A stretch of DNA of 33,342 nucleotides, from the NCBI GenBank assembly GCA_944383515.1, contig CALWPV010000114.1, forward strand, positions 1 to 33,342, in the 5' to 3' direction. This DNA comes from an uncultured Clostridia bacterium (GTDB lineage: Bacteria > Bacillota > Clostridia > Lachnospirales > Bianqueaceae). The position numbers and the translations under genes are program-made. Below the pieces are notes generated by a model. It made no database searches, was not told the origin of the DNA, and was given only the letters and a program-made list of their open reading frames with translations. Below are positions 1-33,342 of the stretch, piece after piece (within the stretch, counting starts at the first letter, position 1; each line of letters starts with the position of its first letter).

Positions 1-1392
1 CCTGATCAAGTGCAGGATGCTGAGCAAGAAGCAGGTTCCGACCAAGAGCAAGTTGCTGAGCAAGAACAGGATGCTGAGCAAGGGGAAGATTCTGAGCAGG
101 GACAGGGTCCTGACCAAGTGCAGGATACTGAGCAAGAAGCAGGTTCCGACCAAGAGCAAGGTGCGGATCAAGAGCAGGATGCTGAGCAAGGGGAAGATTC
201 TGAGCAGGAACAGGGGCCTGATCAAGTGCAGGATGCTGAGCAAGAAGCAGGTTCCGACCAAGAGCAAGTTGCTGAGCAAGAACAGGATGCTGAGCAAGGG
301 GAAGATTCTGAGCAGGGACAGGGGCCTGACCAAGTGCAAGATACTGAGCAAGAAGCAGGTTCCGACCAAGAGCAAAGTGCAGAACAAGAACAGGATGCTG
401 AGCAAGGGGAAGATTCTGAGCAGGGACAGGGTCCTGATCAAGTGCAGGATACTGAGCAAGAAGTAGGTTCTGGCCAAGAGCAAGGTGCGGATCAAGAACA
501 GGATGCTGAGCAAGGGGAAGATTCTGAGCAGGAACAGGGGCCTGATCAAGTGCAAGATACTGAGCAAGAAGCAGGTTCTGGCCAAGAGCAAGTTGCTGAG
601 CAAGGGGAAGATTCCGAGCAGGAACAGGGGCCTGACCAAGTGCAAGATACTGAGCAAGAAGCAGGTTCCGACCAAGAGCAAAGTGCAGAACAAGAACAGG
701 ATGCTGAGCAAGGGGAAGATTCCGATCAGGGACAAGATTCTGGCCAAGTGCAAGATACTAAGCAAGAAGCAGGTTCCGACCAAGAGCAAAGTGCAGATCA
801 AGAGCAGGCCGTTGATCAAGAACAAGATACGGATCAGGATCAAGGAAGTATAGGCCGAGAAAGCTTAGGCAGCCAGGACGCCGGCGAAGAACAAGACGAG
901 GGCGAAGCCGAAGATACAAGCCGAGAAAGCTTAGGCAGCCAGGACGCCGGCGAAGAACAAGACGAGGGCGAAGCCGAAGATACGGGCCGAGAAAGCCTAG
1001 GCAGCCAGGACGCCGGAGAAGAACAAGACGAAGGCGAAGCCGAAGATACGGGCCGAGAAAGCCTAGGCAGCCAGGATGCCGGAGAAGAACAAGACGAAGG
1101 CGAAAACGAAGATACGGGCCGAGAAAGCTTAGGCAGCCAGGACGCCGGCGAAGAACAAGACGAAGGCGAAAACGAAGAAACAGGCCGTGAAAGCCTGGGT
1201 AGCCAAGAGGCAGAAACCAATGAAGACCAAGAAGATCTTGCGGCCGACGATCAGTTAGGAGATTCAACAAGCGAAGGAGCAGAAGCAGAAAACGGACAAA
1301 ACACAGCCGGAATGGATTCGGGAGGCGCAGAAAGCGCAGATAGCGGCAGCAGTACGGGAGGAGCTTCTGCAGATCAAGATATGGGAATGTAA
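1..1392 (+). CDS. Acidic Gln/Glu/Asp-rich tandem-repeat protein, 3' part (5' end outside window)
   Basis: The reading frame is open from the first base of the window, so the true start lies upstream; a GTG at 10 is inside the repeat and is not a credible start. The visible part has about 460 residues. It holds eight 36-residue repeats (nt 4-849), then five full and one partial 22-residue repeats (nt 853-1209), then a Gly/Ser/Ala/Asp-rich tail ending DQDMGM. The 36-residue units contain about 13 Asp/Glu and 10 Gln, with almost no Lys or Arg and no Cys or aromatic residue, so the protein must be disordered or extended and strongly negative. No LPXTG sorting signal, membrane segment or other C-terminal anchor is seen. 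The next gene, a VirD4-like ATPase, begins 34 bp downstream on the same strand and is probably co-transcribed. The function is not recognised. A polyanionic linker, scaffold or nucleic-acid mimic are guesses only, and any N-terminal domain is not visible. Confidence 0.8.
   Translation, partial: PDQVQDAEQEAGSDQEQVAEQEQDAEQGEDSEQGQGPDQVQDTEQEAGSDQEQGADQEQDAEQGEDSEQEQGPDQVQDAEQEAGSDQEQVAEQEQDAEQGEDSEQGQGPDQVQDTEQEAGSDQEQSAEQEQDAEQGEDSEQGQGPDQVQDTEQEVGSGQEQGADQEQDAEQGEDSEQEQGPDQVQDTEQEAGSGQEQVAEQGEDSEQEQGPDQVQDTEQEAGSDQEQSAEQEQDAEQGEDSDQGQDSGQVQDTKQEAGSDQEQSADQEQAVDQEQDTDQDQGSIGRESLGSQDAGEEQDEGEAEDTSRESLGSQDAGEEQDEGEAEDTGRESLGSQDAGEEQDEGEAEDTGRESLGSQDAGEEQDEGENEDTGRESLGSQDAGEEQDEGENEETGRESLGSQEAETNEDQEDLAADDQLGDSTSEGAEAENGQNTAGMDSGGAESADSGSSTGGASADQDMGM
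4..849 (+). repeat. 108-bp (36-residue) coding tandem repeat, eight units
   Basis: Units start at 4, 112, 220, 328, 436, 544, 634 and 742. Each is 108 bp, except the one at 544, which is 90 bp. Each unit is itself six hexapeptides of the form xx-[A/S/G/P/T]-[D/E]-Q-[E/G/V], so the basic period is 18 bp. The short unit lacks exactly one hexapeptide. Units are nearly identical at DNA level, while the last one is the most diverged. This fits recent expansion and contraction by slippage or unequal recombination. Confidence 0.95.
853..1209 (+). repeat. 66-bp (22-residue) coding tandem repeat, five full units and a partial one
   Basis: Units start at 853, 919, 985, 1051, 1117 and 1183, the last breaking off after about nine residues. 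Each begins (G/S)RESLGSQ(D/E)A and continues with an EEQDEGE stretch. Variation is limited to a few positions, such as A/N in the GEAED/GENED part and silent changes (agcttaggc versus agcctaggc). Unlike the upstream repeat, each unit carries one Arg. This is a second, unrelated repeat type in the same protein. Confidence 0.95.
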
Positions 1393-1426
1393 AAATGGAC
1401 TGCATTGAGTAAAAAGGAGGATTAGT

Positions 1427-2755
1427 ATGCCAGGATTAGGAAGAAATCAAAAAATGGACGTCTTATTTGGCGACAGTTTAATGGTATCGGCGCCCAAGCT
1501 AGATCCCAGAGGGGCACGGTGTTTTTTAGAGGGCATTGATGCCACGAATACGCATGTAAGAATTCCTATTAGCGAAGACATGCTGGGAAGACATTTAATG
1601 TTGTTAGGCGGTATAGGAACGGGAAAAACCAATGCGTTTAGCCAAATCATTCGGCAGCTGCGCCAAACTATGCGCGAAGACGAGATTATGATTATTTTTG
1701 ATACGAAGGGAGATTTTTATCAGGAGTTCTACCAACCAGGCGACATTGTGATTAGCAATGACACAACAGCAACAGGAAGCGCGCGCACCGATTACTGGAA
1801 TATTTTTAATGAAATTTATGGCGGCGAACACATGATGGAAGGCGTTATTGAAATTGCTAAGTCATTATTTGCCGAAGCATGCAGAAAAACAAATCAAATT
1901 TTCTTCCCCAATGCTGCTCGTGATTTATTTATGGCTTCTATGGTGCATTTTATTCGGACAAGGCCAGCGAAAGAAAGGACCAATCGTGATTTGATCCGTT
2001 TTATCAATCAAACGCCAAGCAAGGAGTTTCGTGCCATGCTCAATCAGCATGCCGATTTTCGTGCCATGACCAGCTATATTGCCAGTGACGAGTCTGGCCA
2101 GACACAGGGTGTTATGTCCGAATTACTACAGGTTACCAGAGATATTTTTATCGGGAATTTTGCTAAACGCGGAACGCTGGGTATGCGGAACTTGGTGTAT
2201 CAAAAAGGTGGAAAAATTGTTTTTATTGAATATGACCTGAGTATTGGCGCCATGCTTTCCCCCGTTTATACTTTATTATTCGATCAGGCAATAAAAGAAG
2301 CACTGTGCAGAGAGCGCAGTTTGGGCAATGTCTATTTTATTACCGATGAATTTCGGCTGCTGCCCAACCTGCAGCACATCGATGACGCAGTTAACTTTGG
2401 CCGAAGCCTAGGCGTTAAGTTTATGATCGGCATTCAAAATGTAGAGCAAATTTATGAGATTTACGGCGCACAGCGCGCTAGAAGCATTATGTCAGGTTTT
2501 CTTTCCTCTTTTATGTTTCGCGTGACCGATGCTTCTTCCAAACAATATATTAAAGACGTCTTCGGTAAAAACCGCAAACTGGAGGGATATACGCCCATTG
2601 TTCAAGGAAGAGGTATGGTAGAAGAAAGCAGAGAAGGCAATGTGGTAGAAGACTGGAATATTTCTAGATTAAAAACAGGTCAGTCCATTATTGGTCTGCC
2701 CGGCCATCAGCCATTTCTTTTCCAGTTTGATCGTTATCAGGGTCGGGTTTCTTAG
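1427..2755 (+). CDS. VirD4/TraD-like P-loop ATPase (type IV coupling protein family), no membrane anchor
   Basis: The 442-residue protein starts at an ATG 6 bp after AAAAAGGAGG. A Walker A motif GGIGTGKT lies at residues 61-68 and a Walker B-like VYFITDEF with Asp307-Glu308. The region FIEYDLSIG, the late GIQNVEQIYEIYG and the C-terminal SIIGLPGHQPFLFQFDRY resemble the conjugative coupling protein (VirD4/TraD/TrwB, TraM-recognition) ATPases. Those proteins normally pump DNA or protein substrates through a type IV secretion channel and carry N-terminal membrane helices. No such helices are seen here, so this would be a soluble ATPase. No relaxase, VirB4, mating-pair gene or integrase is in the window, although the upstream side is cut off. 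The acidic repeat gene ends 34 bp before it, and a strong new promoter follows it, so it looks like the last gene of an operon. Family membership is fairly sure; the actual role is unknown. Confidence 0.8.
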   Translation: MPGLGRNQKMDVLFGDSLMVSAPKLDPRGARCFLEGIDATNTHVRIPISEDMLGRHLMLLGGIGTGKTNAFSQIIRQLRQTMREDEIMIIFDTKGDFYQEFYQPGDIVISNDTTATGSARTDYWNIFNEIYGGEHMMEGVIEIAKSLFAEACRKTNQIFFPNAARDLFMASMVHFIRTRPAKERTNRDLIRFINQTPSKEFRAMLNQHADFRAMTSYIASDESGQTQGVMSELLQVTRDIFIGNFAKRGTLGMRNLVYQKGGKIVFIEYDLSIGAMLSPVYTLLFDQAIKEALCRERSLGNVYFITDEFRLLPNLQHIDDAVNFGRSLGVKFMIGIQNVEQIYEIYGAQRARSIMSGFLSSFMFRVTDASSKQYIKDVFGKNRKLEGYTPIVQGRGMVEESREGNVVEDWNISRLKTGQSIIGLPGHQPFLFQFDRYQGRVS

Positions 2756-2817
2756 TGGTAGAGCTTTTCGCCGTAGAGAGTTCACCAAAACTTAACATTT
2801 CCTGTAAATTTTGCTGA

Positions 2818-2846
2818 TTGACAAAAATAGGACTCCGTCTTACAAT
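2818..2846 (+). promoter_or_regulatory. Consensus promoter for the dehydratase activator fusion
   Basis: TTGACA at 2818-2823 and TACAAT at 2841-2846 are separated by exactly 17 bp. A perfect 8-bp palindrome TACTAGTA follows at 2851-2858 near the expected start of transcription and could be an operator. A second TATAAT at 2874-2879 has no good -35 box. The 5' leader would be about 70 nt. Confidence 0.75.
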
Positions 2847-2926
2847 ATATTACTAGTATACGAATCAAGTATGTATAATAAATAGGAAAGAACTGGATTG
2901 GATATTGTAGAACGGAGGTAGTGTAT

Positions 2927-5900
2927 TTGATCTATCGTGTTGGCTTAGATATAGGATCAACAACCGTAAAAATTGCGGTTTTAGACGAACAGGATCAGCT
3001 GGTTTACAGCGAATATAAACGGCATTTTGCCAATATTAAAGAAACAATTGCCCAGGTTGTGGGTAAGGCTTACGAAACCCTGCTCAAAGATCAGCAGGTA
3101 CGCATTAATGTAACGGGATCGGGCGGCCTTTCGGTTTCCAAATGGCTCTCCATTCCTTTTGTACAAGAAGTGATTGCTTCAACCAAAACGGTAGAAAAAC
3201 TGATTCCGCAGACCAATGTTGCGATTGAGCTGGGTGGAGAAGACGCTAAAATTACGTATTTCGACGGTTCTATTGAGCAGCGGATGAATGGTACCTGCGC
3301 CGGCGGAACCGGTGCGTTTATCGATCAAATGGCAGGACTGCTCATGACCGATGCCGCCGGTCTGGATAAGCTGGCAGAAGAGTCTACCACGATTTATCCG
3401 ATTGCTGCTCGGTGCGGCGTGTTTGCCAAAACGGATGTACAGCCGCTCATTAACGAAGGCGCGCCCAAAGAAGATATTGCCGCTTCCATTTTTCAGGCGG
3501 TTGTCAATCAAACTATTGCCGGCCTGGCCTGCGGCAAACCGATTCGAGGCAATATTGCCTTTCTTGGCGGCCCGCTCTTTTTCCTGCCGCAGCTGCGCCG
3601 CCGCTTTGTCGAAACCCTGCGTCTGACTCCGGAGCAGACCATCGTGCCCGAGAATTCGCAGCTTTTTGTCGCCATGGGCGCCGCCTATACGGCGGAAAAG
3701 GAAGCCATTACTGCCTTTAATGATATTTACGTATCTTCGCAAAAGCTGGAGGGCGTGGTTTCCAAAGAGATTCAGCGATTGGAACCTCTTTTTGAAAATG
3801 AACAGGCATATAATACGTTTTGCGAGCGGCACGATAAGGACAAGGTGGAGCGCGGCGATCTGGCAACGTATGAAGGGCCGGTGTATCTGGGCATTGACGC
3901 AGGCAGTACAACAACAAAAGCGGTGCTTATGGACGATAATTGCCGCCTTCTCTACACCTTTTACGGCAGCAATGAAGGTAGTCCGCTGGATAAAACTATG
4001 GAAATTTTAACCGATATTTATCAGCGGCTTCCGAAAAATGTATACATAGCAGGGTCAGCTTCAACCGGATACGGCGAAAAACTGGTTCAGACGGCGTACC
4101 ATATTGATATCGGCGAAATTGAAACAATGGCGCACTACAAAGCGGCGGAGTACTTTTTGCCGGGCGTGGAATTTATTTTAGACATCGGCGGGCAAGATAT
4201 GAAATGTATCCGGATTCGCGATGGCGTCATTCATGATATTTTGCTCAATGAAGCATGCTCCTCGGGGTGCGGTTCGTTTTTAGAGAATTTTGCGCATTCC
4301 CTGAAAATGGACATTGAAGATTTTGCCAACGAGGCTTTAGGAGCGCAGGAACCGGTTGATTTGGGATCTCGCTGTACGGTATTTATGAATAGCCGTGTCA
4401 AGCAGGCGCAGAAAGAAGGCGCCTCGGTGGGCGATATCTCGGCGGGTCTATCGTATTCGGTCATTAAAAATGCGTTGCAGAAGGTCATTAAGATTCGGGA
4501 TTATAGCGCCATGGGACAAAAGATTATTGTCCAAGGCGGAACCTTCTATAATGACGCCGTGCTCCGGGCGTTTGAGAAAATTACGGGAAAAGAGGTGGTG
4601 CGGCCGGATATTGCTGGTATTATGGGGGCTTACGGTGCGGCTCTTATTGCCAGAGAGCGTTTGGGCGCTCACCATAAAAGCAGCGTCCTGTCTGTGCAGG
4701 AGCTGGCTGATTTTGCGTATCGAACGTATCAGCAGCGTTGTGGCCGCTGCGCCAATAATTGCCTGCTAACGATCAATGTGTTTAGCGACGATCAGCTGGT
4801 ATCGGGCAACCGCTGCGAACGCGGGGTTGGCCTTTCTCCCAGCGAAACGCAGCAGCATTTGAACATTTACCGGTTCAAGTATTCGCGGCTATTTGCGCAC
4901 TATAAACCATTAAAAGAAGAAGAGGCTCCTCTGGGCGTAGTGGGAATTCCTAGGGCTCTTAATCAGTATGAGAATTATCCGTTCTGGTTTACGTTCTTTA
5001 CCAAGCTGGGCTTTTCGGTACGTCTGACGTCGAGAACCACGAAAAAAACGTTTGAGGCCGGCATGGAGACAATTCCGTCGGAATCGGTTTGTTATCCGGC
5101 TAAACTGGTGCACGGGCATATTATGGAGCTGATTCAGAAAAAAACGCCCTTTATCTTTTACCCGTGTGTTCCTTATGAACGAACGCTGCGGGAAGGAACG
5201 GACAATCATTATAACTGCCCCATTGTTACTTCATATCCTGAAACGATTAAAAATAATGTGGAGGCGCTGGAAGAAAACCATATTACGTTTATGAATCCGT
5301 TTCTGAACTTAAATGACGCGGGCAGCGTAAAGCAAGAGCTTTTGGCCGCGTTATCCGAAAAGTTCCCGGTGACCAAAGAGCAGATTGACGAGGCGGTCGA
5401 CGCGGCTTATGCGGAGCTGGAGGCGTATCGGCTGGAGGTTCAGCAAAAGGGCGAAGAAATTCTGAAAACGATGCGCGAGAAAAATATGCGCGGCATTGTA
5501 CTGGCGGGGCGTCCGTATCATGTAGACCCTGAAATTAACCATGGTCTTGAGAAAATTATTACGGAGCTCGGCATGGCCGTGCTTTCCGAAGACAGCGTGG
5601 CCCACTTATCGCAGCTGAAACGGCCCCTGCGTGTGCTCGATCAGTGGAGCTACCATTCTCGGTTGTATGACGCGGCCGAATTTGTCGGTAGTCAGCCGGA
5701 TTTAGAGCTGGTGCAGCTGGTATCTTTCGGCTGTGGAGTCGATGCGGTAACCGCCGATCAGGTTATGGAAATTTTGCATAGCCATGATAAAACCTATACG
5801 CTCATTAAAATCGACGAAGGAAGCAATTTGGGAGCCATTCGAATTCGTTTGCGCTCACTGAAAGCTTCTATTGAAGAAAAAGAGCGGAAAAACGGCGGTC

Positions 5901-7189
5901 AGCCCGTGTGTCCGTTAACAACGCCTTATAGCTTTGACAAAGTTATGTTTACAGAGGAGATGAAAAAGGAGTATACTATTTTAGTGCCGCAAATGGCGCC
6001 AATCCATTTTCGTCTGCTCAAACATGCGTTTGAAAAATCGGGATATCATATAGAAATTTTGCCAACCGTAGATCACCAGGCCATTGAAGAAGGGCTAAAA
6101 TATATCAATAACGACGCCTGCTACCCGACCATTTTGGTAGCCGGTCAGATGATGGCGGCTTTAAAAAGCGGAAAATATGACCTAAACAAGGTGGCGCTGG
6201 CTATTACCCAAACCGGAGGCGGCTGCCGCGCGTCCAACTATGTTGGATTTATTCGTAAAGCGCTGGCCGATGCGGGCATGGGGCAGATTCCGGTTATTGC
6301 GCTGAGCGCAAGTGGAATTGAAAAGCATCCGGGCTTTAAGATTACCCCCATGTTATTGCATAGAGTCATGGTAGCGCTGGTATACGGCGACGTACTCATG
6401 CGCCTGGTGCAGAGGCAGCGGCCCTATGAGGCAGAAAAAGGCAGTGCCGACGCGCTGTATGAAAAATGGCACGCCCGGGCGGCGCATAACGTGGAAAACG
6501 GAAGTTTACCAGAGTTTCACCGCAATATTCGCGGTATGGTGGGTGAGTTTGACCAGCTTCCCCTGCTTGACATTCAAAAGCCGCGCGTAGGCATTGTGGG
6601 CGAAATTTTAGTTAAATACCACCCCACCGGCAACAATGAGCTGGTTAAAGTGCTGGAGAGCGAAGGCGCCGAAGCCTATGTGCCCGATTTAATTGATTTC
6701 TTGCTTTACTGTTCTTTCGACAGCTTTTTCAAAGTAGATCACTATGGATTTAGCAAAACAGGAAAGTGGGTTAATAAAATCGTTATTTCTGTTATTGAAA
6801 AATATCGAGGCTACGCCATTAAGGTTTTGAATCAGCACAAACGCTTTGGAGCCCCCGGTTCCATTGAGCATAAATCCCATTACGTAGACGGCATTATGTC
6901 AACGGGTAATCAAACGGGAGAAGGCTGGCTTTTGACAGCGGAAATGGTAGAAATGATGGAGCATGGCATTAACAATATTGTGTGCGTACAGCCTTTCGCC
7001 TGCCTTCCGAATCATATTGTTGCCAAATCCATGATTAAACCCATTCGGAAGCGGTATCCCATGGCTAACATTGCCGCAGTCGATTATGACCCGGGCGCTT
7101 CCGAGGTGAATCAGCTGAACCGAATTAAACTTATGTTAGCGGTAGCTTTCAAAAATATGGAAAATTCTGACAGTATAGCGCAGGCTTGA
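2927..7189 (+). CDS. Giant 2-hydroxyacyl-CoA dehydratase activator fusion (BcrAD/BadFG type, HgdC-like)
   Basis: A TTG at 2927 is the preferred start, because GGAGG at 2914-2918 lies 8 bp before it but only 2 bp before the in-frame GTG at 2921. The product is about 1420 residues. Two ASKHA activator modules are visible: the first begins VGLDIGSTTVK, the second YLGIDAGSTTTK near residue 319. Each keeps two Cys 39 residues apart (C124/C163 and C444/C483), the spacing of the [4Fe-4S] cluster ligands known in Acidaminococcus HgdC. A Cys-rich RCGRCANNC segment near residue 605 and a DUF2229-like region follow. The last third resembles dehydratase-subunit (COG3580/3581-type) domains, with NNDACYPT and QTGGGCR. 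Known HgdC uses ATP to drive one-electron activation of a dehydratase. Such fusions are common in anaerobic Bacillota, but their substrate is mostly unknown. No separate dehydratase subunits (HgdA/HgdB) lie nearby. The gene is preceded by its own promoter. Confidence 0.93.
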   Translation: MIYRVGLDIGSTTVKIAVLDEQDQLVYSEYKRHFANIKETIAQVVGKAYETLLKDQQVRINVTGSGGLSVSKWLSIPFVQEVIASTKTVEKLIPQTNVAIELGGEDAKITYFDGSIEQRMNGTCAGGTGAFIDQMAGLLMTDAAGLDKLAEESTTIYPIAARCGVFAKTDVQPLINEGAPKEDIAASIFQAVVNQTIAGLACGKPIRGNIAFLGGPLFFLPQLRRRFVETLRLTPEQTIVPENSQLFVAMGAAYTAEKEAITAFNDIYVSSQKLEGVVSKEIQRLEPLFENEQAYNTFCERHDKDKVERGDLATYEGPVYLGIDAGSTTTKAVLMDDNCRLLYTFYGSNEGSPLDKTMEILTDIYQRLPKNVYIAGSASTGYGEKLVQTAYHIDIGEIETMAHYKAAEYFLPGVEFILDIGGQDMKCIRIRDGVIHDILLNEACSSGCGSFLENFAHSLKMDIEDFANEALGAQEPVDLGSRCTVFMNSRVKQAQKEGASVGDISAGLSYSVIKNALQKVIKIRDYSAMGQKIIVQGGTFYNDAVLRAFEKITGKEVVRPDIAGIMGAYGAALIARERLGAHHKSSVLSVQELADFAYRTYQQRCGRCANNCLLTINVFSDDQLVSGNRCERGVGLSPSETQQHLNIYRFKYSRLFAHYKPLKEEEAPLGVVGIPRALNQYENYPFWFTFFTKLGFSVRLTSRTTKKTFEAGMETIPSESVCYPAKLVHGHIMELIQKKTPFIFYPCVPYERTLREGTDNHYNCPIVTSYPETIKNNVEALEENHITFMNPFLNLNDAGSVKQELLAALSEKFPVTKEQIDEAVDAAYAELEAYRLEVQQKGEEILKTMREKNMRGIVLAGRPYHVDPEINHGLEKIITELGMAVLSEDSVAHLSQLKRPLRVLDQWSYHSRLYDAAEFVGSQPDLELVQLVSFGCGVDAVTADQVMEILHSHDKTYTLIKIDEGSNLGAIRIRLRSLKASIEEKERKNGGQPVCPLTTPYSFDKVMFTEEMKKEYTILVPQMAPIHFRLLKHAFEKSGYHIEILPTVDHQAIEEGLKYINNDACYPTILVAGQMMAALKSGKYDLNKVALAITQTGGGCRASNYVGFIRKALADAGMGQIPVIALSASGIEKHPGFKITPMLLHRVMVALVYGDVLMRLVQRQRPYEAEKGSADALYEKWHARAAHNVENGSLPEFHRNIRGMVGEFDQLPLLDIQKPRVGIVGEILVKYHPTGNNELVKVLESEGAEAYVPDLIDFLLYCSFDSFFKVDHYGFSKTGKWVNKIVISVIEKYRGYAIKVLNQHKRFGAPGSIEHKSHYVDGIMSTGNQTGEGWLLTAEMVEMMEHGINNIVCVQPFACLPNHIVAKSMIKPIRKRYPMANIAAVDYDPGASEVNQLNRIKLMLAVAFKNMENSDSIAQA

Positions 7190-7214
7190 TTGTTTCATAC
7201 TAAGCCCGTAACCG

Positions 7215-7244
7215 GATCTGCTGCTGCATCTGCTACAGCAGATC
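7215..7244 (+). other. Stem-loop between the activator fusion and the small Asn/Arg-rich gene
   Basis: GATCTGCTG at 7215-7223 pairs perfectly with CAGCAGATC at 7236-7244 around a 12-nt loop. No T-run follows, so it is not a typical intrinsic terminator. It sits 26 bp after the stop of the upstream gene and may be a processing or 3'-end structure. A GC-rich stretch of alternating CG at 7249-7279 follows directly. Confidence 0.5.
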
Positions 7245-7299
7245 TAAAACGCGCAGCATGCTTAACGCGCGCGGCGCGTAAATTGTAGGAGGCTTTACC

Positions 7300-7509
7300 A
7301 TGGAAAACAATCAAAGCAAGAATCGCCGTCAGAACCGCAACCAGAACGAGAATCTGAATCGTCAGAATCAGAATCGCAACCGCAATGAAAATCGGAACCA
7401 GAACGAATACGAGAATCGTAACGAAAACCGCAACGAGAATCGTAACGAAAACCGCAACGAGAATCGGAATGAAAACCGCAAGGATCACGACAGCGAATAT
7501 CGCTTCTAA
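7300..7509 (+). CDS. Small Asn/Arg/Glu/Gln-rich low-complexity protein (69 aa)
   Basis: An ATG lies 7 bp after TAGGAGG (7286-7292), and a terminator-like hairpin lies 33 bp after the stop. This makes a self-contained short gene credible. The protein is almost entirely Asn, Arg, Glu and Gln, with the tetrapeptide NENR repeated through its second half and a short tail DSEYRF. It has no hydrophobic core, Cys or signal peptide and must be disordered, with mixed charges. The NENR part is built from 24-bp DNA units in which synonymous codons alternate (aacgagaatcgt then aacgaaaaccgc), so it grew by duplication of an eight-residue block. I do not recognise it. RNA or DNA binding and a spore or coat role are only possibilities. 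Confidence 0.6.
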   Translation: MENNQSKNRRQNRNQNENLNRQNQNRNRNENRNQNEYENRNENRNENRNENRNENRNENRKDHDSEYRF

Positions 7510-7542
7510 GTCAGTTATGCCGCTGGCCTGACTGACAATGCC

Positions 7543-7575
7543 AAGGAGCCTTTCGTTTTTACGGAAGGCTCCTTT
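7543..7575 (+). terminator. Probable terminator after the small Asn/Arg-rich gene
   Basis: AAGGAGCCTTTCG pairs with CGGAAGGCTCCTT over 13 bp with one G-U pair, around a T-rich loop. The T-run after the stem is short (TTTC). A weaker inverted repeat GTCAGT/ACTGAC (7510-7536) lies just before it. Confidence 0.6.
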
Positions 7576-8162
7576 CATTGTGACATGAGTGTAGTTTTTC
7601 AACATTTATTATAGTGAGCGTAAATAATTTTAAAGTACTTCTTAAGGTGTTTTCCAGCCTATGGCCGTGCACTGAAAGAACTTCTTGCTAATCACTTGGC
7701 TGTTTTTTGTGCAAAGTTTCTTATACTAACTTGTCGTCCTGTGTGGGTAAGGTACGATTCTTTGAGTACCTGTGATACCGGTGACTTGACTACCTCTTCC
7801 GTTCCAAAATTCCCTAAAAAAAGAGAAGCAAACCGTCATAGGTAGAAATCCCCCTTATACAGTCTTATTGCCGGTCGGTTTAGGGATAGAACGTATCTCT
7901 CAGCCAAACAAAAAATAACTGTATAGGTGTAAAAACGGCCCATATTCTTCCAGCTTTGACATATTCAGAGAATTATCTTCCCCTTCGCAGCCAATTATAG
8001 CTATTTTGAGGGGGTATCCGCTATACCTGTTTTTCGTTTTATGAGCATAAATAGAAGGCAAAATATACCTACTGCTCAAACAACAAGAAGTCACAGGTAT
8101 CATTTCACAGCTTCCCAAACTTTCTCTCTTCTCGGCTGTCACACATGTATGGTAATCCTACT
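7576..8162. other. Long AT-rich gap without a convincing gene
   Basis: About 590 bp with stops in all frames at short spacing. The only longer frame (80 codons, minus strand, 7900-8142) starts with GTG without a Shine-Dalgarno sequence and matches nothing I know. The gap holds one isolated copy of the repeat core at 7733-7749, a small GGTAC/GTACC hairpin at 7751-7770, and GGTAT/ATACC hairpin-like arms near 8012-8026. It may be decayed sequence or an uncharacterised untranslated region. Confidence 0.5.
7733..7749 (+). repeat. Isolated core of the intergenic repeat family
   Basis: The 17-bp GTCGTCCTGTGTGGGTA matches 8240-8256 exactly and 14891-14907 exactly on the other strand. Here it lacks the adjacent CGCG palindrome, so it is a solo or truncated copy. 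Confidence 0.8.
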
Positions 8163-8265
8163 GTCCTGTGTGGGTATTATACCATAAGTTTGGCGCGTAA
8201 ACGCGCCAACTTAGCAAGAATCCTTTCAGGATTCTTGCGGTCGTCCTGTGTGGGTATTATACCAT
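8163..8265 (+). repeat. Intergenic repeat element, plus orientation (box A, CGCG palindrome, hairpin, box A)
   Basis: Box A (23 bp, starting GTCCTGTGTGGGTA and ending ATACCAT) occurs identically at 8163-8185 and 8243-8265, an 80-bp period. Between the copies lie the palindrome TTGGCGCGT-AA-ACGCGCCAA (8190-8209) and a perfect hairpin, GCAAGAATCCT-TTC-AGGATTCTTGC (8214-8238). The reverse complement of 14857-15023 has the same order of parts. The second box A ends 7 bp before the -35 of the HAD gene, so the element abuts a promoter. I do not recognise this family by name. Confidence 0.85.
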
Positions 8266-8272
8266 GAGGAGA

Positions 8273-8301
8273 TTGACAAGGCTTTCAGAGTTTGCTATAC
8301 T
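8273..8301 (+). promoter_or_regulatory. Promoter of the HAD phosphatase gene
   Basis: TTGACA at 8273-8278 and TATACT at 8296-8301 have 17-bp spacing, and the -10 is preceded by TGC (extended -10). The upstream in-frame ATG at 8264 overlaps this promoter, which supports the later start at 8333. Confidence 0.8.
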
Positions 8302-8332
8302 GATTCGAAAAATTAAGAAAGGAAGAAACGCT

Positions 8333-8983
8333 ATGGATAAACAGCTGTGTGCATTCCCTTGGAAAGGGGCTATTTTTGATCTGGATGGTACCATTATTGA
8401 CTCTATGGGCGTATGGCAACAAATTGACGAAGCCTTTTTAAAACGGCGTCATATTATGGTAGATCAGGATTACATAGAAGCGGTGAAAACCCTGCGGTAT
8501 GAAGACGCAGCGGTGTATACGATTGAGCGCTATCATCTTCCCGAAACCGTACAAGCAGTTATGGAGGAATGGGACGAGATGGCGCTCGATGCGTATCAGA
8601 ATCAAATTCCGTGCAAACCCGGAGCCAAAGAGTATATCCTGTATTTAAAAGAAAAAGGGGTCAAGCTGGCGCTGGCCACGGTGTCCCATGCCGGATTATC
8701 GCAGGCGGTTTTAAAGGCGCATGGTCTCGATATGGTTTTTGACGTTTGCACGGACGTATCTCAGGTATCCAGAGGGAAGGAAGAGCCAGATCTTTACCTT
8801 TTGGCCGCCGAGCGCATGGCGCTGCAGCCGGAACAATGCGTAGTCTTTGAAGATATTCTCATGGGAATCCAGGCGGCAAAACGCGCGGGATTTGTTACCT
8901 GCGGTATTCAGGACGCCTCGTCGGCGGCAGAGAAAGCGGCCATTCAGCAAACAGCCGATTTTTACTTGGAAAGTTTTCTCTAA
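8333..8983 (+). CDS. HAD superfamily phosphatase, beta-phosphoglucomutase-like subfamily
   Basis: The 216-residue protein starts at the ATG at 8333, with AAAGGAAG 7 bp upstream; longer in-frame starts lie in the promoter. All four HAD motifs are visible: FDLDGT with nucleophile Asp16 and Asp18, TVS near residues 116-118, Lys149 in SRGKEEPD, and the acidic VFEDI with Glu173-Asp174. A helical cap fits between motifs I and II. The length and the SRGKEEPD form fit subfamily IA enzymes that hydrolyse or isomerise small phosphorylated metabolites. The exact substrate cannot be read from sequence. It converges with the MATE gene on the other strand, with only 2 bp between the stop codons and no terminator hairpin visible between them, so the two transcripts may overlap. 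Confidence 0.9.
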   Translation: MDKQLCAFPWKGAIFDLDGTIIDSMGVWQQIDEAFLKRRHIMVDQDYIEAVKTLRYEDAAVYTIERYHLPETVQAVMEEWDEMALDAYQNQIPCKPGAKEYILYLKEKGVKLALATVSHAGLSQAVLKAHGLDMVFDVCTDVSQVSRGKEEPDLYLLAAERMALQPEQCVVFEDILMGIQAAKRAGFVTCGIQDASSAAEKAAIQQTADFYLESFL

Positions 8984-8985
8984 GC

Positions 8986-10320
8986 TTAATAGTGATAGCG
9001 GCTTTTTTGCGTTTTTAAAAAGTAACAAGACAGGAATAAACAAAGGGCTTCGGCAATCGGGATGGCTAGCCATATGCCGTCGCCGCCAATTTGATAGGGA
9101 AGAATGAGTAAAGCGGGCAGTATAAAGGCAAAGGTGCGGGCAAAGGAAATAATGGCCGATACCTTGCCATTCGACAGCGCGGTAAAAAAAGAAGAAGAAA
9201 AAATGTTAATGCCGGCAAATAAATAGCCAATGGAAAACAGTAAAAAGCCGCGAAGGGCAATGTCATATACAGGGGTGCCGGGCTGCGTGAATACGGCTAC
9301 AATCAGCTTAGCGCTAAAAAAAGGAAGCAGCGTCATTACCAAAGAAGCGATAAGAATAAACCGCAGACATAGCCGGAAAATTTGCTGCAGCTTAACTATA
9401 TTTTTCTCGCCGTAATTGTAGCTGACAATAGGAGCAACTCCGCTGGCAAATCCCATATAAATGGCTGTGAAAAGCGTTTGACAGTATAAGATCATAGAGA
9501 TAGCCGCTAAACCGTCTTCCCCCATTACATTTAGCGTTACCGTGTTAATGACAAGAAAAATGATACCCGTAGCCAAATTGGTTACCATTTCTGAACTTCC
9601 GTTGGTCATGGTATGTAAAATTACGGCGCCGCGAAGGCGGGGCCGCCTAAAACAAAGACCAGCGCGGTTACGGAAGAAAAAGATTAGCCCGGTTATAGCA
9701 GGAATTAAGTATCCAATCATAGTAGCCAGCGCCGCTCCGCTAATGCCCATATGAAACCAAACAATAAAAACGTAATCCAGAAGGGCGTTTGTAATTCCCG
9801 CGAACACAGCGGAATACAGACCCAGTTTGGGGCGACCGGCCGCCACGAAATAGCTCTGAAAAATAAGCTGCAGCATATACGCGGGAAATCCCAATAAGTT
9901 AACGGCAAAATAATCACGGCAATAGGGATAGAGCCGCGTATTGGCGCCCATAAGCTGAAGGATTGGCCGCAAAGCGGCAAAACCGATCAGCGACACGAGA
10001 AGGGCGGCGCCAAGGGCTAGCAGCGTGAGCAGCGACAAATCTTCACAAGCTTCTTGTAAGCGCCCCTCGCCCATTTTTTGGGCAATAACAGCGCTGCCTC
10101 CGGCGCCGAACATGGTGCCGAGTCCAATAATCAGGTAAATGACAGGGTATACAATATTGGTTGCGGAAATGGCGTCAGCACCAACAAAGCGGGAGACGAA
10201 TATTCCGTCGACCATGGAATAGATAGAAGTAAAAATCATCATGATAATAGTAGGAACCGAAAAACGGAGCAGCGATATCATGGTTATGGGCCTAGCTAAC
10301 TGGTTTTGTACGCTGGTCAT
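8986..10320 (-). CDS. MATE family multidrug/sodium antiporter
   Basis: The 444-residue membrane protein has about twelve hydrophobic segments in two halves. It has MATE features such as FSVPTIIMMIFTSIYSMVDGIFVSRFVG at the N terminus (split here only by reading) and GFASGVAPIVSYNYGEKN in the second half. MATE proteins export drugs or metabolites using an Na+ or H+ gradient. The start ATG directly follows GAGAAAGG with almost no spacer, which is unusual. An in-frame TGA nine bases before the ATG rules out a start further upstream, so a weak start or the internal Met14 remain options. It is divergent from metY and convergent with the HAD gene. A second MATE lies at 27527, in a different phylogenetic-looking form; substrate unknown. 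Confidence 0.92.
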   Translation of the reverse strand: MTSVQNQLARPITMISLLRFSVPTIIMMIFTSIYSMVDGIFVSRFVGADAISATNIVYPVIYLIIGLGTMFGAGGSAVIAQKMGEGRLQEACEDLSLLTLLALGAALLVSLIGFAALRPILQLMGANTRLYPYCRDYFAVNLLGFPAYMLQLIFQSYFVAAGRPKLGLYSAVFAGITNALLDYVFIVWFHMGISGAALATMIGYLIPAITGLIFFFRNRAGLCFRRPRLRGAVILHTMTNGSSEMVTNLATGIIFLVINTVTLNVMGEDGLAAISMILYCQTLFTAIYMGFASGVAPIVSYNYGEKNIVKLQQIFRLCLRFILIASLVMTLLPFFSAKLIVAVFTQPGTPVYDIALRGFLLFSIGYLFAGINIFSSSFFTALSNGKVSAIISFARTFAFILPALLILPYQIGGDGIWLAIPIAEALCLFLSCYFLKTQKSRYHY

Positions 10321-10341
10321 CCTTTCTCAGAAGAATTAGGC

Positions 10342-10370
10342 GTTATAGGTAAATGGCCGCTCTAGTACAA
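10342..10370 (-). promoter_or_regulatory. Possible promoter of the minus-strand MATE gene
   Basis: On the minus strand, TTGTAC (10370-10365) and TATAAC (10347-10342) are 17 bp apart, about 22 bp before the start codon. The boxes are imperfect. Confidence 0.45.
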
Positions 10371-10409
10371 ACCATGGGGCTGCCACGCGGTCAAGACGGG
10401 ATTTGTTCA

Positions 10410-10438
10410 TTGCAAAACGCGTAGTGATCTGCTATAAT
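10410..10438 (+). promoter_or_regulatory. Promoter of metY, extended -10 type
   Basis: TTGCAA at 10410-10415 and TATAAT at 10433-10438 are 17 bp apart, with TGC just before the -10. The two blocks TTGCAAAA and ATCTGCTATAATG are shared exactly with the aspA promoter. Confidence 0.8.
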
Positions 10439-10517
10439 GAAAACGGCGCAAACGGGCTGCCTAAAAGAATTACCCAATGCGTAGTACGGCCACTTGGCTG
10501 TTGTAGGAGGTATATAT

Positions 10518-11804
10518 ATGAAAGAGTTAAAGCCAGATGCTAAATTTGAAACAAAGTGTCTGCACGCAGGATATACTCCGGGCAACGGAGAGCCCCGCGT
10601 AGTTCCCATTGTACAGAGCACCACATATTGTTTTGATTCTACGGATCACATTGCAGCGTTATTTGATATGCCCACAGAATATATGTATTCGCGGTTTGCC
10701 AATCCAACCTGTGACGCTGTTGAAAAAAAGATCGCGGCCTTAGAAGGCGGTGTAGGCGCCATGCTGACCAGCAGCGGTCAGGCGGCCAGTTTACTATCGA
10801 TTTTAAATCTATGCCATGCGGGCGATAGCTTTATTGCCGCGTCTACCATTTATGGCGGCACGGTTAATTTATTTGCGGTAACCTTAAAGAAATTAGGTAT
10901 TGAATGCATTTGGGTAGACAGCAGCGCGAGTGAAGAAGAAATTCAGGCCGCGTTTAAGCCCAATACAAAGGCGGTATTTGGCGAAACACTGGCCAATCCG
11001 GCTCTGGTTGTTTTCGATATTGAAAAATTTGCTAGCATTGCGCACAAAAATGGAGTGCCGCTCATTGTTGATAATACGTTTGCAACGCCGTATCTCTGCC
11101 GGCCGTTCGAGTTTGGCGCGGATATCGTGATTCATTCTACCACCAAATATATGGACGGACATGCTCTGCAGGTAGGCGGCGTGATTGTTGACGGCGGAAC
11201 GTTCGACTGGGCGCAGAGCGGAAAGTTCCCTGAATTTACCGAACCGGACGAAAGCTATCACGGTGTGGTTTATACGCGCGATTTTGGCAATATGGCTTAT
11301 ATTATAAAAGCACGTATGCAGCTAATGAGAGACTTTGGCTGCTATCCGGCAGCACATTCGGCCTTTTTGTTGAATTTAGGGCTAGAAACCCTGTCGGTTC
11401 GCATGAAGCAGTATTGTGAAAATGCCATGCAAGTGGCCGCTATGCTGGAAAAAGCGCCGCAGGTTGAAAGCGTTAGCTATCCCGGCCTGCCTTCTAGCCC
11501 CGATCATGAGCTGGCGAAAAAATATTTGCCTCTGGGCTGCAGCGGCGTTATTACGTTCTCTATTAAAGGAGGGCGCCAAAATGCAGTGAAATTTATGGAC
11601 AGCCTGCAGCTGGCCTCTAATGTAGTGCATGTTGCCGATATTAGAACCTGTGTGCTGCATCCGGCATCGGCTACGCATCGTCAGTTAACCGATGAGCAGC
11701 TGATAGCTGCCGGTATTGACGCGGGCATGATTCGCCTTTCGGTAGGGTTGGAAAATGTAGACGACATTATAGCTGATATTCAGCAGGCCTTGAATCAGAT
11801 CTGA
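10518..11804 (+). CDS. metY: O-acetylhomoserine sulfhydrylase/aminocarboxypropyltransferase (PLP enzyme)
   Basis: The 428-residue protein starts at the ATG at 10518, 7 bp after TAGGAGG; an in-frame ATG at 10494 has no such site. It belongs to the Cys/Met metabolism PLP family: YSRFANPT near the N terminus, SSGQAA for phosphate binding, and the PLP lysine Lys210 in HSTTKYMDGH. The length, the TKCLHAGYTP opening and the long insert EPDESYHGVVY fit MetY rather than MetB/MetC. It would make homocysteine from O-acetylhomoserine and sulfide in the cytoplasm, feeding MetH encoded at 18062. It is a single-gene unit with its own promoter and terminator. No SAM riboswitch or T-box is visible in the leader. 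A methionine gamma-lyase activity is a less likely alternative. Confidence 0.92.
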   Translation: MKELKPDAKFETKCLHAGYTPGNGEPRVVPIVQSTTYCFDSTDHIAALFDMPTEYMYSRFANPTCDAVEKKIAALEGGVGAMLTSSGQAASLLSILNLCHAGDSFIAASTIYGGTVNLFAVTLKKLGIECIWVDSSASEEEIQAAFKPNTKAVFGETLANPALVVFDIEKFASIAHKNGVPLIVDNTFATPYLCRPFEFGADIVIHSTTKYMDGHALQVGGVIVDGGTFDWAQSGKFPEFTEPDESYHGVVYTRDFGNMAYIIKARMQLMRDFGCYPAAHSAFLLNLGLETLSVRMKQYCENAMQVAAMLEKAPQVESVSYPGLPSSPDHELAKKYLPLGCSGVITFSIKGGRQNAVKFMDSLQLASNVVHVADIRTCVLHPASATHRQLTDEQLIAAGIDAGMIRLSVGLENVDDIIADIQQALNQI

Positions 11805-11828
11805 CAAAAAGTTGTACATGGCAAAAAA

Positions 11829-11878
11829 AGCTGCCACGTCTATGATTAGAAAATCATAGATGTGACAGCTCTTTTTTT
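11829..11878. terminator. Bidirectional terminator between metY and malic enzyme
   Basis: A 19-bp stem with a few G-U pairs (AGCTGCCACGTCTATGATT with AATCATAGATGTGACAGCT) has an AGAA loop. CTTTTTTTC follows on the plus strand, and a run of A precedes it, giving a T-run on the minus strand. It serves both convergent genes. Confidence 0.92.
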
Positions 11879-11911
11879 CTTTAGTAACGCAGACGGAGAA
11901 AGAATTACTAT

Positions 11912-13144
11912 TTATGCTTCGGCGCGAACCAGCTGCTGCGTGTGCTCGGCTACTTGCTCGGGGGTAATATCGGTGCGCTGGGCAATGCCCGTTTCCAGAG
12001 CGATTTTAGCTACAAAGCTGGCAACACGGGGCGCTACACGGCGGTCAAAAGGAGAAGGAAGAATATAATCTTCCGATAATTCCTGATCGCTAATCAAGTC
12101 AGCAATAGCGCGAGCCGCCGCCACTTTCATTTCTTCGGTAATTTGTGTGGCGCGTACATCGAGGGCGCCGCGGAAAATGCCTGGGAATGCCAAAATGTTA
12201 TTGATCTGATTCGGGTAATCAGAACGGCCCGTGCCGATGACACGAGCGCCGGCTTCTTTGGCTAGGGCCGGATCAATTTCCGGCGTTGGGTTAGCCATAG
12301 GAAAGACAATGGGATCATGATTCATTGAACGAATCATTTCCGGCGTTACGACATTGCCTACAGAAAGACCAATGAAGAGATCGGCGCCTTTCATTAAGTC
12401 GGCAATCGAGCCATGGATTTTTTCTTGATTCGTGATTTGAGCTAGCTCTTGCAAAATGGGAGTAAGGCGGTCGCGGCCGGCATAAACAGCGCCCTTGCTG
12501 TCGCACAGCGCAAGGTGTTTGACGCCGAGCGCCAGTAAAAGCCGGGAAACGGAAATGGCAGCCGCGCCGGCGCCGCTTACCGCAACCCGAATTTCGTCGA
12601 TCCGCTTTCCTACCAGCTTTAAGGCATTAAGGGTAGCGGCAGCCGCAACAATGGCCGTACCGTGCTGGTCATCGTGAAAAACAGGAATAGAGCAGATTTC
12701 TTTAAGCTTTTTCTCAATATAAAAGCATTCGGGAGCTTTAATGTCTTCTAAGTTAATACCGCCAAAGCTAGGCTCCATAAGCTTAACCGCTTGAATCAGC
12801 TCGTCGGGATCTTGGGTGTTTAAACAGATGGGAAAAGCGTCTACGCCGGCAAATTCTTTAAATAAACAGGCTTTTCCTTCCATAACAGGCAGGCCGGCGG
12901 CTGCGCCAATATTACCAAGTCCCAGAACAGCTGTGCCATTGGTAACAACAGCAACCATATTGCCCTTGGCCGTGTAATCGTAGAGTTTTTGCGGGTCTTT
13001 CTGGATTTCCAGACAAGGCTCCGCTACGCCGGGAGAATAAGCCAAGGACAGATCGCGGCTATCTCTAAGCGGTACCTTCAGTTCAACAGAAATTTTACCC
13101 TGTGCTTCTTTATGCAGTTTTAATGCGTCTTCTTTTAATGACAT
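11912..13144 (-). CDS. Malic enzyme (malate dehydrogenase, decarboxylating), short bacterial type
   Basis: The 410-residue protein has an excellent ribosome binding site (TAAGGAGG) 9 bp before its ATG. The N-terminal malic domain shows [11 protein letters not shown] with catalytic Tyr36, Lys91 in [11 protein letters not shown], and the metal ligands NLEDI and FHDDQHGTA (to residue 163). The NAD-binding domain begins VSGAGAAA at about residue 190. It oxidises L-malate to pyruvate and CO2 with NAD or NADP. The length and the absence of a C-terminal phosphotransacetylase domain separate it from the long MaeB form. It is divergent from aspA, which makes fumarate, so the pair may serve C4-acid turnover. 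NAD versus NADP preference cannot be judged with confidence. Confidence 0.95.
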
Positions 13145-13230
13145 AAATTGAATTCCTCCTTATAGAGTTCGCTATCATTCTCTTGTTTTAAGGAAAACAA
13201 AAAGAGAATGGATTTTTAAAGAACATTCTT

Positions 13231-13259
13231 ATTGTAGCCTGAATCACGAAAAATCGCAA
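13231..13259 (-). promoter_or_regulatory. Promoter of malic enzyme
   Basis: On the minus strand, TTGCGA (13259-13254) and TACAAT (13236-13231) are 17 bp apart. The leader of about 80 nt contains the 13176-13210 hairpin upstream of the ribosome binding site. Confidence 0.7.
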
Positions 13260-13371
13260 GTTTATTTTGTGAATTGGCTGAAAATATTAGTGTTAAATAA
13301 ATAACGAAAGTGCATGTGGGTGAAAAATCATAAAAAAATCAATAAAATGCAGGAAAACTTTCAAAAAGGGG

Positions 13372-13399
13372 TTGCAAAATTCGCGATATCTGCTATAAT
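13372..13399 (+). promoter_or_regulatory. Promoter of aspA, extended -10 type
   Basis: TTGCAA at 13372-13377 and TATAAT at 13394-13399 have 16-bp spacing, with TGC before the -10. The outer blocks are identical to those of the metY promoter. A leader hairpin follows at 13414-13452. Confidence 0.8.
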
Positions 13400-13486
13400 G
13401 GGTGTGCTTAATGAAGGAAACGCATCATATGCAGGAAGCAAAGCGTTTTCCTAATCAATATTTCATATAAAAAAGGAGATTACATC

Positions 13487-14863
13487 ATGCAGTATCGTAT
13501 TGAACGCGATTCGATCGGAGAAAAGCAAGTACCAGTGGATGCCTATTATGGCGTTCAGGCTATGAGGGGCCATGAAAACTTCCATATTACCGGTCATAGA
13601 CTTCAAAAGGAATATATCGAGAGTATCGCGGAAATCAAAATTGCTGCGGCCACGGTTAACTATGAGTGCGGCGAGCTGAATAAAAATGTTTGCGAAGCCA
13701 TTTGTCGCGCTAGCCGCGAAATTTTAGAGGGTAAGTTTTTAAATGAGTTTATTTGTGATCCGGTACAAGGAAGCGCCGGAACCACAATCAATATGAATGC
13801 CAACGAGGTCATTGCCAATCGCGCGATTGAGATTTTAGGCGGCACCAAGGGTGACTACACGGTAGTGCATCCGAATGATCATGTGAATCGTTCGCAATCA
13901 ACGAATGATGTAATTCCTACGGCAGGCAAACTGACGGCGATTAAATTGTTGAAGAAGGCGCAGCTGCAGCTGCAGCGTTTGGAAAAAGCGCTGGGTATTA
14001 AAGAAAAAGAATTTTGGAATATTGTGAAAATGGGTCGTACTGAAATGCAGGATGCGGTGCCGATCCGTTTGGGACAGGAATTTGGCGCCTATCGCTGCGC
14101 GGTGCAAAGAGGCATTCGCCGGTTTGATTTGGCAATGGAAGAGCTTTCCTATGTGAATATGGGCGGTACGGCGATCGGAACTTGTTTAAATGCTTGTCCG
14201 GAATATGTTAAAAATATTGTTCCCCGTTTAAGCATGGTTACGGGTCTTGAGCTGAAGCAGTGTGAAAACCTGGTAGACGGTACTCAGAATGTCGATACGT
14301 TTGCTTTTGTTTCTTCTATTCTGAAGACTTGTGTAGTTAGTCTGGCTAAAATCTCGCACGATTTAATGCTTATGTCTTCTGGACCGAGAACCGGTTTTGG
14401 AGAAATTAAATTGCCGCCCAAACAGAACGGTTCTTCCATTATGCCGGGTAAAGTAAATCCGGTAGTTCCGGAAGTTATGGCTCAGATTTCGTATTTGATT
14501 ATTGGTAACGATACCACCATTATGATGGCATCGGAAGCGGGTCAGCTGGAGCTGAACGCCTATGAGCCCGTGCTATTTTATAAACTTTTTGAATCGATCA
14601 ATGCGATTACCGGTGGCGTTGAAACATTAGTGGATAACTGTATTTTGGACATTGAAGCGAATGAAGATCGCTGCCGTGAGCTGGTAGAAAACTCGGTAGG
14701 CATTATTACGGCAATTTCACCTAAGGTAGGGTATCAGGTAGCTGCTGATATTGCAAAAGAAGCAACTAAAACGGGTAAACCTGTTCGCGAAGTGTTAAAG
14801 TCCAAACACCTCTTTACAGATGAAGAAGTAGAGACCATGCTGGACCCGGAGAATATGGTATAA
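13487..14863 (+). CDS. aspA: Aspartate ammonia-lyase (aspartase)
   Basis: The 458-residue protein starts at an ATG shortly after AAAAGGAGA. It is of the fumarase/aspartase superfamily: GSAGTTINMNANEV and NDHVNRSQSTND in the substrate site, and the signature GSSIMPGKVNPV near residues 315-326 with the catalytic Ser loop. The continuation VVPEVMAQISYLIIGND fits aspartase better than fumarase, where the residues after PGKVNP are usually TQCEA. It deaminates L-aspartate to fumarate and ammonia. It has its own promoter. The last codons and stop lie inside the left arm of a long palindrome (14857-14894), so the 3' end of the reading frame is fused with the repeat element. Fumarase is the main alternative and is less likely. 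Confidence 0.92.
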   Translation: MQYRIERDSIGEKQVPVDAYYGVQAMRGHENFHITGHRLQKEYIESIAEIKIAAATVNYECGELNKNVCEAICRASREILEGKFLNEFICDPVQGSAGTTINMNANEVIANRAIEILGGTKGDYTVVHPNDHVNRSQSTNDVIPTAGKLTAIKLLKKAQLQLQRLEKALGIKEKEFWNIVKMGRTEMQDAVPIRLGQEFGAYRCAVQRGIRRFDLAMEELSYVNMGGTAIGTCLNACPEYVKNIVPRLSMVTGLELKQCENLVDGTQNVDTFAFVSSILKTCVVSLAKISHDLMLMSSGPRTGFGEIKLPPKQNGSSIMPGKVNPVVPEVMAQISYLIIGNDTTIMMASEAGQLELNAYEPVLFYKLFESINAITGGVETLVDNCILDIEANEDRCRELVENSVGIITAISPKVGYQVAADIAKEATKTGKPVREVLKSKHLFTDEEVETMLDPENMV

Positions 14864-15023
14864 GATTGGCGCGTTTACGCGCCAATCTTATACCCACACA
14901 GGACGACCGTAAGAATTCCGAAGGAATTCTTACTAAGTTGGCGCGTTTACGCGCCAATCTTATACCCACACAGTACTAAGTTGGCGCGTTTACGCGCCAA
15001 TCTTATACCCACACAGTACTAAG
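14857..15023 (-). repeat. Intergenic repeat element, minus orientation, with tandem palindrome units
   Basis: Three units start with the palindrome TTGGCGCGT-TT-ACGCGCCAA at 14866, 14938 and 14981. The first is 72 bp and the other two are identical 43-bp copies. The first contains a 29-bp stretch lacking in the others, holding a perfect hairpin GTAAGAATTCC-GAA-GGAATTCTTAC (14909-14933). The first palindrome extends to 18-bp arms (14857-14874 and 14877-14894), covering the aspA stop codon. Box A cores lie at 14891-14907, 14963-14973 and 15006-15016 on the minus strand. A decayed palindrome (GTTGGTTACGCCAA) follows near 15027-15040. Confidence 0.9.
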
Positions 15024-15070
15024 TTTGTTGGTTACGCCAATACGCAGACAAAACAGATAATTACGAAGGA

Positions 15071-15168
15071 TAAGTTCCAGAGGCCAGCTCTGGAATTTAG
15101 CAGGAATCCCTATAGCAGAAAGGCAAATAGGGCTTCTTGCTAAGTTCGTCATTCGAAGTGATGAACTT
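15071..15168 (+). other. Three consecutive stem-loops after the repeat element
   Basis: Stem 1 (15071-15099) has TTCCAGAG/CTCTGGAA as its core around GCCAG. Stem 2 (15097-15143) is a 17-bp stem with one mismatch and one G-U pair around 13 nt. Stem 3 (15142-15168) is an 11-bp stem with two G-U pairs around TCGAA. They touch or overlap end to end and contain no reading frame. They could be part of a long structured aspA 3' region or a separate RNA; no promoter was found inside. Confidence 0.6.
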
Positions 15169-15188
15169 ATATCTCCTTTTTTTCATGA

Positions 15189-15226
15189 GGTCCGACTCCG
15201 TTTTAATAACGGGGTCGGATCTTTTT
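15189..15226 (+). terminator. Strong intrinsic terminator ending the structured region after aspA
   Basis: A 14-bp stem with a few G-U pairs (15189-15202 with 15208-15221) is followed by TTTTT. It would end a transcript running through all the hairpins from aspA. Confidence 0.92.
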
Positions 15227-15279
15227 ATTCAATTTTGTCCGGATCTTTGCATATGATAGCGTTAAAGGAGGGAGAGCGA

Positions 15280-15594
15280 ATGGCTGAAAAGAACATAGGT
15301 GGACCGGATCTCATGAAAATGCTGCAGATGATGATGCCGTATATGGATGAAGAGTCGAGTCGTATGCTCCGCATTATGCTCAAAATCAGGGAGCTGCAAG
15401 AGCTCATGCAGCCTCCGGCGCCTAAGCCGCCTGCAGTACCGTCGGAGGAAAAAACGGAGGAGGCGCGGAAGGAAAACGAAAACCAGGAGCCGCCTTCGCC
15501 GGCCGCCGCTACGGATCTGACAGCGCAGCTGCAGGAAGGATTAACGCCGCAGCAGAAAGATATGATTATTTCTCTCAGTGGAATGATTAAGTAA
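15280..15594 (+). CDS. Small Met-rich helical protein of unknown function (104 aa)
   Basis: An ATG at 15280 follows AAAGGAGGGAG, which is preferred over in-frame starts from 15235 that lack such a site. The N-terminal part (LMKMLQMMMPYMDEESSRMLRIMLKIRELQ, broken across two helices) is amphipathic and rich in Met. The middle is a Pro/Glu/Lys linker, and the C terminus LTPQQKDMIISLSGMIK is a short helix. There is no signal peptide, clear membrane segment or Cys. The following gene also carries an LTPEEK motif before a terminal helix, so the two may be related or bind each other. I do not recognise a family. It follows a strong terminator, but no clear promoter of its own is seen. Confidence 0.75.
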   Translation: MAEKNIGGPDLMKMLQMMMPYMDEESSRMLRIMLKIRELQELMQPPAPKPPAVPSEEKTEEARKENENQEPPSPAAATDLTAQLQEGLTPQQKDMIISLSGMIK

Positions 15595-15629
15595 TCGTAA
15601 TTCAATTATAACGAGAAAAGAGGGATGAT

Positions 15630-15902
15630 ATGGACAAAGTAATTACAGAGTTTTTGGAAGGGGCAGAGTTTTTATCGCTTCCTCCAGCCAAACAGCGCTA
15701 TCTGCGGGAAATGATTTCCATGATGGAGGGGCGCGCCATGAATGAAAAGGTGCAGATTTTGCTTTCTTATGGATTTAAAATGCAGAATGAAGGTATGCAG
15801 CTGAGCCGTGAAGAATCGGCTATGCTGATTCAGGTATTACAAGCGCATTTAACGCCGGAAGAAAAGAAACAGTTTGAGCAGATTAGCCGGCTATTAGGGT
15901 AG
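15630..15902 (+). CDS. Small helical protein of unknown function (90 aa)
   Basis: The ATG at 15630 follows AGAGGG. The protein is predicted to be all-helical: a first part EFLEGAEFLSLPPAKQRYL, a central MEGRAMNEKVQILLSYGFKM, and a terminal LTPEEKKQFEQISRLLG. It lacks Cys, a membrane segment and a signal peptide. It lies 35 bp after the preceding small gene, in the same direction, so an operon is likely. The shared LTPxxK plus terminal helix suggests a distant paralogue or partner. No function is assigned. Confidence 0.75.
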   Translation: MDKVITEFLEGAEFLSLPPAKQRYLREMISMMEGRAMNEKVQILLSYGFKMQNEGMQLSREESAMLIQVLQAHLTPEEKKQFEQISRLLG

Positions 15903-15938
15903 AGAAGCTACCGGCAGCGGTTTTCGCGGCAAAAAGGC

Positions 15939-15967
15939 TTGCACTTTCTGCCGCTCTGAAGTAAAAT
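15939..15967 (+). promoter_or_regulatory. Possible promoter upstream of the lactonase-metF-metH genes
   Basis: TTGCAC at 15939-15944 and TAAAAT at 15962-15967 are 17 bp apart. Transcription would start just at the hairpin at 15974, so either the hairpin is a leader attenuator or this match is chance. An alternative is TTGATA (16019-16024) with TATACT (16044-16049), but at 19-bp spacing. Confidence 0.35.
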
Positions 15968-15973
15968 AAAAAG

Positions 15974-16016
15974 ATAAGGAGGCTGGTCGGAGCCTAACTC
16001 CGGCCGGCTTATTTTA
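15974..16016 (+). terminator. Terminator (or attenuator) between the small genes and the lactonase gene
   Basis: The core stem CTGGTCGGAG/CTCCGGCCGG, with G-U pairs, extends after a bulge to ATAAG/CTTAT, and TTATTTTATATT follows. It most simply ends the two-gene unit upstream. Confidence 0.65.
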
Positions 16017-16083
16017 TATTGATATAAACAGGATATAGAAGCTTATACTGCAGAGTGAATCAGCGCTTCATAATGGAGGGACA

Positions 16084-17148
16084 ATGAAAAATTACTACAT
16101 ATACTTAGGAACGCAGACACAGAAAGGCAGCAAAGGCATTTATGGTCTGATTATGGATGAACGGGGGCAAATGCTGACAAAGCCCAAGCTGCTGGCCGAA
16201 CAGCCTTCACCAGCTGCCTTCTATGTGAATGAGGAACGCTCCTTCTTATACGCGGTATCCGACGCGGATCCGGGAGCTATCTATACATACCGTATTGAAC
16301 CGGAAACATATATGCTCACGGCGCAAGGAAGCCGTGAGGCAGCCGGAAAAGGGCTGTGCCATATCACCATGGATCAAGCGGAGCGCTATGCGGTAGTAAC
16401 CGGATATGACGACGCGACGCTTCAGGTTTATCCGCTAGACGAAGACAGGCGGCTGACAGAAATGTTCTGTTTGCGGCGGCATATCGGGCAGGGACCGGTG
16501 GTTAAGTGGCAGGCCTCGGCCCACCCCGCCTGCACGGTGTTTTCGCCGGATGGAGCGTACGTGATTTCTTGCGATTTGGGAATGGACAAGCTGCTTCTCT
16601 ATACCATGAATTATGAGTCGGGCAAATTACACAGAGCGATCGGCAAAAACGTGACCATGCCGGAAGGCAGCGGTCCTTGCCGTCTGGTATTCAGTCCCGA
16701 TGGTCGGTTTGTGTATGTTGCTTGCGCGCTGAGCGCGGAAGTAATTACTTTAGCGTACCAGAAAGAGGCGGGGCTTAGCCTTTTAGAGCGCACAAGCGCG
16801 CTTTCGCCGGAGTTTTCTTCGGACCGGACGTATACGTCGGATGTTCATATGACACGCGGCGGCAGAGATTTATATGTGTCAAACCGAGGCGAGGATACGG
16901 TGGCGCATTTTCGGGTTGATCCGCAGAGCGGCCATATTGAACTGCGAAAAAGCTATTCCACTCATGGATGGTACCCTAAGGAGTTTTTGCTGACACACGA
17001 TGAACAGTTTTTGATTGCCGCCAATTTGCTCTCGGAGAATTTGGCCATTTTCCGGCGTGATGCGGCTACCGGCGCGTTAACGCTGACACAGGAAGTCAGC
17101 ACGGTGAATGCGCCGTCGGCGTTACTTGAAGTGTACAAAGAGCGATAA
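16084..17148 (+). CDS. Lactonase family seven-bladed beta-propeller protein (YbhE/Pgl type)
   Basis: The 354-residue protein starts at an ATG after GGAGGG. It begins YYIYLGTQTQKGSKGIYG and repeats the blade motifs HPACTVFSPDGAYV, GPCRLVFSPDGRFVYVAC, SDVHMTRGGRDLYVSNRG and YPKEFLLTHDEQFLIAAN, as in the YbhE-type 6-phosphogluconolactonase family. That family hydrolyses 6-phosphogluconolactone in the pentose phosphate pathway, but many members have other or unknown substrates. It lies 47 bp upstream of metF on the same strand, so it may be co-transcribed with the methionine genes. No zwf or gnd is nearby to support a pentose phosphate role. Family assignment is firm; the substrate is open. Confidence 0.88.
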   Translation: MKNYYIYLGTQTQKGSKGIYGLIMDERGQMLTKPKLLAEQPSPAAFYVNEERSFLYAVSDADPGAIYTYRIEPETYMLTAQGSREAAGKGLCHITMDQAERYAVVTGYDDATLQVYPLDEDRRLTEMFCLRRHIGQGPVVKWQASAHPACTVFSPDGAYVISCDLGMDKLLLYTMNYESGKLHRAIGKNVTMPEGSGPCRLVFSPDGRFVYVACALSAEVITLAYQKEAGLSLLERTSALSPEFSSDRTYTSDVHMTRGGRDLYVSNRGEDTVAHFRVDPQSGHIELRKSYSTHGWYPKEFLLTHDEQFLIAANLLSENLAIFRRDAATGALTLTQEVSTVNAPSALLEVYKER

Positions 17149-17195
17149 GGTGAAAATTGGCCCCAATCGCAAGCGCTTCGGAAGGGAGAATTAAA

Positions 17196-18065
17196 ATGAA
17201 AATTAGAGATATATTGCACAGCGGAAAGCCAACGCTTTCTTTTGAAGTATTTCCACCAAAAACAGAAGACAAGTTTTTATCGGTTTCTGAGGTTACGCGG
17301 CAGATTGCCGCACTGGGACCGGATTTTATGAGTGTTACCTATGGGGCGGGGGGCGGCAGCCGGCAGTTTACTGTTCAACTGGCGCATGATATACAGGCGG
17401 CCTACCAGGTGCCGGTGCTGGCGCACATTACCTGTGTCTCTTCAACCCGTGAGCAGGTGCGGGACATGCTGGAGCATTTGAAAGCCCAGGGAATCGAGAA
17501 TGTGCTGGCGCTGCGCGGCGATAAGCCGCAAAACGAACCGGAGCAGGAAACCAAAGAATATCACTATGCGGCCGAGCTGATTCGCGACATCCGCAGCGCC
17601 GGCGATTTTTGTATTGGCGCAGCCTGCTATCCGGAGGGGCACGTAGAGTCGCAAAACAAAGCGGAAGATTTGAAATACCTAAAAGAAAAAGTGGAAGCCG
17701 GCGTCGATTTCTTAACGACCCAGATGTTTTTTGACAATCAGATTCTCTATCGTTTTTTGTATCGCATCCGGGAAATCGGCATTACCCAGCCTGTGTGCGC
17801 CGGGATTATGCCGGTGACCAACGGTAAGCAAATGAAGCGTATTGGCGGCCTTTCCGGCACCGAGCTGCCGCAGCGGTTTAAAGCGATTTTGGATCAATAC
17901 GGCACCACCCCCAAAGCCATGAAGCAGGCGGGCATCGCGTACGCGACAGACCAGATTATCGATCTTCTGGCCAATGGGGTGCGGCATATTCATGTATATA
18001 CCATGAATAAACCCGATATTGCCGCCGCTATTTTGCATAATATTTCGGAGATTTTAAAAGTATGA
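17196..18065 (+). CDS. metF: Methylenetetrahydrofolate reductase
   Basis: The 289-residue protein starts at the ATG at 17196, after AGGGAG; an earlier in-frame GTG- or TTG-type start has no such site. The TIM-barrel FAD enzyme shows LSFEVFPPKTE at the N terminus, MSVTYGAGGGSR, LALRGDKP for FAD/folate binding, and LTTQMFFDN with PVCAGIMPV. It reduces 5,10-methylene- to 5,10-methyl-tetrahydrofolate (the 5-methyl product), supplying MetH. Its TGA stop overlaps the metH start (ATGA), which implies translational coupling. In many clostridia MetF works with a partner for electron input (MetV or RnfC2); no such partner is seen here. The length is normal for the E. coli-type enzyme. Confidence 0.95.
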   Translation: MKIRDILHSGKPTLSFEVFPPKTEDKFLSVSEVTRQIAALGPDFMSVTYGAGGGSRQFTVQLAHDIQAAYQVPVLAHITCVSSTREQVRDMLEHLKAQGIENVLALRGDKPQNEPEQETKEYHYAAELIRDIRSAGDFCIGAACYPEGHVESQNKAEDLKYLKEKVEAGVDFLTTQMFFDNQILYRFLYRIREIGITQPVCAGIMPVTNGKQMKRIGGLSGTELPQRFKAILDQYGTTPKAMKQAGIAYATDQIIDLLANGVRHIHVYTMNKPDIAAAILHNISEILKV

Positions 18066-20500
18066 ATTTTTTAGACGCTTTGCGTAAGCAACTGCTGTTT
18101 TTCGACGGCGCTATGGGTACGCAGCTGCAGGAGAGGGGCCTGCAGCCTGGAGAAATTCCTGAAACTTGGAATATAGAAAAGCCGCAGGTCATTCAAGATG
18201 TGTATACTTCCTATTTAGAAGCCGGCGCGCATGTTATCAAGGCGAATACCTTTGGAGTGAACCGCTATAAACTGGCGGGCACGTCCTATACGGTACCAGC
18301 GCTGGTACGCGCAGGCCTTACCCTGGCCAGGCAGGCGCAGCAGGCGTACCGGGCGCGTCACGCGGAAGAGGCGAGACCGCTTTTTGTGGCTCTCGATATC
18401 GGGTCGCTGGGCAAACTATTGCAGCCGCTCGGCACGCTTTCCTTCGACGAAGCCTACGAAGCCTTCGCCGAGATTGTGCAGGCGGGAAGCGGGTTATGCG
18501 ATCTGATTCTCATTGAAACTATGAACGATCCCTACGAAATGAAAGCGGCGCTGCTGGCGGCGAAAGAGCACAGCACGCTGCCGGTAGTGGTCAGCATGGT
18601 AATCGATGAAAAAGGCAAACTGCTAACCGGGGGCAGCATTCCCGCCGCCGTTTGTATGTTAGAAGGCATGGGCGCCGACTGCATCGGCATGAACTGCGCG
18701 CTGGGCCCCAAACAAATGCTGCGTTTCATGCCCGAGCTAACCGGCTGCTGCAGTAAACCCATACTCATTATGCCCAATGCCGGCATGCCCGAGCTGGAGG
18801 GCGAGCGCACCGTCTACCGCGTTAGCCCCGAAGCGTTTGCGAGCGACCAGCTGGCCATGGTGCACGCCGGCGCGCAGGCACTAGGCGGCTGCTGCGGAAC
18901 CACGCCGCAGCATATACAAAGCATGACTAGCGCATGCCGCGGCGCAGAGCGCCAAGCCGTTGTCGATCATGCCTTGACCATGGTGTCCTCTTACGGCCAG
19001 CATGTTGTAATAGGAGATCGTCCGGTCATCATTGGCGAGCGAATCAATCCGACGGGAAAGAAAAAGCTGAAAAAAGCGCTGGTAGAAAAACGGTACGATT
19101 ATATTTTAGAAGAAGCGTACCGCCAGCAGGAACAGGGCGCGCAGATTTTAGACGTTAACGTGGGGCTTCCGGAACTGGACGAAGCCGAGGTTATGGACGA
19201 AGTGATGCGAGACATTCAGAGCATTAGCAAATTGCCGCTGCAGATTGACACTTCGGATCCCGTTACCATGGAGCGAGCGCTGCGCCATTATAATGGCAAA
19301 GCCATGATTAATTCGGTGAGCGGCAAGCAGCAGGTTATGGATCAGATCTTTCCGCTGGTAAAAAAATATGGCGGCGTAGTCGTAGGCTTAACGCTGGACG
19401 ATAGCGGCATTCCGGAAACGGCCGAAGGCCGCGTAGCGATTGCGCGGCGTATTATAGAAGAAGCGGCGCGCTACGGCATTGCTAAAAAAGACATTGTGAT
19501 TGACACGTTGACCATGACAATGAGTACCGGTGTCGATCAGGGCAAGGTAACGCTGGAAGCCCTGCGGCGCGTGCATGAAGAACTGGGCGTGGGTACGGTG
19601 CTAGGCGTTTCTAATATTTCCTTTGGCCTTCCCAATCGCGATCTGATTAACGCCAGTTTTTTGACCATGGCGTTAGATCGCGGCCTTTCGGCTCCTATTA
19701 TGAATCCGGGTGCGCACGCGATGCGCCAGGCGTTTGACGTTTATTTGACGCTGCAGGGATACGACGCAAACTGCCAAAGTTATATAGAAAAGTATAGCGC
19801 GCCTATGACCGCGGCGCAGACCGTCAAAGAGGCAAGCGCTGCAGCGAAGGCGAGCGCGCGCCTAGAGGAGCAAGCATCGCCGCTTGCAAGGGCTGTCATT
19901 AAGGGAATGAGCGAGAGCGCTTCCCGCCTTACGGCGGATATGCTGCAGAGCAGAGAGCCGCTTTCGATTGTAGATGAAGAGCTGGTGCCGGCATTGGACA
20001 CGGTGGGAAAAGCCTTTGAGACAGGACGCATGTTTTTGCCTCAGCTTTTAATGAGCGCGCAGGCGGCGCAGGCGGCTTTTGCGCAGATTAAAGAAGCGCT
20101 GAAGGGGCGCGGCGGCGGAAAGAGTAAAGGAAAGATTGTGCTGGCTACGGTTAAGGGCGATATTCACGATATTGGCAAAAATATAGTGGGCGTACTTTTG
20201 GAAAATTACGGGTTTGAAGTGCTGGATCTGGGTAAAAATGTAGAACCTGCGCTGATTGTGGAGACGGCGCGGCGTGAAGGCGTAAAGCTGGTGGGGCTGA
20301 GCGCGCTGATGACAACAACGGTGCCGTTTATGCAGCAGACAATTGAGCTACTTAAAAAGGAGCTGCCGGCCTGTAAGGTTATGGTAGGCGGCGCGGTGTT
20401 AACACAGGCCTATGCCGATCAGATGGGCGCCGATTTTTATGGGAAAGACGCCATGCAGAGCGTGCGGTATGCGAATCAGCTTTTTGCAGAAGATACTTGA
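18062..20500 (+). CDS. metH: Cobalamin-dependent methionine synthase, short form without reactivation domain
   Basis: The 812-residue protein overlaps metF by four bases. Domains in order: homocysteine-binding barrel (FDGAMGTQLQ, GMNCALGP and GGCCGTTP, giving the zinc Cys triad); pterin-binding barrel from about residue 320 (VIIGERINPTGKKK); cobalamin cap and Rossmann domain with DIHDIGKN, where His702 is the expected lower ligand of cobalt. It moves the methyl group of 5-methyl-tetrahydrofolate to homocysteine. The E. coli protein has about 1230 residues because of a C-terminal AdoMet reactivation domain, which is missing here. In Thermotoga-type and clostridial short forms a separate protein supplies that step; none was found in this window. 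No cobalamin or SAM riboswitch was recognised upstream. Confidence 0.95.
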   Translation: MNFLDALRKQLLFFDGAMGTQLQERGLQPGEIPETWNIEKPQVIQDVYTSYLEAGAHVIKANTFGVNRYKLAGTSYTVPALVRAGLTLARQAQQAYRARHAEEARPLFVALDIGSLGKLLQPLGTLSFDEAYEAFAEIVQAGSGLCDLILIETMNDPYEMKAALLAAKEHSTLPVVVSMVIDEKGKLLTGGSIPAAVCMLEGMGADCIGMNCALGPKQMLRFMPELTGCCSKPILIMPNAGMPELEGERTVYRVSPEAFASDQLAMVHAGAQALGGCCGTTPQHIQSMTSACRGAERQAVVDHALTMVSSYGQHVVIGDRPVIIGERINPTGKKKLKKALVEKRYDYILEEAYRQQEQGAQILDVNVGLPELDEAEVMDEVMRDIQSISKLPLQIDTSDPVTMERALRHYNGKAMINSVSGKQQVMDQIFPLVKKYGGVVVGLTLDDSGIPETAEGRVAIARRIIEEAARYGIAKKDIVIDTLTMTMSTGVDQGKVTLEALRRVHEELGVGTVLGVSNISFGLPNRDLINASFLTMALDRGLSAPIMNPGAHAMRQAFDVYLTLQGYDANCQSYIEKYSAPMTAAQTVKEASAAAKASARLEEQASPLARAVIKGMSESASRLTADMLQSREPLSIVDEELVPALDTVGKAFETGRMFLPQLLMSAQAAQAAFAQIKEALKGRGGGKSKGKIVLATVKGDIHDIGKNIVGVLLENYGFEVLDLGKNVEPALIVETARREGVKLVGLSALMTTTVPFMQQTIELLKKELPACKVMVGGAVLTQAYADQMGADFYGKDAMQSVRYANQLFAEDT

Positions 20501-20525
20501 ACTTACCGCTTTTTTCTGATAGAAT
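20497..20525 (+). promoter_or_regulatory. Promoter of leuS overlapping the metH stop codon
   Basis: TTGAAC at 20497-20502 and TAGAAT at 20520-20525 are 17 bp apart; the -35 covers the metH TGA. The remaining leader is only about 28 nt, too short for a T-box. Confidence 0.7.
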
Positions 20526-20559
20526 GAAACATAGTTTTTTACGTTAAGGAGTGAAACAC

Positions 20560-22968
20560 TTGAAAGTATACGATCATAAGTCAATTGAAGCGAAATGGCA
20601 AAAAGTCTGGGAGGAAAGCGGAGCCTTCCACGCTTTGGAACAAACGGATAAACCTAAATTTTATGCCCTGATCGAGTTTCCGTATCCGTCGGGGCAGGGA
20701 CTGCATGTAGGGCATCCGCGCCCGTATACGGCTATGGATATTGTAGCCAGAAAGCGCCGCATGCAGGGCTATAACGTGCTTTTTCCCATGGGCTGGGACG
20801 CGTTTGGCTTGCCCACGGAAAATTACGCCATTAAGAATAAAATCCACCCGCGCGAGGTAACCAAGCGGAACGTAGCGCATTTTAAACAGCAGCTGCAGGC
20901 GCTGGGATTCTCGTTCGATTGGAGCCGTGAGATTAACACCACCGATCCGCAGTATTACAAATGGACGCAGTGGATCTTTTTACAGCTGTTTAAAAAGGGT
21001 CTTGCCTATAAAAAAGAAATGTCGGTTAACTGGTGCCCGTCTTGCAAATGCGGGTTGGCCAATGAAGAAGTGGTAAGCGGCGTGTGCGAGCGCTGCGGTA
21101 CGCCGGTTGAGCACCGCATGAAAACGCAGTGGATGCTGAAAATTACGGAGTATGCGCAGAAGCTGATTGACGGCCTGGAAGGGCTGGATTTTATCGACCG
21201 CGTGAAAACGCAGCAGATTAACTGGATTGGACGCTCGGAAGGCGCCGAGGTAGACTTTGCCGTCGGCGGTAAAACGCTGACCGTTTATACCACCCGTCCG
21301 GATACGTTATTTGGCGCAACCTATATGGTTATTTCGCCGGAACACCCCTATATTGACGAGTGGAAGGATCAAATCGAGAATTTCGACGAAGTGCTTGCTT
21401 ATCGCGAGTACGCAAAGAGCAAATCGGATTTTGAGCGTACGGAGCTGGCTAAAGAAAAAACGGGTGTCGAGTTAAAAGGCATTCGGGCGATTAACCCTGT
21501 GAACCAGAAAGAGATTCCGGTCTGGATTTCCGATTACGTTTTAATGACGTACGGCACAGGCGCCATTATGGCCGTGCCGGCGCATGATACGCGCGACTGG
21601 GAGTTTGCTAAAAAGTTTAATTTGCCCATTATTGAAGTGGTGGCAGGCGGTCAGGTGCAGGAAGAAGCCTTTACCGACATTGCTACCGGCACCATGGTAA
21701 ACTCTGATTTTCTGAACGGTTTATCGGTAGCGCAGGCCAAAAAGGCAATTGTCGAGTGGTTAACGGACAAAGGCATTGGCCATAAAAAAGTTAACTATAA
21801 GCTGCGCGACTGGGTATTTTCTCGTCAGCGTTATTGGGGCGAGCCGATTCCCATGGTATACTGTGAGCACTGTGGCGGCTGGGTACCGCTGCCGGAAGAT
21901 CAGCTGCCGCTGTTACTTCCCGAAGTAGAAAGCTATGAGCCGGGAGACGACGGCGAATCGCCGCTGGCGTCGATGACCGAATGGGTCAATACCACCTGTC
22001 CCGTGTGCGGCGGGCCTGCTAAGCGGGAAACCGATACCATGCCTCAGTGGGCGGGGTCTTCGTGGTATTTCCTGCGGTATATGGACCCGCATAACGACAA
22101 GGCTTTAGCAAGCCGCGAAGCGATGGAATACTGGTCACCGGTAGATTGGTACAACGGCGGTATGGAGCATACAACGCTTCACCTGCTCTATTCGCGCTTC
22201 TGGCATCGCTTTCTGTATGATCAGGGCATTGTGCCCACGCCGGAACCTTACCAGAAGAGAACCTCTCATGGTATGATTCTGGGTGAAAATGGCGTGAAAA
22301 TGTCAAAATCCAGAGGCAATGTTGTGAATCCCGATGAGGTGGTTGAGGAGTTTGGCGCCGACACCATGCGGCTGTACGAGATGTTTATCGGCGATTTCGA
22401 GAAGGCCGCGCCGTGGTCTACCCAGGGTGTGAAAGGCTGCCGCCGGTTTGCTGAGCGGGTTTGGAAGCTGCAGGACATGGTGGTGGAAGGCGATCAGTAC
22501 CGGCCGAATATGGAAACGTCTATGCACCGGACGATTAAGAAAGTAAGTCAGGATTTTGAGAGCTTAAAATTTAATACGGGAATTGCAGCTCTTATGGCAC
22601 TGCTGAATCAGTTCTACGAACAGGGCAGCGTGGTCCGCGCAGAGCTGAAAACGTATTTGCAGCTGCTGAATCCGGTAGCCCCTCATATGACGGAAGAAAT
22701 GTGGGAGACGCTGGGCTTTGAAGGCCATATTTTCCAGTCTGTTTGGCCGGAATATGACGAGGCGAAGACCGTAGATCAGACCATTGAAATTGCTGTGCAG
22801 ATCAATGGTAAAATGAGATCGGCGGTGCAAATTGCTAAAGACGCGTCACAGGAAGAAGCGCTGGCGGCGGCTAAGCAGAACGAAAAGATTGCTTCTATTT
22901 TGGAAGGAAAAACAATTCGGAAAGAAATCTACGTGCCGGGGCGCATTATCAATTTTGTTGTGGCGTAA
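20560..22968 (+). CDS. leuS: Leucyl-tRNA synthetase
   Basis: A TTG at 20560 is preferred, since AAGGAG at 20547-20552 lies 7 bp before it and overlaps the in-frame GTG at 20551. The product is 802 residues. It is a class Ia synthetase: the HIGH-type HVGH at residues 49-52 in [12 protein letters not shown], the zinc-like CPSCKCG...CERCG insert, the CP1 editing domain with [12 protein letters not shown], a second CEHCG...CPVCGG zinc segment, and KMSKS at residues 580-584. It attaches leucine to tRNA-Leu and edits wrong amino acids. The length is typical of bacterial LeuRS. It is downstream of metH, separated by about 60 bp with its own promoter, and ends at a strong terminator. Confidence 0.97.
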
Positions 22969-22988
22969 TAAAACGCAACGCAAAGCAA

Positions 22989-23031
22989 AAAACTCTATGC
23001 TAAGGAACCGATCCTTGGCATAGAGTTTTTT
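22989..23031. terminator. Bidirectional terminator between leuS and the ThrE-type exporter
   Basis: An 18-bp stem with one G-U pair (22989-23006 with 23012-23029) carries ACTCTATGC..GGCATAGAGT. A T-run follows, and an A-run precedes it to serve the minus strand. Confidence 0.93.
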
Positions 23032-23076
23032 AAAAATAAATAGATATTATGTTGAAAACGAGCACTGCCGCGCGTT

Positions 23077-24381
23077 TTATCGCGCTTTTTTTTGCGCCCG
23101 GCGTTTATACCAGTACGTACTGAAAGCGGTATGAACGGCAATGGCAATCGCAATGAGTGCGGCTACTTCTAAGGTGTTTAAAAGGCGGTTGGCGCCAATG
23201 GATAATTCGCGGCCCAATAAATAGTACATGGTTTGGTAAATACCGGCTCCCGGTACCATACAGAAGATACCGCCGGTAAAAAAGACGGTAACCGGAGCTT
23301 TGAGCTTTCGCGCCATCTGCAGCGAGATAATGCTGGCCGTAAAAGCCGCCAGAAAATTAGAAAGAGCAATGCCGGGCACATATTTAATAACAAAATAATA
23401 TACAAACCAGGTAGCGCTGCCTACCAAGCCACAATACACCAGGTGGCGAGGCTCGGCGTTAAAAAGAATAACAAAAGTAATGGTCGAGAAGAAAGAGCAG
23501 GCCGCCTGAAAAATCATTTCGGGCGTAATCCACCAGTTCTGTCCCCAAGTAAACCATGTAGGCGGCGTTTCTAACAGAAGCAAACCGTAACTGCGCTCAA
23601 ACAGGCGGAAAACAATGGAGACGCCGGCGGCGATCGAAACCGCGCAGATGGTAGCCTCGATAGCCCGGGAAACACCGGACATGTAGTCGCCGTGCAGTAA
23701 ATCGCGAATAGCAACCGTGAGCATCATGCCGGGAACTAGAGGCATAATGGAGCCGGAGATTATAGGCTGTAAGTGCTGACCAATGGGAATAAAAATGACA
23801 AACACTAACGATACAATGCCCAAAACAACAGAGGCGAGAAAATCACGCACAAACCCCAAAGGAATTATTTTTCCCAGTAGGTGATAGGCAATGCCGACAA
23901 CCAGCCCGACAATGGCTGAGCAGACAGCGTCCATGGGATAGCCGCCAAACATAAACGTAAATAAAGAAGAAATAATAACGAAACTCAAAATAATAATAGG
24001 TGGAGAATAATACTGTTTGCCTTCCAAAGCGTCCAGCTCTTGAATAGCTTCTTCAATAGATAACTCGCCAGAAACAAAGCGGCGTGAAATCTCGTTCGCT
24101 TGCGAGATCTGGCTTAGGTCATTGACGCGGTTACTGATCCGTTTGACCAAGGTAACCTCGCGGTCTAAAAAGGGATCGGACAGCGTAATAAATAAGCCCG
24201 TGACAGATACATGCGCTTCGGCATAAGAGAATCCTGTGGTTTTTAAAAGGCGGCAGACCGTATCTTCAATACGGTACGCCTCGGCGCCATGAGCGGCCAT
24301 AATTTCGCCGGCTTTTAGGGCGATTTTACAAACTTGTCTATAGTTAGCGGCGCAGTACGCCATACGTTCTTGTTGATTCAT
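23077..24381 (-). CDS. ThrE-type threonine/serine exporter, two domains fused
   Basis: An ATG at 24381 is preferred, since TGGAG lies 7 bp before it; upstream ATGs in frame have no such site and sit in or near the promoter. The product is 434 residues. The soluble N-terminal part has HGAEAYRIEDTVCRLLKTTGF and a long loop typical of DUF1212 (ThrE), followed by about ten hydrophobic segments. The C-terminal part (TPPTWFTWGQNWW onward) fits the ThrE_2 (DUF3815) domain. Many Bacillota encode the two halves as separate genes; here they are fused, as in Corynebacterium ThrE. It is expected to export threonine or serine with proton exchange across the membrane. It is divergent from glyA, the enzyme that splits serine, so a shared role in serine balance is possible but inferred. 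Confidence 0.88.
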   Translation of the reverse strand: MNQQERMAYCAANYRQVCKIALKAGEIMAAHGAEAYRIEDTVCRLLKTTGFSYAEAHVSVTGLFITLSDPFLDREVTLVKRISNRVNDLSQISQANEISRRFVSGELSIEEAIQELDALEGKQYYSPPIIILSFVIISSLFTFMFGGYPMDAVCSAIVGLVVGIAYHLLGKIIPLGFVRDFLASVVLGIVSLVFVIFIPIGQHLQPIISGSIMPLVPGMMLTVAIRDLLHGDYMSGVSRAIEATICAVSIAAGVSIVFRLFERSYGLLLLETPPTWFTWGQNWWITPEMIFQAACSFFSTITFVILFNAEPRHLVYCGLVGSATWFVYYFVIKYVPGIALSNFLAAFTASIISLQMARKLKAPVTVFFTGGIFCMVPGAGIYQTMYYLLGRELSIGANRLLNTLEVAALIAIAIAVHTAFSTYWYKRRAQKKAR

Positions 24382-24418
24382 TATGATCTCCATAGTGTAA
24401 ATGTGGATATTTTCTCCG

Positions 24419-24447
24419 ATTATACTATAGGAAAGAAAAATTTGCAA
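24419..24447 (-). promoter_or_regulatory. Promoter of the ThrE-type exporter
   Basis: On the minus strand, TTGCAA (24447-24442) and TATAAT (24424-24419) are 17 bp apart, about 38 bp before the start codon. Confidence 0.78.
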
Positions 24448-24489
24448 TCATCGTTTGGAATTTTCCATCAACTGCATGGAATACATCAT

Positions 24490-24518
24490 TTGCTATTTAC
24501 TAGGAGTGGTGTTATAAT
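24490..24518 (+). promoter_or_regulatory. Promoter of glyA
   Basis: TTGCTA at 24490-24495 and TATAAT at 24513-24518 are 17 bp apart. It lies in the short divergent region shared with the exporter. Confidence 0.72.
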
Positions 24519-24551
24519 AATACTATAGGTTTATGTTTTCAGGAGGATGGA

Positions 24552-25808
24552 ATGGACTTACTGAAAAGCTTACAAAACGCGGATCCTGAGATTGCGCAGT
24601 TAATCGATCAGGAAACGCAGCGGCAGCACCATAAAATTGAATTGATTGCTTCAGAGAATTTTGTGTCGGAAGCCGTGATGACCGCTATGGGTTCACCGTT
24701 AACGAACAAGTATGCAGAGGGATATCCGGGCAAGCGCTATTATGGCGGCTGTGAAGTGGTGGATCAGGTAGAAAATCTGGCCATAGACAGAGCCAAGCAA
24801 TTGTTTAAGGCCGCGTTTGTGAATGTACAACCGCATTCGGGGTCGCAGGCTAATTTCGCGGTGTATCATGCGTTCTTAAAGCCGGGAGATACGATACTCG
24901 GTATGAATTTGGCGCATGGCGGGCATTTGACGCATGGCAGTCCGGTAAATATATCGGGGGCGCAATACCGAATTGTTAGCTATGGTGTGAATCGTGAGAC
25001 AGAACAAATCGATTACGACATGGTACGGAAGATCGCGAAAAAGGAGCGGCCGCGCCTCATAATTGCGGGTGCTTCCGCCTATTCCAGAGTGATCGATTTT
25101 AAACAATTTAGAGAAATTGCCGATGAGGTAGGCGCTTTTCTTATGGTGGATATGGCGCATATTGCCGGTTTGGTGGCGGCAGGGCTGCACCCAAGCCCCG
25201 TGCCGTATGCGCACGTGGTTACAACAACAACCCATAAGACGCTGCGCGGCCCTCGGGGCGGTATGATTTTATGTAACGACGAAGCCATTGCCACTGCAAT
25301 CAATAAGGCTGTTTTTCCAGGCATTCAGGGCGGGCCCTTGTGTCACGTGATTGCCGCTAAGGCCGTTAGTTTTAAAGAAGCGCTGCAGCCGTCGTTTGTC
25401 GAGTACCAAAGACAGGTGGTGGCGAATGCGAAGGCGCTGGCCGGTGGACTGCAAAAAAGAGGATTTACCATTGTTTCCGGTGGCACAGATACTCATGTTA
25501 TGTTGGTTAATTTGCGCAGTAAGGCATTAACAGGGAAAAAAGCAGAAGCATATTTAGACGAGGCATATATTACCTGTAATAAAAATGCCATTCCTTTTGA
25601 TACCGAAAAGCCCTGGATTACCAGTGGCATTCGTTTAGGAACGCCGGCGGTGACTACGCGTGGCATGAAAGAGACCGAAATGGATCAAATTGCCGGTATG
25701 ATCGATTGTATGCTGACCGATCCGCTGCACCCAGCCGGCCGTGTACGCGCCATGGTGGAAGCGCTAACGGAACGTTTTCCGTTATATCCGAATAGAAGGG
25801 AGGAATAA
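24552..25808 (+). CDS. glyA: Serine hydroxymethyltransferase
   Basis: The 418-residue protein starts at an ATG 5 bp after AGGAGG. It shows [14 protein letters not shown] near residue 30, [11 protein letters not shown] for folate and PLP binding, and the PLP lysine Lys229 in [14 protein letters not shown]. It converts serine and tetrahydrofolate to glycine and methylene-tetrahydrofolate, the substrate of MetF encoded at 17196. The length is normal. A GNAT acetyltransferase starts only 7 bp after its stop, so they are co-transcribed. The promoter is shared in region, but not in sequence, with the divergent ThrE-type exporter. No SAM or glycine riboswitch is visible in the short leader. Confidence 0.97.
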
Positions 25809-25815
25809 ACGGGAT

Positions 25816-26283
25816 ATGCCAGATATGTTAGTGAATTTATATAGACTGCCTTCCAATCAGGAGAATCTGGAAAAGTTAAGGCAAAAAGGAATTGTCATAC
25901 ACAGGGCTCTGGCGCCTGATCGCCATAAAGTAATGCAGTTTGCCCGTGAGCACTTTGGCGAGGGATGGGCCAGCGAAGTATCCGCTGCGTTTAGCAATCA
26001 GCCGGTTAGCTGCTTTATTGCGGTTCGCGATCGTCAGCTGCTGGGCTTTGCCTGTTATGACGCAACGGCTAAAGATTATTTTGGGCCTACCGGCGTGCTG
26101 GAAGAAGAGCGCGGACAGGGCATTGGCCTAGCGCTACTTTTACAAAGCATGGAGGGCCTGCGGGAAATGGGCTATGGGTATGCGATTATTGGCGCGGCCG
26201 GTCCGGTAGGGTTTTATGAAAAATGCTGCCATGCACAGGTGATTGAGCAAGATACGCCCAATGTGTATAGCCGCATGATATAA
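25816..26283 (+). CDS. GNAT family N-acetyltransferase
   Basis: The 155-residue protein starts at an ATG 7 bp after the glyA stop; the GGGAGG that could serve it is inside the glyA end, 13 bp away, which is long. The central GNAT features are visible: CFIAVRDRQLLGFACY as two beta strands, then GVLEEERGQGIGLALLLQSM, in which RGQGIG is the acetyl-CoA-binding motif A. The C-terminal GFYEKCC motif is also typical. Substrate is unknown. Being in the glyA operon does not by itself identify one. It might modify an amino acid, an amine or a protein. Confidence 0.85.
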   Translation: MPDMLVNLYRLPSNQENLEKLRQKGIVIHRALAPDRHKVMQFAREHFGEGWASEVSAAFSNQPVSCFIAVRDRQLLGFACYDATAKDYFGPTGVLEEERGQGIGLALLLQSMEGLREMGYGYAIIGAAGPVGFYEKCCHAQVIEQDTPNVYSRMI

Positions 26284-26338
26284 GTAAGCTAAGAGCAACC
26301 TTGCTTAAAGCATATATTTTTTATAGGAGGTAACAGGA

Positions 26339-27457
26339 ATGAGCTACTTGGGTGAAGACATTAAAAAACTAGGGTTTGGTTTTATGCGCCTGCCGATGAA
26401 CGGTGAAGAAGTCGATATAGAGCAAACCAAAAAAATGGTGGATCATTATATGGAGCTTGGCTTTTCTTATTTTGATACCGCATATGTATACATGAACGGA
26501 AAATCAGAGAGGGCCATTTGTGACGCGGTTGTTAGCCGCTACCCGAGGGAATCTTTCCAGCTGGCAACCAAAATGCCTATGCACCCCATTAAAGAGTACG
26601 CAGATTATCAGCCGATTTTTAATGAATCGCTGGAGCGTACTCAGGCGGGATATTTCGATTTCTATTTGCTGCATGCGCTCAACAAGGATTCTGCGAAAAA
26701 AGCGGATGAGACGGGCGGCTGGAAGTTTATTCAGGAAATGAAGGCAAAAGGGCTGATTAAGCATATTGGTTTTTCATTCCACGATAGCGCCGCGGTGCTG
26801 GATGAAATTTTAACGAATCATCCGGAAGCCGAGTTTGTGCAGCTGCAGATTAACTATGCAGACTGGGAGAGCGACAATGTGCAGTCCCGTCTCTGTTATG
26901 AGGTGGCTAGAAAACACAATGTGCCGGTCATTATTATGGAGCCGGTAAAAGGCGGATCATTGGCGGCTATGTCTGAAGAGCTGGAGGCCAAATTTAAACA
27001 GGCCAATCCGGAGGCTTCCGTGGCGTCTTGGGCCATTCGTTACGCGGCTTCTTTAGAAGGGCTGGTTACCGTACTTTCGGGTATGAGTAATGAGGAGCAG
27101 TTGCAGGATAATACTTCTTATATGAAGGATTTCAAACCGCTTACCGATAAGGAAAGAGCGGTCATTGCCGAAGTGGTTGAAATTTTCAATCGGGCGCCCA
27201 AAATTCCTTGTACGGCATGTCAATATTGTGTCGATGATTGCCCCATGAAGATCAATATTCCAAGAATTTTCAGCACAATGAATCATTACATGACCTTTGG
27301 TAATTTGGAAGCAGATCAGCGCAGCTATGAGAATGTAGTCAAAGACCGTGGTCGCGCCTCGGAATGCTTGCATTGCGGCAGCTGTGAGAGCCGCTGCCCT
27401 CAGCATATTGAAATTATCAAAGAGCTGGAAAAGATCGCTGCGACTTTAGAAGCATAA
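26339..27457 (+). CDS. Aldo/keto reductase with two C-terminal [4Fe-4S] ferredoxin motifs
   Basis: The 372-residue protein starts at an ATG after TAGGAGG. The N-terminal aldo/keto reductase barrel shows GFGFMRLPMN, FDTAYVYMNGKSE with the catalytic Asp and Tyr, LATKMP with the Lys, and DFYLLHAL with the His. A ferredoxin-like tail follows, with two cluster motifs, CxxCxxCxxxCP, at Cys291-301 and Cys343-353. It is expected to bind two clusters and may pass electrons between ferredoxin and a carbonyl substrate, unlike purely NAD(P)H-dependent members. It is common in anaerobes (COG1453), with the substrate unknown. The barrel is normal in length. It has about 55 bp of upstream spacing after the GNAT gene and may be in the same transcript. 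Confidence 0.9.
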   Translation: MSYLGEDIKKLGFGFMRLPMNGEEVDIEQTKKMVDHYMELGFSYFDTAYVYMNGKSERAICDAVVSRYPRESFQLATKMPMHPIKEYADYQPIFNESLERTQAGYFDFYLLHALNKDSAKKADETGGWKFIQEMKAKGLIKHIGFSFHDSAAVLDEILTNHPEAEFVQLQINYADWESDNVQSRLCYEVARKHNVPVIIMEPVKGGSLAAMSEELEAKFKQANPEASVASWAIRYAASLEGLVTVLSGMSNEEQLQDNTSYMKDFKPLTDKERAVIAEVVEIFNRAPKIPCTACQYCVDDCPMKINIPRIFSTMNHYMTFGNLEADQRSYENVVKDRGRASECLHCGSCESRCPQHIEIIKELEKIAATLEA

Positions 27458-27472
27458 TTTTAACGCAATAGA

Positions 27473-27510
27473 CATAAAAAGGAGGCTGGACGCCCGGCCT
27501 CCTTTTTATG
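27473..27510. terminator. Terminator after the aldo/keto reductase
   Basis: A 17-bp stem (CATAAAAAGGAGGCTGG with CCGGCCTCCTTTTTATG, one G-U pair) has an ACGC loop, and a T-run lies in the right arm. It sits only 17 bp before the next gene's start, whose promoter was not located. Confidence 0.85.
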
Positions 27511-27526
27511 CTGGAATGGAGAGAAA

Positions 27527-28894
27527 ATGGAAAAAGATTCAAAAGTCTATTTATTTGAAGAAATGCCTATTTCCAAAGCAGTTGTGAAACTTTGTGTGCC
27601 CACAGTGCTCAGCTCTTTGGTTATGGTTATTTACAATTTGGCCGATACATATTTTGTTGGCATGTTAAACGATCCTATTCAAAACGCGGCGGTAACACTG
27701 GCAGCGCCGGTTATGTTAGCGTTTAATGCGATCAATAACCTATTCGGCGTAGGAACGTCTAGCATGATGAGCCGGGCCCTAGGACGCCGAGATTATGATA
27801 CGGTGCGGCGCAGCTCGGCGGTTGGCTTTTACTGTACGCTCATTTGTGCGGTTATTTTCTCAATTTTGTGCACGGCGGCGGGCGATCCACTGCTGAATTT
27901 GCTTGGCGCCAGCGCGGAAACGAAAGACGCAACCGTGGGGTATATGTTATGGACCGTATATTTAGGAGCGGTGCCGGCTATTTTAAATGTTGTAATGGCC
28001 TATTTGGTTCGGGCAGAGGGCTCTTCTTTGCATGCCAGCATTGGAACCATGAGCGGCTGTATTTTAAATATTATTTTAGACCCTATTTTTGTATTGCCGT
28101 GGGGCTTTAATATGGGAGCCGAAGGCGCCGGACTCGCCACGTTTATTTCCAACTGCGTAGCCTGCCTGTACTTTTTTGTACTGCTGTATATTAAAAGAGG
28201 AAAAACGTATGTTTGCATCAATCCGGCCATGTTTCGCCCGCGCAGATCTATTATTTTCGGGATTTGCGGCGTAGGAATTCCGGCCTCGATTCAGAATTTG
28301 CTAAATGTAACCGGTATGACGGTGCTGAACAATTTTACGTCTGCGTTTGGCTCCGACGCCGTAGCCGCTATGGGTATTGCGCAAAAAATTAACAACGTTC
28401 CTTTTCAGGTGGCTATGGGGTTATCGCAGGGCATTATGCCTCTCATTAGTTATAACTATTCCAGCGGCAATAGTCAGCGTATGAAAAAAGGCTTTTTCTT
28501 TACGGCCCGCATGTCTTTAATTGCCCTTCTCGTGGTTATGGTATGCTTCCTAGTGGGGGCTGAGGGCCTGATCCGCCTGTTTATGGACAACGATCAAATT
28601 GTTCTATATGGAAGCCGGTTCATGCGCGGCTTCTGTTTGGCACTGCCGTTTTTGTGTATCGACTTTTTGGCTGTCGGCGTTTTTCAGGCCTGCGGTCTGG
28701 GACGCAATGCACTTGTTTTCGCGATTTTGCGTAAAATTGTGCTAGAAATTCCGGCCATTATTGTACTCAATCGGCTCTTTCCGTTATTTGGTATGGCCTA
28801 TGCTCAGCCTTTTTCGGAGCTGATTTTGGCCATTGCTTCCATTGTGGTTTTGGGAAAACTGTTTAAAAGCTTAGAACAAGGACAGAGGCATTAA
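27527..28894 (+). CDS. MATE family efflux transporter
   Basis: The 455-residue membrane protein starts at an ATG after GGAGAG. It has about twelve hydrophobic segments and typical MATE features: LCVPTVLSSLVMVIYNLADTYFVG in the N-terminal half and MGLSQGIMPLISYNYSSGN in the C-terminal half. It would export drugs or metabolites using an ion gradient. It differs clearly in sequence from the other MATE at 8986-10320, so this is not a recent duplication. Its stop is 3 bp before the rarA ATG, so both are in one transcript. The preceding terminator ends only 17 bp before the start codon, which suggests read-through, or a promoter buried in that hairpin. Confidence 0.93.
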   Translation: MEKDSKVYLFEEMPISKAVVKLCVPTVLSSLVMVIYNLADTYFVGMLNDPIQNAAVTLAAPVMLAFNAINNLFGVGTSSMMSRALGRRDYDTVRRSSAVGFYCTLICAVIFSILCTAAGDPLLNLLGASAETKDATVGYMLWTVYLGAVPAILNVVMAYLVRAEGSSLHASIGTMSGCILNIILDPIFVLPWGFNMGAEGAGLATFISNCVACLYFFVLLYIKRGKTYVCINPAMFRPRRSIIFGICGVGIPASIQNLLNVTGMTVLNNFTSAFGSDAVAAMGIAQKINNVPFQVAMGLSQGIMPLISYNYSSGNSQRMKKGFFFTARMSLIALLVVMVCFLVGAEGLIRLFMDNDQIVLYGSRFMRGFCLALPFLCIDFLAVGVFQACGLGRNALVFAILRKIVLEIPAIIVLNRLFPLFGMAYAQPFSELILAIASIVVLGKLFKSLEQGQRH

Positions 28895-28897
28895 ACC

Positions 28898-30220
28898 ATG
28901 GACCAAATGAATCTCTTTGAAGAACGAGTAAGCTTGGCGCCGCTGGCCAGCCGGCTTAGGCCGCAGCGGTTAGAAGATATAGTGGGCCAACAGCATTTGC
29001 TGGGTCCGGGAAAGATTTTGCGCCGTCTTATTGAAAACGATCAGATTAGCTCTATGATTTTCTGGGGACCACCTGGCGTTGGCAAAACCACGCTCGCCAG
29101 GGTGATTGCCAACCATACCAAAGCCGAATTTGTCGATTTTAGCGCGGTCACAAGCGGAATCAAAGAGATTAAAGAGGTTATGGCCAGAGCCGATGTAAGC
29201 CGGCGCATGGGGCGCCGCACGCTGCTGTTTGTAGACGAAATCCACCGCTTTAATAAAGCGCAGCAAGACGCTTTTCTGCCATTTGTAGAAAAAGGCAGCA
29301 TTATTTTGGTAGGCGCGACAACGGAAAATCCCTCGTTTGAGATTAACAGCGCCCTTTTGTCTCGCTGCCGCGTTTTTGTGTTGCAGGCGCTTAGCGAAGA
29401 CGAAATGATGCAGCTGCTTGTGCGGGCGCTGCGCCATTCCCAGGGCTATGGCGATCAGCCTGTGGCTATTTCAGAGGAACAATTACGGGCAATTGCCCGC
29501 TTTGCGGGTGGAGACGCGCGCATGGCGCTCAGCACGCTGGAAATGGCTGTGCTTAACGGTGAAATTAGCCGGGAGGCTATTACGGTTACAGACGAAGTGC
29601 TGCATCAGTGCTTAAATCAGCGCTCGCTCTTGTACGACAAAAATGGCGAGGAACATTATAATCTGATTTCGGCGCTGCATAAATCGATGCGTAACAGTGA
29701 TCCCGACGCGGCTGTGTATTATTTGCACCGTATGCTGCAAGGGGGAGAGGAGCCTTTATATATTGCCCGCCGGCTTATTCGGTTTGCCAGTGAGGATATT
29801 GGCATGGCCGATAGCCAGGCGCTGCCGCTCGCGGTCGCAGCCTATCAGGCGTGTCATTTTAACGGTATGCCGGAGTGTGATGTAAATTTAACGCATGTCG
29901 TCATTTATTTGTCTATGGCGCCGAAATCGAATGCGGCTTATGTAGCCTGTTTAAAAGGAAAGGACGATGCAAAGGCATACCCTGCGGAGCCGGTGCCGCT
30001 GCAGATTCGCAACGCGCCAACGCAGCTTATGAAGGAGCTGCATTATGGCGAGGGGTATCAGTACGCGCACGATGCAGAAGAAAAGCTAACGGTTATGCCC
30101 TGTCTTCCGGAGGCGCTGCAGGGACATTGTTATTATCAGCCCACGCAGTCAGGAAAAGAAAAAGAAGTAAGCGAGCGTTTGGAACAAATTCGGCGCTGGA
30201 AACAAAGTAGAACCGAATAA
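28898..30220 (+). CDS. rarA: Replication-associated recombination protein A (AAA+ ATPase)
   Basis: The 440-residue protein starts at an ATG with AGAGG upstream, 3 bp after the MATE stop. It shows RPQRLEDIVGQQHLLGPGK, Walker A GPPGVGKT at residues 57-64, and Walker B LLFVDEIHRFNK with Asp113-Glu114. Then come sensor TTENPSFEIN, ALLSRCRVF and the C-terminal RarA/MgsA domain (RLIRFASEDIGMAD). It is of the clamp-loader-like family that acts at stalled forks. The length is typical. The pairing with a MATE gene is not known to have meaning. A bidirectional terminator follows immediately. Confidence 0.96.
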   Translation: MDQMNLFEERVSLAPLASRLRPQRLEDIVGQQHLLGPGKILRRLIENDQISSMIFWGPPGVGKTTLARVIANHTKAEFVDFSAVTSGIKEIKEVMARADVSRRMGRRTLLFVDEIHRFNKAQQDAFLPFVEKGSIILVGATTENPSFEINSALLSRCRVFVLQALSEDEMMQLLVRALRHSQGYGDQPVAISEEQLRAIARFAGGDARMALSTLEMAVLNGEISREAITVTDEVLHQCLNQRSLLYDKNGEEHYNLISALHKSMRNSDPDAAVYYLHRMLQGGEEPLYIARRLIRFASEDIGMADSQALPLAVAAYQACHFNGMPECDVNLTHVVIYLSMAPKSNAAYVACLKGKDDAKAYPAEPVPLQIRNAPTQLMKELHYGEGYQYAHDAEEKLTVMPCLPEALQGHCYYQPTQSGKEKEVSERLEQIRRWKQSRTE

Positions 30221-30258
30221 AAAAATCCCGTGAAATCCTTGGATTTTACGGGATTTTT
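30221..30258. terminator. Bidirectional terminator between rarA and degV
   Basis: An 18-bp stem with one G-U pair (30221-30238 with 30241-30258) has ATCCCGT/ACGGGAT at its base, A-runs on the left and T-runs on the right. It serves both convergent genes. Confidence 0.93.
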
Positions 30259-30270
30259 TATAAACGCTAG

Positions 30271-31158
30271 TTAAGAGGAACGCCGAGAGCCCCAGAAAAA
30301 TAGAGCAATTGTTCCCGGCCCTGTGTGGCTGCCAATGGTAGTGCCAATCGGATTGATTAAAACCTTACCTTTTAAATGGGGAAAGGCGGCTTCTACCAGC
30401 GAGGCAACTTGGCGGGCCTGATCGTAGAACGCAGAGTGAGAAATATAGCATTTATCGGCGTAGGCTAATCTGCCCTGCGCATATTCCTTCATTTTTTCGA
30501 CAATGCGATGCGTAACAGCGGTCACGCCCCGCACTTTAAACCGGGGAATGAGTTTACCCTGGTCGTCCATATTCAGGAGCGGACAAATATGCAAAACCGT
30601 GCCAAACCAGCCCGAGGCTTTGGAAATGCGACCGCCTTTTACATAAAAAGACAAATCGGTAGAGAAGAACCAATGGTGAACCTCGAGTTTATGCTCTTCG
30701 GCCCATTGGTAGACCTCGTCAATCGAATGTCCTTCGTCGCGCAAATCGGCGAGGCGGTCCATGAGCAGTCCGTAACCGGAAGAAGCTCCCAGGGAATCGA
30801 CAACATAAATTTTACGCTGGGGATATTTCTCTTTTAACATATCGCGAGCGATACAAGCGGAATTATAGGTGCCCGACAAGCCGGAAGACAGGGAAATATG
30901 CAGAACGTCTTGCCCGGCTTCTAAAAAGGGAGTAAAATACTGTACGTATTCTTCAACATTGATTTGTGAAGTCTTGGTTTCGGCGCCACCGGCCATAGCC
31001 TGATAGAACTGATCGAAGGGAATGCTCTTCCCCAAATCGTCGAGATACGACATTCCATTAATGGAAAAATGAAAACAGATATAATGGATATTGCGACTGA
31101 CAAAATGCTGTTCGCTAAGGTCGGCGGTTGAGCAGCAGCTTAAAATGAACGCATTCAT
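30271..31158 (-). CDS. DegV family fatty-acid-binding protein
   Basis: The 295-residue protein starts at an ATG after AAGGGAGG. DegV features are GAETKTSQINVEEY, HISLSSGLSGTYNSA (residues 88-101), VVDSLGASSGYG and the C-terminal GTTIGSHTGPGTIALFFWG. In Gram-positive bacteria the related FakB proteins present fatty acids to the kinase FakA. DegV proteins bind a fatty acid in such a pocket, but no fakA is seen here. Residues LSCCSTADLS replace the usual N-terminal DSTADL region, with Cys instead of the usual Asp; this might alter ligand contacts. It is transcribed divergently from the tetR operon and shares its intergenic region. Confidence 0.9.
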   Translation of the reverse strand: MNAFILSCCSTADLSEQHFVSRNIHYICFHFSINGMSYLDDLGKSIPFDQFYQAMAGGAETKTSQINVEEYVQYFTPFLEAGQDVLHISLSSGLSGTYNSACIARDMLKEKYPQRKIYVVDSLGASSGYGLLMDRLADLRDEGHSIDEVYQWAEEHKLEVHHWFFSTDLSFYVKGGRISKASGWFGTVLHICPLLNMDDQGKLIPRFKVRGVTAVTHRIVEKMKEYAQGRLAYADKCYISHSAFYDQARQVASLVEAAFPHLKGKVLINPIGTTIGSHTGPGTIALFFWGSRRSS

Positions 31159-31180
31159 ATACAGTAACCTCCCTTGAAAA

Positions 31181-31214
31181 TTGACAGATATTTATACAGA
31201 TGTTATAATAACAT
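31181..31214 (+). promoter_or_regulatory. Consensus promoter with a palindromic operator over the -10 box (tetR operon)
   Basis: TTGACA at 31181-31186 and TATAAT at 31204-31209 are 17 bp apart, a perfect consensus. The perfect palindrome ATGTTAT-A-ATAACAT (31200-31214) covers the -10. It is a likely binding site for the TetR protein encoded next, which would repress its own operon and, since degV diverges here, perhaps degV too. Confidence 0.75.
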
Positions 31215-31344
31215 ACAAGAAAGAAAGATGCAAGATGGTTCTTAAATAAATCTTAATGATTTGAATCTCTGGATCAGGGTTCAGACCCAATACAAGGGAA
31301 GTCATTCCTGACCGAAAGGAGCATAACTATATCACTCAATTTGT

Positions 31345-31944
31345 ATGGAAGATATTCGCATTATTAAAACGAAAAACCGGATTCAACAGGCTTTTATTGA
31401 AATGCTGCAAACTAAAGCGTTTGACCGGATCAATGTAACGGAGCTATGTCAAAAAGCGCAGATTAGCCGTATTACTTTCTATGCGCATTATCATGATAAA
31501 TACGATTTATTAAAGCAAATTGAAGAGGAGCTGTTAAAGCAGGCTTCTCAGTCATTTGAGTCTTTGCAGGCTCAGAATAACGAGCAGCAGGATGCGCGGC
31601 AAACGTACCAGAATATGCTGGACTGTATTTTGAGCTTATTTACTATGCATGGTGATTTTTTGCAGCAAATTTCACAGCGGCGTAATCCAGAGCTGTTTTA
31701 TTCGTTTTATCAACGCATTTTAGACCGAGTGATCTCCTGTATTGAAACGGAACAAAGCAAACTAAAGCCCAAAGTCAACAGCAGGCGATTCTCTGCGTTT
31801 ATCTGTAATGGCCTTTGGGCCTATATTGTGGAATGCTACCATGATCAGGAGAAGCTAGAGCAAATCCGTATAGAGGCGCATACGCTGCTTGACGGTATTT
31901 TGCATTCGGAGATCATGAACCAGTCAGAGGAGGTTAAATCATGA
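31345..31944 (+). CDS. TetR/AcrR family transcriptional regulator
   Basis: The 199-residue protein has the N-terminal TetR helix-turn-helix: RIQQAFIEMLQTKAFDRINV then ELCQKAQISRITFYAHYHDKYDLL near residues 33-56, with the recognition helix SRITFYAHY. The rest is an all-helical ligand/dimer domain, with the C-terminal NGLWAYIVECYH typical of the TetR_C_8 type. The ATG is about 24 bp after AAAGGAG, with no other start in between except a rare ATT, so initiation may be weak. A palindrome overlapping its promoter suggests self-repression. Its stop overlaps the next gene's start by ATGA. The ligand is unknown. Confidence 0.92.
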   Translation: MEDIRIIKTKNRIQQAFIEMLQTKAFDRINVTELCQKAQISRITFYAHYHDKYDLLKQIEEELLKQASQSFESLQAQNNEQQDARQTYQNMLDCILSLFTMHGDFLQQISQRRNPELFYSFYQRILDRVISCIETEQSKLKPKVNSRRFSAFICNGLWAYIVECYHDQEKLEQIRIEAHTLLDGILHSEIMNQSEEVKS

Positions 31945-33035
31945 AAATGTTGATTCCGATCGATCCTTATGATTTTGCTGGTATGGAGATCTGGCTTCAG
32001 ACCATGGAAGCCAAGGGATATAGATTGCAGAAGGCCGGGTATTTTACGGCTACCTTTAGTCAGCAGGCGCCGCAGGTCGCATGGTATTTTGTTGTTCCTG
32101 GAGCTGATCAAGAGCAAGAAAGAATTGAATCTTTGGGGTGGCGCTTGGTAACAGGAACAAAAATGCGTTGGTTTATTTATCGGTCTGAAGCGGAGAAGGA
32201 AGGGCCGCGGTGGGTCAATAATCAGGAAGCGATGCAGCAGGAAGTAAAAAAAGCGTTGCGCGGCATTGGAATTCGCATTGCAGAATTTATATTTTGGATT
32301 ACGGTCTTTGTGTTAATTTGCACGCTGGCAGCACCGGGACAGCTTCCCACCCTTGTTTTAAACGATGCGCTCATGGGAGCGATTGTGGTATTGCTTTTTT
32401 GGGAGATTATGCAGATCAGGACCGACGTTAAACGGTATCGGTGGCTTAAGCAGTATGCAAAAGAGCAGCGAGATACCGCAAGGCGCAGGCCGGTACGCAA
32501 GATTCTTTACATGCTCTTCTTTTTACTCATGGCCAGCGAAGGCATTCTCTGGGGACTTGGCGCGGCCCAAAGCTGGGAAAAGCCGGTTTCTCAAACCGAT
32601 CTTTCGTATGTGACCTTAGATAAGCTGGAAGGAGAAGCGCTGGATTATTCCGAATATCGGAAGGAATATGGCAATACCGCGCAGTATAAAACTTCTTGGT
32701 TAGTGCCCGAGCAGCTGGAAATTACGCTGAGCGGTCAGAAGGCCAATGATTATGTGCCGGTTATGCAGATACGCCAGTACCAGGTGCGTTTTGAGGGCAT
32801 GGGATCGACTTTGCTGCGGGCCGTCATGACGGCCAGTCTAAGCTGGAATAGCCGCCTCATAGCGAAGCCGATTAGTGTAGCCGGCTGTGACGAAGCGTAC
32901 AGCGCTTCCTCTAATAACGTACAATATTTGTTTTTACGTAAAGCCGATCAGCTGATGACAGTGTATTACGTGGGAGAACAAACCCTAGTGGAGCACGCGG
33001 AGCTATTTGAGCAGCAGCTAGTTTTGGAAGAATAG
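31941..33035 (+). CDS. DUF2812-like membrane protein
   Basis: The 364-residue protein overlaps tetR by ATGA, so translation is coupled. The N-terminal part resembles DUF2812: IDPYDFAGMEIWLQTMEAKGYRLQ, then GWRLVTGTKMRWFIYRSE near residues 66-82. Three hydrophobic segments follow at about 112-131, 138-157 and 187-208. A long C-terminal region (from about 210) has no clear homologue that I recognise and would face one side of the membrane. DUF2812 proteins in Bacillota often sit beside PadR- or TetR-type regulators and may be regulated membrane sensors; the role is unknown. The following gene begins 20 bp downstream. Confident as a gene, moderate as to family. Confidence 0.8.
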   Translation: MKMLIPIDPYDFAGMEIWLQTMEAKGYRLQKAGYFTATFSQQAPQVAWYFVVPGADQEQERIESLGWRLVTGTKMRWFIYRSEAEKEGPRWVNNQEAMQQEVKKALRGIGIRIAEFIFWITVFVLICTLAAPGQLPTLVLNDALMGAIVVLLFWEIMQIRTDVKRYRWLKQYAKEQRDTARRRPVRKILYMLFFLLMASEGILWGLGAAQSWEKPVSQTDLSYVTLDKLEGEALDYSEYRKEYGNTAQYKTSWLVPEQLEITLSGQKANDYVPVMQIRQYQVRFEGMGSTLLRAVMTASLSWNSRLIAKPISVAGCDEAYSASSNNVQYLFLRKADQLMTVYYVGEQTLVEHAELFEQQLVLEE

Positions 33036-33055
33036 TATTGGCGTGGAGGATTCGT

Positions 33056-33342
33056 ATGTATCATTTGTTTTTAACGAGTAATTTTGGCGCTTCCCTTCCC
33101 CGAAACAACAGGCAAAGGCATGAGGAACACGGCTTGAGCCGGATGCTGGCAGAGCGCTGGCCCCAAACGGCGGCCCGGTGTTTGTTTATGGCGTCGTATC
33201 CCGATGAGCATGAAGCAATGAGGCGCTACGGCAGGCAGCTGAGTCAGGCTTGTAAAAGGCTGGGTTTGCCGGTTAAGTATATGCATGTTGCCGATCATAA
33301 ATATCCGCAGCGGGCGGCGCAGGTGGAGCGGTATGACGTAGT
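33056..33342 (+). CDS. Peptidase E / class I glutamine amidotransferase-like protein, N-terminal part (3' end outside window)
   Basis: The frame is open from the ATG at 33056, which follows GTGGAGG 8 bp upstream, to the window end (95 residues). It begins MYHLFLTSNFGASL, then CLFMASYPDEHEAMRRYGRQL and LGLPVKYMHVADHK. This opening fits the S51 peptidase E / type 1 glutamine amidotransferase-like fold of Bacillota (LTS start, then a second strand and helix). The catalytic Ser-His/Glu region would lie beyond the end, so activity is unproven. It follows the DUF2812-like gene by 20 bp in one operon with tetR. Confidence 0.7.
   Translation, partial: MYHLFLTSNFGASLPRNNRQRHEEHGLSRMLAERWPQTAARCLFMASYPDEHEAMRRYGRQLSQACKRLGLPVKYMHVADHKYPQRAAQVERYDV

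What the first reader, a model, noticed from the sequence alone, without database searches (positions are those of the whole stretch)
1..2755. Acidic repeat protein paired with a soluble VirD4-like ATPase
A protein made of Gln/Glu/Asp repeats is followed after 34 bp by a P-loop ATPase of the conjugative coupling family that lacks membrane helices. No other conjugation gene is in view. A coupling-type ATPase without an anchor, next to a huge polyanion, might be a DNA- or protein-handling system that is not conjugation. This is the strongest candidate here for an uncharacterised system.
Basis: partly seen in the sequence, partly recalled or inferred. Interest (0 to 1): 0.65.

Follow-up and report, generated by a model that had tools for sequence, protein, structure and literature searches.

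The report
Toxin cassette with dedicated VirD4-like motor
Some gut Clostridia carry a gene cassette in which interchangeable bacterial toxins and their antidotes are tied to a shared motor protein borrowed from DNA-transfer machines, apparently through a short tag at the toxin's end, which would be a previously undescribed way for these bacteria to deploy toxins against neighbours.

Summary
In detail: ORF 1-1392 is a Q/E/D repeat protein (net charge -157), followed after 34 bp by a 442-aa TrwB/VirD4-like ATPase with no membrane helix. The window is a contig cut inside the repeat. Another contig of the same genome ends in the same repeat and supplies the missing upstream genes: two zinc-ribbon membrane proteins, a conserved zinc-ribbon/PH-domain/multi-TM protein (c1), a 162-aa immunity-like protein, and the start of the repeat protein, which carries an NS_2 nuclease domain. 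The 'polyanion' is therefore the tail of a toxin-like effector. About 55 related loci show the same plan. The gene before the ATPase varies (HNH/GHH and NS_2 nucleases, ParB-like, metallopeptidase-like), its partner is immunity-like (SUKH, IFS), and the protein ends in low-complexity sequence closing with a motif such as GMGM, GYGY or SYSY. Tail type follows the ATPase tree while toxin domains cross between tail types. No relaxase or VirB4 was found. I conclude this is a polymorphic toxin-immunity cassette with a dedicated soluble VirD4-like motor that recognises the C-terminal tail, with c1 as membrane partner. The gene content is well supported; recognition and export are inferred. I found no description in the open literature.

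The parts
1..1392 (+). C-terminal part of the effector (toxin-like) protein; 5' end lies beyond the contig edge. Low-complexity Q/E/D tail.
   Evidence: Open reading frame with no start in the window; the same repeat, same strand and frame, ends contig C131 (L084:5227-5373) downstream of an Endonuclea_NS_2 domain
1..808 (+). 108-bp (36-aa) repeat array within the tail
   Evidence: Tandem Repeats Finder, 5.6 copies at 92% over 1-604, longer-period rows to 808
853..1205 (+). 66-bp (22-aa) repeat array, GRESLGSQDAGEEQDEGEAEDT
   Evidence: Tandem Repeats Finder, 5.3 copies, 93%
1378..1392 (+). C-terminal tail motif D-M-G-M-stop, proposed motor-recognition signal
   Evidence: Motif class [GSD]-[MY]-[GS]-[MY]-COOH in relatives; the only such D-M-G-M-stop in the genome
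1414..1420 (+). ribosome-binding site (AAGGAGG) of the ATPase
   Evidence: read directly from sequence
1427..2755 (+). soluble VirD4/TrwB-like ATPase, 442 aa
   Evidence: Pfam PF10412 1.2e-47, PF02534, PF12696; 49-member alignment, 47-63% identity to window; no TM segment
1607..1630 (+). Walker A, GGIGTGKT (residues 61-68)
   Evidence: positions; glycines and lysine invariant or nearly so in 49 members
2330..2350 (+). Walker B, VYFITDE (residues 302-308)
   Evidence: positions; D307 and E308 invariant in 49 members
2818..2846 (+). Promoter-like site (11/12) before the next, unrelated gene (2921-7189); marks the right edge of the cassette
   Evidence: the sister species has the 2921-7189 gene without the ATPase upstream

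Best explanation
The window holds the 3' end of a polymorphic toxin-immunity cassette with its own motor. The order in this genome, spanning two contigs, is: zinc-ribbon/C-lectin membrane protein, zinc-ribbon TcaA-like membrane protein, zinc-ribbon PH-domain multi-TM protein (c1), immunity-like protein, effector (N-terminal toxin region including an NS_2 nuclease, then a long low-complexity tail ending DMGM), and soluble VirD4/TrwB-like ATPase. Proposed mechanism: the immunity protein keeps the toxin inactive in the producer; the ATPase ring binds the effector's disordered C-terminal tail and end motif, docks on c1 at the membrane, and translocates the effector outward towards other bacteria. 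SHOWN by sequence: cassette content and order, toxin/immunity families, conserved tail motif, tail type tracking the ATPase tree, c1 co-occurring with the ATPase, no relaxase or VirB4 seen nearby. INFERRED: that the tail is the motor's recognition signal, that c1 is the membrane partner, that transport is outward, that targets are bacteria.
For: (1) Contig C131 ends in the window's repeat, same strand and frame, and carries an NS_2 nuclease (1.5e-19) in the same ORF; its c1 gene is 34-42% identical to c1 of most other loci. (2) The plan recurs: c1 lies 1-4 genes upstream of the ATPase in nearly all core loci with enough sequence. (3) The gene before the ATPase varies: Tox-GHH, GH-E, NS_2, DUF6782-like metallopeptidase, ParB-like. 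The gene before that is SUKH or IFS immunity family. The window's 162-aa protein is related to the IFS-type ones (5.7e-18) and its effector N-terminus to the effectors paired with them. (4) [MY][GS][MY]-COOH in 16/44 effectors against 2/698 other ORFs in the same loci, and those two are second effectors. (5) Tail type follows the ATPase tree: Y versus M 3 changes against 10.4 in shuffles, minimum 7 of 300; the same toxin domain carries different tails, e.g. ParB-like in L042 and L040, 55% identical. (6) c1 found in 5/391 class genomes and the ATPase in 7, four shared, p=2e-7; the fifth c1 genome has a cassette broken by a transposase-like gene. (7) c1 is a PH domain split by a membrane helix bundle, pLDDT 85.8, Z 9.1 to a bacterial PH domain. 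(8) Effectors lack signal peptides (1 of 44 has an N-terminal hydrophobic stretch). (9) Four loci add an Amidase_3 or its homologue, a wall hydrolase.
Against: No channel through the envelope is identified; c1 alone may not form one. Nothing tested shows secretion or killing. Effector and ATPase are adjacent, so tail-ATPase concordance may partly reflect linked inheritance. The tail motif was defined on the set on which it was counted; of five further loci two fit the looser form (QGYSY, GFGL), the others end GYSE, TEL, KGH. Several effector N-termini have no recognisable toxin fold, and the model of the window-type N-terminal domain failed (pLDDT 44).
Confidence: 0.62

Rival explanations
1. 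Intracellular defence system: the ATPase is a HerA-like motor that senses phage or plasmid DNA and unleashes the attached nuclease or other effector (abortive defence). The small upstream gene is an antitoxin and c1 anchors the complex at the membrane.
For: The ATPase also matches HerA-type models and mad8 in PADLOC (52 bits); a diverged branch (L073, L075) sits in a DO-GTPase2/GAP1-N2 conflict system; cassettes are patchy.
Against: TrwB_AAD_bind (163 bits) fits far better than any HerA or mad8 model. The effector domains and partners are polymorphic-toxin and toxin-immunity families (Tox-GHH with SUKH, IFS). Exposed zinc-ribbon membrane proteins and wall amidases do not suit a purely cytoplasmic role. 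HerA defence partners are not known to end in a motor-matched C-terminal motif (general knowledge).
Confidence: 0.2
2. Accessory substrate module for conjugative machines: the soluble VirD4-like protein is an adaptor that feeds tailed toxins into the T4SS of a resident conjugative element.
For: The ATPase is of coupling-protein ancestry; the own genome carries two other VirD4-like proteins on C123; VirD4-recruited toxins exist in Gram-negative T4SSs (interbacterial toxin delivery noted in PMC12857230).
Against: A clear VirB4 appears in few carrier genomes; G127 and G279 (99% complete) have no AAA_10/VirB4 match at all, and the own genome's best match is its C123 VirD4. c1 is specific to the cassette. 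No VirB4 homologue among neighbours.
Confidence: 0.1
3. Remnant or orphan coupling protein of a decayed conjugative element beside an unrelated repeat protein (ordinary).
For: The motor is a coupling-protein relative, and the window shows no other conjugation gene.
Against: Conserved order and invariant Walker motifs across ~50 loci from many Clostridia plus Cloacimonadota and Anaerolineaceae records; effector stop and ATPase start mostly 9-20 bp apart.
Confidence: 0.03

Closest known systems
Type IV coupling proteins (VirD4/TrwB/TraD/TraG)
   Same: RecA-like motor with Walker motifs; PF10412, PF02534 and PF12696 match; TrwB is the nearest solved structure
   Different: No N-terminal membrane anchor, no relaxase or VirB partner, fixed neighbours are toxin, immunity and a PH/TM protein
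[quoted passage not shown] 2012, PMC3482391)
   Same: Variable toxin domains (Tox-GHH, GH-E, NS_2) beside matching immunity genes (SUKH, IFS), with constant parts suited to trafficking
   Different: Toxin domain is N-terminal and the constant delivery mark is a C-terminal tail; in that paper's held text 'VirD4' and 'TraG' do not occur
T4SS interbacterial toxin delivery with VirD4-recruited C-terminal domains (e.g. the Xanthomonas type; from general knowledge)
   Same: VirD4-family motor with a C-terminal recognition region on toxins
   Different: Those use a full T4SS in Gram-negatives and a folded domain of about 100 residues; here a low-complexity tail with a 4-residue end motif, no VirB genes, Clostridia
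Streptococcus suis 89K T4SS exporting SspA-1 (cited in PMC12857230)
   Same: Protein export linked to a VirD4 protein in a Gram-positive
   Different: Carries VirB1, B3, B4, B6, B8 and VirD4 genes; here none of the VirB set was found and toxin-immunity pairs are present
DO-GTPase/GAP1-N2 conflict systems (Kaur et al. 2020, PMC7159879)
   Same: A diverged paralogue of this ATPase sits in such a system in L073/L075
   Different: Core family loci show neither DO-GTPase nor GAP1 among recurrent neighbours

Membership tests
Type IV coupling protein (T4CP) | TrwB/VirD4 motor domain with Walker A and B | tested here: met
   PF10412 1.2e-47; invariant GxGxGK and DE
Type IV coupling protein (T4CP) | N-terminal transmembrane anchor | tested here: not met
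   no hydrophobic segment in the window protein; most relatives start at or near the motor
Type IV coupling protein (T4CP) | encoded with relaxase / mating-pair (VirB4) genes | tested here: not met
   upstream contig C131 and ~50 neighbourhoods lack them by family scan of C131 and by VirB4 comparison; relaxase was looked for only through recurrent neighbour families
Type IV coupling protein (T4CP) | couples a DNA or protein substrate to a T4SS channel | not testable with these tools
   needs experiment
Type IV secretion system | VirB4 ATPase in the genome | tested here: inconclusive
   no AAA_10 match in G127 and G279 (99% complete); clear VirB4 (8.6e-159) in G073; weak matches elsewhere
Polymorphic toxin system | variable toxin domains on an otherwise constant scaffold | tested here: met
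   Tox-GHH, GH-E, NS_2, ParB-like, metallopeptidase-like before one ATPase family
Polymorphic toxin system | adjacent cognate immunity gene | tested here: met
   SUKH beside GHH, IFS-type beside the c12 domain; inhibition itself not tested
Polymorphic toxin system | N-terminal trafficking domain, C-terminal toxin | tested here: not met
   order is reversed: toxin N-terminal, tail C-terminal
Type VII secretion toxins (WXG/LXG) | WXG100/LXG N-terminal domain | tested here: not met
   no such Pfam match in 39 effectors
HerA-type anti-phage defence | HerA motor with a fixed nuclease or SIR2-type partner | tested here: not met
   only partial HerA matches at 29 bits or less, variable partners; PADLOC finds no match for the partners scanned

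The most novel reading that the evidence does not exclude
A previously undescribed, minimal toxin-export system of Gram-positive bacteria: a soluble VirD4-like ring plus a zinc-ribbon/PH/multi-TM membrane protein move polymorphic toxins that carry a motor-matched C-terminal tail, without any VirB channel.
Probability: 0.45. Interest if true: 0.9.

Novelty: new variant of a known kind. Interest (0 to 1): 0.74.

Why it matters
[quoted passage not shown] This cassette pairs a coupling-protein-family motor with toxins and immunity proteins in gut Clostridia, names a membrane partner (c1) and a short C-terminal tag, and makes the question directly testable by deleting three small elements. It also suggests a motor-tail code, since tail type follows the motor while toxins are swapped.

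Tried and rejected
Ordinary coupling protein of a conjugative element: rejected because the upstream contig shows a toxin cassette. Polyanion as the key feature: rejected because tail composition varies. Viral origin: none of the candidate viral contigs encodes a relative. Structure of the window-type N-terminal effector domain (c12, L037): unusable, pLDDT 44. Foldseek on c1 alone gave no match below E 0.001; the second look gave bacterial PH domains, while matches to the inserted helix bundle are common helical arrangements and were not interpreted. PF12846 as a VirB4 marker is unspecific: weak hits of FtsK-like size and strength in most genomes. ORF picking by length wrongly hid c1 in L043 and L056 and was corrected by tblastn. 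NCBIfam gave no useful name for effectors, immunity proteins or c1. Literature searches found no description; only open-licence PMC papers are held, so subscription papers and preprints are not covered.

Full report
WHAT IS THERE. The window is the whole of contig C114 of a 2.34-Mb, 98%-complete genome. A relative in the same family, G018, is catalogued as an uncultured Clostridiales bacterium. The window begins inside an open reading frame. ORF 1-1392 is a Q/E/D repeat protein with net charge -157. ORF 1427-2755 is a 442-aa ATPase whose best Pfam match is TrwB_AAD_bind (1.2e-47), with T4SS-DNA_transf and TraG-D_C; TrwB is its nearest solved structure. It has no membrane helix.

WHAT LIES UPSTREAM. 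The repeat occurs at one other place in the genome, the last 190 bases of contig C131, 95% identical over 147 bp and on the same strand. C131 ends at 'GGGGCCTGAT' followed by an Illumina adapter (AGATCGGAAGAGC at 5373), and the window begins 'CCTGATCAAG', so the assembly broke in the repeat. C131 reads, all on one strand with gaps of 3-82 bp: a zinc-ribbon/C-type-lectin membrane protein, a zinc-ribbon TcaA-like membrane protein, a zinc-ribbon GRAM/PH-like membrane protein (c1, 346 aa), a 162-aa protein, then an ORF with an Endonuclea_NS_2 domain (1.5e-19) whose C-terminus runs in frame into the repeat. The join is not proven by a read, but the same gene order recurs in relatives and C131's c1 is 34-42% identical to c1 of nearly all the other loci aligned (24% to the most distant, L067).

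THE FAMILY. A genome scan returned 55 loci, 48-64% identical over most of the protein, mostly gut Clostridia, with single records labelled Cloacimonadota, Anaerolineaceae and Bathycorpusculum; none of the candidate viral contigs encodes a relative. In the class, 7 of 391 sampled genomes carry the ATPase. The sister species keeps the right-hand neighbour (86% identical) but has an unrelated gene where the cassette would be. The cassette is rare and patchy, as exchanged conflict genes are.

CONSTANT AND VARIABLE PARTS. c1 lies 1-4 genes upstream of the ATPase in nearly all core loci with enough sequence, including L043 and L056 where ORF picking first hid it. In the class sample c1 occurs in five genomes, four of which have the ATPase (Fisher p 2e-7); the fifth keeps the c2 and c1 genes followed by a transposase-like gene and restriction genes, with no ATPase, i.e. 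a remnant. A zinc-ribbon membrane protein (c2) accompanies 27 of 54 loci, and four loci add an N-acetylmuramoyl-L-alanine amidase or its homologue. The gene immediately before the ATPase changes from locus to locus: Tox-GHH, GH-E and NS_2 nucleases, a DUF6782-like metallopeptidase, ParB-like domains (named from the residue pattern only) and several unnamed domains. The gene before it changes with the toxin: SUKH-1 beside Tox-GHH (L051, L078, L081) and IFS, the immunity factor of streptococcal NADase, beside the 'c12' domain (L035 above its curated cut-off). The window's 162-aa protein is related to the L054 and L035 proteins (5.7e-18, 2.4e-10), and the window's effector N-terminus is related to the c12 domains of the same loci. 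The window therefore has the same kind of toxin-immunity pair as L035, L037 and L054.

THE TAIL. Effectors end in low-complexity sequence: C-terminal entropy is lower than N-terminal in 31 of 32 complete proteins, and 31 of 44 tails are acidic. They close with a short motif: position -1 Y/M in 24 of 44, -2 G/S in 26, -3 M/Y in 27, -4 G/S in 31. [MY][GS][MY]-COOH occurs in 16 of 44 effectors against 2 of 698 other ORFs in these loci, and both exceptions are second, upstream effectors. The window's DMGM end is the only match to its DNA pattern in the genome. On the ATPase tree the tail type (Met, Tyr, Arg, other) changes 11 times against 21.6 in shuffles, and Met against Tyr 3 times against 10.4, with no shuffle as low. 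Toxin domains do not respect this division: the ParB-like domain of L042 (tail DMSM) is 55% identical to that of L040 (GIGY), and the metallopeptidase-like and c12 domains also cross tail types. The simplest reading is that the tail must match the motor while the toxin is free to vary. Adjacent genes are co-inherited, so this is support and not proof. Of five loci fetched later, two fit the looser motif (QGYSY, GFGL) and three have c1.

THE MEMBRANE PARTNER. c1 was modelled with good confidence (pLDDT 85.8, pTM 0.74). It has an N-terminal zinc ribbon, then a PH-like domain interrupted by a bundle of membrane helices. The PH part aligns to bacterial PH domains (3dcx, Z 9.1, 108 residues, spanning 60-315) across the insertion. 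Its most conserved features are the VTNKR/FRA strands and the C-terminal ELGxMIDDIQTxGDxAIxKW helix, a plausible docking surface for the ATPase ring (inference).

HOW IT PROBABLY WORKS. The effector is made with its immunity protein, the ATPase ring grips the disordered tail through its end motif, the ring docks on c1, and ATP hydrolysis moves the effector across the membrane. Zinc-ribbon proteins with outside domains (lectin, TcaA-like) and wall amidases may help it pass the wall or contact a target. Only gene content, conservation and co-variation are shown; recognition, docking, direction and target are inferred. The main rival is an intracellular, HerA-like defence device.

RELATION TO KNOWN SYSTEMS. 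By motor homology it belongs to the coupling-protein lineage, but it fails two defining tests of a coupling protein (anchor; T4SS partners). By content it works like a polymorphic toxin system, but with reversed polarity (toxin first, delivery mark last). No T4SS was found near it, and two 99%-complete carrier genomes have no VirB4 match. I found no published description in the open library. The 2025 T4SS review names Gram-positive effector translocation as a long-standing open question.

Noticed in passing
L084:5373-5415 (contig C131 of the same genome): The contig ends in an Illumina adapter (AGATCGGAAGAGC...), translated as RSEERRVGKECRSR: assembly contamination at a repeat break.
   Followed up: yes
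L073 and L075 (flanks of the ATPase homologue): A diverged branch of the ATPase sits with Hsp70-like genes, DO-GTPase2 and GAP1-N2, i.e. in a known class of conflict system that I have not seen linked to a VirD4-like motor.
   Followed up: partly
L038:5607-9488 and L038:9501-9755: Two adjacent proteins (1293 and 84 aa) both end in Met-type tails (SGQSM, SGMGM); the short one may be a second substrate or a minimal tail carrier.
   Followed up: no
L078:6880-8361 and L081:4474-5655: A second tail-bearing protein (SYSY) lies upstream of the first, so one motor may serve several effectors.
   Followed up: no
L040, L048, L053, L076 (second gene after the ATPase): An N-acetylmuramoyl-L-alanine amidase (Amidase_3 confirmed in L076, homologues in the others) follows the cassette.
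   Followed up: partly
G000:C123:1988-3142 and 13600-14703 (L002, L001): Two further VirD4-like proteins in the own genome while no VirB4 family match was found there.
   Followed up: no
L118 (G294:C1, near 561304-562311): Remnant cassette: the c2 and c1 genes are followed by a transposase-like gene and restriction-modification genes; no effector or ATPase remains.
   Followed up: yes
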